The notes beneath the pieces were generated by a model that worked only from the letters and a program-made list of their open reading frames with translations, had not been told where the DNA came from and ran no database searches. A stretch of 64,000 bases of DNA, taken from Thiotrichales bacterium. Lineage in GTDB: Bacteria > Pseudomonadota > Gammaproteobacteria > HK1. A program made the position numbers and the translations under genes. The stretch spans positions 1 through 64,000 of the forward strand of contig JAPOSC010000033.1 of NCBI GenBank assembly GCA_026709935.1, read 5' to 3'. Shown piece by piece: positions 1-64,000 of this stretch (positions within the stretch are counted from its first letter, which is position 1; each line of letters starts with the position of its first letter).

Positions 1-1
1 C

Positions 2-2581
2 CGCGACCGTGGCGATGGCAACACCGCCAACACCGCCGCTTCCGCCGCCGTCACCCTCACCGTCGAAGGCATGCGCTGCGCCGGCTGCGCCTGGCTGGTC
101 GAGCGCCTGCTCGTCGGCGTCCCCGGGGTGAGCGCCGTCACTGTCGACTTCCCGCTGCGACGCGCCGAGGTCCGCTTCGACACCCGCGCCACCCGCCTCC
201 ACCTCATCCTAGAAGCCCTCGCCAGAGCCGGCTACCGCGCGACCCCCTACTCCATGCACGCGGAGGAGATGGCTATCGAGTCCGAGCGCCGCGCCCGCAT
301 CCGGGGGCTCGGGATCTCGACGCTGTTCGGGATGCAGGTGATGCTGCTCAGCATCGCGCTCTACGCAAGCGAGTGGTACGGCGGCATGAGCGCCGGTTTC
401 GAGCAGCTCTTCCGGTGGCTCGCGATGATGCTCACGGTGCCGGTGCTCGCATGGCCCGGCCGCGCTTTCTTCACCGGCGCGGTCACGGCGCTCCGCCACC
501 GGAGCCTGACCATGGACGTGCCAGTGGCGCTCGGGCTCTCCATCGCGTTCATCGGCAGCGCCTTCGCCACCGTCACCGGCGAGGGGGAGGTCTGGTTCGA
601 CTCGGTGGTGATGTTCATCACCCTGCTGAGCATCGCCCGCTACCTGGAGCTGCTCGCTCGCCGGCAGGCCACCGCCACGATTCGCGCCCTCGCCCGCTCC
701 GCCCCGCTCGTCGCCACCCGGATACGCGCGGAGGGAGCGGGCGGCGACGCCGGCAAAGGCACGGACACCAAAACATCTGCCAGTACCGACGCCTCCAGGG
801 CGGAGAGCGCGCGCGACGACTCCGGCGGAGGCGACAACAACGACATCCCGGGCACCGAGCGCGTCCCCGCCGCTGCGCTTCGCCCCGGAGACCGGGTGCG
901 GGTGCGTCCCGGCGAGATGGTGCCCGCGGACGGCGCCATCCGCTCCGGACGTTCCGCGTTCGACGAGTCGCTGCTCACCGGGGAGTCGAATCCGGTCGTG
1001 CGCTCCGCCGGCGAACAAGTGCTCGCAGGCAGTGTCAACGGCTCCGGAGTAGTTGAAGTGGAGGTCGCCTCCGCCGGGGACGAGACGGTGCTCGGCGGGG
1101 TGCTCCGGCGGGCCGAGCAGGCGGCCCGCGAGCGCCCGGCCATCGCCGAACTCGCGGATCGGGCCGCGGCGTGGTTCATCGGCGGGGTACTGGTGCTCGC
1201 GACCGGGGTTGCGGTCACGTGGCTGATCCACGACGCGTCGCGGATGATCCCGGTGCTGGTCTCGGTCCTGGTGGTGACCTGCCCCTGCGCCCTCTCGCTC
1301 GCCACCCCGACCGCGATGACCGCAGCCCTCGGTGCCCTCGCCCGGGCCGGGCTCATCGCCACCCGGGCGAATGCGGTCGAGCGTCTCGCGCTCGCCACCC
1401 ACTGCCTTGCCGACAAGACCGGCACCCTCACCGAGGGACGGTTCCGCCTGCAATCAGTCACCTCGTTCTCCAGCACCACCGAGTCACAGTGTCTCGCGCT
1501 CGCGGCGGCCCTGGAACGCTACGCCACCCATCCCGCGGCGGCCGCGCTCGTCGCGGCGGCGGGGAGCACCGGGGGTGAAGCCGAAGGCGAAACCGGACGA
1601 GAAGCCGAGAGTGAAGGAAAGGTCGAAGCCATCGGGCGCGTGGAGGGACCCGACGCGCATACCGGCGGTGTCACCGGTCGGATCGACGGCGTCCATCACG
1701 CCATCGGAAGCCCCGATTTCGTCGCCCGCGCGTGCGGTCTCGATCCGGACACCTTCGGCATCGACGCTACGGGCGGCGAGGCGCCCACGGTATCCGCTCA
1801 CCGCGGGACGTCGGAGATCACGGCGCACGCTCCCGCGAACGCCCCCGACCCCGGCGCACGCGAACCAGTCGTGCCGGCACCGAGCGCATCCTTCGCCACG
1901 AGCGAAGTCGGCCCCGGGGGGTGCGCAGCGGTGACCCCGGCCCCGAACATGCCCGGCGACGGCGGGAACGACCCCGGCGCCACGCATGTATTCCTCGCCC
2001 GCGAAGGCGCCCTCCTCGCCCGCTTCGCCCTCGCCGACACCCTTCGTTCCGGCACCAGGGCACTGATCGAAGGCCTGCGCGGGCACGGCATCGGGATCAC
2101 CATCGCCTCCGGCGACTCCCCCATCGCGGTCGAACACGCCGCCCGCGGGCTCGGAATCGCCCACCACCTCGCCCGCCTCTCGCCGGAGGACAAGCTCGAG
2201 GCGGCGGCGCGGCTCTCCGCCTCCGGAGAGCGGGTGCTGATGCTCGGTGACGGAGTCAACGACACCCCGGCCCTGGCCGGCGCCCACGTCTCGGTGGCGA
2301 TGGGCCGCGGAGCCGCCGCGGCCGCGGCCCGCGCCGACGCGGTACTCATCAGCGACGACCCGAACCGGCTCCTCGCCGCGCTCGACATCGCGCGCCGAGC
2401 CCGGCGCATCGTGAAGCAGAATCTCGCGTGGGCGCTCGGTTACAACCTCGTCGCCCTGCCGCTCGCCGCCACCGGCGTGGTACCCCCCTGGGCCGCGGCC
2501 ATCGGCATGTCGCTCAGTTCGCTCGCGGTGGCCGGCAATGCACTCCGCCTCGGCCGCGGGCGGACTCCGGCCGGAGACTGA
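2..2581 (+). CDS. ccoI: cbb3 oxidase copper-transporting P1B-type ATPase CcoI/FixI, 5' partial
   Basis: Inner-membrane P-type ATPase that supplies copper for cbb3 oxidase assembly. The frame is open back to base 2, so the true start lies outside the window. Visible features are an HMA-type GMRCAGC metal site near the edge, the TGES actuator loop, the CPC transmembrane copper motif at about 1280-1288, the phosphorylation motif DKTGTLT at about 1412 and GDGVND at about 2245. Two Gly/Ala/Asp-rich inserts of low complexity enlarge it, one beside the actuator domain (about 740-860) and a long one in the nucleotide-binding domain (about 1560-1980). The gene is followed at once by ccoS. The family assignment is secure; copper specificity is inferred from the CPC motif and the ccoS neighbour. 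Confidence 0.95.
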   Translation, partial: RDRGDGNTANTAASAAVTLTVEGMRCAGCAWLVERLLVGVPGVSAVTVDFPLRRAEVRFDTRATRLHLILEALARAGYRATPYSMHAEEMAIESERRARIRGLGISTLFGMQVMLLSIALYASEWYGGMSAGFEQLFRWLAMMLTVPVLAWPGRAFFTGAVTALRHRSLTMDVPVALGLSIAFIGSAFATVTGEGEVWFDSVVMFITLLSIARYLELLARRQATATIRALARSAPLVATRIRAEGAGGDAGKGTDTKTSASTDASRAESARDDSGGGDNNDIPGTERVPAAALRPGDRVRVRPGEMVPADGAIRSGRSAFDESLLTGESNPVVRSAGEQVLAGSVNGSGVVEVEVASAGDETVLGGVLRRAEQAARERPAIAELADRAAAWFIGGVLVLATGVAVTWLIHDASRMIPVLVSVLVVTCPCALSLATPTAMTAALGALARAGLIATRANAVERLALATHCLADKTGTLTEGRFRLQSVTSFSSTTESQCLALAAALERYATHPAAAALVAAAGSTGGEAEGETGREAESEGKVEAIGRVEGPDAHTGGVTGRIDGVHHAIGSPDFVARACGLDPDTFGIDATGGEAPTVSAHRGTSEITAHAPANAPDPGAREPVVPAPSASFATSEVGPGGCAAVTPAPNMPGDGGNDPGATHVFLAREGALLARFALADTLRSGTRALIEGLRGHGIGITIASGDSPIAVEHAARGLGIAHHLARLSPEDKLEAAARLSASGERVLMLGDGVNDTPALAGAHVSVAMGRGAAAAAARADAVLISDDPNRLLAALDIARRARRIVKQNLAWALGYNLVALPLAATGVVPPWAAAIGMSLSSLAVAGNALRLGRGRTPAGD

Positions 2582-2586
2582 GCACC

Positions 2587-2745
2587 ATGGAGATCCTCCC
2601 CCTCCTCATCGGAATTTCCATCGTCGCGGTCATCGCGATCGCAGGCGTCTTCGTATGGGCCGTCCGTTCGGGCCAGTTCGACGACCTCGACACCCCGGCG
2701 GTCAGAATCCTCACCGACGAGGACGAGTCACCACCTTCGGGGTGA
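2587..2745 (+). CDS. ccoS: cbb3-type cytochrome oxidase assembly protein CcoS
   Basis: A 52-residue single-span membrane protein needed for cofactor insertion into cbb3 oxidase. It starts at ATG 5 nt after the ccoI stop. It shows the family pattern: a short N-terminus, one hydrophobic helix (LLIGISIVAVIAIAGVFVWA), then the motif W-x2-RSGQFDDLDTPA and an acidic tail. The gene order ccoI-ccoS is the usual end of a ccoGHIS operon. Here the pair is separated from ccoGH by a minus-strand block of about 5 kb plus ccoNOQP. Confidence 0.93.
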   Translation: MEILPLLIGISIVAVIAIAGVFVWAVRSGQFDDLDTPAVRILTDEDESPPSG

Positions 2746-2921
2746 ATTGAGGGGGTGAATGGAAAGTCGGTGGATTCCGGAGATTCCGTGATCCAGGCGT
2801 TCAGACTCGTGGTCGAGTACCAGAACCTGAGCCGGGAGAGCGGGCTGGGGGGCCGGTCGGCCCCGTGCTCGGCTTCTCGTTCAACGACACGACGGCAATC
2901 AGCGACCGTGCGGCGCATGCG

Positions 2922-3122
2922 CTACCGGCTTCGGCGAATGCACTGGTCCCAGTAGTCGTAGGCCACGAGCGCGAGCACACCGATGGTGATGATCAGGAAG
3001 GGCAGTCCGCCCCAGAATCCCGCGAAGCCCGTCGAGATGCTGTGCGAGAGGCCGAGCACGAACAGTGCCAGCAGCGTGGGTCCGACGAGCCCGGTGACAA
3101 TCCTGACGAATGGCGAGATCAT
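2922..3122 (-). CDS. small two-helix membrane protein of unknown function
   Basis: A 66-residue protein starting MISPFVRIV, with two hydrophobic segments and a charged C-terminus (YDYWDQCIRRSR). I do not recognise a named family. I chose the ATG at 3122 because GGAG lies about 7 nt upstream and because the ATG overlaps the stop of an 11-codon ORF (ATGA) that itself begins on the amidase stop. An in-frame start further upstream at 3185 would run into the amidase gene and has no better support. It is the last gene of the minus-strand TRAP/amidase block. Confidence 0.6.
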   Translation of the reverse strand: MISPFVRIVTGLVGPTLLALFVLGLSHSISTGFAGFWGGLPFLIITIGVLALVAYDYWDQCIRRSR

Positions 3123-3154
3123 GACACGTCTCCGAAGTTCGGGGGCTCGCTCAC
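3119..3154 (-). other. 11-codon relay ORF between amidase-like gene and small membrane protein
   Basis: GTG start overlaps the amidase stop (GTGA), and the TGA overlaps the ATG of the next gene (ATGA). The product would be VSEPPNFGDVS. The Shine-Dalgarno sequence for the downstream gene lies inside it. Translation is unproven; the double overlap is what the sequence shows. Confidence 0.35.
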
Positions 3155-4524
3155 GGCGACTCCGCGTCCCGGGCAATCCGCTCAAGCATCCAGCGCGTGG
3201 TGCGAAGGAGCCGGTCGTCGCGGCCGGGGTCGCCGATCACCTGCACGCCGATCGGCATTCCCGATTCGCCCTCCAGCAAGGGTACGCACAGAACGGGCAG
3301 TCCGCAAAGGGTCCAGATGCTGCTGAAGACGCGGTCGCCCTTCTCCCCCTCGGACCGGGGCGCCGGCGCCTCTCCGGATGCCGCCGGCGCGATCACCGCA
3401 TCGTAGTCGTGAAAGAGCTCCGAGAAGTAGCGCTGCGCCCGCTCCATCGTCGCCAGTGCGGCAGGATATCGGTCTTCTCCGGCGCCGCCGCGGTCGGCCG
3501 GACCCGCGCGCCTCGCCGGCCCGGCGCCAGCGTGTTCCGGCCGACCCCGTCGCCATGCGGCTGCCTCGGATTCGACGATGATCCGGTGTGCTGCCGGCAG
3601 CCGACCGAACCATGCCGGCGCCGGGAAGCGCGTGACCCGTGCTCCGAGGTGTTCGCACAGCTCCTCGAACCCGGCCCGACCGGCTGTGGACAGGCGGTCG
3701 TCGCAGGGCATGTCGAGGCGCAGGAAGTCCGGCTCCATCGGCGGCGTCGCCATCACTCCCTCGCGCATGCGGGGCCGCGGCCGGAGCCAGCTTGCGGTGT
3801 CCGCCGCATCGTAGCCGCCGAGCGCGTCGGCCAGATGCGCCACATCCGCGAGGGTTCGACCGAGGATCCCGACCTGGTCGATCGTGGGCGAGAGCGGCAC
3901 CGCGCCGCGCCGCGAGATGACGCCGCGAGCGGGACGAAATCCGAATACGCCGCAGTACGAGGCGGATGCGATGACGCCGCCCTGCGCCTCGCAGGTGACC
4001 GTGAGCGGCACCTGACCGGTCGAGACCGCGGCCGCGGCATGCCCGCAGGGGACGCCGGCGGTGCGCTGTTCGTCGCGCGGGTGGAGCGCGGGGTCTGGCT
4101 GTCCGAGGAGCGCCTCGACGGTGCGGACGGCGCCGATGACCACCGCGCCGGCCTCCCGTGCGCATTCGACCACCGCTGCCCGGCCGCCCGACGGATCGGC
4201 CACCGGGGAGGCGTTCCGACCGTCATCCGTCGAGCCGCCGCCGTCCCCGCCGAACCGCTCGTCGATCGCGATCGGCACTCCGTGCAGGGCACCGAGCGGC
4301 CGGCCGTGCCGGCGCAGCGCGTCCATCTCGCGCGCCCGATCGAGTGCGCCGTCACGATCGAGGCCGGCCCATCCCCTGCCGCCGGCGTCCGTGTGCTCGA
4401 TGTGGTCGAGGCATGCCGCGATCAGCTCCTCCGAGGTGAGCCGGCCGTCCCGGATGCGTTCGGCCGCCTCGACCGCCGTCGTCCCCGGACCCGCCGGCGC
4501 CGGAGCGATCATGCGTCCCCGCAA
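3151..4524 (-). CDS. amidase-signature family protein lacking catalytic residues (probable pseudoenzyme)
   Basis: A 457-residue member of the amidase-signature family (GatA/AtzF-like), of usual length. The fold markers are clear: an LTSEEL-type N-terminus, LHGVPIAI, the Gly/Ala-rich segment ending VSTGQVPLT, and ASYCGVFGFRPARG. The catalytic triad is not. The Lys of GVPxxxKD is Asp (GVPIAIDE), the GGSSGGS loop reads GVPCGHA, and the Ser nucleophile of TGGS is Val (QGGV). Hydrolysis by the family mechanism is therefore unlikely; a binding or regulatory role is possible. It lies downstream of a TRAP transporter and is probably co-transcribed with it. ATG at 4512 is an alternative start. Confidence 0.8.
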   Translation of the reverse strand: MRGRMIAPAPAGPGTTAVEAAERIRDGRLTSEELIAACLDHIEHTDAGGRGWAGLDRDGALDRAREMDALRRHGRPLGALHGVPIAIDERFGGDGGGSTDDGRNASPVADPSGGRAAVVECAREAGAVVIGAVRTVEALLGQPDPALHPRDEQRTAGVPCGHAAAAVSTGQVPLTVTCEAQGGVIASASYCGVFGFRPARGVISRRGAVPLSPTIDQVGILGRTLADVAHLADALGGYDAADTASWLRPRPRMREGVMATPPMEPDFLRLDMPCDDRLSTAGRAGFEELCEHLGARVTRFPAPAWFGRLPAAHRIIVESEAAAWRRGRPEHAGAGPARRAGPADRGGAGEDRYPAALATMERAQRYFSELFHDYDAVIAPAASGEAPAPRSEGEKGDRVFSSIWTLCGLPVLCVPLLEGESGMPIGVQVIGDPGRDDRLLRTTRWMLERIARDAESP

Positions 4525-4646
4525 CGGGTAGTGGCCGCAGCCCCGAACTCACCGGCACGAGCGGTGGCCACGGCCCGCGGAGCCGATTCTCCGGGCTCGG
4601 GAAGGAGGTTCACCGTGTGTCCGACCGCTTGCCGGCAGACCGCGTG

Positions 4647-6014
4647 TCAGGGCACGTAGGGTCCGAAGAGCGCATCTGGCAACCACAGTGCGATCGACGG
4701 AAACATGTACATCAGGAACATGCAGAAGATGACGATACCGAGGTACGGCATGATCCCCTTGAAAATCTCGATGAGCTCGATCCGGCCGCGCAGCACACCC
4801 TTCAGGTAGTAGGCCGACATCGCCATGGGTGGGGTCAGGAAGGAAGTCTGGAGGTTCAGCGCGATCAGCATCGCGAAGAAGTAGGGGTTCACGTCGAACG
4901 CGTCCAGCATCGGCAGGAAGATGGGCACGAAGATGATCAGGATCTCCGACCACTCCAGCGGCCAGCCGAGCAGGAAGATGATGAGCTGCGCCAGGATCAG
5001 GAACTGCCACGGTGCGAGATCCATCGACAGCACCCAGTGCTCGATGATGTCGTGCCCGCCGAGGTAGGAGAACACCGAGGCGAAGGTCCACGATCCGACG
5101 AACAGCCAGCACACCATCGCGGTGGCCTTGGCGGTGAGATAGATCGACTCCTTGAGCTTCCTCCACGTGAGCGAGCGGTACACGAACGCGAGCACCAGGC
5201 CGCCGAGCGCACCCATCGCCGCCGCCTCGGCCGGGGTGGCGAGGCCGCCGAGGATCGAGCCGAGCACCAGCATGATGAGCACGGTCAGGGGCACGAAGGA
5301 CGTGAGGAGCTCCAGATAGATTCGCCCCACGCTCGGCGCGTCGTCCATGCGCGGCTTCGGCGCGATGGACGGGCTGATCAGCACCCTCACCACCACGTAG
5401 ACGATGTAGAAACCGGCGAGCATCAGGCCGGGGAAGACGGCCGCGGCGTAGAGACGCAGCGGCGAGAGCTCGGCGATGGCGGAGTAGACGATCAGCATGA
5501 TCGACGGCGGAATCAGGATGCCAAGAGTACCGCCCGCGCAGATGACGCCGGACGCGAAGTCCCTGCGGTAGCTGGCCGCGGCCATGGCCGGGAACGCGAG
5601 CAGCCCCATCAGGGTGACCACCGCGCCGACGATGCCGCTTGCGGTCGAGAATACCGCGCACGTGATGAGCGCGGCGACGGCCATGGAGCCGGGCAGGTTC
5701 CGGGCGGCGAGCTGGAGCGAGTAGAAGAGTCGGTTGACGATGTTGGCGCGCTCGACCACGTAGCCCATGAACAGAAAGAGCGGCACCGCCACCAGGGTGT
5801 CGTTCTCCATCACCGAGTAGGTGTTCTGGTTCAGCAGGTAGAAGATCTGGTTGTTGAAGGCGTCGGCGATGGTCTGGATGGAGCCCGCCTGGTAGTAGGC
5901 GTAGTAGCCGAAGCCCACCCCCATGGCGACCAGCGTGAAGGCGATCGGGAACCCGAGCAGCACCAGGACGATGAACAGCGACAGCATCAGGATCGCGACT
6001 TCGGGGTTGGTCAT
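4647..6014 (-). CDS. TRAP transporter large permease (DctM family)
   Basis: A 455-residue polytopic inner-membrane protein and the main translocation subunit of a TRAP transporter, which uses an ion gradient to import an organic anion. Twelve or so hydrophobic segments span it, with family motifs GFPIAFTLVAMG near the N-terminus, GIVGAVVTLMG and GGTLGILIPPSIMLI in the middle, and LTPPMAMSAYYLKG near the end. It lies 72 nt downstream of the small permease gene. The substrate cannot be read from this subunit. Confidence 0.93.
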   Translation of the reverse strand: MTNPEVAILMLSLFIVLVLLGFPIAFTLVAMGVGFGYYAYYQAGSIQTIADAFNNQIFYLLNQNTYSVMENDTLVAVPLFLFMGYVVERANIVNRLFYSLQLAARNLPGSMAVAALITCAVFSTASGIVGAVVTLMGLLAFPAMAAASYRRDFASGVICAGGTLGILIPPSIMLIVYSAIAELSPLRLYAAAVFPGLMLAGFYIVYVVVRVLISPSIAPKPRMDDAPSVGRIYLELLTSFVPLTVLIMLVLGSILGGLATPAEAAAMGALGGLVLAFVYRSLTWRKLKESIYLTAKATAMVCWLFVGSWTFASVFSYLGGHDIIEHWVLSMDLAPWQFLILAQLIIFLLGWPLEWSEILIIFVPIFLPMLDAFDVNPYFFAMLIALNLQTSFLTPPMAMSAYYLKGVLRGRIELIEIFKGIMPYLGIVIFCMFLMYMFPSIALWLPDALFGPYVP

Positions 6015-6086
6015 GGTCGTTCGTCGTCCGGGGTGGGTGGGGGCGGTGCGGGGAAGCAGCCCGCGCCGGGGTGATTCGGCCGCGGA

Positions 6087-6662
6087 TCAGTCGCGCGAGG
6101 GAGTCTCCGCATCTTCCATGAGCGCATCGCCGGTCTCGCGCACATCCTCCAGCCGTTCGAGCCAGGCACCGCTGCGCATCGCCCGCCAGCACCGCAGGAT
6201 CTCGGCGACACCCTGCAGGATGAGAAGCGCGCCGGCGACGGGAATGAGGGTCTTGAAGAAGTAGATCTGGATACGCGCCGGGCTGTTCCAGCTCACTTCC
6301 TTGTACCGCCACGAATCGGCGGCGATCTCCCACCCGAACCAGAACAGCGCGAGCATGCCGGGGAAGAAGAACAGGATGTAGAGGAGAAAGTCGATGCGTG
6401 CCTGCCAGCGCACGGGAAACAGGCGGTAGAGCACGTCGCCGCGAACGTGGCTGTCCTGCGCGAGCGCGTAGGGGCCGGCCATCAGGAACAGGGCGCCGTA
6501 CATCTGCACCATCATGTCGAACACCCATACCGTCGGCGCGTTGAGCAAGTAGCGCACGAAGACCTCGTAGGAAACCGAGAGTGTCAGAATCAGGATGCAC
6601 CACCCGAAGGCGCGACCGATCCAGATGCTCAGGCTCTCGATGGCATGAATGATCGACGTCAA
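6087..6662 (-). CDS. TRAP transporter small permease (DctQ family)
   Basis: A 191-residue membrane protein with four hydrophobic helices and the DctQ pattern (VSYEVFVRYLLNAPTVWVFD, then LMAGPYALAQDSHVRGD). No ATG suits the N-terminus. I chose TTG at 6662 because AGAGGG lies about 8 nt upstream and the product then begins LTSIIHAIESLSIW, typical of the family. The frame stays open to 6896, but that extension is hydrophilic and overlaps the binding-protein gene. It forms the permease with the downstream large subunit. Confidence 0.88.
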   Translation of the reverse strand: MTSIIHAIESLSIWIGRAFGWCILILTLSVSYEVFVRYLLNAPTVWVFDMMVQMYGALFLMAGPYALAQDSHVRGDVLYRLFPVRWQARIDFLLYILFFFPGMLALFWFGWEIAADSWRYKEVSWNSPARIQIYFFKTLIPVAGALLILQGVAEILRCWRAMRSGAWLERLEDVRETGDALMEDAETPSRD

Positions 6663-6689
6663 CGGACGGACCCTCTGGAACAAAACGAA

Positions 6690-6715
6690 GCGGGAGCCGC
6701 GGATGCGGCTCCCGC
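6690..6715 (-). terminator. hairpin between binding-protein and permease genes, likely attenuator
   Basis: A perfect 11-bp inverted repeat (GCGGGAGCCGC, loop GGAT, GCGGCTCCCGC) lies in the 83-nt gap. Read on the minus strand it is followed by the T-rich stretch TTCGTTTTG. It probably stops part of the transcription after the binding-protein gene, so that gene is made in excess over the permeases. Confidence 0.55.
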
Positions 6716-6745
6716 GCGGTACCTGCGCGGCATGGAGAGAGCCGC

Positions 6746-7840
6746 TCAGCCGAAGTAGTGCCGATACGCCAGCTTGTAGTCGGGCTGGTTGAGGTTCAGG
6801 TAGTTCATGACCTCCTTCGCATACGCCTTCTGCGACGCCACGACCTTGGCGAAGAACGGATCCTCGGCCGAGATGCGACCGATGACCTTGTCCCACGCGA
6901 CGAGTTGCGCGGACATGACCGAGTCCGGGGTGCGGTATACGTTGACCTCCTGAGCCCGGAGCTTCTCCAGATCCTCAGCGTAGCGCTTGGTGTTGTGCCA
7001 GTAGAAGTTCGAGTTCTCGGCTTCCGATGCGTACCTGAGCACCGCCTGGAGCTCGGCGGGCAGCGACTCGTACTTGCGCTTGTTGAACGTCACCTCGAAG
7101 AACTCCTGCGACTGGTGGAAACTCGCGAGGTGGTAGTGCTTGGAGACGTCCTGCATGCCGAAGTCGCGGTCCGACGTGGGGTTGTTGAACTCCGCGGCAT
7201 CGATGAGCCCCGACTTCATCGCCGGCTGGATCTCGCCACCCGGAAGCTGAACCACGGACATTCCCATCTCCAGCAGCACATCGGCGGCGAGCCCCACGGT
7301 GCGGTACTTGAGCCCGTCCATCTGACTGGCGTCGGTGATCTGCTCCTTGAACCAGCCGAGCGGCTGCGCCGGCATCGGGCTGTTGAAGAAGCTGATCACG
7401 TTGAGGCCGAGGTCCGCCATCAGCTCGTCGAACAGCGCCTGGCCGCCGCCGTAGTGGATCCAGCCGAGCACCTCCTGGCTGGACCAGCCGAAACACGGGC
7501 CGGTCCCGAACAGCGACGCGGCCTTGGACTTCGAGTACCAGTAGGCGGGGACGTAGTGCGCGGCATCGAGCACCCCGCGGTGTACCGCGTCCTGCATCTG
7601 GCTGGTCTTGACCACCGAGTTGACCGCGAGCAGGTCGATCTTGAGGTCCTTGCCGGCCATCGCGTGGACGCGGTCGACGTAGGATCGGGCGTTCTCGAGG
7701 AAGATGCCGCCGCCCCAGGCAGCCTGCATCTTGAGCACCATCGGCTCCGCGCGCACGACGGCGGGGGCCGCAACCGCTCCGGCGGCGGCGGTGATCGCGG
7801 CGCCCTTGAGGAAGCGTCGTCGGGTGGGCTTTCGAGTCAT
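6746..7840 (-). CDS. TRAP transporter substrate-binding protein (DctP family, TakP-like), Tat-exported
   Basis: A 364-residue periplasmic binding protein. The N-terminus carries a twin-arginine signal (RRRFLKG, residues 7-13), then a hydrophobic Ala-rich stretch ending before AEPMVLK. Family markers include WGGGIFLENA, GLKYRTVGLAADVL and a helix-rich C-terminus. The length and the GLIDAAEFNNPTSD segment suggest the TakP/FcbT1 branch, which binds oxo-acids or aromatic acids, but the ligand is inferred only. It is the first gene of the minus-strand TRAP operon, with a probable promoter in 7841-8166. Confidence 0.92.
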   Translation of the reverse strand: MTRKPTRRRFLKGAAITAAAGAVAAPAVVRAEPMVLKMQAAWGGGIFLENARSYVDRVHAMAGKDLKIDLLAVNSVVKTSQMQDAVHRGVLDAAHYVPAYWYSKSKAASLFGTGPCFGWSSQEVLGWIHYGGGQALFDELMADLGLNVISFFNSPMPAQPLGWFKEQITDASQMDGLKYRTVGLAADVLLEMGMSVVQLPGGEIQPAMKSGLIDAAEFNNPTSDRDFGMQDVSKHYHLASFHQSQEFFEVTFNKRKYESLPAELQAVLRYASEAENSNFYWHNTKRYAEDLEKLRAQEVNVYRTPDSVMSAQLVAWDKVIGRISAEDPFFAKVVASQKAYAKEVMNYLNLNQPDYKLAYRHYFG

Positions 7841-8166
7841 GGTCGTGTCTCCTTCGTGTCGATGATGGGGGGAAGTACGGCGATCTGCGGGCCGTTAGCA
7901 TACGGGCGCGGCTCCCGCACGCGCAACGATTTGTCGCGCATACCGGTCCGGCGACGGCTCAGGGGGCGGGCGTCCGGTCCCGGCTCCGAATACGTGCAGC
8001 ACGAACGCGTAGATGAGCGCGGTCTCCTTCAGTCGGTGGGAGCGTCCCGCCGCCCAAGCTGATCAAGACAAGCTGAATCAAGGCATTTCCCGCGAACGGC
8101 CATCGGTGATAGGGTCTGGCTCCCGGTGGTCGACGACCCTCGATCACCGTGGACAGGCGATTCCAG
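7841..8166. other. divergent intergenic region between TRAP operon and Yip1/cco genes
   Basis: No credible gene. It holds the outward promoters of both flanking operons; I could not pick convincing -35/-10 pairs. The only clear structure is a tandem near-repeat, CAAGCTGATCAAG at 8055-8067 and CAAGCTGAATCAAG at 8069-8082, on the side facing the cco genes. I looked for an FNR box (TTGAT-N4-ATCAA) and found none. Confidence 0.5.
8055..8082. repeat. tandem near-repeat upstream of Yip1/cco operon
   Basis: Two copies of CAAGCTGA(A)TCAAG, differing by one inserted A, are separated by one base. They lie about 85-110 bp upstream of the Yip1 start. A regulatory role is only a guess. Confidence 0.4.
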
Positions 8167-8769
8167 ATGCCGATCTTCCACGCATTTGCGCTGCTGATCC
8201 GACCGCGGGCCGAGTGGGCCGCGATCCGCGACCATCGTCCTGGGGTGGCGGGCTCGTTCCTCCTGCATACCGCTCTTTTCGCGCTCATTCCCGCCATCGC
8301 CGGCTACGTCGGCACCACGCGGACCGGCTGGCAGGTCGGCGCCGGTGATGTGGTGCGCCTGACCGAGGAGAGCGCGCTCCGGATCGCGGTCCTCTATTAC
8401 CTGGCGATGCTGGCCGCGGCTTTCTGCGTCGCCTGGATGATTCACTGGATGAGCCGGACCTACGGAGCGAGCCAACCGCTCGGGCGGTGCTACGCGCTCG
8501 CCACCTACACCGCGACCCCGCTCTTCCTCGTCGGCGCGATGCAGCTCCAGCCCATCCTGTGGCTGAACCTCCTGGCCGGGCTGCCGGTGCTTGGCTACAC
8601 CGTCTTTCTCTTCTACACCGGGGTGCCGGTGATGATGGAGATCCCGGAGGAGCGGGGCTTCCTGTTCTCCTCCGCGGTGATGGCGTTCGGCCTGGTGGCG
8701 CTGGTGGCCATGCTCGCCATCACCGTCCTGCTGTGGAGTTCGGGGTTCGGCCCGAGCTTCACGCACTGA
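8167..8769 (+). CDS. Yip1-family membrane protein
   Basis: A 200-residue inner-membrane protein with five or six hydrophobic segments, matching the bacterial Yip1/DUF1282 family. Typical features are the N-terminal [17 protein letters not shown] (a helix, then Pro-Arg-x-x-Trp) and the central Y-x-A-T-x-T-P-L-F. I chose ATG 8167, the usual family N-terminus; a GTG at 8149 is in frame. Molecular function is unknown. It lies directly upstream of ccoN on the same strand and may share its transcript. Confidence 0.8.
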
Positions 8770-8807
8770 GCGCACACAAGGCGCCACGGAGCCCGGACCG
8801 AGACGAG

Positions 8808-8939
8808 ATGCACGAGACCCGCAACCACACCGCGGCAAACCTGTTCGCGATGATGACCATGGAGCGGAGCGCCCTGAGAATGGCCGTGGGAATGGCCGTG
8901 GGGATGGCCGATCCCGAAAGCCTCGTCGAGGAAGGCTGA
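8808..8939 (+). CDS. possible 43-residue ORF just upstream of ccoN
   Basis: ATG to TGA, ending 5 nt before the ccoN start. The product starts [13 protein letters not shown] and contains a short internal repeat ([10 protein letters not shown]). Its 3' end supplies the GAGGAAGG ribosome-binding site of ccoN. I recognise no family. It may be a translated leader or chance. Confidence 0.25.
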
Positions 8940-8944
8940 CCGAC

Positions 8945-10357
8945 ATGCAGCACGACACCTACAACGACACCGTGGTGCGCCAGTTCGCGGTGATGACCAT
9001 CGTGTGGGGCATCGTCGGCATGCTGGTCGGAGTGATCATCGCCGCGCAGCTCGCATGGCCGGTGCTCAACTTCGACCTCCCCTGGCTCACCTACGGGAGG
9101 CTTCGGCCGCTGCACACCAACGCGGTCATTTTCGCGTTCGGGGGCTCGGCTCTGTTCGCGACCTCGTACTACGTGGTACAGCGCACCTGCCACGTGCGCC
9201 TGCTCTGCCGCCGTCTCGCGGCCTTCACCTTCTGGGGCTGGCAGGCGGTGATCGTGCTGGCCGCGGTCACCCTCCCCCTCGGCATCACCCAGGGCAAGGA
9301 GTACGCGGAGCTGGAGTGGCCGATCGACATCCTCATCGCGGTGGTGTGGGTGGCCTACGCCTTCGTGTTCATCGGCACCATCGCGAAGCGCCGCGTGCGC
9401 CACATCTACGTGGCCAACTGGTTCTTCGCCGCCTTCATCCTCGCCGTCGCGATGCTGCACATCGTCAACAGCGCGGTCATTCCGGTCGGTCTGTGGAAGT
9501 CCTACTCCCTCTACGCCGGCGTTCAGGATGCGATGGTGCAGTGGTGGTACGGGCATAACGCGGTCGGCTTCTTCCTCACCGCCGGCTTCCTCGGAATCAT
9601 GTACTACTTCGTGCCCAAGCAGGCGGGGCGCCCCATCTACTCCTACCGCCTGTCCATCGTGCACTTCTGGTCGCTGGTCTTCACCTACATGTGGGCCGGC
9701 CCCCATCACCTGCACTACACCGCGCTCCCCGACTGGGCGCAGTCGCTCGGGATGGTGATGTCGCTCATCCTGCTCGCGCCGTCGTGGGGAGGGATGATCA
9801 ACGGCATCATGACGCTGTCCGGCGCGTGGGAGAAGTTGCGCACGGACCCGGTGCTGCGCTTCCTGATCGTCTCGGTCTCCTTCTACGGCATGTCCACCTT
9901 CGAGGGACCGATGATGTCCATCAAGACCGTGAACGCGCTCTCGCACTACACCGACTGGACCATCGGACACGTGCACTCCGGCGCGCTCGGGTGGGTCGCG
10001 TTCATCTCCATCGGCGCGATGTACTACCTCATCCCGCGACTGTTCGGCCGCACGCTGTACAGTCAGCGGCTGGTGGAGACCCACTTCTGGATCTCCACCG
10101 CAGGGATCGTGCTCTACATCACCTCCATGTGGGTGGCAGGCATCATGCAGGGGCTGATGTGGCGGGCGGTCAACGACGACGGGACGCTGACCTACAGCTT
10201 CGTGGAGTCGGTGGAGGCGATGCACCCGTTCTACGTCATCCGCCTGCTCGGCGGGGTGCTGTTCTTCGCCGGCATGGTGGTGATGGCCTGGAACCTGTGG
10301 AAGACGGTGCGGGGCGCACCGCCGGCCCAGGCCCCCATTCCCGCACCCGCCCACTGA
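8945..10357 (+). CDS. ccoN: cytochrome c oxidase cbb3-type, catalytic subunit I
   Basis: A 470-residue, roughly 12-helix haem-copper oxidase subunit that reduces O2 to water at the low-spin haem b and haem b3-CuB centre. Recognisable blocks are [54 protein letters not shown] and [17 protein letters not shown], which carry the haem and CuB histidines. The short N-terminus matches the gammaproteobacterial form rather than the longer alphaproteobacterial one (from memory). A strong GAGGAAGG site precedes the ATG. It is the first structural gene of ccoNOQP. Confidence 0.98.
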
Positions 10358-10407
10358 CAGACCGGAAACAACGGACCGACAGGACCGAAAACGACGGAGA
10401 ATCGCCG

Positions 10408-11022
10408 GTGGCCCGAGGACACGAACGGATCGAGACCAACATCGCCCTGATGGTGGTCCTCGTCCTGATCGTGAGCAGCTTCGGGGGGCTGGTCACCATC
10501 CTGCCCCTGTTCAGCCAGAGCAACCTGCTGCAACCGGTCGAGGGGGTCGAACCCTACCCGGCGCTCGCGCTCGCAGGCCGCGACGTCTACGTCCGCGAGG
10601 GCTGCTACGTCTGCCACTCGCAGATGATCCGGCCCTTCCGAGCCGAGACCGAGCGCTACGGCCACTACTCGGTGGCCGGCGAGTTCGTCTACGACCGCCC
10701 GTTCCAGTGGGGTTCGCGGCGCGCCGGCCCGGATCTCCACCGGGTGGGGGGCCGGTACAGCGACGAATGGCACCGCGTGCACCTGATCAATCCCCGCGAC
10801 GTGGTGCCGGAATCGATCATGCCGGGCTATCCATGGCTCGCCGAGAATGCGCTGGACGGCGAGGCCGTGCAGAATCGGATGCGGGCGCTCCGGCGGCTCG
10901 GACACCCCTACACTGACGAACAGATCGAGGGCGCGGCGGAAGCGGTGGCCGGGCACACCGAGATGGACGCGATGATCGCCTACCTGCAAGGGCTCGGCAC
11001 CGCGATCCGGACGAGGCGGTGA
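10408..11022 (+). CDS. ccoO: cytochrome c oxidase cbb3-type, mono-haem subunit II
   Basis: A 204-residue membrane-anchored c-type cytochrome passing electrons from CcoP to CcoN. An N-terminal helix is followed by the haem site CYVCHSQM (CXXCH) and the highly conserved [14 protein letters not shown] and [13 protein letters not shown] segments; [12 protein letters not shown] supplies the likely axial Met. No ATG fits. GTG at 10408, with GGAGA about 7 nt upstream, gives the normal N-terminus. Its stop overlaps the GTG of a 60-codon ORF leading to ccoQ. Confidence 0.96.
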
Positions 11023-11201
11023 ATGTGGACAAGGCAGTGGACGAGGCGGTGAACGTGATGGACGCCCGGACGTTCCCACCCGGACGGGACCCGCTCTCGA
11101 AGTGGTCCCGAAGGGACGCTCCGGAGACCGAGATCCCGATCGAGTCGCACCATGGGTCGGCCTCTCGGCGCGGCAGCGGGCATTGCAGCGGGCGTTGCTG
11201 A
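11019..11201 (+). other. 60-codon relay ORF between ccoO and ccoQ
   Basis: GTG overlaps the ccoO stop (GTGA) and the TGA overlaps the ccoQ ATG by one base (TGATG). It starts in a 30-bp tandem near-duplication: GGACGAGGCGGTGAA occurs at 11009 and again at 11039. It also contains TGATGGACGCC at 11056, identical to the ccoQ start context at 11199. The predicted peptide is hydrophilic and unlike known families. It is probably remodelled spacer, possibly translated. Confidence 0.35.
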
Positions 11202-11386
11202 TGGACGCCGGCATCCTGCACGGACTCTGGACTGCGGCCATGCTCGCCGTCTTCGCGGTCATCGTGGGGTGGGCGTGGAGCGGACGGCGACGGCGCGACT
11301 TCGAGGAAGCGGCGCGCCTCCCGCTGGAGGAGGATTCGGAGGAAGGCGCCACGAAACCGCGGCACGAGGAAGCCCGCCATGGGTAA
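11201..11386 (+). CDS. ccoQ: cbb3 oxidase small subunit CcoQ
   Basis: A 61-residue protein with one N-terminal transmembrane helix (LWTAAMLAVFAVIVGWAW), a basic stop-transfer patch (SGRRRRDFEEA) and an acidic tail. This is the standard CcoQ plan; CcoQ stabilises the oxidase complex. The sequence is poorly conserved, so position between ccoO and ccoP is much of the evidence. It overlaps ccoP by 8 nt. Confidence 0.85.
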   Translation: MDAGILHGLWTAAMLAVFAVIVGWAWSGRRRRDFEEAARLPLEEDSEEGATKPRHEEARHG

Positions 11387-12287
11387 CTTCAGCGAAGGCT
11401 TCTGGAACATCTTCATCATCGTCTGCACGCTCGGCGGGATCGTCTGGCTGTACCTGCTGACGGTGCGGAACATGGGGGTCCGCCGTCCCACCGGAAGCGG
11501 CGAGGTCGAGACCACGCAGCATGTGTGGGACGAGGATCTCACCGAGCTGAACAATCCGCTGCCACGCTGGTGGGTGGTGCTGTTCCACGCGACCCTCGCC
11601 TTCGGCGTGATCTACCTGATGATCTACCCCGGCCTCGGCTCGAACTCGATGTTCCTCGGATGGACGCAGGTCAAGGAGTACGAGGAGGAGATGGCGCGGG
11701 CGGAAGCGCGCTACGGGCCGATCTTCGAGCAGTATCTCAACACGCCCATCGAGGAGGTGGCGGCCGACCCGAAAGCACTGCGCATCGGCGAGCGCCTCTT
11801 CGCGAGCTACTGCGCCGTGTGCCACGGCTCCGACGCCGGCGGCGTGCGCGGCTTCCCGAACCTGCGGGACGACGTCTGGCAGTGGGGCGGGGAGCCCGCG
11901 CAGATCAGGACCAGCATCCTTGACGGACGCACTGCGGTGATGCCGGGATGGCGGGACGCGCTCGGCGGCGATGCCGGGGTGGACGAGACCATGGCCTACG
12001 TATTCTCGCTCTCCGGCCGCGAAGTGGATTCGGCGAAGGCCGCGGCCGGGAAGGAGAAGTACGACGCCGTATGTGTCGCCTGCCACGGGGCGGACGGTGC
12101 CGGCAACCCCAGACTCGGAGCGCCGAACCTCACCGATGACGTGTGGCTCTACGGCGGCTCGGAGGCGGACGTGCGCCACAGCATCGCACTGGGGCGCGAG
12201 GGCCGGATGCCGGCCCACGAGGACTTCCTCGGAGAAGCCCGCGTGCACGTGCTCGCAGCGTGGGTGTGGAGCCTCTCGAACCGCTGA
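11379..12287 (+). CDS. ccoP: cytochrome c oxidase cbb3-type, di-haem subunit III
   Basis: A 302-residue di-haem cytochrome c that accepts electrons for cbb3 oxidase. It has an N-terminal helix pair, the conserved HVWDEDLTELNNPLPRWW signature, and two CXXCH sites: CAVCH at 11811-11825 and CVACH at about 12072-12086, each followed by downstream Met residues for the axial position. Translation is likely coupled to ccoQ through the overlap. Confidence 0.97.
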   Translation: MGNFSEGFWNIFIIVCTLGGIVWLYLLTVRNMGVRRPTGSGEVETTQHVWDEDLTELNNPLPRWWVVLFHATLAFGVIYLMIYPGLGSNSMFLGWTQVKEYEEEMARAEARYGPIFEQYLNTPIEEVAADPKALRIGERLFASYCAVCHGSDAGGVRGFPNLRDDVWQWGGEPAQIRTSILDGRTAVMPGWRDALGGDAGVDETMAYVFSLSGREVDSAKAAAGKEKYDAVCVACHGADGAGNPRLGAPNLTDDVWLYGGSEADVRHSIALGREGRMPAHEDFLGEARVHVLAAWVWSLSNR

Positions 12288-12315
12288 CAGCACGGTGCGG
12301 CGCACCGGCGAATCC

Positions 12316-13758
12316 GTGACCACCACCCATCCCGAACTCCCGGTTGCCGTGGCCTCGTCTCCATCGGCGCCACCCGTCGACGAGGTCGAGGCGGCGCTCT
12401 ACGAGAAGCGGCAGAAGATCTACCCGCGCGAGGTGCACGGCTGGTTCGCCACCATGCGGTTGGCCGGCGCAGTGGCGTTGCTCGGGCTCTTCTACGGGGT
12501 GTGCTGGCTGCGCTGGGACGGACGCCAGCTCCTGCTCTTCGACTTGCCGGCGCGCAAGTTCAACGTTTTCTGGTGGACGTTCTATCCGCAGGACTTCCTC
12601 TACCTCGCACTGTTGCTCATCCTCGCGGCGCTGGCGCTGTTCTTCTTCACCTCGCTGGCCGGGCGGCTGTGGTGCGGGTACGCGTGCCCGCAGACCGTCT
12701 ACACCGAGGTCTTCCTCTGGATCGAACGCAAGATCGAGGGCGACCGGCCGCGGCAGATGAAACTCGACCGGGCGCCGTGGGGGCCGCGGAAGCTCGCACT
12801 CAAGTCCACCAAGCACGCGGTGTGGATCGCGTTCTCGCTGTGGACCGGATTCACCTTCGTCGGCTACTTCACCCCCATCACCGAGCTGGGCGGGGCGCTG
12901 CGACGGCTCGACACCGGCCCCTGGGAGACATTCTGGATCCTGTTCTACGGGTTCGCGACCTACGGCAACGCCGGGTGGCTGCGCGAGCAGGTCTGCATCT
13001 ACATGTGTCCCTACGCCCGCTTCCAGAGCGCGATGTTCGACCGCGACACCCTCGTCATCTCCTACGACGCGGAGCGCGGCGAACCGCGCGGATCCCGCAA
13101 GCGCGGCGCCGACCACCGCGCGGCCGGTCTCGGGGACTGCATCAACTGCACGATGTGCGTACAGGTCTGCCCCACCGGCATCGACATCCGCGACGGGCTC
13201 CAGTACCAGTGCATCGCCTGCGCCGCGTGCGTCGATGTCTGCGACGAGGTCATGGAGCGCATGGGCTACCCGAAAGGGCTCGTGCGCTACACCACGCAGA
13301 ACGCGGTGGACGGCCAGCCGACCCGCATCGTGCGCCCCCGCACCCTGATCTACGCCGGCGGTCTCGTCGCCCTGCTCGCGGTCTTCGCGGGCTCGCTCGC
13401 CCTCAGGGTCCCGGTCGAGCTGGACATTCTCCACGACCGCAACGCGCTCTACCGGGAGACGGGCGATGGCCTCATCCGCAACGTCTACACCCTGAAGATC
13501 GTGAACATGCACGACGCGCCGCTGCGCTGGCGCATCAGCGCGTCCGGCATCGAAGGGCTGCGCCTCGACATCGGCGCCCCGGATCGAGTGGTGGCGCCCG
13601 GCGAGGTCGCGTCGGTGCCGGCCCGGCTCGATGCGCCGCGCGACGCGCTCCGGTCCGGAAGCACCCCGGTGCGATTCACGGTCGAGGCGGTCGACGCGGC
13701 GGAGATTCGCGCCTCCGAGGAGGCCCGCTTCCTCGGTCCGGCGCCAGGGGAGAGATGA
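12316..13758 (+). CDS. ccoG: cbb3 oxidase maturation ferredoxin CcoG (copper reductase)
   Basis: A 480-residue membrane iron-sulfur protein of the RdxA/FixG family that reduces copper during cbb3 assembly. An N-terminal cytoplasmic stretch (KRQKIYPREVHGWF) leads into membrane helices. The motif CGYACPQTVYTEVF follows, then two 4Fe-4S clusters (CINCTMCVQVCPTGIDIRDG and CIACAACVDVCDEVM), and an Ig-like C-terminal domain. The start is uncertain: GTG 12316 gives the usual length and GTG 12295 is the alternative; neither has a strong ribosome-binding site. Confidence 0.93.
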   Translation: MTTTHPELPVAVASSPSAPPVDEVEAALYEKRQKIYPREVHGWFATMRLAGAVALLGLFYGVCWLRWDGRQLLLFDLPARKFNVFWWTFYPQDFLYLALLLILAALALFFFTSLAGRLWCGYACPQTVYTEVFLWIERKIEGDRPRQMKLDRAPWGPRKLALKSTKHAVWIAFSLWTGFTFVGYFTPITELGGALRRLDTGPWETFWILFYGFATYGNAGWLREQVCIYMCPYARFQSAMFDRDTLVISYDAERGEPRGSRKRGADHRAAGLGDCINCTMCVQVCPTGIDIRDGLQYQCIACAACVDVCDEVMERMGYPKGLVRYTTQNAVDGQPTRIVRPRTLIYAGGLVALLAVFAGSLALRVPVELDILHDRNALYRETGDGLIRNVYTLKIVNMHDAPLRWRISASGIEGLRLDIGAPDRVVAPGEVASVPARLDAPRDALRSGSTPVRFTVEAVDAAEIRASEEARFLGPAPGER

Positions 13759-14351
13759 CGATGGCCGGAAGACCTCCTGCGTCGCCCTCCCCGTCGCCCC
13801 TCCCCTCGCCCCGGCCATCAACGCCACGCCCACCATCACCTTGGTACCGGCAGCCCCTCGTGTGGATGGTCTTCGCGATCCCGGCGACGGCGGTGCTCGC
13901 CGGCGCGGTGATGCTGATCCTCGCCAACGCGACCTGGGACGGACTCGTCGCCGACGATTACTACCGCCGGGGAATGGAGATCAACCGCTCGCTCGCCCGC
14001 GACGCGGAGGCGACGCGCCTCGGGCTCGAAGCCGTCGTCTCGTTCCCGAAGCCGGGGGTCGTGGAAACCCGGCTCACCACCGGTGCGGACGCGGCCATGG
14101 CGGCCGGCGACCGACTGGACCTTCGCTTCGCGCACGCCGCCCGCGCAGGCGCGGATGTCATCATTCCCATGATCCGCGACCCCGCCGGCGCCTGGCGCGG
14201 CACCCTGCCGCCGTTGCCGCCCGGCAAGTGGTACGTCGAACTCGGCAACGACCGATGGCGACTGACCGCACCGGCGCGGATGCCCGCTCCCCGGGCGGGC
14301 ATCGTCCTGCATGCCACCGAGACCGAAGCCCCGAACGACAATTCACTCTGA
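13755..14351 (+). CDS. ccoH: cbb3 oxidase assembly protein CcoH/FixH
   Basis: A 198-residue single-span membrane protein required for cbb3 assembly. The ATG overlaps the ccoG stop (ATGA), implying translational coupling. A Pro/Ser-rich N-terminus precedes the family pattern WYRQPLVWMVFAIPATAV. The helix is followed by DDYYRRGMEINRSLARD, a hallmark of FixH, and a periplasmic beta-rich domain. It ends the ccoNOQPGH operon; ccoI and ccoS lie upstream instead of downstream. Confidence 0.9.
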   Translation: MTMAGRPPASPSPSPLPSPRPSTPRPPSPWYRQPLVWMVFAIPATAVLAGAVMLILANATWDGLVADDYYRRGMEINRSLARDAEATRLGLEAVVSFPKPGVVETRLTTGADAAMAAGDRLDLRFAHAARAGADVIIPMIRDPAGAWRGTLPPLPPGKWYVELGNDRWRLTAPARMPAPRAGIVLHATETEAPNDNSL

Positions 14352-14595
14352 GGTCGGGCGCTTCCTGATCTTTCAGCGTCCGGAAGGGCGTGATCGCATC
14401 CCACGTTCGCGCCCGGAAAGTCCCGCGCCGTATCACTTCTTCCCGGTCGAACTGCGGTCCGCCTGCGCACCTCGGGCCCCGATTCCATGGCGCGCCCTTC
14501 TCCCGACGTGCATCCTGTCCCCTGCACCATCGCGCGGCACCGGCGCTCGGGACAGACAGGGTTCCGTCTGCGCTCTCGGAAGACCTCGCCGCCGC

Positions 14596-15576
14596 TCAGT
14601 CGGCAATGACATAGCGCTCCGGCAGCTTCGGGGCGTAGCGGGCATCCGGGTCCGACATGCGTTCGATCACGCTGCGGTGGACCCGCGCCCCCTCCGGAAT
14701 CACGCGCCGCCGGCGGCCGCGAAACCGCCAGAATCCACTGCACGACTCGTGCATCGTCCCCCGCGGGTCGCCACGATGCCGCGGATCGGCCAGCGCGTCT
14801 TCGTCGAGGTGCATGCCGCACGTTCGCGCCCGGTCCAGCATCCACTGCAGGGCGAGGTTCGAAAGCCCGCGCTCGTCGTACCAGCCGCCGACATCGGAGT
14901 GCACGCCCGCGAACCAGACCTGCTCCAGCACCTGATCGTCCGTGCGGCTCGCCTCCTCCCACAGGCACGGCGGGAAGTCGCGCCGGCGCTCGTCGATGGC
15001 CACGGCGTGAAAGGCGAACGAGGTGTCCGGGGTCGGTCGAGTGTCGTGCCACGTGCGCCCGGCGTTGAGAATCAGGGACTCGACGGTGTCCCACACTCCG
15101 ATGAAGTGCACCGGACACGGCCGCGCGAAGGTTGCGCGAAAGCCGGCCTCCACCGAGGCATCGCCCGGACCGGCGTCCTCCCGATGGTAGAGCTTCGAGG
15201 CGTACTCGACGAGATTGCCGGCGGTCGGGCACAACAGGCCGCAGCGGTGCAGCATTCCGGCCAGCGAACGCACCGTGAACGCGCCCCGGCTGAAGCCGAA
15301 CAGAAACACCCGATCTCCATCCTCGTACACCCGCATGAGGAAGCGGTAGGCTTCCTCGACGTTCCTGCGCAGCCCGTATCCGGTGGCCTGATCCATGGCG
15401 GCGTGCAGGGTGCCGCGTTCCTCCTCGTACACCCAGCCGCCGGTGCCGACGCCCGGGTCGTAGTAACGACACTGGTGCCCGCTCTCTTCGGCGAGCGCAT
15501 ACGCGGCGACCACATTGGTGTTGTGGGTGCCATACTCGTTCCCGGTGCCGTCACAGCACACGACGATGTTCTTCAT
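14596..15576 (-). CDS. DUF2235 alpha/beta-hydrolase-like protein
   Basis: A 326-residue protein of the DUF2235 family. The N-terminus MKNIVVCCDGTGN and the nucleophile elbow GFSRGA (Ser in G-x-S-x-G) are diagnostic, followed by HFIGVWDTVESL and WFAGVHSDVGGWY with the presumed acid and His. The family includes type VI secretion phospholipase effectors of the Tle1 type, but there is no secretion gene nearby, so housekeeping esterase activity is equally possible. The ATG at 15576 has GGAG 7 nt upstream. The 244-bp convergent gap to ccoH holds nothing I can identify. Confidence 0.82.
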   Translation of the reverse strand: MKNIVVCCDGTGNEYGTHNTNVVAAYALAEESGHQCRYYDPGVGTGGWVYEEERGTLHAAMDQATGYGLRRNVEEAYRFLMRVYEDGDRVFLFGFSRGAFTVRSLAGMLHRCGLLCPTAGNLVEYASKLYHREDAGPGDASVEAGFRATFARPCPVHFIGVWDTVESLILNAGRTWHDTRPTPDTSFAFHAVAIDERRRDFPPCLWEEASRTDDQVLEQVWFAGVHSDVGGWYDERGLSNLALQWMLDRARTCGMHLDEDALADPRHRGDPRGTMHESCSGFWRFRGRRRRVIPEGARVHRSVIERMSDPDARYAPKLPERYVIAD

Positions 15577-15763
15577 CAAGATCTCCGGCCCGATCGGTGT
15601 CCGCACCGGCATCGGCACACGCCCGGATGGCGGCGGCCCCGCCGGAATCCGGGATGTTCCGGCACCATGCGGGAATTTCGGTCGCAGCGGCGAACATGCA
15701 GAATCGGGCTCCCGCGCGCAAGAGCGCGCACGGCGCCACACAAGATGAGACAAGGAGGCAATG

Positions 15764-16702
15764 ATGAAGCTACACGCATTCCGGAGCATGGCGGTCCGCC
15801 TGGCCGTCGTCAGCGCGGGGCTGGCCAGCGCGGTGTCTCCCGCCGCCGCGCACGACGACTTCAGGGACGACACCCGGCGCATTGCGGTGGTGTCCGCGTA
15901 TGCACCGGAGATGTCGATCCTGCGAAGCGCGCTCCGGAGCGCGGTGGTGCACGAGGCGAACGGCGTCGAATTCGCAACCGGCGAGTTGGAGGGTCGGGAC
16001 GTCGTCCTCTTTCTGAGCGGCGTCAGCATCGTCAACGCCGCGATGACGATGCAGCTCGCGCTGGACCATTTCGAGATCGGGCAGATCGTGTTCTCCGGCA
16101 TTGCCGGCGGCGTGGACCCGGCGCTCGACATCGGCGACGTCGTCATTGCCGATCGCTGGGGGCAGTACCTGGAGACGCTCTTCGCGCGCGAGGTGGACGA
16201 CGACTGGTCGAAAGTGCCGTTCTTCGATTACCCGTTCGCGAACTTCGGCATGATGTTCCCCCGCTCGCTCACGGTGCTTCGCTCCGGTGCGGACACGCCG
16301 GAGACCCGATTCTGGTTTCCGGTGGACGAGCCGATGCTGGACCGGGCGCGGGCCGCGGTCGACGGAGTGGTCCTCGACCGGTGCACGGCGGAGCACGCCT
16401 GCCTCCCGCGCACTCCCCGCATCGTGGTCGGAGGCGCCGGGGTGTCTGGAGGTGCCTTCGTCGACAACGCAGCGTTCCGTGCCTACACGTTCGAGACGTT
16501 CGGAGCGCGGGTGCTGGACATGGAAAGCGCCGCCGTCGCCCATGTCGCGTGGTCCAACCGCGTGCCCTTCATCGCGGTGCGGAGCCTTGCCGATCTGGCC
16601 GGCGGCCGCGAGCGGGAGAACGAACTGGAAGTCTTCTTCCAGCTCGCAGCGGACAACGCCGCCACCGTGGTCCGGGCGCTCCTGCGAGCGATGCCCGAAT
16701 AG
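15764..16702 (+). CDS. exported 5'-methylthioadenosine/S-adenosylhomocysteine nucleosidase-like protein
   Basis: A roughly 312-residue phosphorylase/nucleosidase-fold protein (PNP_UDP_1). The MTAN-like blocks are present: RRIAVVSAYAPEM, SGVSIVNAAMTMQLALDHF, FSGIAGGVDPALDIGDVVIA, and the catalytic-region DMESAAVAHVAW followed by VRSLADLAG. Unusually it begins with a signal peptide (MAVRLAVVSAGLASAVSPAAA), so it should act in the periplasm on purine nucleosides. AAGGAGG precedes two adjacent ATGs; the second, at 15764, has the better spacing (the first is at 15761). Its neighbour across the strand is a purine catabolic island, which fits. Confidence 0.82.
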   Translation: MKLHAFRSMAVRLAVVSAGLASAVSPAAAHDDFRDDTRRIAVVSAYAPEMSILRSALRSAVVHEANGVEFATGELEGRDVVLFLSGVSIVNAAMTMQLALDHFEIGQIVFSGIAGGVDPALDIGDVVIADRWGQYLETLFAREVDDDWSKVPFFDYPFANFGMMFPRSLTVLRSGADTPETRFWFPVDEPMLDRARAAVDGVVLDRCTAEHACLPRTPRIVVGGAGVSGGAFVDNAAFRAYTFETFGARVLDMESAAVAHVAWSNRVPFIAVRSLADLAGGRERENELEVFFQLAADNAATVVRALLRAMPE

Positions 16703-16747
16703 CACCGGGGGTGGGGGTGGTCGGATCGACGCGCGTTCTCTCGACTT

Positions 16748-18079
16748 TCATTCAGGGCCGGGGGCAGCCCCCCACACCCGGCGCCCGGCGATGTATGTCG
16801 CTCGCACCGCGCGGTCGTCGCCAAGGATGGCGAGGGCGAAGAGGGTGTCCTCGAGGCTCTCCGAGAGGGCGTGGCGCGCTTCCAGCACCGGGGTGGCGGT
16901 GGGGTCGAGGACGACGATGTCCGCCCACCGACCGGGCTCCAGGGAGCCGATCTCGTCGTCGAGGCCCAGGTTCATCGCGTTGCCGCGGGTGGCGAGGTGG
17001 AACAGCGCGTGCGCACCCGGCGTGCGCCCACCGAGTATCGCCACCTTGTAGGCCTCGCCGAGGGTGTACAGCATCGAGTAGCTCGTGCCGCCGCCCACGT
17101 CGGTGGCGATGCCGATGCGCACGGGGCGGTCCGAACGCCCCACATGCGCGGCGTCGAAGAGCCCCGAGCCGAGGAACGTGTTCGAGGTCGGGCAGTGCAC
17201 GACGACGGTGCCGGACTCGGAGAGCCGCGCACACTCGCGCTCCGACAGATGGATACCGTGCGCGTACAGACTGCGCGGGCCGAGCAGGCCGAACCGGTCG
17301 TACACATCGGTGTAGTCCTTCGCCTGCGGGAACAGCCGCCGCATGAACTCGATCTCCCCCGCGCTCTCCGAGAGGTGGCTGTGCACGTGGCAGTCGGGAT
17401 GCCGGGCCGCGAGCGCTCCGGCCTCGCGGAGTTGCGCTTCGGTCGAAGTGATTGCGAAGCGCACGGTGATCGCGTAGCGCAGCCGGCCGCGGCGATGCCA
17501 GCGCGCGATCAGCGCCTCGCTGTCGCGCGCGCCCGACTCCGGGTCGTCGCACAACGCGGCCGGGGCGTTGCGGTCCATCAGCGTCTTGCCGCTGACGATG
17601 GCCTGACCGCGGCGCTCGGCCGCGGCGAAGAGCACCTCGGCGGCGGACCGGTGCACGGTGGAAAAGACCACCGCGGCGGTAGTGCCGTGCTGCACCAGGC
17701 GGTCAAGGAACACTTCCGCCGCGGCGCGTGCGTGCGACGGCGAGGCGTAGCGTTGCTCCTCGGGGAACGTGAACCGGTTCAGCCAGTCCAGCAGGTCCTT
17801 GCCGGGGGCGGCCAGCATCCGGTACTGGGGAAAATGGACGTGGGCATCGATGAAGCCGGGCAGCACCAGCGCCTCGCCGTGGTCGTCCGACGGGAGAGCG
17901 CGGAACCGTTCCGGCAGGCGACCCGCATGGCCGCGCCAGACGATGCGTCCGTCCCCGGAGATCGCGACCGCGCCGTTGCGGTAAAACCGCACCGCGCGAT
18001 CCGGCTCCGCGACGGCGGGGTCGTCGCGGTAGGTCAGGACCGCGCCGCGGATTACCCGCCCGTCGGACCCGGCGGTCAT
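16748..18079 (-). CDS. guaD: guanine deaminase
   Basis: A 443-residue amidohydrolase-superfamily enzyme converting guanine to xanthine and ammonia. Zinc ligands are visible: the HxH of PGFIDAHVHFPQ near residue 75, VHSHLSES, the YAHGIHLS and VVHCPTSN strands, and the Asp in IGIATDVGGGTSYSM. GKTLMDRNAPAAL is typical of GuaD. Length matches the family. It is the last gene of the purine island and overlaps (ATGA) a 31-codon ORF that links it to uraD. Confidence 0.94.
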   Translation of the reverse strand: MTAGSDGRVIRGAVLTYRDDPAVAEPDRAVRFYRNGAVAISGDGRIVWRGHAGRLPERFRALPSDDHGEALVLPGFIDAHVHFPQYRMLAAPGKDLLDWLNRFTFPEEQRYASPSHARAAAEVFLDRLVQHGTTAAVVFSTVHRSAAEVLFAAAERRGQAIVSGKTLMDRNAPAALCDDPESGARDSEALIARWHRRGRLRYAITVRFAITSTEAQLREAGALAARHPDCHVHSHLSESAGEIEFMRRLFPQAKDYTDVYDRFGLLGPRSLYAHGIHLSERECARLSESGTVVVHCPTSNTFLGSGLFDAAHVGRSDRPVRIGIATDVGGGTSYSMLYTLGEAYKVAILGGRTPGAHALFHLATRGNAMNLGLDDEIGSLEPGRWADIVVLDPTATPVLEARHALSESLEDTLFALAILGDDRAVRATYIAGRRVWGAAPGPE

Positions 18080-18171
18080 GGCAGCGTCCAGTCTTCGCTG
18101 CGGCGACGGAAATCGCCGCAGCGGGCCGGGACCGCACCGCGGATCGCCCGCTCGTCGTACGCGACACTCAT
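18076..18171 (-). other. 31-codon relay ORF, tandem copy of the guaD start
   Basis: It starts on the uraD stop and stops on the guaD start, with ATGA at both ends. Its first 43 nt match the first 43 nt of guaD at 34 positions, in the same frame and without gaps (ERAIRGAV against GRVIRGAV in protein). The repeat unit is 92 nt, equal to 2 modulo 3, which puts the TGA of the second start in frame with the first. This is a duplicated gene start; translation is unproven. Confidence 0.6.
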
Positions 18172-18704
18172 GGCATCACCCGGTCTTCGATGCGGAATCG
18201 CAGGATGCGTTCGACGTGGGCGAGGGCCGTGGCGTGCTCGGTGTCGGCATCGTTGTCGATCCGCGCCTCGAATGCGGCGAGGATCGCCTCCTTCGTCGCC
18301 CCCTTCACCGCGTAGATGAAGGGGAATCCAAAGCGGGCCCGGTAGCGGGCATTGAGATCCCGGAACCGGGCGAATTCCTCGGCGGTGAGCCGGTCGAGCC
18401 CCGCACCGGCCTGCTCGCGCCGTGACGCCTCCGCCATGTCGCCGGCCACCGCCGCCCGGCCCGCGAGATCCGGATGCGCGCGCAGCAACGCGCGCTGCGC
18501 CTCGCACGACGCCACGCCGACGGCGCCGACGAACGCCGCCACCAGCGCCTCGCGATCGGGGAACGGCCGTGCTTCGAACGCAGCCTCGGCCACCCAGGGC
18601 GACGCCTCCGCAACGTCGCCGAAGCGTGCGGCGAACGCCGCTGCATCGAGCGCGTTGACGGCGTCGATCGACGGGGGCGACACAGCAGACATCGGATCGC
18701 TCAT
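18168..18704 (-). CDS. uraD: 2-oxo-4-hydroxy-4-carboxy-5-ureidoimidazoline (OHCU) decarboxylase
   Basis: A 178-residue enzyme of the ureide pathway that decarboxylates OHCU to S-allantoin, the last step of urate breakdown. The signature HPDLAG near residue 76, GLDRLTAEEFARF and the C-terminal YRARFGFPFIYAVKG are diagnostic. It lies between puuD and guaD, joined to each through a short ORF with ATGA overlaps. The N-terminal MSDPMSAVSPP is low-complexity and is duplicated in the preceding short ORF; ATG at codon 5 is an alternative start. Confidence 0.93.
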   Translation of the reverse strand: MSDPMSAVSPPSIDAVNALDAAAFAARFGDVAEASPWVAEAAFEARPFPDREALVAAFVGAVGVASCEAQRALLRAHPDLAGRAAVAGDMAEASRREQAGAGLDRLTAEEFARFRDLNARYRARFGFPFIYAVKGATKEAILAAFEARIDNDADTEHATALAHVERILRFRIEDRVMP

Positions 18705-18778
18705 CGCGACCTCACCGTCAACGGGATGGATGGTACGGCTGCAGGCAAGGGCGGCACGGCAGACATCGGATCATTCAT
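18701..18778 (-). other. 25-codon relay ORF, tandem copy of the uraD start
   Basis: It starts on the puuD stop and ends on the uraD start, ATGA both times. The first 30 nt match uraD at 26 positions (MNDPMSAVPP against MSDPMSAVSP). The repeat unit is 74 nt, equal to 2 modulo 3. This is the clearest case in the window of a duplicated gene start forming a stop-start relay. Confidence 0.65.
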
Positions 18779-19980
18779 CGAGACTGCGCCGCCAGCCAGG
18801 CACCGAGGCGGGCCCGCTCCTCGTCGGTCATGCCGGTCGGGTTTCCGAGGGGCATGGTACGTGTACGCACCGTGTGCAGATCGACCAGAACCGCGTAGCG
18901 GCGCAGATCGTCGGTGGTCTCCAGCACGACGTTCTTGGGCGCGACCTTGAACGCCGGATGCGTCGGCGCTTGCGCGTGGCACGACACGCAGTGGGCATCC
19001 GTGATCCCCAGTACCTCCACGTCGCTCACCGACAACGCGGCGTTCGAATCGCCCGACGTCGGGGCGGTCATCGTGACCGGAGCGGTCAGAATAACTGCGA
19101 TAGCCAGCGCCACCGCCACCACCGGCAGGGTCCAGGCGACCGAGGCGAACGGCCTCCCGACCTCGACGTGCACCAGAAAATGCCGCGCACAGGCGCCCCC
19201 CACGATGATCAGGGCCACCAGCAGCCACGCATGCGGATGCCCGGTGAGCATCGGGTAATGCCCGCTCACCATCAGCAGCAGGACGGGCAGGGTCAGATAG
19301 GTGTTGTGCAACGAGCGCTGCTTGGCCACCTCCCCCAGAGCCGGGTCCGGCGCTTCGCCCGCAAGCAGTGCCGCCACCACCTTCTTCTGGTTGGGGATGA
19401 TCACCATGAAAACGTTGAAGGCCATGATCGTCCCGATCAGCACCCCGGCGTGCACCAGCGCGGCGCGGGCGGAGAAGACCTGCGTGTAGCCCCAGGTCGC
19501 GGCGACGCACAGGACGAAGACCGCGCCCGCCAGCACCACCGCGTTCGCGCCGACCCTCGAACGGCAGAGCACGGTGTAGACGACCCACCCCGCCGCGAGA
19601 CTCCCGACGGAGATGATCACCGCCGGCCAGGCGGTGAGCGGCATCACCCCGGGGTCGATGAGCCACGTCGAGGCGTCGAGGTAGAACTGCACCACCAGCA
19701 GCGCGAAGCCGGTCAGCCAGGTGAGGTACGCCTCCCATCGGAACCACGTGAGGTGCTCCGGCAGCGCCGGCGGCGCCACCGCGTACTTCTCCACCCGGTA
19801 GAAGCCGCCCCCGTGCACCTCCCACGCGGTGCCGGTGAGGCCCTCGGGCGCGTCGTGGCGACGGCGCAGCGAGAGGTCGAGGGCGATGAAGTAGAAGGAG
19901 GTGCCGATCCAGGCGATGCCCGCCACCAGGTGCGCCCAGCGGAGCAGCAGGTTGGCCCAGTCGGCGGCGAAGGCGGTCAT
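18775..19980 (-). CDS. puuD: membrane-bound urate oxidase (urate hydroxylase) PuuD with cytochrome c domain
   Basis: A 401-residue inner-membrane protein that oxidises urate to 5-hydroxyisourate and hands electrons to the respiratory chain rather than to O2. The N-terminal eight or so helices carry LLRWAHLVAGIAWIGTSFYF and HGGGFYRVEKY of the urate oxidase N-terminal family. The C-terminal domain has a haem c site CVSCH near residue 330 and a likely axial Met in RTMPLGN. It is the head of the puuD-uraD-guaD group. No hydroxyisourate hydrolase gene is visible, although that step lies between PuuD and UraD. Confidence 0.94.
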   Translation of the reverse strand: MTAFAADWANLLLRWAHLVAGIAWIGTSFYFIALDLSLRRRHDAPEGLTGTAWEVHGGGFYRVEKYAVAPPALPEHLTWFRWEAYLTWLTGFALLVVQFYLDASTWLIDPGVMPLTAWPAVIISVGSLAAGWVVYTVLCRSRVGANAVVLAGAVFVLCVAATWGYTQVFSARAALVHAGVLIGTIMAFNVFMVIIPNQKKVVAALLAGEAPDPALGEVAKQRSLHNTYLTLPVLLLMVSGHYPMLTGHPHAWLLVALIIVGGACARHFLVHVEVGRPFASVAWTLPVVAVALAIAVILTAPVTMTAPTSGDSNAALSVSDVEVLGITDAHCVSCHAQAPTHPAFKVAPKNVVLETTDDLRRYAVLVDLHTVRTRTMPLGNPTGMTDEERARLGAWLAAQSR

Positions 19981-20282
19981 CGGTGGTCGGAGGTGGTCGG
20001 AGGTGGGCGAGGTGGGCGAGCCGGGGGGACGGATCCGAATCAGGTCGCCGCCGCGGGCGGAGCCCCGGGGAGCGCCGCACCCGACGGGACATGGCCAGAG
20101 TCGGTGATTCGGATCATGGATCGTTTCCCGGTCCCGCGCCCCGGAAACCCGGCGCTTTCCGTGTACTCACTCCCCGTATCGGACGGCAGCGATCCGGGAC
20201 GGTGCGGGCACGGAGACCCGCGGCGCCGCGCACGCTCCCCGTCTCGGGGAGCGTGCGGTCCAACGGAGAAAGCGGACTTCGC
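19981..20282. other. intergenic region between BMP-type binding protein and puuD
   Basis: No gene seen. It contains the hairpin at 20229-20257 that likely ends the transporter transcript, and presumably the promoter for puuD-uraD-guaD on the minus strand. Near 19985-20035 there is a GGTGGTCGGAGGTGG-type near-tandem repeat next to the puuD start. Confidence 0.5.
20229..20257 (-). terminator. strong hairpin downstream of the BMP-type binding protein
   Basis: A perfect 13-bp inverted repeat, CGCACGCTCCCCG and CGGGGAGCGTGCG with a TCT loop, 26 nt past the binding-protein stop. No T-run follows, as is common in GC-rich genomes. It is probably the terminator of the ABC operon or a 3' stabilising hairpin. 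Confidence 0.65.
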
Positions 20283-21353
20283 CTACTGCGGCAGCTTGTC
20301 GTCGATACCCTTGACGTACCAGTTCATGCCGAGCAGGACGCCGTCGTCGAGCACCTCGCCCTCGCCGATGACCATCTCGCCGGCCTGGTTGTGGATCGGT
20401 CCGGTGAAGGGGTGAAAGTCGCCGGAGGTGATCTTTGCCTCCGTCTCCTTCGCCACCGCCGCCACGTCGTCCGGCAGGTTGGTGTAGGGGGCCATCGTCA
20501 CCATGCCGGCGCTCATCCCGTCCCACACGTCATGAGACTGCCAAGTGCCGTCCATGACCGCCTGGACCCGCGCGACGTAGTACGGCGCCCAGTTGTTGAC
20601 GATCGCGGTGAGCTGGGTGTCCGGCGCAAACTTGATCATGTCCGACGCCTGCCCGAAGGCGTGCGCACCCTGCTCGGCCGCAATCTGGAGCGGCGCGGTG
20701 GAGTCGGTGTGCTGGGTGATGATGTCGGCGCCCTGGCCGATCAGCACCTTGGCGGCGTCCGCTTCCTTACCGGGATCGAACCAGGTGCTCACCCACACGA
20801 CCTTCAGCTTGAAGTCGGGGTTGACCGACTGCGCGCCCAGCATGAAGGAATTGATGCCGCGCACCACCTCGGGGATCGGGAACGAGGCGATGTATCCGGC
20901 CACGCCGCTCTTCGACATCCGCGCCGCGATCTGGCCGATGACGTAACGACCCTCGTAGAAGCGCGCGTTGTAGGTCGATACGTTGTCGCTCTGGCGCTTG
21001 TAGCCGGTGTTGTGCTCGAACTTCACGTCCGGGAAATTCTTCGCCACCCGGTTGGTCGGGTCCATGTAGCCGAACGACGTGGTGAAGATGATTCCGGCCC
21101 CGTCGCGAGCCAGGCGAGTGATCGCGCGTTCGGCGTCCGGGCCTTCGGGCACATTCTCCACGTACACGACCTCGACCTTGTCGCCGAACGCCGCCTCGAC
21201 GGCGAGGCGGCCCTCGTTGTGCTGGTAGGTCCATCCGTGGTCGCCGATCGGACCGATGTAGATGTATCCGACCTTCAGCTTGTCGGCGCCGGACGCGACG
21301 CCGACGGCGAGCGAGAGCGCGAGGCCGGTCAATGCTGCGAACAGTGTTCTCAT
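20283..21353 (-). CDS. BMP-family ABC transporter substrate-binding protein (probable purine/nucleoside)
   Basis: A 356-residue periplasmic binding protein of the BMP/Med (PnrA-like) family. It has a signal peptide with cleavage after ASGA and the family blocks GYIYIGPIGDHGWTYQHNEG, IIFTTSFGYMDP and HNTGYKRQSDNVSTYNARFYEG. The family binds nucleosides or nucleobases. Flanking xanthine, urate and guanine genes make a purine the likely ligand (inference). The ATG overlaps the stop of a 29-codon ORF that begins on the permease stop. Confidence 0.9.
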   Translation of the reverse strand: MRTLFAALTGLALSLAVGVASGADKLKVGYIYIGPIGDHGWTYQHNEGRLAVEAAFGDKVEVVYVENVPEGPDAERAITRLARDGAGIIFTTSFGYMDPTNRVAKNFPDVKFEHNTGYKRQSDNVSTYNARFYEGRYVIGQIAARMSKSGVAGYIASFPIPEVVRGINSFMLGAQSVNPDFKLKVVWVSTWFDPGKEADAAKVLIGQGADIITQHTDSTAPLQIAAEQGAHAFGQASDMIKFAPDTQLTAIVNNWAPYYVARVQAVMDGTWQSHDVWDGMSAGMVTMAPYTNLPDDVAAVAKETEAKITSGDFHPFTGPIHNQAGEMVIGEGEVLDDGVLLGMNWYVKGIDDKLPQ

Positions 21354-21439
21354 CGGGGGGTTCTCCTCATCAGGGTCAAGGTTGGGGTTGGGCGGGTTCG
21401 AGTGCGAGTGGGCTCGGACCGGGGCTCGGTGTGCCTCAA
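21350..21439 (-). other. 29-codon relay ORF between BMP permease and binding protein
   Basis: TTG overlaps the permease stop (TTGA) and the TGA overlaps the binding-protein ATG (ATGA). The predicted peptide is Arg/Thr/Pro-rich (TRTRTRPTPTLTL), reflecting a short CGAACC-type repeat. A TTG start makes this a weaker case than the ATGA examples. Confidence 0.3.
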
Positions 21440-22356
21440 CGGTCCGGCACGAAGGGCTGGCCGATGCAGGCGGGTGTATTCATCTTGGTCAGGACTCGAT
21501 TTCCGGAAATGAGCACCAGGGCGGCGATTGTCACCAGGTAGGGCAACGCGGCGAGGAGCTGGGCGGGGATGCCGATTCCGATCCCCTGCACATACAGGCC
21601 CATGATCCACACCGTGCCGAACAGGTACGCGCCGACCGCGACCCGGAACGGCGCCCACGTGGCGAAGACCACGAGCGCAAGGGCGATCCAGCCGCGTCCC
21701 GCCGTCATATTCTCGATCCATTGCGGCGTATACGCCAGTGCCAGGTAGGCGCCGGCGAGCCCGGCGCAGGCGCCCCCGAAGGCGATGCAGGCATAGCGCA
21801 CCGCCACCACGTTGTATCCAAGGGCGTGGGCGGAGTGATGGTTGCCCCCGGTGGCCCGGATGACGAGCCCGATACGGGTGCGCGTCAGGACCCAGGCGAC
21901 GAGCACCGTGATCGCGATCGAGGCGTATACGAGCACGTCGTGGCCGAAGAGCACCGGACCGACGAACGGCAGGTCGCTCAGACCGGGGATGTGGATGGCG
22001 GTGAGCTTCACGCCCGGAAGCCCCGTGAACGACTCTCCGATCAGACCGGACAGCCCGAGCCCGAAGAGCGTGAGCGCAAGCCCCGTGGCCACCTGGTTGG
22101 TCACCAGGGTCTGGGTGAGGAAGCCGAACACCAGCGACATGGCGACCCCGGCCCCGAGCCCGGCCACGACCCCCACCGCGGCCGACCCGGTGATGTGCGC
22201 CCCGGCGAAGCCGCACACCGCGCCCATCACCATCATTCCCTCGACCCCGAGGTTCAACACCCCGGAGCGCTCGACCACGAGCTCGCCGATGGCCGCGAGC
22301 AGCAACGGCGTCGACGCGGTGATGATCGTGAGCAGGACGGCTTCGAGTGCGGTCAT
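21436..22356 (-). CDS. BMP-type ABC transporter permease (second subunit)
   Basis: A 306-residue inner-membrane permease of the BPD_transp_2 family with about eight hydrophobic helices. It begins MTALEAVLLTIITASTPLLLAAIGE and carries the ERSGVLNLGVEGMM motif typical of nucleoside-type (YufQ/NupQ-like) permeases. It pairs with the preceding permease, separated by 7 nt. Confidence 0.92.
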   Translation of the reverse strand: MTALEAVLLTIITASTPLLLAAIGELVVERSGVLNLGVEGMMVMGAVCGFAGAHITGSAAVGVVAGLGAGVAMSLVFGFLTQTLVTNQVATGLALTLFGLGLSGLIGESFTGLPGVKLTAIHIPGLSDLPFVGPVLFGHDVLVYASIAITVLVAWVLTRTRIGLVIRATGGNHHSAHALGYNVVAVRYACIAFGGACAGLAGAYLALAYTPQWIENMTAGRGWIALALVVFATWAPFRVAVGAYLFGTVWIMGLYVQGIGIGIPAQLLAALPYLVTIAALVLISGNRVLTKMNTPACIGQPFVPDR

Positions 22357-22363
22357 CGGTCCA

Positions 22364-23428
22364 TTACCGGCGGCCGGCCACCCACCGGACCCGGTACCGG
22401 ATCAGGGTGTCGCAGGCCAGGATGAAGAACAACAGTACGCCCTGAAAGACCTTCGCGGTCTTGTCCGAGAGGCCCAGCTCCACCTGCACCGCCTCGCCGC
22501 CGAGGTAGCTGATGGCGAGCACGATGCCCGCGAGCAGCACCCCGATCGGGTTCAGCCGCCCGAGGAACGCCACGATGATCGCGGTGAAACCGTACCCGGG
22601 CGAGATGTGGGGCTGGAGCTGACCGATCGGTCCCGCCGCCTCGCAGATCCCCGCCAGCCCCGCGAGGGCCCCCGCGAGCCCGAAGCAGAACCACACGGTG
22701 CGCGGGCGCGAGAAGCCGCCGAACCCCGCGGCTCGGGGCGCATCGCCGCTCACCCGGATCTCGAAGCCCTTGAGCGTGCGCGACATCAGCACGAACAGCA
22801 CCACGACCGCGATGACCGCAAACACCGCCCCGAGGTGCACCCGTCCGAAGCCGAGCGTCGGCAGGAGGTGCCAGTCCTGGAACGCGACCGTCTTCGGGAA
22901 GTTGAAGCCATGGGGGTCGCGCCACGGGCCGCGCACCAGCCAGTCGAGGAGATACTGCGCGACGTACACCAGCATCAGGCTGGTCAGGATCTCGTTGGTG
23001 CCGAACCGGTTGCGGAGCAGCGCGGGGACCGCGGCCCACGCCATGCCGCCGAGCATGCCCAGCGCCAGCATGAGCGGGAGCGAGACCCACGGCCCGAGAT
23101 CCGGCGCCATGACCGGTATCGCCCCGCCCGCGATCGCGCCCGCCGTGAACTGGCCCTCGGCCCCGATGTTCCAGAGGTTGGCCCGGAAGCAGACCGCAAG
23201 GCCGGCGCCGATCAGCACCAGCGGCGCCGCCTTCACGATGAGCTCTTCGATCGACCACATCGTGGTCACCGGCTCGACGAAGTAGACGTAGAGGGCATGC
23301 AGGGGGTCGAGCCCGCGCGCGGCGAAGATCACACCCCCCACGCACACCGTGAGCGCGATGGCGATGACCGGGGAAAGCGCAGTCATCGCCCGGCTCGGCT
23401 GCGACCGGACCTGGAGCTGAAGCCTCAT
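22364..23428 (-). CDS. BMP-type ABC transporter permease (first subunit)
   Basis: A 354-residue inner-membrane permease of the BPD_transp_2 family (YufP/NupP-like). Hydrophobic helices run throughout, with the conserved NLWNIGAEGQFTAGAIAGG segment and PGYGFTAIIVAFLGRLNPIG near the C-terminus. The ATG overlaps the ATPase stop (ATGA), so the two are translationally coupled. Confidence 0.92.
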   Translation of the reverse strand: MRLQLQVRSQPSRAMTALSPVIAIALTVCVGGVIFAARGLDPLHALYVYFVEPVTTMWSIEELIVKAAPLVLIGAGLAVCFRANLWNIGAEGQFTAGAIAGGAIPVMAPDLGPWVSLPLMLALGMLGGMAWAAVPALLRNRFGTNEILTSLMLVYVAQYLLDWLVRGPWRDPHGFNFPKTVAFQDWHLLPTLGFGRVHLGAVFAVIAVVVLFVLMSRTLKGFEIRVSGDAPRAAGFGGFSRPRTVWFCFGLAGALAGLAGICEAAGPIGQLQPHISPGYGFTAIIVAFLGRLNPIGVLLAGIVLAISYLGGEAVQVELGLSDKTAKVFQGVLLFFILACDTLIRYRVRWVAGRR

Positions 23429-25050
23429 GCCGCCGCCTCCCCATCGCCCGCCCCCCGGCCGGACCCGCCCCGCCGCGGGTTCGCAGCCTCACACCCCGCG
23501 CCGTCGCCATGCGCGGCGGACTCGTGCGCGCCGGCCATCAGGAGACCGATGCGTTCACGATCGATCTCGCCCGCGGGATGGGCGGCGGAGAGCTCGCCGC
23601 GCGAAATCACCGCGATGCGGTCCGCGATCTCGAAGATCTCGTCGAGGTCCTGGCTGATGATGAGCACCGCGGCGCCGCTCTCGGCCATGTCCAGAAGCAC
23701 CTGCCGGATGAGCGCCGCCGCGCCCGCATCGACGCCCCAGGTCGGCTGGTTGATCACCAGGACGGCGGGCTCCCGGTCGAGCTCGCGTCCCACCACGAAC
23801 TTCTGGAGGTTCCCGCCGGAGAGCGCCTGCGCCGGCGGGTCGGCGCGGCTCGTGCGCACGTCGAACCGTTGCGTCACGCGCTCTGCCACCGCGCGGATTC
23901 CGGGCCGATCGACGACACCGACGCGGACCAGACCGCCCCCGGAGGCATGGCGAGTCAGCAGCACGTTGTCCGAGAGCACGAAGCCCGGCACCGCGCTGTG
24001 CCCAAGCCGCTCCTCCGGCACGAACGCGGCGCCAAGCCGGCGGCGCGCGGTGACGTCGCGGGTGCCGCAGGGCTCGCCGGCGACGGCGATCGCCTCGGGG
24101 ACCGGCGCCGGCCGCTCGCCCGACAGGGCCTCGAAGAGTTCCGACTGCCCGTTCCCCGCCACCCCGGCGATCGCCACCACCTCGCCCGCCCGCACTTCGA
24201 GCGACACGTCGCGCAGCGCGACGCCGAACGGACCGTCGGCGGGGAGCGAGAGCGACACGGCGGCGAGCATCGGCGGGCCGGCGGGCGCATGCGTCTCCGC
24301 GTTCACCGCGTGCACGTCCGCGCCCACCATCAACCGCGCCAGCGAGGCCGCCGTCTCTGCCTGCGGGTCGACGTTCGCAACCACCTCGCCGTGGCGCAGG
24401 ATGGTGGCGTGGTGGCAGAGCTGCTTCACCTCCTCGAGCCGGTGCGAGATGTAGAGCACCGCACAACCTTCGCCGGCGAGCCGGCGCAACGTGACGAAGA
24501 GCTGGTCCGCCTCCTGCGGCGTCAGCACCGCGGTCGGCTCGTCCATGATCAGCAGCCGCGGCTCCTGAATCAGGCAACGCACGATCTCGATGCGCTGGCG
24601 CTCGCCGACCGAGAGGTCCGCGACCAGCGCGGTCGGTTCGAGCGGCAGCCCGTACTCGGCCGACACCCGCGCGATGCGCTCGGCGAGCGACACGAGATCG
24701 AACCGGCCGGGCAGCGCGAGCGCGATGTTCTCGGCCACGGTGAGGGCATCGAACAGCGAGAAGTGCTGGAAGACCATCCCGATTCCGAGCCGCCGCGCCG
24801 CCGCCGGGTTCGGGATCTCGACCGTCTCGCCCCCCCACCGGAGCTGACCACCGGTGGGCTGGAGAGCACCGTAGACGATCTTGACCAGCGTGGACTTGCC
24901 GGCGCCGTTCTCCCCGAGCAGGGCGTGGATCTCTCCGGGCGGCAGGCGCAGCGTCACCCGATCGTTGGCGGTGAAGTCGCCGAAGCGCTTGACGATGTCG
25001 AGCGCCTCCAGAAGGTACTCGCCGACGGGTTCTGCCTGCGCGTCCGTCAC
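23425..25050 (-). CDS. BMP-type ABC transporter ATPase with two nucleotide-binding domains
   Basis: A 541-residue tandem ABC ATPase, the usual partner of BMP permeases. The N-terminal domain has Walker A GENGAGKST, signature LSVGERQR and Walker B LLIMDEPTAVL. The C-terminal domain has GVAGNGQSELFEALSG in place of a canonical Walker A, signature LSGGNLQK and VLVINQPTWGVD. The degenerate second domain is normal for this class. The start is GTG at 25050, overlapping the stop of the 116-codon ORF that bridges back to xdhC. It should energise purine uptake. Confidence 0.93.
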   Translation of the reverse strand: MTDAQAEPVGEYLLEALDIVKRFGDFTANDRVTLRLPPGEIHALLGENGAGKSTLVKIVYGALQPTGGQLRWGGETVEIPNPAAARRLGIGMVFQHFSLFDALTVAENIALALPGRFDLVSLAERIARVSAEYGLPLEPTALVADLSVGERQRIEIVRCLIQEPRLLIMDEPTAVLTPQEADQLFVTLRRLAGEGCAVLYISHRLEEVKQLCHHATILRHGEVVANVDPQAETAASLARLMVGADVHAVNAETHAPAGPPMLAAVSLSLPADGPFGVALRDVSLEVRAGEVVAIAGVAGNGQSELFEALSGERPAPVPEAIAVAGEPCGTRDVTARRRLGAAFVPEERLGHSAVPGFVLSDNVLLTRHASGGGLVRVGVVDRPGIRAVAERVTQRFDVRTSRADPPAQALSGGNLQKFVVGRELDREPAVLVINQPTWGVDAGAAALIRQVLLDMAESGAAVLIISQDLDEIFEIADRIAVISRGELSAAHPAGEIDRERIGLLMAGAHESAAHGDGAGCEAANPRRGGSGRGAGDGEAAA

Positions 25051-25397
25051 GACGGCTCACCCATGGCGCCGCGAGCCGGCGGGAGGTGTTGCCCGAAGCC
25101 CGCCGGTCGGGACTGGCCATCCTCTGCAAATCCGGAGAGCCGAACAGAAGGTGGAGAGTATGTGAGGGGCAAGCCCGCAGGCCGGATGAGCGCAGCGTCA
25201 TCCGGCCCGCAGCATGGCTTCGACTCGCTTGAAGTCGGATGACGCCCTCGGCTGATCCGACCGACTTTCAAGCCGAATCGCGGGATTCTGGTCAGTCTTC
25301 GCCGGGCGGATGGCGTCCATTCGAGATCCGTGCCAGGGCGCACCCGGAGAGTCGATCTCGCACCGGGCTCCCGCCCTCCTGCTTCCGGTCCGATCAC
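25047..25397 (-). other. 116-codon relay ORF filling the gap between xdhC and the BMP ATPase
   Basis: GTG overlaps the xdhC stop (GTGA) and the TGA overlaps the GTG start of the ATPase (GTGA), so the 340-nt gap is one open frame. The conceptual protein is Pro/Arg/Gly-rich and I recognise no domain. It is either a translated spacer or a chance open frame in GC-rich DNA. Confidence 0.3.
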
Positions 25398-26413
25398 CGT
25401 GCCGCTCCCGCGACGACTCCCCGCACCGGGATCGCCGAAGTGGCGAGCACCTCGTCCCGCTCCAGGAGCTGCACGGCGACGCCGGCCGCAATCGCCCCCG
25501 GATGCTTGGAAGCGATATTGCGGGAGCCGACGGGACAGACGAGATCCGCGATGCGCGCCGGCGCGACGCCGGCCTCGCGGAGCCTTCGGGTGAACCGGGC
25601 GCGCTTGCTGTCCGACCCGATGAGCCCGATGTAGCCGAACCGTCCTGCCGCCAGGGCGGCGTGCACGACGGCCAGATCCCGGGCGTGGCTGTGGGTCATC
25701 ACCACGATCAACGCCCCGTCCGGCACCCGCGCAACCTCGGCGGCCGGATCGGCACTTCGCACCGTCCGCACGTTGGCCGGCACCACGGCGGGGAAAACCT
25801 CCGCCCGCTCGTCGACCCAGATGACCTCGAACGGCAACGGCGCCAGTGCGAGCATCAGGGCGCGACCCACGTGCCCGGCACCGAACAGCCACACCGCGCG
25901 GTGGTCGTCACGGAACCGTTCGATGATGAGACCGTCACCTTCGAGCACCACCGGTGCGAGCGCTTGCATGCCGCTGGCGCCGCGACCGGCACTCTGTCCC
26001 TTGCGGTCGAGCACGAGGCGTTCGACGCCGTGCGATCCGATTTGCCCCCGAGTCATGAACGATCCGGCGGCCTCGCGCGCGGCGAGCGCCTGCGCCTCGT
26101 CGAGACGATCCCGGTCGAACACTTCAGTCAACAACCGCACGCTCCCCCCGCAACACTGGCCGAGATCGGGACCCAGGGTGAATCGGTCGAGCGTCGTGCT
26201 CGGAGCGTCCCGCGACAGCACATCGCGCGCGAAGCCGATCGCCCGCCACTCCAGCTCGCCCCCGCCGATGGTTCCGTGAAAACCGCCGTCCGGCACGACC
26301 ACCATGCGCGCCCCCGGCTCACGCGGCGCGGAGCCGCGCACTGCCGCCACCGTCACCAGCGCGCAGCGCCCGTGCGAGGCGACCATTTCCGCGACCACCG
26401 ACCAGATCCGCAC
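25394..26413 (-). CDS. xdhC: xanthine dehydrogenase accessory protein XdhC
   Basis: A 339-residue molybdenum-cofactor chaperone that sulfurates and inserts the cofactor into xanthine dehydrogenase. The N-terminal XdhC/CoxI domain shows ALVTVAAVRGSAPREPGARMVV and GTIGGGELE. The C-terminal Rossmann domain has LFGAGHVGRALM, VVMTHSHARDL and YIGLIGSDSKR. The start is GTG 26413. It would normally follow xdhAB directly; here a toxin-antitoxin pair on the other strand separates it from xdhB. Confidence 0.95.
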   Translation of the reverse strand: MRIWSVVAEMVASHGRCALVTVAAVRGSAPREPGARMVVVPDGGFHGTIGGGELEWRAIGFARDVLSRDAPSTTLDRFTLGPDLGQCCGGSVRLLTEVFDRDRLDEAQALAAREAAGSFMTRGQIGSHGVERLVLDRKGQSAGRGASGMQALAPVVLEGDGLIIERFRDDHRAVWLFGAGHVGRALMLALAPLPFEVIWVDERAEVFPAVVPANVRTVRSADPAAEVARVPDGALIVVMTHSHARDLAVVHAALAAGRFGYIGLIGSDSKRARFTRRLREAGVAPARIADLVCPVGSRNIASKHPGAIAAGVAVQLLERDEVLATSAIPVRGVVAGAAR

Positions 26414-26812
26414 CCGCTCGATCCTCCTCGCGTACCGGCCCGATCCCGGCTCCGTATCCGGACCGCGGCGGCTTCTTCGTCTCCACCCGGAATGTGCACC
26501 TCATGCGCCATACTCTGCAACGTGGATGCGTCGCTTGACGACGACCGTACTGCCCATGCGACTGTACGACCAAGCGCGCGATACGCTCCTCCAACGGCGC
26601 TCTGCGGGTGCAAGTCTTGTGAGATCGCTCGTTTTCGGTCCCGGGAGATCCCGAGAGCGAGAGCCGGCGGCCCTCGTTGGCGAAGGTGGGACGCCCCCGA
26701 TCGAGAGGTCACCGCAAATCGGACGTATATCCGTGATGAAGCGCTCTGCTCCCGGTTCGACGAAGTGCAGGCCATGAGATATCCTGTGTTTCAGGATATC
26801 TTGGAGTGAACC
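26414..26812. other. divergent intergenic region between xdhC and the toxin-antitoxin pair
   Basis: About 400 bp without a supported gene. It carries the xdhC promoter on the minus strand and the toxin-antitoxin promoter and operator at its right end. Base composition is slightly less GC-rich than the neighbours from about 26500 on, consistent with an inserted cassette. Confidence 0.45.
26777..26801. promoter_or_regulatory. perfect 10-bp inverted repeat, likely toxin-antitoxin operator
   Basis: AGATATCCTG and CAGGATATCT are separated by TGTTT and lie 11 nt upstream of the antitoxin ATG. The position and symmetry fit the autoregulatory operator bound by the antitoxin dimer. Confidence 0.75.
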
Positions 26813-27043
26813 ATGCACGTCTCCAAATGGGGCAACTGCCTCGCCATCCGGCTGCCCAAGGCACTGGTCGAGGATCTCGGCCTGAAACCCGGTGACGAAC
26901 TCGAAATCGTATCCGCTTCGACGAAACGCATCACGATCGCAAAGGATGAACGCCGAGCTCTGGCGGTCGAACGAATGCGAGCCCGCGCCTGGTCCATACC
27001 CCACGGATATGCGTTCGATCGGAACGAGGCCAACGCGCGGTGA
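26813..27043 (+). CDS. AbrB/MazE-type antitoxin (VapB-like)
   Basis: A 76-residue swapped-hairpin AbrB-fold protein. Residues 1-45 (MHVSKWGNCLAIRLPKALVEDLGL, continuing to GDELEIV) are the DNA-binding domain. The C-terminal RARAWSIPHGYAFDRNEANAR should wrap the toxin. It overlaps the toxin start (GTGA), so synthesis is coupled. It should repress its own promoter through the inverted repeat just upstream. Confidence 0.9.
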   Translation: MHVSKWGNCLAIRLPKALVEDLGLKPGDELEIVSASTKRITIAKDERRALAVERMRARAWSIPHGYAFDRNEANAR

Positions 27044-27432
27044 CCGCATTCCTCGACACGAACGTTCTGATATATGCTCAAGGTGCCGGCGCCAAGAGCG
27101 AGACGGCGCGACAGACGATCCTGGCGGGGGGCGTGATCAGCGTGCAGGTTCTGAACGAATTCGCTGCCGTCCTCCGCCGCAAGTTCAACCTCGAATGGGA
27201 AGTGATCGCCGAAGCTGTCGCCGACGTGCGAACAGCACTCGATCCCGTTCGCCCCATTGATGTCGTTACCCACACCGAGGCCGTCTCTCTTGCCCGCACG
27301 CACCGCTTCAGTTTCTACGACTCGCTGATCGTTGCATCGGCACTTGAAGCCGGATGCGACACACTACTGACGGAGGATCTTCAGGCTGGCCGACGTGTCG
27401 AAGGCTTGACGATCGTCAACCCATTCGCTTGA
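27040..27432 (+). CDS. PIN-domain toxin (VapC-like ribonuclease)
   Basis: A 130-residue PIN-domain nuclease that presumably cleaves RNA when the antitoxin is lost. Acidic metal-binding residues are visible: TAFLDTNVLIYAQ at the N-terminus, the Glu of QVLNEFAAVLRRK, and FYDSLIVASALEAGCDTLLTEDL near the C-terminus. The start is GTG, coupled to the antitoxin. Its last 69 bp overlap the 3' end of xdhB on the opposite strand. Confidence 0.92.
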   Translation: MTAFLDTNVLIYAQGAGAKSETARQTILAGGVISVQVLNEFAAVLRRKFNLEWEVIAEAVADVRTALDPVRPIDVVTHTEAVSLARTHRFSFYDSLIVASALEAGCDTLLTEDLQAGRRVEGLTIVNPFA

Positions 27433-29886
27433 GGAGCCCGTGTGGGTGTCAATCGCGTCCGGCTCAGGGGGGCCATCCGCCCGCATCGCGTCCGCTGCCC
27501 GCAGAATCGCCTCCGGCGTCGCCGGCGCGTCGAGCGGTGGCACCCGGCCCGGGGCCAGGCTCGCAAGCGCGTGGGTGATGGCGGAAAACACGGAGATGGC
27601 CAGCAGCAGCGGGGGTTCGCCGACCGCCTTCGAGCGGTGGATGGTAGCTTCGCGGTTGCGGCCCGGTTCGAACAGCGCCACTCGGAAGTCGGTCGGTACG
27701 TCCGAGCAGGTCGGGATCTTGTAGGTCGAGGGGGCATGGGTGAGGAGACGACCGTCCTCGCCGTAGACGAGTTCCTCGGTCGTGAGCCAGCCCATTCCCT
27801 GCACGAAGCCGCCCTCGATCTGCCCCATGTCGATGGCCGGGTTCAGCGAACAACCGGCGTCGTGGAGGATGTCCACCCGGTCGAGGCGCATCTCGCCGGT
27901 CTCGATGTCGACCGTCACCTCGCTGCACGCCGCGCCCCCGGCGAAGTAGAGGAAAGGGCGCCCGCTCGCGGTGTCGCGATCCCAGGTGATCTTCGGCGTC
28001 GCGTAGAAGCCGGTGGACGAGAGCGACACCCGCTCCGTGAACGCGAGTTGCGTGAGCCGTTCGAAGGGCACTGTCTCCGCCCCCACCCGCACCATGCCGT
28101 CCCCGAACGTGACCTCCGCCTCGCGCACCTGGAACAGCCGGGCCGCGAGTTCGGCCAGACGGCGGCGAATGGTGCGCGCGGCGCGGCGCGCCGCCATGCC
28201 GTTCAGATCGGAACCGGACGAGGCCGCAGTCGGCGTGGTGTTCGGCACCTTGTCGGTACGGGTCGCGGTAATCCGGACCCGGTCGATGCCGACCCCGAAT
28301 TCCTCGGCCACCACCTGCGCCACCTTGACGTAGAGCCCCTGCCCCATCTCCGTGCCGCCGTGGTTCACCTGCACCGAGCCGTCGGTGAAGACGTGCACCA
28401 GCGCGCCGGCCTGGTTGAGCTGCTTCAGCGTGAACGCGATCCCGAACTTGACCGGGGTGAGCGCGATGCCCTTGCGTATCGTGCCGCCGCTCCCTGTGCA
28501 CTCCGCACTCGCCGCACGTCCCGTGCTCGCCACACGCCCCGTGCTCGCCGCCCGCCCCGCGCTCGCATTGAACCGCGCGATGGCGCGACGCCGGGCCGCG
28601 TACCCGCTGGTGCGCTCCAGCCGGCGCACGATCCGGGTGACGGCTCGATCGTCGACCCGCATGCCGTAGGGGGTGACGTCGCGCCCCGGCGCGTAGAGGT
28701 TGCGCTTGCGCACCACCAGCGGATCGAGCCCCAGGGTGATCGCGACGGCGTCCATCATGCGCTCGGCGAACAGGGTCCCCTGCGGCCCTCCGAACCCCCG
28801 GAACGCGGTGTTCGACACCGTGTCGGTGCGCACCCGCCGGGAGTGGATCCGCGCCGCCGGGTAGAAGTAGGCGTTGTCGGCGTGGAACATGGCCCGGTCC
28901 ACCACGCCGAGAGAGAGGTCGGCCGAGCACCCGCACCGAGCGTCGAGATCGACGTCGATGCCGGCGAGCACGCCGTCGCCATCGAAGCCGCAGCGCCAGT
29001 CCACGCGGAAGTCGTGACGCTTGCCGGTCATCGTCATGTCGTCGTCGCGGTCGAGACGGACCTTCGCCGGCCGCCCGGTGACATGGGCAGCGAGCGCCGC
29101 GAGACAGGCCCACTGCGCCGCCTGCGACTCCTTGCCGCCGAACGCGCCGCCCATGCGCCGACACTCGCACACCACCGCCGCGCTCGGCACTCCGAGCATG
29201 TGGGCGACGAGGTTCTGGACCTCGGACGGATGCTGGGTGGAGGACCACACCCGCATCTCGTCGTCCTCTCCGGGCGCCGCGAGCGCCGCCTGCCCTTCGA
29301 GGTAGAAGTGCTCCTGACCGCCGATGCGCACCCGGCCTTCGAGCTGATGGGCGGCATCCGCGATCGCGGATGCCGACTCCCCGCGCCGGAATTCGTAGGG
29401 CGCCAGCACCTCGGCGCCGTCGGCGAGGCCGTCGTCCACGGTGACGCGGGGCGCGACCGCCTCGACCTCGATACGGGCCCGGTGCGCCGCCCGACGGGCC
29501 GCGTCGCGGGTTTCGGCGACCACTGCGAACACGACCTGACCGTGGAACAGGATCTCGCCGGCGGCGAGGATGGGATCGTCGCCGAAGGCGGGGCTGCAAT
29601 CGTTCGCCCCCGGAATGTCCGCAGCAGTCAGCACCGCCAGCACCCCGGGAGAGGCCCGCACCGCGTCGAGGTCGATGGCGCGGATGACCCCGCGCGCCGC
29701 GGCGGCGGAGCCGGGCGCCACGTGCACAGTGCCGGCCGGCTCGGGCAGATCGTCGATATAGGCGGCAGCGCCCCGAACGTGGCGCGCGGCGCTGTCGTGG
29801 GCGAGTGCGAGCCCGACGCTCGCGCCGGCGTCGAGGCCCGGGCGATCCGTGAGCGCGGCGTTGGTGATGAGCGAACGCGACTTCAT
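27364..29886 (-). CDS. xdhB: xanthine dehydrogenase molybdopterin-binding subunit
   Basis: An 840-residue large subunit of bacterial xanthine dehydrogenase, oxidising hypoxanthine and xanthine to urate. Cofactor motifs present are GGAFGGKES, the Arg-containing AFRGFGGPQG, GTEMGQGLYVK and the catalytic Glu in KAVGEPPLLLA. I start it at ATG 29886 (MKSRSLITNAA); the frame is open to 29970. It is longer than usual because the C-terminal tail runs 69 bp into the PIN toxin gene. Residues 490-510 hold an Ala/Ser/Thr repeat (AASTGRVASTGRAAS). No xdhA (FAD/2Fe-2S) gene lies beside it. Confidence 0.93.
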   Translation of the reverse strand: MKSRSLITNAALTDRPGLDAGASVGLALAHDSAARHVRGAAAYIDDLPEPAGTVHVAPGSAAAARGVIRAIDLDAVRASPGVLAVLTAADIPGANDCSPAFGDDPILAAGEILFHGQVVFAVVAETRDAARRAAHRARIEVEAVAPRVTVDDGLADGAEVLAPYEFRRGESASAIADAAHQLEGRVRIGGQEHFYLEGQAALAAPGEDDEMRVWSSTQHPSEVQNLVAHMLGVPSAAVVCECRRMGGAFGGKESQAAQWACLAALAAHVTGRPAKVRLDRDDDMTMTGKRHDFRVDWRCGFDGDGVLAGIDVDLDARCGCSADLSLGVVDRAMFHADNAYFYPAARIHSRRVRTDTVSNTAFRGFGGPQGTLFAERMMDAVAITLGLDPLVVRKRNLYAPGRDVTPYGMRVDDRAVTRIVRRLERTSGYAARRRAIARFNASAGRAASTGRVASTGRAASAECTGSGGTIRKGIALTPVKFGIAFTLKQLNQAGALVHVFTDGSVQVNHGGTEMGQGLYVKVAQVVAEEFGVGIDRVRITATRTDKVPNTTPTAASSGSDLNGMAARRAARTIRRRLAELAARLFQVREAEVTFGDGMVRVGAETVPFERLTQLAFTERVSLSSTGFYATPKITWDRDTASGRPFLYFAGGAACSEVTVDIETGEMRLDRVDILHDAGCSLNPAIDMGQIEGGFVQGMGWLTTEELVYGEDGRLLTHAPSTYKIPTCSDVPTDFRVALFEPGRNREATIHRSKAVGEPPLLLAISVFSAITHALASLAPGRVPPLDAPATPEAILRAADAMRADGPPEPDAIDTHTGSSSEWVDDRQAFDTSASLKILRQ

Positions 29887-30252
29887 CGGCGTGATTACAT
29901 CGTAATTTAGGCGTAATTTCAGCGCAATTCCGGCGGCGCTCCAAGAGGCCGTCACCCAGGGCCGCCACACGGAGCGTTACATGGGGCAATTGCACTGCAA
30001 TTCCCGCTGACGCTCCGGCGCGATTCCCGCCGGCGTTCCGGGAGGCCGGCCCGCCGTGCGATTCCGGCGGAATTTCGATCTCCGCCGCATCCGTCCGGGG
30101 CCATTTCGAGCGTGGGTTCCGGCCTGGGGGAAGCGTGGGTTCCGGGCTCGGCGGGAATGGCTGGCGATCCTGTTACGCGATTCCGTCACGCAATGGTGGC
30201 CGACAGGAATGGGTGTCAGAATGAGCCGGAAGGAGATCCGCGTGCAGGAGCG
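29887..30252. repeat. divergent promoter region with degenerate repeats between xdhB and the CoxM-like gene
   Basis: No gene is supported beyond a possible short leader. Four degenerate copies of a GC[AG]ATTCC-plus-GC-rich element occur at 29924-29950, 29997-30016, 30020-30047 and 30058-30077; two end in GAGGCC. GCGTGGGTTCCGG occurs twice, at 30110 and 30133. CGTAATTT also occurs twice near 29901-29919. This is the shared control region for xdhB (minus) and the molybdenum hydroxylase operon (plus). Confidence 0.5.
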
Positions 30253-30387
30253 ATGATACGAGGTCGGCCATTCCCGTTGGCGTGCCGAGAGCGCACTCCG
30301 CGACGCAATCGGGCGCGCTCGGCCGTCGGGCGCGTCGAGATTCCGGACGGCGGGAACTTGGGCGCCCTGGCGGCGCACGGCCGTTGA
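30221..30387 (+). other. two linked short leader ORFs upstream of the CoxM-like gene
   Basis: MSRKEIRVQER (30221-30256) ends on the ATG of a 44-codon ORF (30253-30387; ATGA). That ORF has its own AGGAG site and ends on the TTG start of the CoxM-like gene (TTGA). The chain resembles the relay ORFs elsewhere in the window but sits in a 5' leader, where it could couple or attenuate expression. Confidence 0.3.
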
Positions 30388-31262
30388 GCGCGTACCGGCG
30401 GCCGGCCGGCCTGAACGATGCGCTCGGCCGGCTGAGCGCGGAGCCGCACCGGATCATCGCCGGCGGCACCGATGTGTTTCCGGCCGCCGCCGCGGCGGTC
30501 GGGTGGGGACGACCGGGCATCGACCACCCCGGCCGCGCGCCGATCCTCGACATCACCGCCATCGAAGCGCTCTCGCACATCCGCCGCTTCCCGGACCGGG
30601 TGGAGATCGGTGCCCTCGTCACCTGGACCGAGGCGATCGAGTCCGACCTGCCGGCGTGGTTCGACGGCGTGCGGCAGGCGGCTCGCGAGGTCGGAGGGCG
30701 GCAGATTCAGAATCGCGGCACGCTGGCCGGCAATCTCTGCAACGCATCGCCAGCCGCGGACGGGGTGCCCGCCCTGCTCGCCCTCGACGCCCGAGTACGA
30801 CTCCGGCGCCGTGGCGGCTCGCGGGATGTTCCGCTCGAATCCTTCATCACCGGCAACCGACGCACCTGTCTGCGGCCCGAAGAGCTGATGACCACAATCG
30901 TCATCCCCTCCCCCGCGCCCGGAGCCCGCTCCACGTTCCTCAAGCTCGGCGCGCGGCGCTATCTGGTAATCTCCATCGCGATGGTGGCGGCCGGCCTGGA
31001 AGTGCGGGACGGACGCATCCGGGGGGCACGGATCGCCGTCGGCGCCTGCTCGGAGGTCGCGCGACGGTTGACTCGTCTCGAAGCCCGCTTGGAAGGCACG
31101 CGGCCCGAGGACGCCCCCGGCGGGGTGCGAGAGGAGGACTTCGCATCGCTCTCCCCCCTGAACGACGTGCGGGCTTCCGCCGCCTACCGCCGGCACGGGG
31201 CGCGGGTGCTGGTGACCCGGGCGCTCGGCGCCCTGGTGCACGGCGAAGGCGCGGCGCGCTGA
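30384..31262 (+). CDS. molybdenum hydroxylase FAD-binding subunit (CoxM-like)
   Basis: A roughly 292-residue medium subunit passing electrons from the 2Fe-2S centres to FAD. The FAD-binding motifs are HRIIAGGTDVFP near the N-terminus and QIQNRGTLAGNLCNASPAADG in the middle; FLKLGARRYLVISIAMVA marks the C-terminal domain. The usual N-terminus (LSAYRRPAGLNDAL) corresponds to TTG 30384; the open frame extends to 30282, but that part is Arg-rich and unlike the family. The partner subunits are fused in the next gene. Confidence 0.9.
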   Translation: MSAYRRPAGLNDALGRLSAEPHRIIAGGTDVFPAAAAAVGWGRPGIDHPGRAPILDITAIEALSHIRRFPDRVEIGALVTWTEAIESDLPAWFDGVRQAAREVGGRQIQNRGTLAGNLCNASPAADGVPALLALDARVRLRRRGGSRDVPLESFITGNRRTCLRPEELMTTIVIPSPAPGARSTFLKLGARRYLVISIAMVAAGLEVRDGRIRGARIAVGACSEVARRLTRLEARLEGTRPEDAPGGVREEDFASLSPLNDVRASAAYRRHGARVLVTRALGALVHGEGAAR

Positions 31263-31301
31263 ACCGGGTCCGCCACGCCGACTCAAGTACATGATTTGGT
31301 G

Positions 31302-31317
31302 CATGTGCCGGCACATG
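31302..31317. promoter_or_regulatory. perfect 16-bp palindrome upstream of the fused CoxS-CoxL gene
   Basis: CATGTGCCGGCACATG reads the same on both strands. It lies in the 241-bp gap between the two hydroxylase genes, flanked by the near-repeats ACATGATTTGGTG and ACATGATCTGGGG. It could be an operator for an internal promoter. A 69-codon open frame (31291-31500) covers the gap and ends 3 nt before the next start; it looks incidental. Confidence 0.45.
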
Positions 31318-31503
31318 ATCTGGGGTATGAGCCGGGTCCGGCATTGCGAAGCCGACCGATTGTCGGCCATTGATCGGCCATTCCCGCCCAGCCGGAACAT
31401 GCACTCGGAATCGTCCCGAATGAACGCTCCACCGGAGGCCGGGGTCCCGCCGGAGTCTCCCAGCGTGACGACCTCTCGGACCGCCGGCGGGAATCGCTGA
31501 CCG

Positions 31504-34344
31504 ATGACCATCACTGCTCACCGATTTCGCGTCAATGGCCGCACGGTCGAGGTGGACGCGCCGCCCGCATCCCGCCTCACGCACGTGCTGCGCGTGCACC
31601 TCGGGCTCACCGGCACCAAGGTCGGCTGCGACGCCGGGGATTGCGGCGCGTGCACGATCCTCCTCGACGACGAGCAAGTCTGCGCCTGCCTGGTGACTCT
31701 AGGGCAGGTGGCTGGCCGGTCGGTCGCCACGGTGGAGGGATTGGCGGAGAACGGCCGCCCGAGCCGGTTGCAGCGGGCGTTCCACGAACACGGGGCGGCC
31801 CAGTGCGGAATCTGCACGCCGGGAATGCTGATGGCCGCGAGCACCCTGCTCGGCCGCGCGCAGCCCCCGACCGAGGCAGAAGTCCTCGACGCGCTCGGCG
31901 GGGTGCTCTGCCGGTGCACCGGCTACCGGAAGATCGTACGGGCGGTGCTCGCAGCGACGCATGACGCGCCGCCCGCTCGCCCCGGCAGCGGAAACGAGGC
32001 GCGAAACGACGCAGCCCGCAACGACGGGGCGATGCAGTACATGGGCCAGCGCGTTCCGAGCGTCGACGGCATCGACAAGGTCACCGGCGCCGCCGTCTTC
32101 GGCGATGACGAGGCGCCGCCCGACGCACTCCGGCTGCGGGTGGTGCGCTCCCCGCATCCCCATGCCCGCTTCACGCTCGGCGATTGCGCCGCCCTGCACA
32201 CGCGGTATCCCGGGCTGGCCCGGATCCTCACCGCCGCCGACGTCCCCGGCGTCAACGGCTTCGGGATCTACCCGGACATCAAGGACCAGCCGGTGCTCGC
32301 CCCCGGCATCGTGCGCTATCGCGGCGAGGCGGTGGCGGCGCTGGTCGGCGACGCCGACACCCTCGACCGGCTCTCCGACGACGAAATTCCCATCGACTGG
32401 GAGCCGCGGCCGGCCCTCCGCGATCCGCGCGATGCGGTATCCCCGGGCGCCGCGGCGGTGCAGCCGGCCCATCCGGACAACGTGCTCACCCGCGGGCGCG
32501 TGCATGCCGGCGCCGTGCCGCCGCCCGACGACGACGAATTCGTCGAGGCGAGCGGCGAGTTCGAGACCCCCTTCGTCGAACATGCCTACATCGAGCCCGA
32601 GGCCGGGTATGCACGGCGCGTCAAGGGCGATCAGAGGAGTAATCAGGGGGGCGATCCGGGGGACGATCGGATCGAAGTCGTCGCGAGTACCCAGACCCCG
32701 TACATGGACCGCGACGAGGTGGCCAACGTACTCGGCATCGCGCCCGAGCGGGTCCGCATCCGGCCGTCAGCCTGCGGCGGCGGCTTTGGCGGCAAGCTCG
32801 ACCAGTCCGTCCAGCCCCTGGTGGCGCTGGCCGCGTGGGTGCTGGGGGCGCCGGTGCGCTGCACCTGGACGCGCCCGGAGTCGATGGCGGCCAGCACCAA
32901 GCGGCATCCGGCGCGCATCCGCGCCCACGCAGTGGCGGACGCCGGCGGACGCCTGGTCGCCTACGAGTTCGACGGCGACTTCGACACCGGCGCCTACGCC
33001 TCGTGGGGACCGACCGTGGCCGGTCGGGTGCCGGTCCACTGCATGGGCCCGTACCGGGTGGCGAACGTGCGGGCGGACGCGCGCGCGATCCTGACCAACG
33101 CGCCGCCGTCGGGGGCGTTTCGGGGCTTCGGGGTGCCGCAGGCGGCGGTCGCGCACGAATCGCTGGTGGACGAGCTGGCTGTCGCGCTCGACATGGACCC
33201 GCTCGAGTTCCGGCGGCGCAATGCGCTGCGGGCCGGCGACCGGACCGCCACCGGCCAGAGGCTGGAGGCAAGCGCCGGTCTCGTCGCCTGCCTGGATGCG
33301 CTCCGCCCGCGCTGGCAGGCGCTGCGCGAGGAGGCCCGCGCCTTCAATGCCACTGCCGCGGCCCGCGGAACGCCCCGGCGCCGCGGCGCCGGCATCGCCT
33401 GCATGTGGTATGGCTGCGGCAACACCTCGATGTCGAACCCCTCCTCCATGCGCGTCACCCTGTCCCGGGACGGGCGGATGCTGTTCCGCAACGGCGCACA
33501 GGACATCGGGCAGGGGTCGTCCACGATCATGCTCCAGATCGTGGCCGAGGCCCTGGGCCTGCCCATGGAGCGGATCGACATGGTGGTCTCCGACACCGAC
33601 CTGACCGAGGACGCGGGCAAATCCTCGGCGTCGCGCCAGACCTTCGTCTCCGGCCGGGCCGCCCAGCTTGCGGGCGCCGACCTGCGCGCACGGATGCTGG
33701 CCCTCGTCAACGCCGGTGCGGACGCCGCCCTGCGGCTCGACGGCGACACGCTGCGCATCACCGGTGGGGACGGCGTGGAGCACGCCGTCGCACTCGGACG
33801 CCTGCCGGTCATCGAGGGCGAAGACATCGTTCTGGAGGGCCGGGGCCGCTTCGATCCGCCCTCCACCCCACTCGACGAGAACGGCCAGGGCACCCCCTAC
33901 GCAACCTACGGCTTCGCCGCGCAGATCGCGGTCGTGGAGGTCGACCTGGAACTCGGCACCGTGATCCCGCGGCGCATCGTCGCCGCCCACGACGTGGGCG
34001 CGGCCGTGAATCCGACCCTCGTCGAGGGGCAGATCGAGGGCGGCATCGCGCAGGGCATCGGGCTCGCCCTGATGGAGGAGTACATCCCGGGTCGCACCGA
34101 GAACTTCCACGACTACCTATTCCCTACCATCGGCGACGTCCCCGAGATCGAATGCCTGCTCGTCGAGGACCCCGAGCCGCTCGGCCCCTGGGGCGCAAAG
34201 GGGATCGGCGAGCCCGCCCTGATCCCGACCGCGCCCGCCATCCTGAATGCGGTGCACCACGCCGCCGGAGTCCGGCTGCGCCGGCTGCCGATTCTCCCGC
34301 ACCGGGTTCGGGAAGCGCTCGAAGCGGGAGGTTCCGATGGCTGA
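31504..34344 (+). CDS. fused 2Fe-2S and molybdopterin subunit of a xanthine-dehydrogenase-family hydroxylase
   Basis: A 946-residue fusion of small (CoxS) and large (CoxL) subunits. Residues 1-155 hold both 2Fe-2S clusters (CDAGDCGACTILLD; then CGICTPGM and CRCTGYRKI). After a Gly/Asn linker the molybdenum part shows GGGFGGKLDQ, SGAFRGFGVPQ, QDIGQGSST and GAKGIGEPALIPTAPAI with the catalytic Glu. With the CoxM-like gene this makes a complete hydroxylase for an N-heteroaromatic such as nicotinate. The substrate is inferred from the following reductase gene, not from active-site residues. Confidence 0.92.
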   Translation: MTITAHRFRVNGRTVEVDAPPASRLTHVLRVHLGLTGTKVGCDAGDCGACTILLDDEQVCACLVTLGQVAGRSVATVEGLAENGRPSRLQRAFHEHGAAQCGICTPGMLMAASTLLGRAQPPTEAEVLDALGGVLCRCTGYRKIVRAVLAATHDAPPARPGSGNEARNDAARNDGAMQYMGQRVPSVDGIDKVTGAAVFGDDEAPPDALRLRVVRSPHPHARFTLGDCAALHTRYPGLARILTAADVPGVNGFGIYPDIKDQPVLAPGIVRYRGEAVAALVGDADTLDRLSDDEIPIDWEPRPALRDPRDAVSPGAAAVQPAHPDNVLTRGRVHAGAVPPPDDDEFVEASGEFETPFVEHAYIEPEAGYARRVKGDQRSNQGGDPGDDRIEVVASTQTPYMDRDEVANVLGIAPERVRIRPSACGGGFGGKLDQSVQPLVALAAWVLGAPVRCTWTRPESMAASTKRHPARIRAHAVADAGGRLVAYEFDGDFDTGAYASWGPTVAGRVPVHCMGPYRVANVRADARAILTNAPPSGAFRGFGVPQAAVAHESLVDELAVALDMDPLEFRRRNALRAGDRTATGQRLEASAGLVACLDALRPRWQALREEARAFNATAAARGTPRRRGAGIACMWYGCGNTSMSNPSSMRVTLSRDGRMLFRNGAQDIGQGSSTIMLQIVAEALGLPMERIDMVVSDTDLTEDAGKSSASRQTFVSGRAAQLAGADLRARMLALVNAGADAALRLDGDTLRITGGDGVEHAVALGRLPVIEGEDIVLEGRGRFDPPSTPLDENGQGTPYATYGFAAQIAVVEVDLELGTVIPRRIVAAHDVGAAVNPTLVEGQIEGGIAQGIGLALMEEYIPGRTENFHDYLFPTIGDVPEIECLLVEDPEPLGPWGAKGIGEPALIPTAPAILNAVHHAAGVRLRRLPILPHRVREALEAGGSDG

Positions 34345-34450
34345 AGCGTTCACTGCATCGGAAGCGGCGCACGCCACCTCACCGGCCGAACGCCATCACG
34401 GACGCCTGGACGGGTGCCGCCAATGGGTCGAGGCCGGCACGCTCCCATGA
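34337..34450 (+). other. 37-codon relay ORF between the fused hydroxylase and the hnr-like gene
   Basis: ATG lies 8 nt before the end of the hydroxylase gene (ATGGCTGA), and the TGA overlaps the ATG of the next gene (ATGA). The product would start MAEAFTASEAAHATSPAERH. No similarity to the downstream N-terminus is obvious. Confidence 0.35.
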
Positions 34451-35973
34451 CCGGTCAGGACAATCGGCGCCGCCGCGCCGACCGCACCGAGAAGTTCGGG
34501 GCACGCGAGGCGTCCGGGATCGTGCGCTGCGACGCCTGCCCGATCCTCTGCCGCATCAAGCCAGGGAAGCTCGGTGCCTGCGACCGCTACGCCAACGAGC
34601 ACGGGACACTGGTGCGCACCGACCCGCTGGTGCTGACCCGGCGTGCGCTGGAGGCCGGAACCCCGATGGTGCCGTTCGCAGGCGAGGGCGTCGCGGACTG
34701 GGACGGCCGGGCCTTCACAAGCGACCGCACCTTCGTCACCGGCATCGGCTCCGGCACCACCTACCCCGACTACAAGCCGGCGCCGTTCATCGTCGCGGCC
34801 GAACACGAAGGCGTGGACACGGTGACGGTGGTCTCCGAGGGCATCTTCTCGTACTGCGGGGTGAAGGTGAAAATCGACACCGACCGCTACCTCGGCCCCG
34901 AGTGCGCGCCCATCCGGGTGGAGGGCGAACCGGTGGGGCATGTCACCACCGCCGAGTACGGCTCGCAGATGCTCGCCATCGGCGGGGTGAACCAGCTCAC
35001 CGGCGGCACCCGCCGAGCCGGTCGCATCACCTGCGAGACGCTGCTGGCGCTCTGCAACCGCGAGGCGGTGGAGCTTGCCATCGACGGCGGCAGCACCGTG
35101 GTGGCCCGGGCCGGACGCGCCCCGGTCGTGAACGGGGTCGAGGAACAGCGGATGCGGGCCGGCTGCGGCTCGGCCACCGTCGGCATGTTCGCGCAGCAGT
35201 GGCACAGGCACGTGGACGAAGTGATCGTGGTCGACGACCACATCACCGGGGTGCTCACCGAGCACCAGGCGGGGGTCTGTCTCGACATGCCGCGGGCCGG
35301 CATCCGGGTACGCGGGCGGAAGTCCACCCCCGGACGCTACTTCCAGGTCGCGAGCCCCGGCCCCGGCTGGGGCGGCACCGACATCACCGATCCGCTGTCC
35401 ATGATCCGCAGCATCGATCCGAAGGTGGCGTGGCCGGGGATGCGGGTACTGCTGACCACCACCACCGGCGAGGACAGCCTCTGGTGCATCCTCGACGAGG
35501 ATCGCCAAACCCTGCGGCCCGCCCCCATCCCCGATCCGGTACGCGCGGTGGTCGAGCGCATCGGGGAGAACTGCGAGCCGTCGCTGTGCTCGGTGCTGTT
35601 CATGGCCGGGGCGGGTGGCTCGCTCCGGGCCGGAGTCACCGAGAACCCCATCCGGCTGACCGACTCCATCAAGTCGGCCGCGACTCGGGTCACCATGGGC
35701 GGCGCGCCGGTCTACATCTGGCCGGGGGGCGGCATCACCGTGCTCGTCGACGTGATGCGCCTCCCCGCCGACGCATTCGGCTACGTGCCGACACCCGCCA
35801 TCGTGGCACCCATCGAATTCACGGTACCGGTCGCGGACTACGAGGCCCTCGGCGGGCACCTCGACCACGCGATCCCGCTCTCGGAGATCCTCGCCGAGAC
35901 CGGAGGCGAGGCGGACGTGCGCGGCTGGGACGAAGCGAACCCCTGGCCATGGAAACCGCTGGGGCAGCGCTGA
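34447..35973 (+). CDS. 6-hydroxynicotinate-reductase-like iron-sulfur protein
   Basis: A 508-residue protein resembling proteins annotated as 6-hydroxynicotinate reductase (recognised from memory of rhizobial homologues). A Cys-rich N-terminus (CDACPILCRIKPGKLGACDR) suggests a 4Fe-4S cluster. Other conserved-looking stretches are TYPDYKPAPFIVAAEHEGVD, EGIFSYCGVKVKIDTD and GRYFQVASPGPGWGGTDITD. It would reduce the ring after hydroxylation by the upstream enzyme. The start overlaps the relay ORF (ATGA); the 3' end overlaps dinB by 25 nt. The function is a family-level inference. Confidence 0.72.
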   Translation: MTGQDNRRRRADRTEKFGAREASGIVRCDACPILCRIKPGKLGACDRYANEHGTLVRTDPLVLTRRALEAGTPMVPFAGEGVADWDGRAFTSDRTFVTGIGSGTTYPDYKPAPFIVAAEHEGVDTVTVVSEGIFSYCGVKVKIDTDRYLGPECAPIRVEGEPVGHVTTAEYGSQMLAIGGVNQLTGGTRRAGRITCETLLALCNREAVELAIDGGSTVVARAGRAPVVNGVEEQRMRAGCGSATVGMFAQQWHRHVDEVIVVDDHITGVLTEHQAGVCLDMPRAGIRVRGRKSTPGRYFQVASPGPGWGGTDITDPLSMIRSIDPKVAWPGMRVLLTTTTGEDSLWCILDEDRQTLRPAPIPDPVRAVVERIGENCEPSLCSVLFMAGAGGSLRAGVTENPIRLTDSIKSAATRVTMGGAPVYIWPGGGITVLVDVMRLPADAFGYVPTPAIVAPIEFTVPVADYEALGGHLDHAIPLSEILAETGGEADVRGWDEANPWPWKPLGQR

Positions 35974-37181
35974 GCGCGCGTGGCGCGGCCGGCTGGCCGC
36001 GCATCGTCCTGCACGCGGACATGGATGCGTTCTACGCGGCGGTAGAGCAGCTCGACCGGCCGGAGTTGCGGGGCAAGGCGCTGCTGATCGGAGGCACCGG
36101 GCCGCGCGGGGTGGTGTCCACCGCGAGCTACGAGGCGCGCCCGTTCGGGGTCGGCAGCGCGATGCCGATGGTGCTCGCGCGGCGGCGCTGCCCGCACGCC
36201 ATCGTGCTCCCGCCCCGCTTCGAGCGTTACCACGCGGTCTCTAAGGTGGTGATGGACACCCTCGGGGCCTTCTCGCCACTCGTCGAGCCCCTCAGTCTCG
36301 ACGAGGCGTTCGTCGACATGACCGGATGCGAGGCGCTGTTCGGCGATCCGCGGGCGATGGGCGAGTCGGTACGCCGGGCGGTCTTCGAGGCCACCCGGCT
36401 CACCGTCTCGGTCGGGGTGTCCGCCACCAAGTACGTGGCGAAGGTCGCGAGCGATGCCCGCAAGCCCGATGGGCTGACGGTGGTCGGCCCGGACGAGGTG
36501 CCCGGATTCCTGCATTCGCTGCCCATCGACCGCCTCTGGGGCGTGGGCGTGCGCACCCGCGCGCGTCTCGAAGCGCGGGGCCTCGCCACCATCGGCGACG
36601 TTGCGGGGGTACCGCTCGACGATCTGGAGCGATGGTTCGGCAAGCTCGGCGCCCACCTCCATGCCCTGGCCCACGGCCGCGACGGTCGCGCCGTGACCCC
36701 GGAACGCGACGCGAAAAGCATCGGATCGGAGCACACGCTCGACACCGACATCGCCGGCGAAGCCGCGATCCGGCCGTGGCTGCTGCGCGCGACGGACACC
36801 GTCGCGCATCGGCTCCGTGCGGAAGGGCTGGCCGCGCGGGGAGTGCGGGTGAAGCTGCGCACCGCCGACTTCCGGCTGCACACCCGACAGGCGCTCCTCG
36901 GGGTCCCCACCCACGCCACCCGCCCGCTCGTGGAAGCGGCGCAGGCCTTGCTCCGGGAATTCGACCTGCGCGCTCCGGTGCGCCTCGTCGGCGTCGCTGC
37001 ATTCGACCTCCACGAATGCGGCGACACGGGCGATGTCCACCAATTCGATCTCTTCGACGCCCCGCGCGAGGCGCACGACGAGCGCCTCGACCGCACCCTG
37101 GACGTGGTGCACGAGCGCTTCGGCGAAGGCGCCCTCACCCGCGCCCGGCACCTCGACCGTGGCGCCCGGCCCGGGCCCTGA
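35949..37181 (+). CDS. dinB: DNA polymerase IV (Y-family)
   Basis: A 410-residue translesion polymerase. Motifs are in order: HADMDAFYAAVEQLDRP with the first catalytic acidic residue, ASYEARPFGVGSAMP, LSLDEAFVDMTG with the catalytic Asp-Glu, SVGVSATKYVAKVASDARKP, the helix-hairpin-helix thumb DRLWGVGVRTRARL, and the little-finger domain. The C-terminal QFDLFD is a beta-clamp-binding-like motif. ATG 35949 overlaps the hnr-like gene by 25 nt, so a repair polymerase is embedded in a catabolic transcript. No LexA box is visible in front of it. Confidence 0.95.
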   Translation: METAGAALSARGAAGWPRIVLHADMDAFYAAVEQLDRPELRGKALLIGGTGPRGVVSTASYEARPFGVGSAMPMVLARRRCPHAIVLPPRFERYHAVSKVVMDTLGAFSPLVEPLSLDEAFVDMTGCEALFGDPRAMGESVRRAVFEATRLTVSVGVSATKYVAKVASDARKPDGLTVVGPDEVPGFLHSLPIDRLWGVGVRTRARLEARGLATIGDVAGVPLDDLERWFGKLGAHLHALAHGRDGRAVTPERDAKSIGSEHTLDTDIAGEAAIRPWLLRATDTVAHRLRAEGLAARGVRVKLRTADFRLHTRQALLGVPTHATRPLVEAAQALLREFDLRAPVRLVGVAAFDLHECGDTGDVHQFDLFDAPREAHDERLDRTLDVVHERFGEGALTRARHLDRGARPGP

Positions 37182-37196
37182 ACTGGACCCTGAACC

Positions 37197-37280
37197 ATGC
37201 CGGGCTCCTGCGGACCATCGCCCGCATACCGCGGCGCCACCAGTATCACCTGTCGAGTCGCGGGGCGGAGAGCGTCATGA
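37197..37280 (+). other. 27-codon ORF following dinB, linked to the next short ORF
   Basis: ATG lies 15 nt after the dinB stop, and the TGA overlaps the ATG of the next short ORF (ATGA). The product would be MPGSCGPSPAYRGATSITC plus a basic tail. No family is recognised. Confidence 0.25.
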
Positions 37281-37426
37281 CCAGCACCGGAAATCGCCGC
37301 CACCGAACTGAACCGGACCGATGCGACCGCCGGAGCCCGCCGAGCGCCGCGATGGGGAGCACGGAGCCCCGTGGCCGCCGCCCCGAGGACGGGGCCACCG
37401 CCGACACGGCGGGCGGCGCGCCATGA
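37277..37426 (+). repeat. 49-codon relay ORF, tandem duplicate of the N-terminus of the UPF0280 gene
   Basis: It is bounded by ATGA overlaps on both sides. Thirty-one of 49 residues match the first 49 residues of the next gene without gaps (for example PPSAAMG in both). The repeat unit is 146 nt, equal to 2 modulo 3, so the second start creates the stop of the first copy. The second copy is fused in frame to the UPF0280 domain. Confidence 0.65.
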
Positions 37427-38460
37427 CCGAGACCAGAAATCGCTACTCGCGAGCGGCGCCAGAACGATGCGACCGCCGGGATCCACCGAGCGCCGCGATG
37501 GGGAACACGGGGTCCCGCGGCCGCTGTCCCCTGGACAAGGGCGCCGCCGACACGGCGGGCGTGGCGATGCGGGCCGGCCGGCAGGTGACATCATTGGCCC
37601 ATGGGGCGACGGCGTCGTGGCTGGACGGCGGCCGGCTCTTTCTGCAGCACGGACCGATCAACCTGATCGTCGGCGTCGGCGGCGCCGCGCCGGCAGTCGG
37701 GGGTGCATACCGGGCGCTGATCGGCGTGTTCCCCCACTGGCTCGGCGCCCTGGTCGACGAACTTCCGCGCCTGCGCCGTGCCGAATCTCCCGACCTTGCG
37801 CCGCCGGCCGGTCCGGTGGCGCGCCGCATGGTGGCCGCAGTGCGGGCCTGCGCGGGCGGATTCGTCACCCCGATGGCGGCGGTGGCGGGCTCGGTGGCCG
37901 ACGAGGCGGCGGCGGTGCTCGCGGCGCAACCGGGGGTCGAGCACGCCTACGTGAACAACGGCGGCGATATTGCCCTGCATCTCGGGCCCGGCGCCCGGTT
38001 GTCGGTCGGCGTGGTGCCGACGTTGCGGGACGCCATCCCCCGCGCGCGCATTGAAATTGCGTCCGACTCGGCGGTCCGCGGTGTCGCGACGAGTGGATGG
38101 CAGGGTCGTTCGCATTCGTTCGGGATCGCGGACGCGGTCACCGTGCTCGCCCGCCGCGCCGCGCTGGCCGATGTGGCCGCGACACTCGTCGCCAACGCGG
38201 TCGACATCGATCACCCCGGCATTCGCCGTGAATCGGCCCGCACTCTGAACGAGGACAGCGACCTCGGCGACCGGCCCGTCACCGTCGCGGTCCCGGCCCT
38301 GGACCCGGAGGCGATCGACGCCGCGCTCGACGCTGGCATGAGGGCCGCCCGCACTCTGCGCCGTCGGGGCGTCATCGAGGGCGTCGCCCTCACGCTGCAG
38401 GGTCGCTGGCGCGTGCTCGGCACCCCGGGGTCGGCCACCGCAGCGGCACCGCCACGATGA
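37423..38460 (+). CDS. UPF0280 family protein (ApbE-like superfamily)
   Basis: A 345-residue protein. The conserved domain begins near MRAGRQVTSLAHG (codon 49, ATG 37567). Its blocks include FVTPMAAVAGSVADEAAAVL, VNNGGDIALHL and GVATSGWQGRSHSFGIADAV, which resemble the flavin-transferase ApbE fold; activity has not been defined to my knowledge. I recall UPF0280 genes next to hnr-like genes in other proteobacteria, so a shared ring-reduction pathway is likely. The first 48 residues are a duplicated low-complexity extension, so 37567 may be the ancestral start. Confidence 0.82.
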   Translation: MTETRNRYSRAAPERCDRRDPPSAAMGNTGSRGRCPLDKGAADTAGVAMRAGRQVTSLAHGATASWLDGGRLFLQHGPINLIVGVGGAAPAVGGAYRALIGVFPHWLGALVDELPRLRRAESPDLAPPAGPVARRMVAAVRACAGGFVTPMAAVAGSVADEAAAVLAAQPGVEHAYVNNGGDIALHLGPGARLSVGVVPTLRDAIPRARIEIASDSAVRGVATSGWQGRSHSFGIADAVTVLARRAALADVAATLVANAVDIDHPGIRRESARTLNEDSDLGDRPVTVAVPALDPEAIDAALDAGMRAARTLRRRGVIEGVALTLQGRWRVLGTPGSATAAAPPR

Positions 38461-38856
38461 TTGACGGCCGCAAGGGTCAGTCCGAGGGATTGTATCGAGC
38501 ACTGGGGGCAGCCAATCCCATCGGTCCTCCGAAACGCCATCCCAAGGCGCGGGGCCGGCAAAATTTCCACGTTCGGAGCGCCCAGTCGAGCCGATTTCGA
38601 GATCATGTTCCGGCACAGTCGTTCGGACGAATCGGGGAGTCGAACAGCCGGTGGAATCGGTGGACATTCGTGGCTACCTGCATTGTCGAGGCAGCGGTCG
38701 ATTCCCGGCTCTCCCACCTCGACGCTTCACGGCTCGCGCGAATGATTCCGTTCCGACCTGGCGGGAATCGCGGTCCGGGAGTTTCCGGATTCATCGCTCG
38801 TTCGCGTGATGTTGTATCGTCGCGAACGAGCGGGAGCCGGTATTCGGAATCTTGAA
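38461..38856. other. intergenic region upstream of hydantoinase genes
   Basis: About 395 bp with no supported gene. The codon pattern is lost and the sequence is locally less GC-rich. It should hold the promoter for the hyuAB/WD40 transcript. I saw no clear operator. Confidence 0.45.
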
Positions 38857-40995
38857 ATGAGCCATCGCCTCGCGGGTGTGGACGTCGGCGGCACGTTCAC
38901 CGACCTGCTGTTTCTGGACCAGGCAACGGATGACGTGCGTCTCGCCAAGGTTCCGACCACGCTCGACAACCAGGCGTTCGGGGTGCTTGCGGCACTGGAG
39001 ACGGCCGGCGTCGATCCCGCGTCGCTCGATCTGCTGGTGCACGGCACCACCACCACCACGAATGCGCTGCTGGAGCGCAAGCTCGCGCCCACCGGCCTGA
39101 TCACCACCCGCGGCTTTCGCGACGTGCTGGAGCTCGGCCGCCGCACCCGGCCGAAGCCCTACGGGCTCACCGGATGGTTCGAGCCGCTCATCGCGCGGGA
39201 GCGGCGTCTGGAGGTGGGCGAACGCATGGACGCAGAGGGGCGCGTGGTGGTCCCGCTCGACGAGGCGGCGGTGGCGACAGCGGCGCGAGAACTGCTCGCG
39301 CTCGGGTGCGAGTCGGTGGCGATCCACTTCCTGCACGCCTGGCGCAACCCGGCGCACGAGCGGCGGGCCCGGGAAATCGTGACCGCACTCTGGCCCAACG
39401 ACCACGTCACCACCGGCCACGCGATCCTCTCCGAGTTCCGCGAGTACGAGCGCGGCACCGCGGCTGCGGTCAACGCCTGCGTGCAACCGATCCTCGCGCG
39501 TTATCTCTCGCGGCTCGTCGACGAGCTCCGGTCCCGTGGATATCGTCACGACGTGCTGGTCATGCGCGGGAACGGCGGCACCGTGTCGGCACCGGTCGCC
39601 GCGAGCACCGCGGTCCACACCGTCATGTCGGGTCCGGCCTCCGGGGTGATGGCGGCAGCCCACACGGCGGTGCGGGCGGGCTTCGAGAACGTGATCACCT
39701 GCGACATGGGCGGCACGAGTTGCGACGTGGGGCTGGTGCGGGGCGGCGTGCCGGCGGTGAGCTCGGAGCTGGAGGTGGAGTACGCAGTGCCCATCCACGT
39801 GCCCATGGTGGACGTGCACACCATCGGCGCCGGCGGTGGCTCGATCGCCTTCGTCGACGAGGCGGGGCTGCTCCGGGTCGGACCGCAGAGTGCGGGCGCG
39901 GCGCCGGGTCCCATCTGCTTCGGGCGCGGCGGCGAGCGGGTCACCGTCACCGACGCCAACCTGCTGCTCGGGCGGCTCGATCCGGACGCGCTCCTGTCGG
40001 TGAACGATCCGGTCCCCATCGACGCCATCGCGGCGCGGTTCGAGGCGCAGATCGGTGCACCGCTCGGGCTCGACGCGGAGGAAGCCGCGGTGGCGGTGCT
40101 GCGCATCGCCAACGACCGCATGGCGGGGGCGCTGCGGATGGTGTCCCTGTCCCGCGGTCACGATCCGCGCGACTTCGCCCTGTTCGCGTTCGGTGGAGCC
40201 GGCCCCCTGCACGCGGCGGAGCTTGCCCGGGAGCTCGGCATTCCCAGGGTGGTCGTCCCCGCCCGGCCCGGCATCACGAATGCGCTGGGCTGCATGGTCG
40301 CGGACCTGCGTCACGATTTCGTGCGCACCATCAACACGCCGTTGGCCGCGCTCGATGCCCGCACCGTCCACGAAACCCTCGCCGAACAGGCCCGGCAGGG
40401 CCGCGAGATGCTCGGGCGCGAGCGGGTGCGGCTCGAAGCAATCCATGTCGTCCACGGGGTGGACATGCAGTTCCAGGGACAGAGCCACCTCCTGAGCATC
40501 CCGCTCGAAACCGCCACCCCGAGCGTCGACGCATTGCAGCGCCTCTTCGAGCGGGCCTACTGGCAGCGGTTCGAAGTCGAGCTCCCCGAGATCCGCGCGG
40601 TGCTGGTGAACCTGCACACCGCGGTGCTCGGCCGCCGCCCCGGCATCGACCTTGCGGCCCTCGCCGGTGGAAGTGGCGACAGGGACGACGCCGATGCGAG
40701 GGCGCCGGCGGACGAGATGCCTCCTCCACCGACCACAGACCCGAGTCCGATCCGGGCCGGTGTCGGTGACTGCGAACGTCACGCCGACCACGGCGTCACC
40801 AGGCGGCGTACCGTCCGGTTCCCGTCCGGACGCCGCGCGACCCCCATCTTCCCACGCACATCGCTCGGCCCGGGGAGCACCCTGGACGGACCGGCCATCA
40901 TCGAACAGCTCGACACCACCACCGTGCTTCCGCCCGGATTCCACGCCGAGACCGATGGTTCCGGAAACCTGATCATCGACGTTCCAACCACATGA
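38857..40995 (+). CDS. hydantoinase/oxoprolinase family protein, A (ATP-binding) subunit
   Basis: A 712-residue ASKHA-fold subunit of an ATP-dependent lactam hydrolase (N-methylhydantoinase, 5-oxoprolinase or acetone carboxylase class). GVDVGGTFTDLLF at the N-terminus is the phosphate-binding loop. HGTTTTTNALLER, MSGPASGVMAAAH, CDMGGTSCDVGL and FGGAGPLHAAELARELG follow. A poorly conserved Asp/Pro-rich stretch lies near residues 600-650. I chose ATG 38857 (MSHRLAGVDVGG); 38806 is also open. The substrate cannot be read from sequence. Confidence 0.9.
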   Translation: MSHRLAGVDVGGTFTDLLFLDQATDDVRLAKVPTTLDNQAFGVLAALETAGVDPASLDLLVHGTTTTTNALLERKLAPTGLITTRGFRDVLELGRRTRPKPYGLTGWFEPLIARERRLEVGERMDAEGRVVVPLDEAAVATAARELLALGCESVAIHFLHAWRNPAHERRAREIVTALWPNDHVTTGHAILSEFREYERGTAAAVNACVQPILARYLSRLVDELRSRGYRHDVLVMRGNGGTVSAPVAASTAVHTVMSGPASGVMAAAHTAVRAGFENVITCDMGGTSCDVGLVRGGVPAVSSELEVEYAVPIHVPMVDVHTIGAGGGSIAFVDEAGLLRVGPQSAGAAPGPICFGRGGERVTVTDANLLLGRLDPDALLSVNDPVPIDAIAARFEAQIGAPLGLDAEEAAVAVLRIANDRMAGALRMVSLSRGHDPRDFALFAFGGAGPLHAAELARELGIPRVVVPARPGITNALGCMVADLRHDFVRTINTPLAALDARTVHETLAEQARQGREMLGRERVRLEAIHVVHGVDMQFQGQSHLLSIPLETATPSVDALQRLFERAYWQRFEVELPEIRAVLVNLHTAVLGRRPGIDLAALAGGSGDRDDADARAPADEMPPPPTTDPSPIRAGVGDCERHADHGVTRRRTVRFPSGRRATPIFPRTSLGPGSTLDGPAIIEQLDTTTVLPPGFHAETDGSGNLIIDVPTT

Positions 40996-41093
40996 CACCG
41001 CAGGACTCGGACCGGGTCGGGCCAACGCCGCAGGCGTCGCACCCCTGTTCATCCAGAACATTCACACGTTGCCCGCCGGAGCCTCGCTCATGA
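40992..41093 (+). other. 33-codon relay ORF between hydantoinase A and B genes
   Basis: It is bounded by ATGA overlaps with the A-subunit stop and the B-subunit start. The product would begin MTPQDSDRVGPTPQAS. Any similarity to the B-subunit N-terminus (MNPLPAAPASS) is too weak to claim. Confidence 0.35.
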
Positions 41094-42799
41094 ATCCCCT
41101 CCCCGCCGCGCCCGCCTCTTCCACCCGGCTCGACCCGATCACCCTCACCGTCATCCAGAGCGGTCTCCAGCAGGTGTGCAACGAGATGGACCTCGCGTTC
41201 GTGCGCGCGGCGTTCAGCCCGGTGATCTCGGAGGCGCTGGACCGCTCCGACGGCATCTACCACCCGGTCACCGGAGCGCTGATCGCGCAGGGTGATCTCG
41301 GGTTGCCGGTCTTTGTCGGCACCATGCAGTTCGGCACCCGGGCGGTGATCGAACGCGCCCGGGATCTCGCGCCGGGCGACCTCTACATCGTCAACGACCC
41401 CTACCTCGGCGGCACCCACCTGATGGACGTGCGCTTCGTCAAGCCCTTCTTCTACCGGGGCGAGCTGTTCGCCTGGCTCGCCAACACCGGCCACTGGCCG
41501 GACACCGGGGGGATGGTGCCGGGCGGGTTCTCCGCCAACGCGACCGAGGTGGAGCAGGAGGGGCTGCGCCTCCCGCCGGTCAAGCTCTTCAAGCGCGGGG
41601 TGATGGACGAGGAGGTCCTCGCCATCATCCTGTCCAACATCCGCGTCGCGGACCAGCGCATCGGCGACATCAAGGCGCAAGCCGCGGCGCTCAACGTCGG
41701 CGAGCGACGCCTGACCGCGCTCATCGACCGCTACGGCCGGGACACCGTCGAAGCCGGTATCGAGGAGCTCCGGACCCGGGCCGAGCAGCAGATGCGTGCG
41801 CGCATCGCCACCATCCCCGACGGGCGCTACCACGGCCAAGCGTTCGTGGATTCCGACGGGGTGGTCGACGAGCCGCTCACCATCGACATGCGCATCGAGA
41901 AGACGGGCACGGACCTGCACTTCGACATGTCCGGGTCGAGCCCGCCCTGCGCCGGCCCCATGAACAGCGTGATCGCGACCACCCGGTCGTCGGTCTACCT
42001 CGCGATGAAGCACATCTTCCCCGAGGTGCCGATCAACGCGGGCACGTTCGCGCCGTTGCACATCGCCGATCCGGACGGCACCTTCCTCTACGCGCGCTAC
42101 CCGCGCCCGGTCTCCGGCTGCGCGGCGGAGGTGAGCCAGCGCATCGCCGAGGCGGTGTTCAACGCGCTGACCCCGGCGATTCCCGAGCAGCTCTTCGGCG
42201 CCCCAGCCGGCACCAGCGGCAACTTCGCCCTCGGCGGCCACGACCCGGAGCGCGACCGGGCGTACGTGATGTACGTCATCTCCGGCGGCGGCTACGGCGG
42301 CTCACCGGCCGGCGACGGGATCTCGAACGGGTGCTCCACCATCGGCATCTCGAAATCGACCCCGGTGGAGGTCTTCGAGCAGCTCTACCCGGTGCTGTTC
42401 GAGGAGTACGCGCTGCACGAAGGGTCAGGCGGAGCCGGCGAGCATCGCGGCGGCTTCGGGCTCCGCTACCGGCTGCGGCTGCGGCGCGGCACCGCGAAGG
42501 CGTCGTTCGTGATGGACCACGGCCGCAGCGGCCCGCTCGGTGCCCTCGGCGGCGAGGACGGCGGAGTCAACGTCGTCATCGTCACCCGCGACGGCGTCCC
42601 CTACCACCCGCCGCACCGCTCCAAGGACCAGGGGCTCGTGCTGCACCCCGGGGACACGGTGGAGGTACGCACCCCCGGAGGCGGGGGCTACGGCCCGGCC
42701 GCCAGGCGGACGCCGGAGCAGGTCGCCAGAGACGTGCAGCGCGGGTACTACTCGATGGAGGAGGCGCGGGAACGGTTCGGAGGGTGGGTATCTCGATGA
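41090..42799 (+). CDS. hydantoinase B/oxoprolinase family protein, B subunit
   Basis: A 569-residue partner of the A subunit. The family blocks are LDPITLTVIQSGLQQVCNEMD at the start, SEALDRSDGIYHPVTGALIAQ, YIVNDPYLGGTHLMDVRF, FSANATEVEQEGLRLPPVKLF and a Gly-rich C-terminus (VRTPGGGGYGPA). ATG 41090 gives a normal N-terminus and overlaps the relay ORF stop; TTG 41069 is an in-frame alternative. Together the two subunits should open a cyclic amide using ATP. Confidence 0.92.
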   Translation: MNPLPAAPASSTRLDPITLTVIQSGLQQVCNEMDLAFVRAAFSPVISEALDRSDGIYHPVTGALIAQGDLGLPVFVGTMQFGTRAVIERARDLAPGDLYIVNDPYLGGTHLMDVRFVKPFFYRGELFAWLANTGHWPDTGGMVPGGFSANATEVEQEGLRLPPVKLFKRGVMDEEVLAIILSNIRVADQRIGDIKAQAAALNVGERRLTALIDRYGRDTVEAGIEELRTRAEQQMRARIATIPDGRYHGQAFVDSDGVVDEPLTIDMRIEKTGTDLHFDMSGSSPPCAGPMNSVIATTRSSVYLAMKHIFPEVPINAGTFAPLHIADPDGTFLYARYPRPVSGCAAEVSQRIAEAVFNALTPAIPEQLFGAPAGTSGNFALGGHDPERDRAYVMYVISGGGYGGSPAGDGISNGCSTIGISKSTPVEVFEQLYPVLFEEYALHEGSGGAGEHRGGFGLRYRLRLRRGTAKASFVMDHGRSGPLGALGGEDGGVNVVIVTRDGVPYHPPHRSKDQGLVLHPGDTVEVRTPGGGGYGPAARRTPEQVARDVQRGYYSMEEARERFGGWVSR

Positions 42800-42822
42800 A
42801 CATGAATCCTGTTTGTCGATGA
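42796..42822 (+). other. 8-codon relay ORF between hydantoinase B and the WD40 gene
   Basis: ATGA overlaps at both ends; the peptide is MNMNPVCR. The 23-nt spacing between the two starts is 2 modulo 3, as in the duplicated starts, and both copies share a GTTTG near the same place, but identity is too low to prove duplication. Confidence 0.35.
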
Positions 42823-44000
42823 CCGGATATTCGTTTGAGCGATGGGCGGTCGACGCGCCGCTGACCGGTGCCGCCGTCGACCGCAGCGGACGCTACGCGG
42901 CATTTTCCGGGGGCGACGGGGCGGTGCGCATCGTTGCCCTGGACACGGCGGCGCCGAACCTCTCGGTCTGGCGGCTCACCCGGGGGGCGGTGCTGGCGCT
43001 GACCGCCGATTGCGGGGAAGGCGCATTTCTGTGCGGGACCGACGAGGGCGCCGTCTTTCGGGTCGACGCCGAGGATGGACCGCAGCCACTGACCGAACCG
43101 GCCCGCTCATGGCCGGATCAGTTGGTGACGCATCCGTGCGGCGGGCGGGCAATCGCCGACGGACCGATGGTCCGGCGGCTGGACGGCGAGGGCCGGCCGA
43201 GCGGCATCCTCGGGCCGCATCCCAGCACCATCGCGGGACTGGCCTTCGACGACGCGGGCCGACAGTTGGCGGTCTCGCACTACAACGGGGTCACCATCTG
43301 GCAACTGGACGGGCCGCGCCAGGCGCACAGCCTGTTTCATCGCGGCTCGCATCTCGAGCTGAGCTGGCGCCGCGACGGGCGGTATGTAGTGACTGCCACC
43401 CAGGACAAGACGGTGCACGCCTGGGATCTGCGCACCGGCGACGACGCCAGTCTGGGTCAATGTTTCAACAAGGTCAGAGCGCTGGGCTGGAGCGCGGATG
43501 GGCAGTGGCTGCTCGCCTCCGGCAACGATACGGTCAGTGCGTGGCCGTTCGCGAACGACGAGGACGACGCGGACGATGGGGACCTCGGGGACGATCACCT
43601 GCCCGCTTCGGCGCCGCGGATGCTGGGGCGGTTCAGCGAGCAGTTCGTCTCCCGGGTCAGCTCGCATCCCGCACTGCCCCTGGTCGCCGCCGGCTACCAC
43701 GATGGGGGGCTGGAGCTGATCAGTCTGGCCGCGCCGGCAGCTCGGCGCCCCCTGACCAAGCCTTTGACCGAGTCTTTGACTGAGGCTTTGAATGGGCCTT
43801 TGAGTGGGGCTTTGACCGGACCTTCGACTGAGCCTTCGACTGAATCTCCGGCCGAGATGCCTGCCCACCCGGTGGTGGCTCTGGGGTGGTCCCCGGACGG
43901 GGACCACTTGATCGGTGGCGACCAGAACCGGCGGGTGTTCGTCTGTCGCTTCGACTCCGAATGGCTTGCCGACCTGGCCGGTCTGACCGGCGCGGAATGA
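42819..44000 (+). CDS. WD40 repeat protein
   Basis: A 393-residue protein made of WD40-like blades, for example FDDAGRQLAVSHYNGVTIWQL, WRRDGRYVVTATQDKTVHAWD and WSPDGDHLIGGDQNRRVFVC. There is no signal peptide, so it is presumably cytoplasmic and a binding scaffold. Between the last two blades is a Leu/Thr/Glu linker encoded by a degenerate 12-nt repeat (43751-43849). It converges with the cyclase gene. From memory, WD40 proteins accompany COG0523 genes in some proteobacterial zinc-starvation regulons, which would fit the genes to the right. Confidence 0.85.
   Translation: MTGYSFERWAVDAPLTGAAVDRSGRYAAFSGGDGAVRIVALDTAAPNLSVWRLTRGAVLALTADCGEGAFLCGTDEGAVFRVDAEDGPQPLTEPARSWPDQLVTHPCGGRAIADGPMVRRLDGEGRPSGILGPHPSTIAGLAFDDAGRQLAVSHYNGVTIWQLDGPRQAHSLFHRGSHLELSWRRDGRYVVTATQDKTVHAWDLRTGDDASLGQCFNKVRALGWSADGQWLLASGNDTVSAWPFANDEDDADDGDLGDDHLPASAPRMLGRFSEQFVSRVSSHPALPLVAAGYHDGGLELISLAAPAARRPLTKPLTESLTEALNGPLSGALTGPSTEPSTESPAEMPAHPVVALGWSPDGDHLIGGDQNRRVFVCRFDSEWLADLAGLTGAE
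43751..43849 (+). repeat. degenerate 12-nt tandem repeat inside the WD40 gene
   Basis: About eight imperfect copies of a GCCTTTGACTGA-like unit encode PLTKPLTESLTEALNGPLSG and a similar Ser/Thr/Pro stretch. The frame is kept. This is probably a flexible, length-variable linker. Confidence 0.7.
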
Positions 44001-44026
44001 TCACCGGTTATTTGGCGTGATTGCCG

Positions 44027-45217
44027 TCAGACGACCGCCAGCGGGTTCCCCGGCGAACCGGTGGCGCCCTTGATCGGCAGCGTCGAGAAGATGAACGCGA
44101 ACTTGTAGACACCGTCCGCGGCCAAGTGGTCCAGACGCACATTCTCGAGAATGTGGATGCCGTTCTTGGTCAGAAAGATCTGGTGCACCGGGAACGCCAG
44201 GTTCGGGTCCGGGTTCGGCACCGCCTCGATCGCCCAGCAGTCGGCGGCACCGACCGAAATGCTCTTGGCGGCCAGCCATTCCGCCGCTTCCACGCCAATC
44301 CCGGGCTCGCCGGAGTTGAAGCGGGCATTGTCCTTCATCCAGAGTTCTTCGCCCCAGCCGGTCCGCCACATCGCGGCGCAGCCTTCGGTGATATCGGCTT
44401 CGGTCATCCCCTGGCGCTCCAGGCAGGCCTGGAGGTCGGCCACGGTGATCTCTTCGCCCACGTCCAGCATGCGCCCCTTCAGACCCATGACGTCGAACAG
44501 GATGCCGCGACAGAAGAACGGCTTGACGTTTTCCACCCCCAGCTTCTGCAAGCCGTAGGCGCCGACCGTCGAGCCGGCGTCGGCGCCGCTGTCATGCAGA
44601 TCGCGGGTCGTGAAACCGTTGTAGAACACCTCGTGGCTCTGATCTCCCACCTGACCGACGCGCGCGCCGATATGGGCGAGGCCGTCGAACTGGGTGCCGA
44701 CCTGACCGATCTCGGTAGTCAGCACTTCGTCGTGCCAGATCACCTGATTCTTGCCGTACGCGCCCCCGGTCGGGGCGCCGGGGATGCGCAACGCGAAAAC
44801 GCGCTGGCCGAACAGCGGCATGCCGTATTCATAGACCCGGCCCAGGCTGTAAACCTTGCCCTGTCGGATCAGGCTGGTCGCGTCCAGCGCGACCTCCGGC
44901 GTCATGTGGTTGGTGGCGCCGACCTGGTCACCTTCGCCCCAGCGCGACGGCCACCATTTCTCGGCCACCGGCGTGCCTTCGATCCCACCTTCGGCGGCGT
45001 GGGCCGGCTTGACCAGATCCAGCTCGTGCATCGCTCCGTTGCCAACGGTGGCGGCAGCGACCGCACCGCTCGCGACCGCCGCGGTCTTGATGAAGCTGCG
45101 GCGCGAGGTGGACGCCGGCGCCTGGGTGTCCTGAGCTTCCGGGGCCTCCGGAGCCTCCGCGGACCGGGTATCGAATCCTTCGTCGATGGTGTCTCTGCCA
45201 AGCGTATCTTCAGACAT
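44027..45217 (-). CDS. cyclase-family (PF04199) metal-dependent hydrolase with Tat-like signal
   Basis: A 396-residue protein of the kynurenine-formamidase-like cyclase family. After an acidic N-terminus a twin-arginine-type signal appears (RRSFIKTAAVASGAVAAATV, residues about 39-58). The metal motif HxGTHxD-x3-H is altered to QVGTQFDGLAH, a variant that keeps Asp and the last His. WGEGDQVGATNHMTPE is a family block. AGGAGG precedes the ATG with good spacing. It is on the same strand as the COG0523 gene, so the two may form an operon with metal-related function. Confidence 0.85.
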   Translation of the reverse strand: MSEDTLGRDTIDEGFDTRSAEAPEAPEAQDTQAPASTSRRSFIKTAAVASGAVAAATVGNGAMHELDLVKPAHAAEGGIEGTPVAEKWWPSRWGEGDQVGATNHMTPEVALDATSLIRQGKVYSLGRVYEYGMPLFGQRVFALRIPGAPTGGAYGKNQVIWHDEVLTTEIGQVGTQFDGLAHIGARVGQVGDQSHEVFYNGFTTRDLHDSGADAGSTVGAYGLQKLGVENVKPFFCRGILFDVMGLKGRMLDVGEEITVADLQACLERQGMTEADITEGCAAMWRTGWGEELWMKDNARFNSGEPGIGVEAAEWLAAKSISVGAADCWAIEAVPNPDPNLAFPVHQIFLTKNGIHILENVRLDHLAADGVYKFAFIFSTLPIKGATGSPGNPLAVV

Positions 45218-45393
45218 TGTGTTTCCTCCTCGGGGTAAGTTTCCGATCGCCCATCTTCCACCGGTGCGGTATCACATTTCATGTCCTCCTCAGGCTAAAA
45301 CGGACAGCGTCTCACTTCGACTCCCGAACTCTCATGAAAGCCCATGTGTACAGGCCGGAGATACCAGACAGAGGGTCAATGCGACACACTCTC

Positions 45394-46443
45394 CTAAAAC
45401 GGGATCGACGGGTCCGCGGCCGAGCGAGCGGCGCGATCCGCGCGCTCGCGACTCAGGCGCAGGAACTGGGGCAGGTCATCGCGCAGGCTGGTCTCGACCG
45501 CGGCGCGATCGAGGTCCGCAGTGATGAACAGCAGCCGCGACCGGTCCACCGTGGTTCCCGGCACCTGCTGTGGCGGCTGGAAGACGTGCTGAACTCCGTT
45601 CAGGATGACCGTACCGTCCATGCCTTCGACCCGAATCGCGCCCTTGGTGCGGTACATGATGTCGCCATTGGTCTGGGTACCGGCATTCAGCCAGCCATGC
45701 ATGGCATCCCAATCAAGCGCATGGGCAAACTCGACCGCGAAGCCGTGCAGCCCACCGTCGAGCCGGTCACGATCGTGATAATGCGGAGACGCCAGCCAAT
45801 GGCCGAGGTCGTGGTTCAGCAGACGGGCCTCCAGACCGGCGCCAAGCAGGGTCCGGGCCAGGATCGGCCGATCGGAGAACACCCGGCCGGCCGAGGGACT
45901 CAACCGCTGCAAACAAGCCCGGGTTCCAGGGGTGTCCAGTGCCCCCGGGTCCAGAACGATCCGGTCCGCCAGAGCCAACTGTTTGCCGCCATGTCGCGCG
46001 CCGACCAGAGCGTCGGTGCCGGCGTCGGGCAGAACCGTGACAACGCTGTCCAGGCGGAAGTACTCGGTCACCAGCGCGTTGTTCAGCAGGGTTTGCATCA
46101 CCGGCGCCGGATCGGCATCGGGCAGGGTCTCGATCAGGACCTGGTCGAAGTCGATTTCGCCCTGGGCGCGACGGGCATAGAGCCGGCGCAGGCTGCTCAC
46201 CAACCCGGAGCGCGTGACGCAGCACAGACAACCGATCGCGTGCGGCACCATCTGTCCGGCGACGCGTTCGACCGCGGCGGCGGCGAACTCCGGCCCATCG
46301 GTGTGGTTGCTGATCACCGCCCAACGGTTGCCGCCCCGTTCCAGCAGGCATTCGACGATCTCGGTCCCGGCGCGCCCGTCCACGCCGCACAGGACGACGA
46401 CCGGCGGTTTTTCCCTGGCCAGTTCCGGGACGAATCGCAACAT
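45394..46443 (-). CDS. degenerate COG0523 (CobW/G3E GTPase-like) metallochaperone homologue
   Basis: A 349-residue homologue of COG0523 metal chaperones. The CxCC metal site is intact (GCLCCVTRSGLVSSL), as are IETLPDADPAPVMQTLL, LADRIVL and the CobW C-terminal domain (MYRTKGAIRVEGMDGTVILN). The P-loop GxxGxGKTT reads GVDGRAGTEI, and the TKxD base-recognition motif reads LDPGAL. GTP hydrolysis by the normal mechanism is therefore unlikely. I start at ATG 46443, which has GGAG about 7 nt upstream; TTG 46479 extends it by 12 residues. Confidence 0.8.
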   Translation of the reverse strand: MLRFVPELAREKPPVVVLCGVDGRAGTEIVECLLERGGNRWAVISNHTDGPEFAAAAVERVAGQMVPHAIGCLCCVTRSGLVSSLRRLYARRAQGEIDFDQVLIETLPDADPAPVMQTLLNNALVTEYFRLDSVVTVLPDAGTDALVGARHGGKQLALADRIVLDPGALDTPGTRACLQRLSPSAGRVFSDRPILARTLLGAGLEARLLNHDLGHWLASPHYHDRDRLDGGLHGFAVEFAHALDWDAMHGWLNAGTQTNGDIMYRTKGAIRVEGMDGTVILNGVQHVFQPPQQVPGTTVDRSRLLFITADLDRAAVETSLRDDLPQFLRLSRERADRAARSAADPSIPF

Positions 46444-46479
46444 CGGCGGCTCCGCAGCGGCGGGCGATTTGCCATGCAA

Positions 46480-46730
46480 GAAACCCGGACACGAACCCCT
46501 CTAGCTGCAAAGCGCCGTCCAGAGGGGCCAATCACGTCGCGGCGCAATTCACTCGGTGGTGTAGGCTTCCCCGCAACCCGCAAAAGGTGAAAGCCCTGGG
46601 ACCGGAGCCCCCGCGCATCGACACTGGGCACACTCTACATGACAGAACCACTCCACGCTTGGATCCGACAGAACACGATGTTATGTTATAACGTTACATA
46701 TTCAGGCCAGCGGCAAGGAGTACGACGCGG
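46480..46730. other. divergent control region between the COG0523-like gene and the FecBCD-type importer
   Basis: No gene seen. Its right end holds the Zur-like operator (46677-46699) and an AT-rich core that stands out in this genome. No second operator is evident near the COG0523 start. Confidence 0.55.
46677..46699. promoter_or_regulatory. Zur-like operator upstream of the metal importer
   Basis: GATGTTATGTTATAACGTT matches the enterobacterial Zur consensus AATGTTATANTATAACATT at about 15 of the 18 defined positions (consensus from memory), with the symmetric core GTTATAAC. It ends 31 bp upstream of the ATPase start. This predicts repression by zinc-loaded Zur. Confidence 0.65.
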
Positions 46731-47555
46731 ATGAGCCACAAATTCGACGGTGAGATCGCGCTGAGCCTGGACGGGCTGAGCTACCGCGCCCCGAATGGCG
46801 CGGTGCTGCTGGACGCGGTGACTCTGCACCTGTGCCCGGGCGAGATCCTCGCCGTCGTCGGTCTGAACGGCGCGGGCAAGAGCACGCTGATCCGGTTGCT
46901 GGCGGGTTTGATGGCCCCGTCGGCCGGAACCATCGAGCTGGAGGGCCGTTCCCATGCGACGCTCTCCAGCGCCGAGCGGGCCCGCCGGATCGCCTATGTC
47001 GGCCAGCACGACGATGCCGACGGACGATTGTTGTTGCGACACTATGTCGCCCTGGGCACGCTGCCCCATCGTGCCGTGCTGTCCGCGGCCGATATCGACG
47101 ACCGGGTCGACGACGCACTGCATCAGGTGGGCCTGACTGCGAATGCCGAGGCCCGGCTGGAGCGGCTCTCGGGCGGTGAGCGTCAGCGGGCCAAGTTCGC
47201 CCGCGCCATCTGCCAGGCGCCGAGCCTGTTGCTGCTGGACGAGCCGACGAACCATCTCGATCCCGCCGCCAAGGGCGCGCTGCTGTCTGCGGCCTTGCGA
47301 CTGGGGATCACGGTGGTGACCGCCCTGCACGATCTGACCCTGATCGAGGCATTCGCCACCCATCTCGCGGTGCTGCGGCAGGGGCGGCTGGCCGCCTATG
47401 GTCACCCCGCCGAGATCTTCACGCCGGACACGGTTCGGGAGATCTTCGGTGTGCACCTGTACCGCCTGCCCCACCCGCGCGAGCCACGCATCCTGCCATC
47501 GCTGGACATCGTGATTGGTGACCAGGCCGACTTCGCTCCCCCCAATCCAACCTGA
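46731..47555 (+). CDS. FecE/BtuD-type ABC transporter ATPase (predicted zinc or metallophore uptake)
   Basis: A 274-residue ATPase with Walker A GLNGAGKSTLIRLLAG, signature LSGGERQRAKFARAI, Walker B LLLLDEPTNHLD and switch His in ALHDLTLIEAFA. It is the typical cytoplasmic engine of a class II importer for metal chelates, haem or B12. The ATG follows an AAGGAG site and a Zur-like operator. The binding protein and permease genes follow closely. Confidence 0.92.
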   Translation: MSHKFDGEIALSLDGLSYRAPNGAVLLDAVTLHLCPGEILAVVGLNGAGKSTLIRLLAGLMAPSAGTIELEGRSHATLSSAERARRIAYVGQHDDADGRLLLRHYVALGTLPHRAVLSAADIDDRVDDALHQVGLTANAEARLERLSGGERQRAKFARAICQAPSLLLLDEPTNHLDPAAKGALLSAALRLGITVVTALHDLTLIEAFATHLAVLRQGRLAAYGHPAEIFTPDTVREIFGVHLYRLPHPREPRILPSLDIVIGDQADFAPPNPT

Positions 47556-47567
47556 AGGAGATCCGAC

Positions 47568-48530
47568 ATGGCTTATCAACCGATGGTGCGCGCCTTCGCC
47601 GGCGTCGTCGCTGCTCTGGCCTTCGGTACCGCACAGGCTGCGCCCGTCACGGTCGACAATTGCGGTACGCCACTGACCTTCGACAAGACACCCGAACGCA
47701 TGGTGGTGCAGGACATCAACATGTCCGAGATGGCCTTTGCCCTGAACCTCCAGGACCGGATGGTCGGCGTGAGCGGCATCAGTGGCTGGTACAAGACCAC
47801 CCCGGAATTCGATGCACGACGGGGCTCGATCCCGGAGCTGGCGCCGAAGTACCCGACCATCGAGAACCTGGTCGCGGCAACGCCGGATCTGTTCTTTTCC
47901 GGCTGGTATTACGGCATGAAGCCCGGCGGCGACGTGACTCCCGAGACGCTGGCGCCCCATGGGATCAAGACGCTGATCCTGACCGAAAGCTGTGTCCATC
48001 TCGACAAGTCCCGACCCGCCGCATCGATGGATCTGCTTTTCAAGGACGTGGAACGCCTAGGGCACATCTTCGGCAAGGACGCTGAAGCGGCCGCGCTGGT
48101 CGCCGGCTGGAAGGCCAGGCTGGCCGAAATCAAGGCCGACATGAGTGACGTGTCCGGCAAGCGGGTGTTCCTGTACGACTCGGGCGAGGACAAACCGTTC
48201 ACTGCGGGCAAGTTCGCCATGCCGACCGCGATGATCGAAGCACTGGGCGCCGTCAACATCACCGCCGACATGAACACGAGCTGGGGGACCACGTCGTGGG
48301 AGGCGGTGGCCGCCGCCGACCCCGAGTTCCTGCTCCTGCTGGATTATCAGGCCGGCGGCGGCGCCGCCGATCTGCTCGCGCTTCTCAAAGGGCATCCGGT
48401 GATGCAGCACACCACTGCGGTCAGGAACGAAGCCTGGGTGGCGCTGCGCTACGAAGAGATCACGCCGGGTCCCGCGAACATCGAAGCGATCGCGAAAATG
48501 GCCGAGGCCATGAAGGCCGCCTTGCACTGA
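47568..48530 (+). CDS. FecB/BtuF-type periplasmic binding protein
   Basis: A 320-residue class III binding protein with a signal peptide (cleavage near AQAAPVTV). Family segments are TFDKTPERMVVQDINMSEMAFAL, the first-lobe GISGWY and IENLVAATPDLFFSGWYYGM, then a long connecting helix and WGTTSWEAVAAADPEFLLLLDY. Such proteins bind chelated metals or cobalamin. With the upstream Zur-like box a zinc-metallophore ligand is plausible but not shown. AAGGAGATCC precedes the ATG. Confidence 0.9.
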   Translation: MAYQPMVRAFAGVVAALAFGTAQAAPVTVDNCGTPLTFDKTPERMVVQDINMSEMAFALNLQDRMVGVSGISGWYKTTPEFDARRGSIPELAPKYPTIENLVAATPDLFFSGWYYGMKPGGDVTPETLAPHGIKTLILTESCVHLDKSRPAASMDLLFKDVERLGHIFGKDAEAAALVAGWKARLAEIKADMSDVSGKRVFLYDSGEDKPFTAGKFAMPTAMIEALGAVNITADMNTSWGTTSWEAVAAADPEFLLLLDYQAGGGAADLLALLKGHPVMQHTTAVRNEAWVALRYEEITPGPANIEAIAKMAEAMKAALH

Positions 48531-48548
48531 TCCACCGGGAAACCTGCG

Positions 48549-49532
48549 ATGCGGCTTGCCGGGGTCCTCGCGCTCGGCCTGGCGGGGGTATTCGGGCTGC
48601 TGCTGATCGCAGTAGCGGTCGGCTCGACCCCGCTCGGGGTTGCGCGGGTGGTCGAGGTGGTGCTGGCCGGTCCCGGTGACGAACCGGTCAGCCGCATCGT
48701 ATTCAATCTGCGGCTCCCGCGGGCGCTGTTGGCGGTGATCGTCGGCGCCGGTCTCGGAATGGTCGGGGTCGCGCTGCAAACCCTGACCCGCAACGATCTG
48801 GCCGATCCGTTCCTGTTCGGGCTGTCGTCCGGCGCGGCGGCGGGCGCGGTGGTGGTGATCACGGTCACCGGCAACGTGCTCGGGTTCTGGACGCTGCCGG
48901 CGGCGGCGTTCGCCGGTGGCCTCATCGCCTCGCTGATCGTGCTTGGCCTGTTCGGCCGACTGGCCCGACAGGGGGCCAGCCAGATGGTGCTGGCCGGCCT
49001 GGCGGTCTCGTTCCTGTTCCTCTCACTGACGCACTATCTCATCTTCGCTGGCGACCAGCGCGCGGCCCACTCCGTGCTGTTCTGGACGCTGGGCGGGCTG
49101 GGCCTGGCGAATTGGGACGTACTGCCGATTGCGGTGGCCGGGCTGGCCGCGATCGGCGCCCTCGCCGTGCTCGCGCATCGGCCTCTGGATGCGTTGCTGG
49201 CCGGCGACGATGCGGCGGTCACCTTGGGGGTGAACGTCACTCGCTTCCGGCAGATCACGTTCCTGATCTGCGCCTTTGCCACCGCCAGCTTCGTCGCGCT
49301 GAGCGGCGTGATCGGCTTCATCGGCCTGATGGTGCCCCACTTGGCGCGCGGCCTTGTCGGCCCCCTGCATGGCGCGCTGATGCTGACTTCGGCCGTGATC
49401 GGCGCCGCCCTGCTGCTGGCCAGCGACATCGCCGCGCGCACCCTGCTGGCCCCGCAGGAATTGCCGATCGGCGTGCTGACCACCTCGATCGGCGCGGTGT
49501 TCGTGCTGTTCCTGGTGCGGCGGATGCGGTGA
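48549..49532 (+). CDS. FecCD-type ABC transporter permease
   Basis: A 327-residue polytopic permease with about ten helices. FecCD-family signatures are RLPRALLAVIVGAGLGMVGV, LADPFLFGLSSGAAAGA, TLGVNVTRFRQITFL, GFIGLMVPHLARGLVGPLHG and the C-terminal PQELPIGVLTTSIGAVFVLFL. It completes the importer. The stop overlaps the GTG of a 60-codon ORF. Confidence 0.94.
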   Translation: MRLAGVLALGLAGVFGLLLIAVAVGSTPLGVARVVEVVLAGPGDEPVSRIVFNLRLPRALLAVIVGAGLGMVGVALQTLTRNDLADPFLFGLSSGAAAGAVVVITVTGNVLGFWTLPAAAFAGGLIASLIVLGLFGRLARQGASQMVLAGLAVSFLFLSLTHYLIFAGDQRAAHSVLFWTLGGLGLANWDVLPIAVAGLAAIGALAVLAHRPLDALLAGDDAAVTLGVNVTRFRQITFLICAFATASFVALSGVIGFIGLMVPHLARGLVGPLHGALMLTSAVIGAALLLASDIAARTLLAPQELPIGVLTTSIGAVFVLFLVRRMR

Positions 49533-49749
49533 CGGCAACCCAGGGGCGGGTGGGCGGTCGGAAGTGCCTCGCTACTGAAATTCTGTCCGGTGTCTCCGGC
49601 CTGTATGCACGGGCCTTCCCGAGAGTTCAGGAGTCAAACCGAGACTCTGCCGAGCGGGTCGGCTCGGCGGGTCGGGTCGGCTTCGTGGCGGCGCGATTGT
49701 CGGTACCATGACGCGGCTCCTCGAATCCAAGGGCCCAGGCATCCGATGA
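49529..49749 (+). other. two linked relay ORFs between the FecCD permease and the sodium channel
   Basis: The first (49529-49711, 60 codons, GTGA on the permease stop) ends on the ATG of the second (49708-49749, MTRLLESKGPGIR), and that ends on the channel ATG; both of these junctions are ATGA. The 213-nt spacer is thus covered by two open frames in relay. Neither resembles a known protein. Confidence 0.35.
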
Positions 49750-50561
49750 CCGATCATCCCCCACCGACGTTCCGCCGCCGACTGGCCGCAATCGCCGACG
49801 ATGCGCGGTTCCAGCGCGCCATCATCGTGCTGATCGTGGTGAACGCCATCACGCTCGGGCTGGAGACCTCGCCGGCGGTCATGGCGTCCGCCGGGCCCGT
49901 GCTCATCGCGGTCGACCACATGGTGCTCGGGATCTTCGTGGTCGAGCTGGTGATCCGGATCGGGGCCAGTGGATGGCGTTTCTTCCGTGACCCCTGGGGC
50001 ATCTTCGACTTCATCGTGGTCGCGCTGGCGCTGGTGCCATCGACCGGGAACTTCTCGGTGCTGCGTGCGCTCCGGGTACTGCGGGTTCTGCGCCTCATCT
50101 CCGCGGTGCCACAGATGCGGCGGGTGGTCGGAGGACTGCTCGCGGCCCTGCCCGGGCTCGGCTCCGTCGTGGCGGTCCTCTCCCTCATGTTCTACGTGGC
50201 CGGGGTGATGGCGACGAAGCTCTTCGGGAGCGACTTCCCGCAGTGGTTCGGCACCCTGGGGGAGAGCCTGTACTCGCTGTTCCAGATCATGACCCTGGAG
50301 AGCTGGTCGATGGGAATCGTGCGCCCGGTGATGGAGGTCTACCCCTACGCTTGGGCGTTCTTCGTCCCCTTCATCCTGATCGCGACGTTCACCATGCTCA
50401 ACCTCTTCATCGCGGTGGTGGTCAACGCGATGCAGAGCTACCACGACGCGGAGGCCAAGCACGCCGAAGCGAGCCATACGGAGCACGCTGAACTCCTGGC
50501 CGAAGTCCGGGCCCTGCGCGCGGATCTGCAGGCGCTGAAGGCGGAGCGCAGTGACGGTTGA
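49746..50561 (+). CDS. bacterial voltage-gated sodium channel (NaChBac/NavAb type)
   Basis: A 271-residue six-helix, single-domain channel expected to form a tetramer in the inner membrane. S4 carries the voltage-sensing repeat RALRVLRVLRLIS, and the selectivity filter reads TLESWSMG, the sodium-selective signature of the family. S6 (FILIATFTMLNLFIAVVVNAM) is followed by an acidic neck and a heptad coiled coil (HAELLAEVRALRADLQALKA). Length is typical. In other bacteria such channels support flagellar motility, pH balance or salt response. Confidence 0.94.
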   Translation: MTDHPPPTFRRRLAAIADDARFQRAIIVLIVVNAITLGLETSPAVMASAGPVLIAVDHMVLGIFVVELVIRIGASGWRFFRDPWGIFDFIVVALALVPSTGNFSVLRALRVLRVLRLISAVPQMRRVVGGLLAALPGLGSVVAVLSLMFYVAGVMATKLFGSDFPQWFGTLGESLYSLFQIMTLESWSMGIVRPVMEVYPYAWAFFVPFILIATFTMLNLFIAVVVNAMQSYHDAEAKHAEASHTEHAELLAEVRALRADLQALKAERSDG

Positions 50562-50650
50562 CCGGCAAGGACTGCAAATGACCCTTTACCGGAAAATCGG
50601 CGTTTGATGGGTCACCCCGGCTTCTGTCCGAAACGGGATATGAGTGCGTT

Positions 50651-52603
<1,953 letters not shown>

Positions 52604-52867
52604 TGCTGCGCCTCGGGGATTCCGCGATGCCCCGATCCTACGGGAAACGACGGGAACGGTTCGCGAACGTGGTCGGCATTTCGCCGGAATCGTGCCCCGA
52701 GACGCTCTCCCGGAGCCCGTCGGCGGGGACGCTGGAGGGGATGCTAGCGCGGATGGCGGTTGCCGAACGATTCGGGCCGGATTCGCGTCCCGGATTTCGA
52801 GCAGGTGTGGATATGTGGACGAATTTATGTATGCTTCTGTGTATATGTGACAAAGAGCTTCCTCAAC
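52604..52867. promoter_or_regulatory. divergent region with AT-rich toxin-antitoxin promoter
   Basis: From about 52803 to 52850 the sequence is markedly AT-rich for this genome (TATGTGGAC, then TATGTATG and TATATGTGAC), with TATGTG repeated three times. This is the likely promoter and operator of the MazEF-like pair. The left part should hold the acetoacetyl-CoA synthetase promoter. No gene seen. Confidence 0.5.
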
Positions 52868-53107
52868 ATGAAAGCCATTCAGATCACCTTCGACGAAGCA
52901 CTGCTCGATCGGCTCGATCGGCATCCTTCGGTTCGAGAGCGAGGTCGGTCGGCGGTGGTGCGGGAAGCTGCGGCCGAGTATCTGAAACGCCGGGACGACG
53001 AAGACATCGCTCGGCAGTATCGGGCGGGATATCGTGAACCCTCCGACCTTGATGACGAGATGGAGGGATGGGCGTCCGAAGGCGCGTGGCCGGAGGACCG
53101 ATCGTGA
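52868..53107 (+). CDS. ribbon-helix-helix antitoxin of a MazF/PemK module
   Basis: A 79-residue protein with an N-terminal ribbon-helix-helix ([20 protein letters not shown], then [19 protein letters not shown]) and an acidic C-terminus rich in Asp/Glu/Trp ([18 protein letters not shown]) that should neutralise the toxin. The stop overlaps the toxin GTG (GTGA). Confidence 0.88.
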
Positions 53108-53424
53108 AGCCCCGCCGGGGAGAAATCTGGCAGTACCGCTCCGGGACACCGGACCAGCGGCGGCCCGTCGTCATCCTCACTCGCCAGGAAGTCCTTCCCC
53201 TGCTGCGCACCGCGATGGTCGCACCGATCACGTCCACGATTCGGGGGCTTCCGAGCGAGGTAATCGTCGGCATCGACGAAGGCCTGAAGCACGAATCCGC
53301 CATCAACCTCGATCACGTTCAGACCGTCGAACAAGGGCGCCTGCACGGCTTCGTCGGATCGTTGAGCGACGCGAAAATGCGTCGGGTCTGCCGGGCGCTG
53401 TCTCTCGCCACCGGCTGCGCATGA
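53104..53424 (+). CDS. PemK/MazF-family endoribonuclease toxin
   Basis: A 106-residue toxin that probably cleaves mRNA. The family N-terminus [21 protein letters not shown] has the conserved G-x-[IV]-W and [22 protein letters not shown] and [18 protein letters not shown] follow, as in MazF. GTG start, coupled to the antitoxin. Its stop overlaps an ATG that opens a 35-codon ORF leading to an acyl-CoA ligase. Confidence 0.92.
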
Positions 53425-53528
53425 GACGTACCGCGACCGAACCGGTCCGGCGCGTTCCCCCGCGAGGCGAGTCGCACGAAGCGGGTCGGATCAGGAGCAT
53501 CGCATCGAGTCAGGAGCATCGAGCATGA
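53421..53528 (+). other. 35-codon relay ORF between the PemK toxin and the acyl-CoA ligase
   Basis: ATGA overlaps at both ends. The 3' part contains TCAGGAGCATCG twice (53491 and 53510), a 19-bp tandem copy of the ligase ribosome-binding region. The predicted peptide is basic ([19 protein letters not shown]). Confidence 0.4.
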
Positions 53529-55165
53529 GCGCAGAACCTTCCACGCATCCCTTCGAGACCGATCTCGATCGCACCGCGGCCAACTTCACGCCGCTCACCC
53601 CCCTGACGTTCCTCGAGCGCGCCGCCGCCGTCTATCCCGACCACCCCTCGGTCATCGACGGCGAACGCCGCTTCGCCTGGGTCGAGACATATGCGCGGTG
53701 CCGCCGGCTCGCATCCGCGCTCGCGGGACGCGGCGTCGGCCTTGGCGACTGCGTGGCGGTATTTGCGCCGAACGTCCGCGCCATCTACGAGGCGAGCTTC
53801 GGCGTGCCGATGCTTGGCGCGGTGCTCAACACCATCAACATCCGGCTCGACGCGGCCACCGTCGCGTTCATCCTCGAACACGGCGGGGCGAAAGTGCTGC
53901 TCGCCGACCGGGAGTTTTCGCCGGTCATCTCCGATGCGCTGTCCCGGATGGACACTCCTCCGCTCGTCATCGACATCGACGACCCGCTCGCCCAGGGTGG
54001 CGAGCGCGTCGGGGCGATCGAGTACGAGGCGTTCCTCGCGGAGGGCGACCCCGCGTTCGCATGGTCCGGCCCGGACGACGAGTGGCGCGCCATCTCGCTG
54101 AACTACACCTCGGGCACCACCGGCAACCCGAAAGGGGTCGTCTACCACCACCGCGGCGCCTACCTCAATGCGCTCTCGAACATCGTCGGCTGGAACGTCG
54201 CGCACCACCCCGTCTACCTGTGGACGCTGCCGATGTTCCACTGCAACGGCTGGTGCTTTCCCTGGTCACTGGCGGCGGTCGGGGGGACGAGCGTGTGCAT
54301 GCGCCGGGTGGAAGCCGGCGCCATCTACCGCGCCATCGACGAGGAAGGCGTGACGCACATGTGCGGGGCGCCCGTGGTGCTGGGGATGCTCCTGAACGCG
54401 GGCGACGACGCGCACCGGCCGCTCCCGCATCCCGTGCACGTGATGACCGCGGCGGCCCCCCCACCCGCCGCGGTGCTGGAACGCATGGAGCAGGAGGGAT
54501 TCAGGGTCACCCACGTCTACGGCCTGACCGAAACCTACGGCCCCGCCGTCATCTGCGCGTGGAAGAACGAATGGAACGACCTGCCGATGGCGAAGCAGGC
54601 GGAGCGCAATTCCCGCCAGGGCGTGCGTTACCACGTCCTCGACGGCCTGGAAGTCATGGACCCGGAGACGATGACGCCGGTACCGAGAGACGGCGAGACG
54701 CTCGGCGAGGTGATGTTCCGGGGCAACATCGTGATGAAGGGCTATCTGAAGAATCCGGCCGCGACCGGAGAGGCGTTCGCCAGCGGCTGGTTCCACTCCG
54801 GCGACATCGGGGTCGTGCACCCCGACGGCTACGTCCAGCTCAAGGACCGCTCGAAGGACATCATCATCTCCGGGGGCGAGAACATCTCCTCCATCGAGAT
54901 CGAGGATGCGCTGTACCGCCACCCGGCGGTGCTGGAGGCGGCGGTGGTGGCCCGTCCCGACGAGAAGTGGGGCGAGACCCCGTGCGCATTCGTCACCCTG
55001 CGGCCGGAATCGAGTGCGGTCACCGAGGGCGACATCATCGCCTTCTGCCGCGAAAACATGGCGCGCTTCAAGGTGCCGCGCACGGTGGTGTTCGGCCCGC
55101 TACCGAAGACGTCGACAGGCAAGGTGCAGAAGTTCAGGTTGCGCGAGCACGCGGCGGCGCTGTGA
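53525..55165 (+). CDS. acyl-CoA ligase, AMP-binding family (DmdB/medium-chain type)
   Basis: A 546-residue adenylate-forming enzyme. The P-loop-like YTSGTTGNPKGVVYHHRG, TLPMFHCNGWCFPW, YGLTETYGPAVIC, SGDIGVVHPDGYVQLKDRSKD and the C-terminal KTSTGKVQKFRLR with catalytic Lys are all present. The WTLPMFHCNGWCF motif is shared with DmdB-like methylmercaptopropionyl-CoA ligases and medium-chain fatty-acid ligases, so the acyl substrate is uncertain. The ATG has AGGAG about 9 nt upstream. Confidence 0.9.
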   Translation: MSAEPSTHPFETDLDRTAANFTPLTPLTFLERAAAVYPDHPSVIDGERRFAWVETYARCRRLASALAGRGVGLGDCVAVFAPNVRAIYEASFGVPMLGAVLNTINIRLDAATVAFILEHGGAKVLLADREFSPVISDALSRMDTPPLVIDIDDPLAQGGERVGAIEYEAFLAEGDPAFAWSGPDDEWRAISLNYTSGTTGNPKGVVYHHRGAYLNALSNIVGWNVAHHPVYLWTLPMFHCNGWCFPWSLAAVGGTSVCMRRVEAGAIYRAIDEEGVTHMCGAPVVLGMLLNAGDDAHRPLPHPVHVMTAAAPPPAAVLERMEQEGFRVTHVYGLTETYGPAVICAWKNEWNDLPMAKQAERNSRQGVRYHVLDGLEVMDPETMTPVPRDGETLGEVMFRGNIVMKGYLKNPAATGEAFASGWFHSGDIGVVHPDGYVQLKDRSKDIIISGGENISSIEIEDALYRHPAVLEAAVVARPDEKWGETPCAFVTLRPESSAVTEGDIIAFCRENMARFKVPRTVVFGPLPKTSTGKVQKFRLREHAAAL

Positions 55166-55249
55166 ATCCGGACCCGAGCCACAAACGAGTAGCGGGTGAC
55201 GAGGCGATCTGTCCCCGCCAGGCTCGATCGCCCGAACGGGCCGCAAATC

Positions 55250-55981
55250 TCACCCCGGTTTCGTCTCGCGTGGCCTCGCGGCGAGAAACGCCCGCATGTG
55301 AAACGCGGCCTGCGACGCAGAGTACGACGCATTCCGACCAATCGGGCACGCATGGCGGGCGAGGCACCCTGCCCCGAGGCATGACGCACCGCCCGGGCCG
55401 GTGATGTGGGCGACGCACCCGTCCACATCGTAGCCGCTCGCGGAGAACGCGCCGACCGGACAGGATGAGAGGCACGGTCGATCCGCGCAGCTCTCGCAAG
55501 GGCTGGCGCGGTCGTCGCGGGGCGGAAGGTCGAGACGCTCGCGGAACGCAATCGCGCCCCGGTAGGCATGCCACAGACCGAAGTCCGGATGCACCAGCGG
55601 TCCGATGGGCGAGGGATGCACCGGTCCCGCCCGTTGCGCCCACCGGATGAAGGGGAGCCAGGGCGGTCCGCCGAACGGAAAGTGCGCGACGCCACCAAGA
55701 GCGTGCGCAAGGCGCGAGACCACCCGACGACTCCATCGATCCAGGGCGTCCGGCGCACCGTCGGCGGCTTCCTCCGACGCCGAAAACGTGGTCCACATGC
55801 CGGGGCCCGTGTTGCCGACGAGAACCAATGTCGCCGCGAGAGCGCCGTCCGCGAACGGCGGAACCGCGTCGTCCGCGGCGACGTGGAACGCGCCGCGACC
55901 TGCGAGTCCTTCGGCCTCGACGACCGTCAAAATCATCTTGTAGTCGGATGCAAGCAACGCTTCGCGGGGTTCCAGCTTCAT
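55250..55981 (-). CDS. 4Fe-4S ferredoxin-like protein related to epoxyqueuosine reductase C-terminus
   Basis: A 243-residue protein with a C-terminal pair of Cys clusters, CESCADRPCLSSCPVGAF and, after YDVDGC, CLGAGCLARHACPIG. These resemble the ferredoxin domain of QueG-like proteins. The N-terminal half has no clear match and lacks the cobalamin-binding signature, so queuosine synthesis is not implied. ATG 55981 is preferred to GTG 55984. It converges with the acyl-CoA ligase. Confidence 0.72.
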   Translation of the reverse strand: MKLEPREALLASDYKMILTVVEAEGLAGRGAFHVAADDAVPPFADGALAATLVLVGNTGPGMWTTFSASEEAADGAPDALDRWSRRVVSRLAHALGGVAHFPFGGPPWLPFIRWAQRAGPVHPSPIGPLVHPDFGLWHAYRGAIAFRERLDLPPRDDRASPCESCADRPCLSSCPVGAFSASGYDVDGCVAHITGPGGASCLGAGCLARHACPIGRNASYSASQAAFHMRAFLAARPRETKPG

Positions 55982-56234
55982 CACAAGATTTTCTCACGCA
56001 ACGAATTCGCCGGATCCGAGCCGGATCAAAACATCTTCCAGCATTCTCGATCCGCTCTCGGCACAATTGAAGTTCACCTGAAGTTCACCCGGTTTTTCAA
56101 GACCAGCGCCTCCCGGACGCGCCCGGGAAACCGCTGGACCCATGCCGGATCCGTTGGTTCCCGGCGGCGCCATTGCCCTTGCAGCCGCCGGGGCGCTCGC
56201 CTATCGTCCGCCCCGGCTTTATCCGGAGCGGACG

Positions 56235-56654
56235 ATGAGCAACGACAGTCTTCTGAGCCCGCAGAGGGCATTGATCTACATCATGGTGGTGACGGCGGCG
56301 GCGGACCGGGAGATGACCGATCGCGAGCTGAAGCGGATCGGGGATCAGGTCCGGAACCTGCCGGTGTTTGCCGGCCTCGCCGAAGGGGAGCTGGTGTCGA
56401 GTGCGGAAGACTGTGCGTCCCAGCTCGGACAGGAGGGCGGGCTGGATCGATTTCTGGACGCGATCGCGGATTCGCTGCCGCCGGATCTGGTGGAAACCGG
56501 TTACGCGCTGGCCTGCGAGATCGCCGCCGCCGACCTGTACGTCCCGCCGGAAGAAACGCGGCTTCTGCGCATCCTGCGAGACCGGCTCGGCATCGATCGG
56601 CTGGTCGCCTCCGCCATCGAGCGAGCCGTCAAGGCCCGTCACACGACCCTCTGA
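56235..56654 (+). CDS. TerB-like tellurite-resistance family protein
   Basis: A 139-residue all-helical protein of the TerB superfamily. SPQRALIYIMVVTAAADREMTDRE near the start carries the acidic metal-binding pattern (A-D-x-x-M-x-x-x-E), and YALACEIAAADLYVPPEETRLL repeats it. ATG 56235 follows CGGAG; an upstream in-frame ATG (56142) adds a hydrophobic but unconserved segment. The 3' end overlaps the convergent DUF3565/DUF1971 gene by 26 bp. Confidence 0.85.
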   Translation: MSNDSLLSPQRALIYIMVVTAAADREMTDRELKRIGDQVRNLPVFAGLAEGELVSSAEDCASQLGQEGGLDRFLDAIADSLPPDLVETGYALACEIAAADLYVPPEETRLLRILRDRLGIDRLVASAIERAVKARHTTL

Positions 56655-57168
56655 TCCGGACACCATCCCGGTCGCCCGACCGCCGGGGATCGACCCGCTG
56701 CGTCGGGACTTCCTTCCTGGAGAACTCGACGAAGAAGCGCACCGGTCCGTCGGGCTCGACGAGGTGCGGAACCTCCGGGACGATGACCGCGTCCGACGAA
56801 GGGACGACCCGGAACGACCGATGGATCGGCGCCCCCACCCGGTAGTGGAGCGCGCCCGAGACCACGCGGATTCGCGCCCACACTCCGCGCTTCGTCGCGT
56901 GCTCCGATCTCAGGCCGCCCGGAATCGTCGTCTCGTCGAACTCCGGAGTCCGGCGGTATGCGACCAGCCCCTCGGGCCACTCCATCCGATCGCAGCGCAC
57001 GCAGTCGAGTGTCGTGCCGAGCATCGCCGCGCGGCCGGCGCCGGTCACGACCCAGGGTCGGTTCACGAACGGCGGCCGGTGACGCACATGCTGGCCATGG
57101 CCGCAGTCGAGTTCGGCGACCCAGTCGCCCTCCTCGTCGAGATGGAAACCGACGATTGTGCGCTTCAT
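56629..57168 (-). CDS. DUF3565-DUF1971 fusion protein (tellurite-associated)
   Basis: A 179-residue two-domain protein. Residues 1-66 match DUF3565 (IVGFHLDEEGDWVAELDCGH, QHVRHRPPF, then a CVRCD Cys pair that may bind zinc). Residues 70-160 match DUF1971 (VAYRRTPEFDETTIPGGLRS, HATKRGVWARIRVVSGALHY), a cupin-like domain also found in TehB-type tellurite proteins. The biochemical function is unknown. Both this gene and the convergent TerB-like gene point to oxyanion or metal stress. Confidence 0.8.
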   Translation of the reverse strand: MKRTIVGFHLDEEGDWVAELDCGHGQHVRHRPPFVNRPWVVTGAGRAAMLGTTLDCVRCDRMEWPEGLVAYRRTPEFDETTIPGGLRSEHATKRGVWARIRVVSGALHYRVGAPIHRSFRVVPSSDAVIVPEVPHLVEPDGPVRFFVEFSRKEVPTQRVDPRRSGDRDGVRIRGSCDGP

Positions 57169-57343
57169 GGATGCGGGACATCACAGATCGGGGCGAACCG
57201 TTCGGTCCCGGCGGGACCCGTGCCGGCGCGTCGTTCGCGCTGCCCGCGCGCGGGTACACGCGCATTCCCGGCCGGAGGGCATGGACATCCGCCCGACATC
57301 GCGCGCGTCGCCCCGCCGGCGGATGTGAACGACACCCGATCCT

Positions 57344-57823
57344 TCAGGTCCGCGCGGAGAATCCATCCAGGAAGATCATCGCGATTCCGATGATCACGAC
57401 CCCGGTGCCTGCCACCTGCATCGCGCTGAGCGACTCCTTCAGCGCGAGGTACGAGAGCAGCATGGTGAGCACCACCGCGCCGGTCACGATCACGGGCACC
57501 GCAACGTTCGCGGCGACCGGCCCCGCCCCTCCAACGCCGCGAAACAGGTAGAAGTACGCAATCTCGGCGACTCCGATGCACAGGCCCGCCCCTGCCGCCC
57601 AGCCGTAGGCCGCCGGGGAGAGCTTCAGCGCGTGTCCACCCCGTGCGAGCAGCCACAGCGCGAATATGCAGGAAGCGGCCAGGGCGGCAACCTGGAGACA
57701 GATCGTGGCCAGCACTGTCGATGTGGCCGCCGCCGGAACGTGCAGGGTCGACACCTTCACCAGCAGGTTGTACCCGGCGTAGAGCACCGTAATCGCGAAC
57801 AGCAGGAGGATGGCGGTCCACAT
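57344..57823 (-). CDS. EamA/SMR-like small transporter
   Basis: A 159-residue inner-membrane protein with about five helices and one EamA-like repeat, half the size of a full DMT transporter. The C-terminal VPVIVTGAVVLTMLLSYLAL, KESLSAMQVAGTGVVIIGI pattern is typical of the family. ATG 57823 has GGAG upstream; the earlier ATG at 57856 adds an unlikely charged extension. It may work as a dimer; the substrate is unknown. Confidence 0.8.
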   Translation of the reverse strand: MWTAILLLFAITVLYAGYNLLVKVSTLHVPAAATSTVLATICLQVAALAASCIFALWLLARGGHALKLSPAAYGWAAGAGLCIGVAEIAYFYLFRGVGGAGPVAANVAVPVIVTGAVVLTMLLSYLALKESLSAMQVAGTGVVIIGIAMIFLDGFSART

Positions 57824-58170
57824 CGCGTCGTCTCCGTCGAACGATGACCGCATCATTCACGTTGCGCACCCGTCAACGCAACGGTGACGGGTGGCGGACA
57901 CCTGCCGGCAGATCGGGATAGAGCCCCGAAAACGGATCGATCACGACCCGTTCGACCCTCGACGGGCAAAAAGCGTTCGGTCACGCGGTAATGGAGGAGA
58001 CGGTCGCACGGAACGCAGTCGTCCGAAACCGCGGTGGAACGCGGAGTCGGCATCGTCGTCACCATCAACCTCACCCTTCGACCGAACGCTTTCCGACGAG
58101 TGGAACCAGCTCGGCATCGACCACCGTCGAGACGGTTGCCGGGACGGGCGCATCATCGATGACTACGCAA
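57824..58170. other. intergenic region between the VOC gene and the EamA-like gene
   Basis: About 345 bp with no supported gene; open frames here lack family similarity. It presumably contains the promoter of the EamA-like gene (minus strand). Confidence 0.4.
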
Positions 58171-58569
58171 TCATGACCGGCGTCCGCCATGATCGATATC
58201 CTCACCGTAGCGGCTGATCTCGATGAGGTTTCCGTCCGGATCGTTGAAGTACACCGACATCATGGGGCCGGCCGCCCCGGTCTTGGACACCGGCCCTTCG
58301 ACGATGCCGATCCCCTCGCCGTGCAGGTGCGCAACGACATCGGTCAATGGCCACGCCGTGATCAGGCACAGGTCGCCGGACCCCACCGCGGCGCAGTTCC
58401 GCGTCTCCATGCCGAGCACCTGAAGGTTGATCTTCTGGTTTCCGAAGTGCAGCGCCCGGCGTCCGTTCGCGAACGTGGAGTCCGTGACGAGCAGTGCACG
58501 CCGGTAGAACGCGACCGACGCCTCGATGTCGGCGACAGTCAGGACCAGATGGTCGATGTGGCTGATCAC
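58171..58569 (-). CDS. VOC (glyoxalase/dioxygenase) superfamily protein
   Basis: A 132-residue protein of two beta-alpha-beta-beta-beta modules. MISHIDHLVLTVADIEASVAFYRRAL begins module one with the metal His; MMSVYFNDPDGNLIEISRY ends module two with the metal Glu. The QVLGMETRNCAAVGSGDLCL middle is seen in small VOC proteins annotated as virulence-associated or glyoxalase. The substrate is unknown. Confidence 0.88.
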   Translation of the reverse strand: MISHIDHLVLTVADIEASVAFYRRALLVTDSTFANGRRALHFGNQKINLQVLGMETRNCAAVGSGDLCLITAWPLTDVVAHLHGEGIGIVEGPVSKTGAAGPMMSVYFNDPDGNLIEISRYGEDIDHGGRRS

Positions 58570-58608
58570 TCGATTTCTCCGCTACGGCCCACCCGCATCC
58601 TGAGAAAT

Positions 58609-58643
58609 GGGACATGGGACATGAGACACGGGGCATGGGGCAT
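58609..58643. repeat. five degenerate 7-bp tandem repeats
   Basis: GGGACAT, GGGACAT, GAGACAC, GGGGCAT, GGGGCAT lie in the gap between the VOC gene and the dehydrogenase gene. It looks like a slippage-prone microsatellite; too short and spacerless to be CRISPR. Confidence 0.7.
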
Positions 58644-58711
58644 GTCCACGGCATGATGTGAGCAGGATGCCCTTCCCCGCGGCCGGCGCCACCGCGGTCA
58701 CTTCCATCACC

Positions 58712-61138
58712 TCACGCCCGCAGCCGCGTATTGCGGGGGTCCCAGGCGGGCTCGGCGAGCACCGTCGCGGGGCGGGGGCGCCCGAGGATGTCGATCGAGA
58801 ACGTCGTGCCGGGGGCCGCGAGCGCCGGTTCGACATAGGCGAAGCCGAGACTCTTCCCCGTGCAGTGACCGAAGGCGCCGGACGTCGTGACCCCGACCAC
58901 CCCGCTGCTGGCGATCACCGGCTCTCCGCCGTGGATATCGCAGTCACCCGGCTCGACCTCCACGTAGACGAGCCGCGTCGCGATGCCGGCCTGCCTGACC
59001 TTGAGCGTCGCGAGCCGGCCCGTGAAGTCGTCCTTGTCGAACGCGACGAAACGCTCCATGTCCGCCTCGACCAAGGTGATCTCGTTGGTGAGCTCCGCCC
59101 CCCAGCCGCGGTACGCCTTCTCCATGCGCAGCGAGTCGACCGCGTACACGCCGAAGTCCGCGATGCCGAACACCTCGCCCGCCGCCCACACCGCGTCGTA
59201 CAGATCGGCGAGCCGCGCCATCGGGCAGTGCAGCTCCCAGCCCAGTTCGCCGACGTAGTTCACCCGGAGCGCCCGGGTGGGGATCCCGGCCACCTCGATC
59301 TCCCGGCCGGTCAGCCAGCGGAAGTGCTCGTTGCCGAGCGCCGCGTCGGTGAGCTTCGTGAGCACCTCGCGCGAGCGCGGCCCCGCGAGCACCAGCGTCC
59401 CCCAGTCATCGGTGACGTTGGTCACGGTGACGTCGAGCCCGTCGCGCGGGCTCTGGACGAGGAGGTCCAGGTCGCGGTCCTCGGCGCCGGCGCCCGACAG
59501 CACGTAGAAGCGATCCGCGGCGAGCTTCGTGATCGTCGACTCGCCGAGGATGCGGCCCTGCGGCGAGAGGTAGTGCGCGAGCACGATGCCGCCCGTCCGG
59601 CGCGGCATGCGATTGGCGGTGATCCGGTTCAGGTACGTCTCGGCGTCCGTCCCGGTCACGTCGAACTTCGCGAAGCTCGAGAAATCCATTACTCCCACCC
59701 GCTCGCGCACCGCCCGGCACTCCGCCGCCACCACCTCGAACACGTTGTTGTGGCGGAAGCCCGGCATCTCCTCCCGGCCATCGCGCGAGAACCACTTCGG
59801 GCGCTCCCAGCCGTTGGCTTCGGTGTACACGCAGCCCTTCGCGGCGAGTCGGTCGAACAGCGGACTCACCCGCTCGCCGCGCGAGGCGGGGCGCTCCTCG
59901 CCGGGCAGGTGCAGGGCGTACATGTGCTCGTAATCCTGATGGGACTTCGCCTTTGTGTACTCGCCGGGGGCGTAGCGACCGAAGCGGCGCGGGTCGAGAC
60001 CGGCCATGTTGATCTCGCTGTCGCCGTGCACCATCCACTGCGCGAGGTACTTGCCACAGCCGGCGCCGGAGGCGATGCCGATGGACGCGCCGCAGCACTG
60101 CCAGAAATTCCGCAGCCCCGCGGCCGGGCCGAGCAGCGGGTTCGCGTCCGGGGTGTGAGGAATGGCGCCGCACACGATGCGCCGGATGCCGGCGTCGCGC
60201 CAGATCGGCATCCGCTCCAGCGCGCGCTCGACGTAGGGCGCGAGCCGGTCGAGGTTTGCCTCGAACAGCTCGTTCTCGGAGTCCCACGCCGGCCAGCCGC
60301 CGCGGTGGGTCCAGCACTCGGCCGACTCCGCAGTCTCGTAGATGCCGATGAGCCCCGCCTTCTGCTCCTGACGCAGGTAACCGGAGGTGTACGGGTCGCG
60401 CACCACCACCATCTCCTCCTCGCGCTCCACGAACTCCGGGATCGGCTCGGTGACGAGATAGGTGTGCTCCATGTTGATGATGGGCACATCGGTGCCCGCC
60501 ATCCGGCTCACCTCGCGCGCGTAACACCCGGCCGCGTTGACCACCATCTCGCACACCACGGAGCCCTGGTCGGTGACCACCTCCCACTCGCCGTTCGGGC
60601 GCTGCTTCACATCCGTCACCCGGGCGCGACGCGCGATGGTGGCGCCCAGGTCGCGCGCCCCCTTCGCGAGCGCGTTGCAACAGCCGGCGGGGTCCACGTG
60701 GCCATCCTCGGGGGTCCAGGCGCCCGCCAGCACGCCGGTCACGTCCACGAACGGATTGATCCGCCGGATCTTCTCCGGGTCGATGATCTCGCACTGGAAG
60801 CCGATGAGCTTGCCGACGCTCGCGACGTGGTGGAACCACTCCACCTCGGCCGGCTTCATCGCGAACCGGATGCCGCCGCAGCCGTGCCAGCTCACATACT
60901 GCCCGGTCTTCTCCTCGAGCTTCGGGTAGAGCCGGACCCCGTAGTCGTGGATCTTCGCCATGTTGTAGTCGGCGATGAAGCTCGGGCATTGGCCCGCCGC
61001 ATGCCAGGTCGAGCCCGAGGTCAGCTCCCCCTTCTCCACGAGCAGGATGTCCGTCCACCCCTCCTCGGCGAGATGGTAGAGCAATCCCACCCCCATCATG
61101 CCCCCACCGATGACGACGACTCTGGCGTGTGTCTGCAT
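58712..61138 (-). CDS. dimethylglycine/sarcosine-dehydrogenase-like flavoprotein
   Basis: An 808-residue protein with an N-terminal FAD (DAO) domain and a C-terminal GcvT-like folate domain. The dinucleotide site is VVVIGGGMMGVGLLYHLAEE, and TSGSTWHAAGQCPSF is the region of covalent flavin attachment (His) in this family. The folate half shows VMDFSSFAKFDVTGTDAE, GPRSREVLTKLTD and NYVGELGWELHCP. It oxidatively demethylates a methylated glycine or a related amine in glycine-betaine or choline breakdown. ATG 61138 has GGAG 7 nt upstream. Confidence 0.92.
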   Translation of the reverse strand: MQTHARVVVIGGGMMGVGLLYHLAEEGWTDILLVEKGELTSGSTWHAAGQCPSFIADYNMAKIHDYGVRLYPKLEEKTGQYVSWHGCGGIRFAMKPAEVEWFHHVASVGKLIGFQCEIIDPEKIRRINPFVDVTGVLAGAWTPEDGHVDPAGCCNALAKGARDLGATIARRARVTDVKQRPNGEWEVVTDQGSVVCEMVVNAAGCYAREVSRMAGTDVPIINMEHTYLVTEPIPEFVEREEEMVVVRDPYTSGYLRQEQKAGLIGIYETAESAECWTHRGGWPAWDSENELFEANLDRLAPYVERALERMPIWRDAGIRRIVCGAIPHTPDANPLLGPAAGLRNFWQCCGASIGIASGAGCGKYLAQWMVHGDSEINMAGLDPRRFGRYAPGEYTKAKSHQDYEHMYALHLPGEERPASRGERVSPLFDRLAAKGCVYTEANGWERPKWFSRDGREEMPGFRHNNVFEVVAAECRAVRERVGVMDFSSFAKFDVTGTDAETYLNRITANRMPRRTGGIVLAHYLSPQGRILGESTITKLAADRFYVLSGAGAEDRDLDLLVQSPRDGLDVTVTNVTDDWGTLVLAGPRSREVLTKLTDAALGNEHFRWLTGREIEVAGIPTRALRVNYVGELGWELHCPMARLADLYDAVWAAGEVFGIADFGVYAVDSLRMEKAYRGWGAELTNEITLVEADMERFVAFDKDDFTGRLATLKVRQAGIATRLVYVEVEPGDCDIHGGEPVIASSGVVGVTTSGAFGHCTGKSLGFAYVEPALAAPGTTFSIDILGRPRPATVLAEPAWDPRNTRLRA

Positions 61139-61441
61139 GATGGTCTCCAGCGATGCAGTCGGGCGCGTGTCCGGATTCGTTCCCGTGATTTGAAAACACG
61201 CAGGGACGGTATGCAATATCGGCGACGGCACAATGGCCTGCATCGCACGCTCCGGGCGCCTACTGCCAACGCGCCCCGGGCCCACTGCGCCGCCGGAAAG
61301 GCCAATCTTTACGATGCGCTCCATCAGGACCTGGTCCGGATTTGTTACCGATTCACGCCGGGCAGTGGCCGACTTCCGGGACTGCACCGGGCGACGTACA
61401 CTTGTCCGTTCCGCTGGACGGACCGTCAGGAGGCACGCATC
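61139..61441. other. divergent intergenic region
   Basis: About 300 bp between the dehydrogenase gene (minus) and the coiled-coil gene (plus). No supported gene or clear operator. It holds both promoters. Confidence 0.4.
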
Positions 61442-61717
61442 ATGGCTTCGCCATCCTTCGACACGTTCAGTGCCGTTCGCGCGCTCGAAGCAGCGGGGGT
61501 CGAGCGCTCCCAGGCCGAAACGATCGCTTCGGCCATCGCGCACACCGACGAACTCGCCACGAAACAGGATATTCGAGCTCTGAAGTCGGACTTCTCCGGC
61601 CTGAGATCGGAATTCAAGACGGACCTTGCCAACCTCGAAGCCCGCATGTACCGCGCGCTGCGGATTCAGGGCGGGGCCATCGTCGCCATCGTCACCGCTC
61701 TGAAGCTGCTGGAGTAG
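61442..61717 (+). CDS. small coiled-coil protein with C-terminal membrane anchor (DUF1640/CCDC90-like)
   Basis: A 91-residue protein. An N-terminal segment MASPSFDTFSAVRALEAAGV, ERSQAETIASAIA is followed by a heptad coiled coil (ALKSDFSGLRSEFKTDLANL) and a C-terminal hydrophobic helix (GGAIVAIVTALKLL). This is the plan of bacterial DUF1640 proteins, relatives of mitochondrial CCDC90. AGGAGG stands 8 nt before the ATG. The 3' end overlaps the convergent MlrC-like gene by 26 bp. Function unknown. Confidence 0.8.
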   Translation: MASPSFDTFSAVRALEAAGVERSQAETIASAIAHTDELATKQDIRALKSDFSGLRSEFKTDLANLEARMYRALRIQGGAIVAIVTALKLLE

Positions 61718-63242
61718 CCGCCCCGGGAGCCGGGCTCCCGGCGCGCGGGTCGAACGCGGGGCCATTCGGACGGAGGCGGATCCCGGGCCGGAGCCGGGTC
61801 CAGGGCAACACGCCCGGATCCGCCACCATCGGCCCCGGGGCCACGCAGATCAGCACCTCCGCCGCGATGGGCTCGAAGTCGGCGCGGAAGTGCACCGAGC
61901 TCTTGTTCACGACGATTTCCCGGGTGGTGGGCTCGATGCCGCAGTGCCGGTACATCGACAAGTCCGCGAGCTGCGCCTTGCGGCTTCCGACGAGGATCTG
62001 AATGTCGCGGATACGGAGCGACGCCATCGGCCCGAGGTCCATGCGGGCGCCGCCGTACATCGGCCCCGTGCCCGTGAACCGCCCGTCTCCGACCCGCTCG
62101 ACCCTGAACTCCGCTTCGAACGGCGCGTCGCCCGGAATACCGGACTTTCCGCCGAGCGCGACGCTCAGGGTGGACCCGGCGCCGGCGGCATGCGCGGCGC
62201 GCGCCGCCTCCGAGTCCACCATCATCCCGATCGCCGCCTTCGGGGCGTCGTTGCGCACGAGCGCGCGGAGCATCCCGGTGGTATCAGAGTCGCCCCCGGC
62301 GCCAGGGTTGTCCTGAGTATCCGCGATGACCACCGGACGGGATGCGGCGCGCGCGATCTCGATGGCCCGCCGCACGCCGTCGTCCGGCGAGTAGAGCACG
62401 CCCTCGAACTCGCCCTCCCGGCGCTCGATCTCGCGCGCCAGCGCGTCCACCGCACGCTCGACCGCCGCTTCCGACCTTCCGTAGCCAACCACCGACGGCG
62501 CGCAATGGCGGATATCCGCGGCCGGGAAACCCGCCGCCACCGTGAGGCTCGCTACCTCCCCGCCTTCGGCATCGTCGCGCATCGCCATGATGGATTGCAT
62601 GGGCTCGGCCGTCGTGCACTGCCAGGTAAGCGGGATCATGAACGGGATCTGACGAAACGCGGTGTGGACCCCGCCCGAGCCGTCGAGCAGCCGGTCGAGG
62701 TGCTGGGCGGTGCGCCGGCCGGTGTCGGCCATGTCGATGTGCGGATAGGTCCGGTAGCCGACAAGCGCGTTCGCGTGCTCCACCATTTCCGGGGTCATGT
62801 TGGTGTGGAAGTCGAGCGAGGCGACGACGGGAATGTCCGCGCCGACGAGCGCCCGCACCCGGCCGAGCAGCTCACCCTCGCCATCCTCCAGATGCTCGGC
62901 CACCATCGCACCGTGCAGACAGAGGTACACGGCATCGAAGGGTCGCGCGGCCTGCAGCCCTTCCAGAATGAGCCCGGCGATATGCTCGTAGGCGTGCTTC
63001 GTCACGTAGGACGACGGCGAGGCGGCCCCCCAGGTCGTCGGCAGCACGCGGTGCCCCGCGCGCTCGGCCTCCTCGATGAACCCGGCGATGGGGAGGTTCA
63101 TGCCCCGCACTCGCTCGGGGAGTTCGGGGCCGGTGGTCAGCCCCGGCCATTCGCCGGCGGTCTCGAACGCGGCGAGCGTCGCCAGCGAGGGAGCGAAAGT
63201 ATTGGTCTCGTGCTGAAAACCGCCGACGGCGATGCGCGCCAT
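61692..63242 (-). CDS. M81-family (MlrC-like) metallopeptidase
   Basis: A 516-residue homologue of microcystinase C. The N-terminus MARIAVGGFQHETNTFAPS is typical. LCLHGAMVAEHLEDGEGELL, SLDFHTNMTPEMVEHANALV and GYRTYPHIDM carry the probable zinc His and Asp ligands, and the C-terminal half has VIADTQDNPGAGGDSDT. In most bacteria these proteins act on small peptides or amides, not microcystin. ATG 63242 has AAGGAG 8 nt upstream. Confidence 0.92.
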   Translation of the reverse strand: MARIAVGGFQHETNTFAPSLATLAAFETAGEWPGLTTGPELPERVRGMNLPIAGFIEEAERAGHRVLPTTWGAASPSSYVTKHAYEHIAGLILEGLQAARPFDAVYLCLHGAMVAEHLEDGEGELLGRVRALVGADIPVVASLDFHTNMTPEMVEHANALVGYRTYPHIDMADTGRRTAQHLDRLLDGSGGVHTAFRQIPFMIPLTWQCTTAEPMQSIMAMRDDAEGGEVASLTVAAGFPAADIRHCAPSVVGYGRSEAAVERAVDALAREIERREGEFEGVLYSPDDGVRRAIEIARAASRPVVIADTQDNPGAGGDSDTTGMLRALVRNDAPKAAIGMMVDSEAARAAHAAGAGSTLSVALGGKSGIPGDAPFEAEFRVERVGDGRFTGTGPMYGGARMDLGPMASLRIRDIQILVGSRKAQLADLSMYRHCGIEPTTREIVVNKSSVHFRADFEPIAAEVLICVAPGPMVADPGVLPWTRLRPGIRLRPNGPAFDPRAGSPAPGAATPAASER

Positions 63243-63483
63243 GATGCATGCTCCTTGTACGTGTAGTGGGGAAAGGTTGCCGATGCCGGGCCGCGGGGGC
63301 GACCGCGGCAGGACATGCAATCCAAGGCATGTCCGGTCGGGACGAGCCGACGGCCACAGGTCTCACGAGGTCGCGAATCCGAACCGCAGACGCCCGAATG
63401 TGCTCGTCACCGAGTTCCGTCGAGAACCGCGCAGGGCAGTGCGTCGAATACTCCAAAGCCGTCACCGACGCGCCGTGGCGGCC

Positions 63484-64000
63484 TCACCCCGCGCCGCGCA
63501 GCGCCCGCAGCGCCACGCACGCGGCACCGTAGCCGTTGTCGATGTTGACCACCGCGAGTCCGGGGGCGCAGCTCGAAAGCGAGGCGTCGAGGGCGACCCG
63601 GCCGCCGACGGATACACCATAGCCGTTCGAGGTAGGCACCGCGACGACAAGGCCCGGCACCTGGCCTCCCACCACGCTCGGCAGCGACGCTTCCATACCC
63701 GCAATCGCGATCACGACCGGCATCGCGCGGATCTCCTCGAGCCGTTCGAGCAGACGCCACAGGCCCGCGACCCCCACGTCGTAAACCTCCAGCGCCGGTT
63801 CGCCGTAGTACGCGAGCGTGCGCACTGCCTCCTTCGCGACCGGCACGTCCGAGGTGCCGGCGGTCACCACCGCGACCCGCGCGGGACCGGCTCCGGACCG
63901 CGTTCCCGTTCCCAGCACCGCGGTGCGGGACACGGGGTCGTAGTCGAGCACGGCGCGGTGCGCGGACCCGAGGGCCTCGAACGACCCGGCCTCGAGCCGA
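63484..64000 (-). CDS. larB: LarB, nickel-pincer cofactor biosynthesis protein (5' partial)
   Basis: The C-terminal 171 residues of LarB, cut by the right window edge; the frame is open to the end. LarB carboxylates and cleaves nicotinic acid adenine dinucleotide in making the nickel-pincer cofactor of lactate racemase. The PurE-like domain shows VAVVTAGTSDVPVAKEAVRT, YDVGVAGLWRLLERL, VVIAIAGMEASLPSVVGG, VPTSNGYGVS and APGLAVVNIDNGYGAACVAL. Other lar genes are not in view and may lie beyond the edge. The 241-bp gap to the MlrC-like gene shows no gene. Confidence 0.93.
   Translation of the reverse strand, partial: RLEAGSFEALGSAHRAVLDYDPVSRTAVLGTGTRSGAGPARVAVVTAGTSDVPVAKEAVRTLAYYGEPALEVYDVGVAGLWRLLERLEEIRAMPVVIAIAGMEASLPSVVGGQVPGLVVAVPTSNGYGVSVGGRVALDASLSSCAPGLAVVNIDNGYGAACVALRALRGAG

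Follow-up and report, generated by a model that had tools for sequence, protein, structure and literature searches.

A triad-less amidase-fold protein as a candidate non-catalytic accessory protein of a TRAP (DctPQM) operon

Malonamidase E2 (MAE2) and other hydrolases of the amidase family (Pfam PF01425) use a Ser-cisSer-Lys triad, which in MAE2 is presumably formed by K62, S131 and S155, and carry a signature loop that we take to be GGSS(S/G)GS. Small partner subunits accompany some members, namely AtzG in the case of AtzE and GatC in the case of GatA, and Tse8 and ClbL, two members of the family with solved structures, have special roles. The protein described here belongs to the same sequence family as MAE2 and has the same predicted fold, but the Lys, the cis-Ser, the nucleophile Ser and the R158 equivalent of MAE2 are all replaced in it. 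AtzE/biuret hydrolase and GatA are its best profile and fold matches, and a small gene adjoins its gene too. In contrast to these systems, the small partner is a hydrophobic protein of 66 residues, the triad is absent and the curated cut-offs are not reached. Tse8 and ClbL share the fold family but differ in context. DctP, DctQ and DctM are present as in other DctPQM TRAP operons, to which this clade adds a gene of the amidase family and a small, conserved gene for a hydrophobic protein. We recognised no account of a TRAP-linked amidase pseudoenzyme in the open-access literature searched, a body that leaves out most subscription papers, so that absence from print is not implied; the passages available from PMC10203303 and PMC3141670 contained nothing bearing on it.

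The window, meaning the whole stretch of 64,000 nucleotides that was analysed, comes from a Thiotrichales bacterium (assembly GCA_026709935.1, contig JAPOSC010000033.1). A sequence-only reading of it had placed an amidase-family protein at 3151-4524, and profile and structure searches bore this out. The open reading frame lies on the minus strand with its stop codon at 3151-3153; as an alternative to the ATG used in Table 1, a TTG at 4524 would give 457 codons. With 143.6 bits against PF01425 (cut-off 27; E 1.3e-41), its product is a homologue of the amidase family. The AlphaFold2 model (m73a372c8b939) has a mean pLDDT of 88.2, with residues 90-100 under 50, and when it was used to search the PDB, amidase-family structures came out on top with TM scores of 0.7-0.8, as would be expected of a predicted amidase fold. 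The structure alignments comprised 44 and 35 proteins, and the fold match is not independent of the sequence match because homologues were already in the alignment given to AlphaFold2. The protein stayed below the equivalog cut-offs of AtzE (156.3 bits versus 461, NF006631) and GatA (120.3 bits versus 481.1, TIGR00132). The position downstream of a TRAP transporter, also claimed from the letters alone, was found as described: dctM, dctQ and dctP lie directly upstream on the same strand, and each product scored above its Pfam cut-off, which identifies a TRAP operon. The small hydrophobic protein (smTM) reached the cut-off of no Pfam family and matched nothing in NCBIfam. Judged by ORF translations only, the operon is bordered on one side by an ORF resembling a copper-type P-type ATPase (71-2581) and on the other side by a cytochrome cbb3-like gene set (8945-13758).

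Table 1. Features of the operon and codons of the active-site positions in the window. Residue numbers refer to the 457-residue form; the alignment to MAE2 is the reference for equivalence.
Feature	Position	Strand	Basis and remarks
smTM, 66-aa hydrophobic protein, core SISTGFAGFWGGLPF, conserved partner gene	2922-3122	-	
Triad-less amidase-signature homologue	3151-4512	-	453 aa from ATG 4512; Pfam, MAE2 alignment, AlphaFold2 model
Gly183 codon, nucleophile Ser position (MAE2 S155); Val184 next	3976-3978	-	Alignments
Cys160 codon, after Pro159, MAE2 S132 position	4045-4047	-	MAE2 alignment
Pro159 codon, cis-Ser position (MAE2 S131)	4048-4050	-	MAE2 alignment
Asp88 codon, catalytic Lys position (MAE2 K62)	4261-4263	-	MAE2 alignment
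TRAP large permease DctM	4647-6014	-	Pfam
TRAP small permease DctQ, start approximate	6087-6752	-	Pfam
TRAP solute-binding protein DctP, Tat-type signal	6746-7840	-	Pfam

Alignment to MAE2 showed that the catalytic triad is absent from the window protein (D88, P159 and G183 at the three positions) and that the equivalent of R158 is Ala186. PDB titles carry the MAE2 mutant names K62A, S131A, S155C and R158Q, in agreement with the catalytic assignment. The signature loop, which reads PGGSSSGS or PGGSSGGS in relatives, is likewise absent, and GVPCGHA stands in its place. The initial proposal that all three catalytic residues are replaced, the Lys by Asp, is therefore correct. The replacement of a GGSSGGS loop by GVPCGHA holds as far as the letters go, but Pro159 and not Cys160 occupies the cis-Ser site, to which the Cys is merely adjacent. 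An exchange of the nucleophile Ser for Val was a misassignment by one residue: the site is Gly183. The closest homologue found, in genome G006 (57% identity), also lacks the triad. Among 107 near-full-length, operon-linked, triad-intact proteins, the highest identity to the window protein was 45%, far from the triad-bearing homologue at more than 90% identity that had been named as a sign of recent decay or sequencing error.

To place the operon in a wider frame, GTDB genomes were scanned with a DctM alignment, and of 557 confirmed relatives the best 80, which belong to the alpha- and gammaproteobacteria, were examined. The operon order is dctP-dctQ-dctM-amidase-small membrane protein, the amidase gene holding a fixed slot, and bearers include SAR11, SAR116 and roseobacters; cultured strains of Ruegeria, Roseovarius and Hoeflea are examples of carriers whose triad is intact. 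Within these best 80 of 557, an amidase match adjoined dctM in 79 loci, a strong link to the TRAP genes; the exception (L142) reaches a contig end 61 bases past dctM. An smTM match was found in 69 of the same 80, so the small gene is conserved beside the TRAP-amidase operon in both classes. Five of the 79 loci (L098, L101, L115, L160, L161), four of them from Rhodospirillales, Rhodospirillaceae or Kiloniellaceae, have smTM between dctM and the amidase gene rather than after it.

The set was extended with loci of genomes related to that of the window or to the first alphaproteobacterial case, and with loci from class-wide searches. Removal of six duplicates from 132 loci left a census of 126. 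One operon, from G367, which belongs to the same class as the window genome, the Gammaproteobacteria, duplicates a Granulosicoccus record (L107), and three loci with no dctM match in the stretch examined (L081, L083, L203) stand outside the census. The 126 divide into 109 with Lys, cis-Ser and Ser in place, 8 with a broken triad, 3 in which only the Lys could be read before a contig end that precedes the cis-Ser, 1 with a contig end after dctM and 5 without an amidase gene within 700 bases of dctM. Thus, the triad is intact in 109 and broken in 8 of 117 readable distinct loci. Two of the five loci without a near amidase gene (L080, L221) have one farther away, and the other three (L214, L215, L216), whose DctM is 64-65% identical, show no amidase match in the stretch examined. 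Since these five exist, the pairing of amidase and dctM is not obligatory, and outside the close clade it is not universal.

The eight triad-less genes all have intact reading frames and fall into three branches. The window protein and that of G006 form the first, with Asp, Pro and Gly at the three catalytic positions and a PCG loop in common. The second consists of five alphaproteobacterial genomes, G382 (a Rhodobacteraceae MAG) and G383, G384, G388 and G390, a non-random draw in that these four were found by searching relatives of G382; their proteins of 404-410 residues have the Lys stretch deleted and both Ser motifs gone. The third is the gammaproteobacterium G077, which has Glu at the Lys and Gly at the cis-Ser position. 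G077 keeps Ser at the nucleophile position, and some activity is therefore possible there. In a tree of 86 rows, the window pair groups with the triad-intact G014 and L131, and the G382 locus (L121) with the triad-intact L091, L114 and L132. A second tree, of DctM plus DctP from 53 of the 126 rows, needs three changes of the triad label, and its starred branches force three. A topology in which the window pair is joined with the alpha five, a grouping picked after the first tree, was rejected by the AU test (p-AU 0.0051). The tree alone cannot distinguish loss from gain; as the triad is typical of the wider family, we infer loss, which would have occurred on at least three branches, the window's included, while the protein was retained.

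By sequence, the nearest solved relatives of DctP are 7ug8, a ketoacid-binding protein, and 2hzk. Of 53 loci with an intact triad and both flanks, 45 have a gene for a D-2-hydroxyacid dehydrogenase within 6.5 kb on either strand, an association that was spotted after the fact. Four of these 45 neighbours are on the opposite strand, and one of the four, in L114, is only 28% identical. No such gene was found within 6.5 kb in the four triad-less loci with both flanks or in the four with shorter flanks. The best NCBIfam match of the dehydrogenase is glyoxylate reductase, below its cut-off. In SAR11, one operon copy (L152, 57-9684) has an FAD-linked oxidase, an iron-sulfur protein and a D-2-hydroxyacid dehydrogenase encoded beside it; we read the iron-sulfur protein as being of the glycolate oxidase kind, and this neighbourhood suggests uptake of glycolate-like acids. 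Taken together, the DctP relatives and the dehydrogenase and oxidase neighbours make small 2-oxo or 2-hydroxy acids the likely cargo of the TRAP system.

To examine which parts of the protein have been lost and kept, 102 positions conserved in at least 90% of triad-intact proteins were used as reference, derived from 107 of the 109 after two cut ones (L104, L109) were dropped. With active-site stretches that were defined after the columns had been seen and that include the triad itself, the window protein keeps 12 of 39 conserved positions in these stretches versus 57 of 63 elsewhere (Fisher p 4.3e-10). Under the same definition, the corresponding numbers are 8 of 39 versus 43 of 63 for G382 (p 4.7e-6) and 20 of 39 versus 55 of 63 for G077 (p 1.4e-4). 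Thirty-four positions have survived in each of the eight triad-less proteins, and all eight retain a C-terminal RLxRxxxW motif that is commoner in operon-linked amidases. R441 is found in 104 of 107 triad-intact proteins, in all eight triad-less ones and in 3 of 22 distinct other amidases; for W445 the counts are 105 of 107, eight of eight and 6 of 22. R438 is less specific (105 of 107, eight of eight, and 11 of 22 other amidases). The other amidases were 24 hand-picked loci, two of which are the same gene, and the duplicate is left out of the counts for R441 and W445. The motif may reflect shared ancestry of the operon-linked clade, or it might form a docking surface.

The explanation that we consider best is that an amidase-fold pseudoenzyme serves as a fixed accessory protein of the TRAP (DctPQM) operon with a selected, non-catalytic role; we would call this an even proposition. 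The description of the protein as a pseudoenzyme, already put forward from the letters, is supported by triad loss on three branches and by purifying selection, which could be measured on two of them. Loss of catalysis itself in the window protein would follow from the missing residues. An unlikely alternative is a repurposed ligand sensor or binding protein, in which the old pocket would bind the imported acid or amide and signal or buffer it. The confidently predicted amidase fold fits this, as do the genetic link to the TRAP system and the ketoacid-binding relative of DctP. However, all three branches have lost conserved positions of the active-site stretches, the equivalent of MAE2 R158 among them, and the model has its low-pLDDT segment at residues 90-100. 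Ligand binding, one of the roles proposed in the sequence-only reading, is thus conceivable but not preferred because of the positions lost. A regulatory role, also proposed there, would be compatible with the data.

Distinctly unlikely, too, is decay, in which the amidase would have become dispensable with the loss of its pathway and the gene would persist as a so far unbroken remnant. To estimate the constraint on the gene, dN/dS was calculated (NG86). For the one pair available on the window branch, the window and G006, the amidase gene gave 0.46 at a dS of 0.72, which is high beside the transporter genes of the same pair (0.067 for dctM, 0.139 for dctQ and 0.089 for dctP) and would suit a remnant. 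Triad-intact amidase pairs (G014, G011, G009, G031) gave 0.24-0.43, with dS near saturation. In neutral simulations of the window pair, run 300 times in each of six settings and reaching a simulated dS of 0.45-0.62 versus the observed 0.72, mean dN/dS was 1.05-1.12, the lowest of the 1800 runs gave 0.68, and 0-3 of 300 runs per setting were without a stop codon. The unsaturated alphaproteobacterial pairs (G382, G383, G384, G390) gave 0.19-0.23 for the amidase gene and 0.01-0.03 for dctM, compared with a neutral mean of about 0.8 and a lowest value of 0.52 at dS 0.2-0.5. No neutral run for the alpha case was free of stops (0 of 200 at each of four distances), whereas all five real frames are open, near synonymous saturation in part. 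Pairs with G388 (dN/dS 0.20-0.24 at dS above 2, one not computable) are uninformative, since neutral runs at the same depth, with a mean of 0.56, reach 0.16 at the 2.5% point; here only the open frame speaks.

The values for the unsaturated pairs thus lie far under neutral, and no stops are present, which speaks against decay. The amidase gene evolves much faster than the transporter genes, and the constraint on the triad-less proteins is consequently real but weak. These estimates cover two branches, G077 being a single genome without a close relative. Selective retention of the protein in the absence of its triad has good support on two branches and is suggested on the third, and the window protein is very probably such a selectively retained, non-catalytic protein. 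For the window, the second triad-less genome G006, dN/dS and the stop simulations make sequencing error or recent decay unlikely; for the alpha five, dN/dS and the stop simulations do so. The absence of the dehydrogenase from the triad-less loci with both flanks, set against its presence in most triad-intact ones, would agree with loss of a pathway. Yet the window genome retains a dehydrogenase homologue of 55% identity on another contig, and pathway loss is therefore only a lead. No dctM match was found around this homologue (L222). The best dehydrogenase homologues in G006, G077 and the alpha five are 36-39% identical.

It is quite improbable that the protein is an inactive heterodimer partner that modulates an active amidase paralogue. 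The window genome does have 11 further amidase-family matches, three of which have another dctM-like gene at a distance of about 7 kb or less (on contigs C13, C77 and C61), and G382 encodes an amidase with intact triad motifs that is 37% identical to a triad-intact operon amidase. Against such pairing, no close paralogue was found in the window genome, where the best-scoring match is 30% identical, and the best other match among those listed in G006 is 29% identical; the paralogue searches covered the window genome, G006 and G382, out of the triad-less genomes that also include G383, G384, G388 and G390. The intact-motif amidase of G382 (L203) was considered as a second copy of the operon and rejected, as it stands in another context, with no dctM match in the stretch examined; it might nevertheless form a heterodimer with the triad-less protein. 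Outside the window, contig C13 of the same genome (L224, 112000-124000) carries a second amidase whose triad motifs are intact, about 2 kb away from another, distant dctM-like gene.

New chemistry with the loop residues Cys160 and His162, the different chemistry that the first reading had offered, has very little in its favour: G006, the nearest relative, shares Cys160 but has Ser in place of His162, and neither residue occurs at those positions in the alphaproteobacterial or G077 branches, so that it was rejected for want of conservation among triad-less proteins. Retention of the gene solely for transcriptional or translational coupling to the downstream small membrane gene, which the short intergenic spacing in many loci might suggest, is hardly credible given purifying selection at the protein level and the swapped order in the five loci with smTM ahead of the amidase gene.

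The reading that we prefer, a pseudoenzyme acting as an accessory protein of the TRAP operon, would work as follows. Most bearers of the operon encode a form whose amidase triad is intact and which presumably is also an enzyme. In addition, the protein would have another task that needs no catalysis. Most likely it would dock on the transporter, perhaps by way of the small membrane protein of the neighbouring gene, and once docked would stabilise, anchor or regulate the transporter. On at least three branches, among them that of the window, the triad would have been lost and the protein kept for this job. The protein is presumably cytoplasmic. The operon and the retained motif point to the transporter or smTM as partner; that the partner is the transporter we put at slightly less than an even chance, and contact with DctM, DctQ or smTM and the nature of any regulation are to be read as candidates drawn from sequence. 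More tentatively still, the TRAP transporters of this clade may have a soluble, amidase-family accessory subunit and a small membrane subunit, the essential role of the former being non-catalytic, which would explain how the gene survived at least three losses of the triad.

A protein that stays in its operon slot through repeated loss of its triad presents the kind of pattern by which a hidden, non-catalytic function comes to light. If this function concerns the transporter, a class of TRAP systems found in marine bacteria such as SAR11, SAR116 and roseobacters would have a soluble and a small membrane partner. If true, annotation misreads the 'amidase' gene of this operon.

Follow-up and report, generated by a model that had tools for sequence, protein, structure and literature searches.

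Recurrent tandem duplications across overlapping gene borders build mini-ORF relays in operons of a marine gammaproteobacterial group

The puuD, uraD and guaD genes of a Thiotrichales bacterium are joined by two short open reading frames (ORFs), which are tandem copies of the gene borders on which they lie. Copied borders of this kind recur in the congeners, mostly in a phase that turns each copy into an intact mini-ORF. The analysis confirms that the duplication process is real and recurrent and that it has the relay built in. We think it probable that tandem duplications have repeatedly spanned the stop/start borders of coupled operon genes and thereby formed relay mini-ORFs that preserve the coupling. 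The window, that is the whole stretch of 64,000 nucleotides that was analysed, belongs to a draft genome of 88 contigs, here called G000, which was compared with four congeners (G001-G004) and with a member of another genus of the same family (G005).

All parts of the locus are on the reverse strand. The gene upstream of the relay, puuD (18775..19980; Pfam Urate_ox_N, 8e-122, and the ORF list), codes for a membrane urate oxidase with a cytochrome c tail, uraD (18168..18704; OHCU_decarbox, 3e-47) for an OHCU decarboxylase and the downstream gene guaD (16748..18079; Amidohydro_1, 1.5e-48) for a guanine deaminase-type amidohydrolase. ORF1 (18701..18778; 25 codons, MNDPMSAVPPLPAAVPSIPLTVRSR) overlaps the stop of puuD and the start of uraD, and ORF2 (18076..18171; 31 codons, MSVAYDERAIRGAVPARCGDFRRRSEDWTLP) overlaps the stop of uraD and the start of guaD. 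An earlier sequence-only reading had proposed that each short ORF copies the start of the next gene, and this is borne out by the 26 of 30 nt that ORF1 shares with the uraD start (18704) and the 34 of 43 nt that ORF2 shares with the guaD start (18079), a likeness equalled in none of 200,000 codon shuffles. Unit lengths of 74 nt (ORF1) and 92 nt (ORF2) can be read from the sequence as it had stated, as can ATGA at all four relay borders, which is the 4-nt stop/start overlap found in termination-reinitiation coupling.

The two copies of repeat 1 are located at the puuD end, where the junction is copied (18749..18784), and at the uraD start (18675..18710), with a self-match score of 23.5 at a shift of 74 and 86% identity. 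Repeat 2 (score 33, shift 92) has one copy over the uraD end and the ORF2 start (18113..18195) and the other over the ORF2 end and the guaD start (18021..18103), and 83 nt of its 92-nt unit are recognizable at 76% identity. This repeat takes in the last 28 nt of uraD and runs 55 nt past the end of the uraD stop; the start copies were rightly seen in the sequence-only reading, but the copied uraD tail was overlooked. Because repeat 2 also spans the uraD end, ORF2 is a GuaD head that continues in frame into a copied UraD tail (...RRSEDWTLP in ORF2, ...FRIEDRVMP in UraD), and ORF1 consists of the head of UraD and a short PuuD-like tail (...RSR, compared with ...QSR in PuuD). The copies are adjacent, in register, private to the locus and missing in single-copy relatives, as expected of tandem start duplications, and the array at these borders in the window has only two copies per repeat.

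Tight mini-ORF relays between same-strand genes were also seen at positions 40996-41089, 11023-11200 and 49533-49745 of the window; these have no recognizable start duplication and may be due to chance or to decayed duplications. An ORF close to the purine genes (14596-15576, reverse strand) contains the catalytic domain of a Tle1-like phospholipase (Pfam PF09994, 6e-75).

Direct overlaps had been predicted for single-copy relatives, and they were found at both borders. In Thioalkalivibrio sp. HK1 (L115) and in Methylobrevis (L116), puuD and uraD meet in a direct ATGA; in other alphaproteobacteria the overlap is TGATG (L114) or short gaps are present. The uraD-guaD border is direct in G001 and G003, and two loci have a direct ATGA between puuD and guaD (L111, L112). 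Both insertions in the window are therefore most simply interpreted as derived. Two congeners, G002 and G004, both with single-contig chromosomes, have arrays of their own at these borders. In G002, mini-ORFs of 16, 32 and 32 codons separate puuD from uraD and six mini-ORFs of 11 codons each separate uraD from guaD; G004 has one 47-nt relay at the first border and ten mini-ORFs at the second. The uraD-guaD arrays of G002 and G004 share a 64-nt unit in the wrong phase, in which most units are bridged by an extra ATGA 32 nt in. The gap sequences of G002 show no likeness to those of G000 above the shuffled level, and the events in these two genomes are thus separate. In G003, a short gene that looks, from its peptide, like a FitA-type antitoxin is located between puuD and uraD (L107:5209-5550), which overlap directly in relatives.

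The arrays at both borders support the suggestion of a recurrent process, and so does a wider survey of the genus. Genes were called de novo, with our own caller seeded with known genes rather than from curated annotation, in 855 kb of G000, 1100 kb of G002 and 400 kb of G004, and same-strand gene pairs were searched for ungapped self-matches that cover the downstream start. Tandemly duplicated starts were identified in 31 of 1027 pairs, as compared with 0 of 587 control pairs (Fisher p=1e-6) taken from G005 (192 pairs), pSymB (154), the Cupriavidus metallidurans megaplasmid (155) and alphaproteobacterial loci (86). None was identified in 258 shuffled junctions from G000, G002 and G004. Among the affected operons are those that we take, from our own reading of the proteins, to be livG-livF, potA-potB and soxA-soxG. 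The potA-potB border is a single-copy TGATG in G003, and G002 and G004 share a 134-nt unit there with a 44-codon relay, the peptides of which differ. Two other repeats were observed on contig C1 of G002. A 19-nt tandem array, ATGAATCGTTCCCGGGGAA, follows a stop on the minus strand (189270-189453, in L021); its units bear ATGA and form 13-codon mini-ORFs, each over two units, in a chain that stops short of the next gene. At 120697-122061 (in L018-L019), four 339-nt repeats with 99% identity lie within a single coding region and represent an expansion of very recent date.

A unit is in relay phase when its breakpoint in one gene matches that in the other in codon phase. Among the 18 events in which the first copied start lies on the upstream stop, 13 are in relay phase, two keep the frame of the gene and three fall in the third phase; two of these three represent the single 64-nt array common to G002 and G004, and in the remaining one the mini-ORF nonetheless ends on the ATGA of the gene. 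If all 31 events are considered, there are 22 in which the frame opened by the copied start closes at the start of the gene, as compared with six for the other two frames together (p=1.2e-6 against 1:2), and some duplicated starts form no relay. The rule of the sequence-only reading, that units of 3n+2 give a relay, thus stands as an excess of relay-phase units and falls as a fixed length modulo 3. The phase in which the upstream frame is aligned to the downstream frame is 2 modulo 3 for ATGA and TGATG, and it is 1 modulo 3 for 8-nt overlaps such as ATGACTGA, for TGACCCCATG and for 4-nt spacers. We therefore dropped the plain rule in favor of a unit phase that tracks the local junction geometry.

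The tabulation of lengths modulo 3 that the sequence-only reading had called for yielded the excess in the surveyed parts of the three genomes, but it does not serve as proof of selection. At 127 single-copy coupled junctions of G000, G002 and G004, the upstream tail was compared with the downstream head, and the share of exact matches in relay phase was 51% for 5-mers, 57% for 7-mers, 70% for 9-mers and 81% for 10-mers. Because microhomologies are biased in this way, slippage between them would yield a phase excess with little or no selection, and the excess was dropped as evidence of selection after this control. Mutation alone may account for most of it, and the same codon-phase bias should skew any slippage at overlapping gene borders.

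How the relays might arise and persist can be outlined as follows. Slippage or recombination would produce a duplication whose two breakpoints, one within the gene 1 tail and one within the gene 2 head, match in codon phase, and both flanking proteins would be left unaltered; mutation would favor this phase because the microhomologies of two coding stretches are mostly matched in codon phase. The product would be a mini-ORF that reads in one frame from a gene 2 head into a gene 1 tail; it would start on the gene 1 stop and end on the gene 2 start. Since both of its borders overlap, a terminating ribosome could reinitiate twice, or about ten times in the expanded arrays, and thus reach gene 2. 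In E. coli, a distance of 38 nt between two genes lowers reinitiation by 80-100% (PMC10666635), and an untranslated insert of about 70-90 nt should therefore uncouple them. Untranslated RNA could also be open to Rho, resulting in polarity (PMC12548453). A relay would escape both fates, provided that ribosomes translate the mini-ORFs in the cell as their layout predicts, and the copies would then persist by maintaining the coupling and the ribosome cover on the mRNA.

We also considered the possibility that the relays are a mutational by-product, in which phase-matched duplications provide a relay for free, the downstream genes initiate on their own and no selection is involved. This is a realistic alternative, albeit one that we hold to be less probable than a relay retained for coupling. 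The relay-phase share of the microhomologies (51-81%) is near the observed 13 of 18 and 22 of 28, and duplicated starts are common in the genus irrespective of phase. However, 20 intact relays were observed, against 6.6 to 10.8 under a simple neutral decay model, a result that hinges on an assumed indel ratio of 5% and a gap that shrinks with no indels. It also speaks against a pure by-product that the lone wrong-phase array, with its 64-nt unit between uraD and guaD, is bridged in most of its units. Finally, relays with no detectable duplication number 58, as compared with 32 expected from shuffled gaps, so that some of them are due to chance; this count was restricted to ATG and GTG starts and a close join, since TTG starts and loose joining inflate it. 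The excess fits older duplications that have decayed past recognition. Selection for coupling remains a suggestion. A more elaborate version, in which the arrays are selected as an evolvable dial, seems doubtful to us: every extra mini-ORF would lose a fixed share of the reinitiating ribosomes, the copy number would set how much gene 2 protein is made relative to gene 1 protein, and a codon-phase matched duplication would be a safe step in one mutation.

The short ORFs might instead encode small proteins with a function of their own or leader peptides with a regulatory role, given that ORF1 and ORF2 are open, start with ATG and are positioned for translation. But the conserved peptides that this would predict, and that the sequence-only reading had named as the outcome contrary to its own, were not seen among the congeners: the peptides are missing in G001 and G003 and unrelated in G002 and G004. 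The livG-livF mini-ORF changes mainly nonsynonymously, with two synonymous and nine nonsynonymous differences between G002 and G004, as compared with 18 and nine in livF (p=0.011), so that the frame is kept and the peptide is not. We hence find a function of the peptides hard to credit. Even less plausible, and indeed refuted by the evidence here, is a chance similarity or an assembly artefact. GC-rich DNA can give short repeats by chance and G000 is a draft assembly, yet no shuffle matched the observed similarity and arrays are also present in two single-contig chromosomes. Nor are the copies collapsed or repeated reads, as they diverge by 14-24%.

The closest known kin of these units are the mycobacterial interspersed repetitive units (MIRUs), each of which contains a small ORF coupled to its neighbors by a 4-nt overlap (Supply et al., 1997, as related in PMC12548453). 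MIRUs are described as a dispersed family and thought to be mobile (PMC12548453). As in the MIRUs, ORF1 and ORF2 are coupled at a spacing of -4 at both ends, so that an insertion need not uncouple the genes, and the units are located between co-directed genes. MIRUs can form tandem arrays; the window has just two copies of each repeat at puuD-uraD-guaD, and arrays are present at the corresponding junctions of G002 and G004. Mobile units of this type, inserted at overlapping stop/start sites and bringing a coupling ORF with them, would share the design of a small ORF that is coupled at -4 spacing where the unit has inserted (PMC12548453), and one junction in G000, soxA-soxG, does carry a dispersed element with 22-bp inverted repeats. 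For puuD-uraD-guaD, an origin from mobile units is disfavored and in our view very unlikely. In a search of the whole genome for copies, the ORF1 unit was found once and the ORF2 unit once, along with a 34-nt partial match, and most duplicated units have no match beyond their own junction; each copies its own flanking genes. Unlike the dispersed MIRUs, the units are private border copies that combine a gene 2 head with a gene 1 tail and stem from local duplication, and their phase tracks the type of the local junction. The units would work like MIRUs but are not MIRUs. The soxA-soxG insert (L179:1340-1465, in C8 of G000) is MIRU-like: the insert with its inverted repeats is flanked by a 25-nt duplication, which takes in the start codon, related copies occur elsewhere in G000, the relay phase is kept and a 66-codon through-ORF ends on the 8-nt overlap of soxG, where congeners have a direct overlap.

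Other systems share single features with the relays. Termination-reinitiation at ATGA and TGATG overlaps needs a short distance (Huber et al., 2019, 2023; PMC6728339, PMC10666635), and the same overlaps are found at each handover here; the known pairs represent a single handover, whereas one to ten mini-ORFs made by duplication are added in the relays. Short upstream ORFs by which a gene is supplied with a ribosome, such as the iraD uORF (PMC5574718; the idea also appears in PMC12548453), are similar in that a short ORF is coupled to a downstream start and its peptide need not matter; the relays differ from them in being located within operons, coupled at both ends and copied from the flanking genes. 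The TAACTGA direct repeats of marine Beggiatoaceae (PMC4679880) are also tandem repeats placed directly before start codons across a gammaproteobacterial genome, but they repeat a single invariant heptamer that has stops in every frame, with no relay ORFs and no local copying of starts. Beyond the MIRUs, a search of open-licence papers turned up no earlier report that ties tandem duplication to overlapping starts and reinitiation.

Where two genes overlap, slippage between sites matched in codon phase would yield a working relay in a single step. Such duplications leave the flanking proteins unchanged at any unit length and only the coupling separates the phases, so that the set of events, once the mutational phase bias has been subtracted, constitutes a natural test of selection for coupling. 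The arrays also provide natural constructs, with the number of reinitiation steps ranging from one to ten, in which the loss per step could be measured. In this marine gammaproteobacterial group, the repeated copying of gene borders thus amounts to a natural experiment on how neighboring genes are kept translated together.
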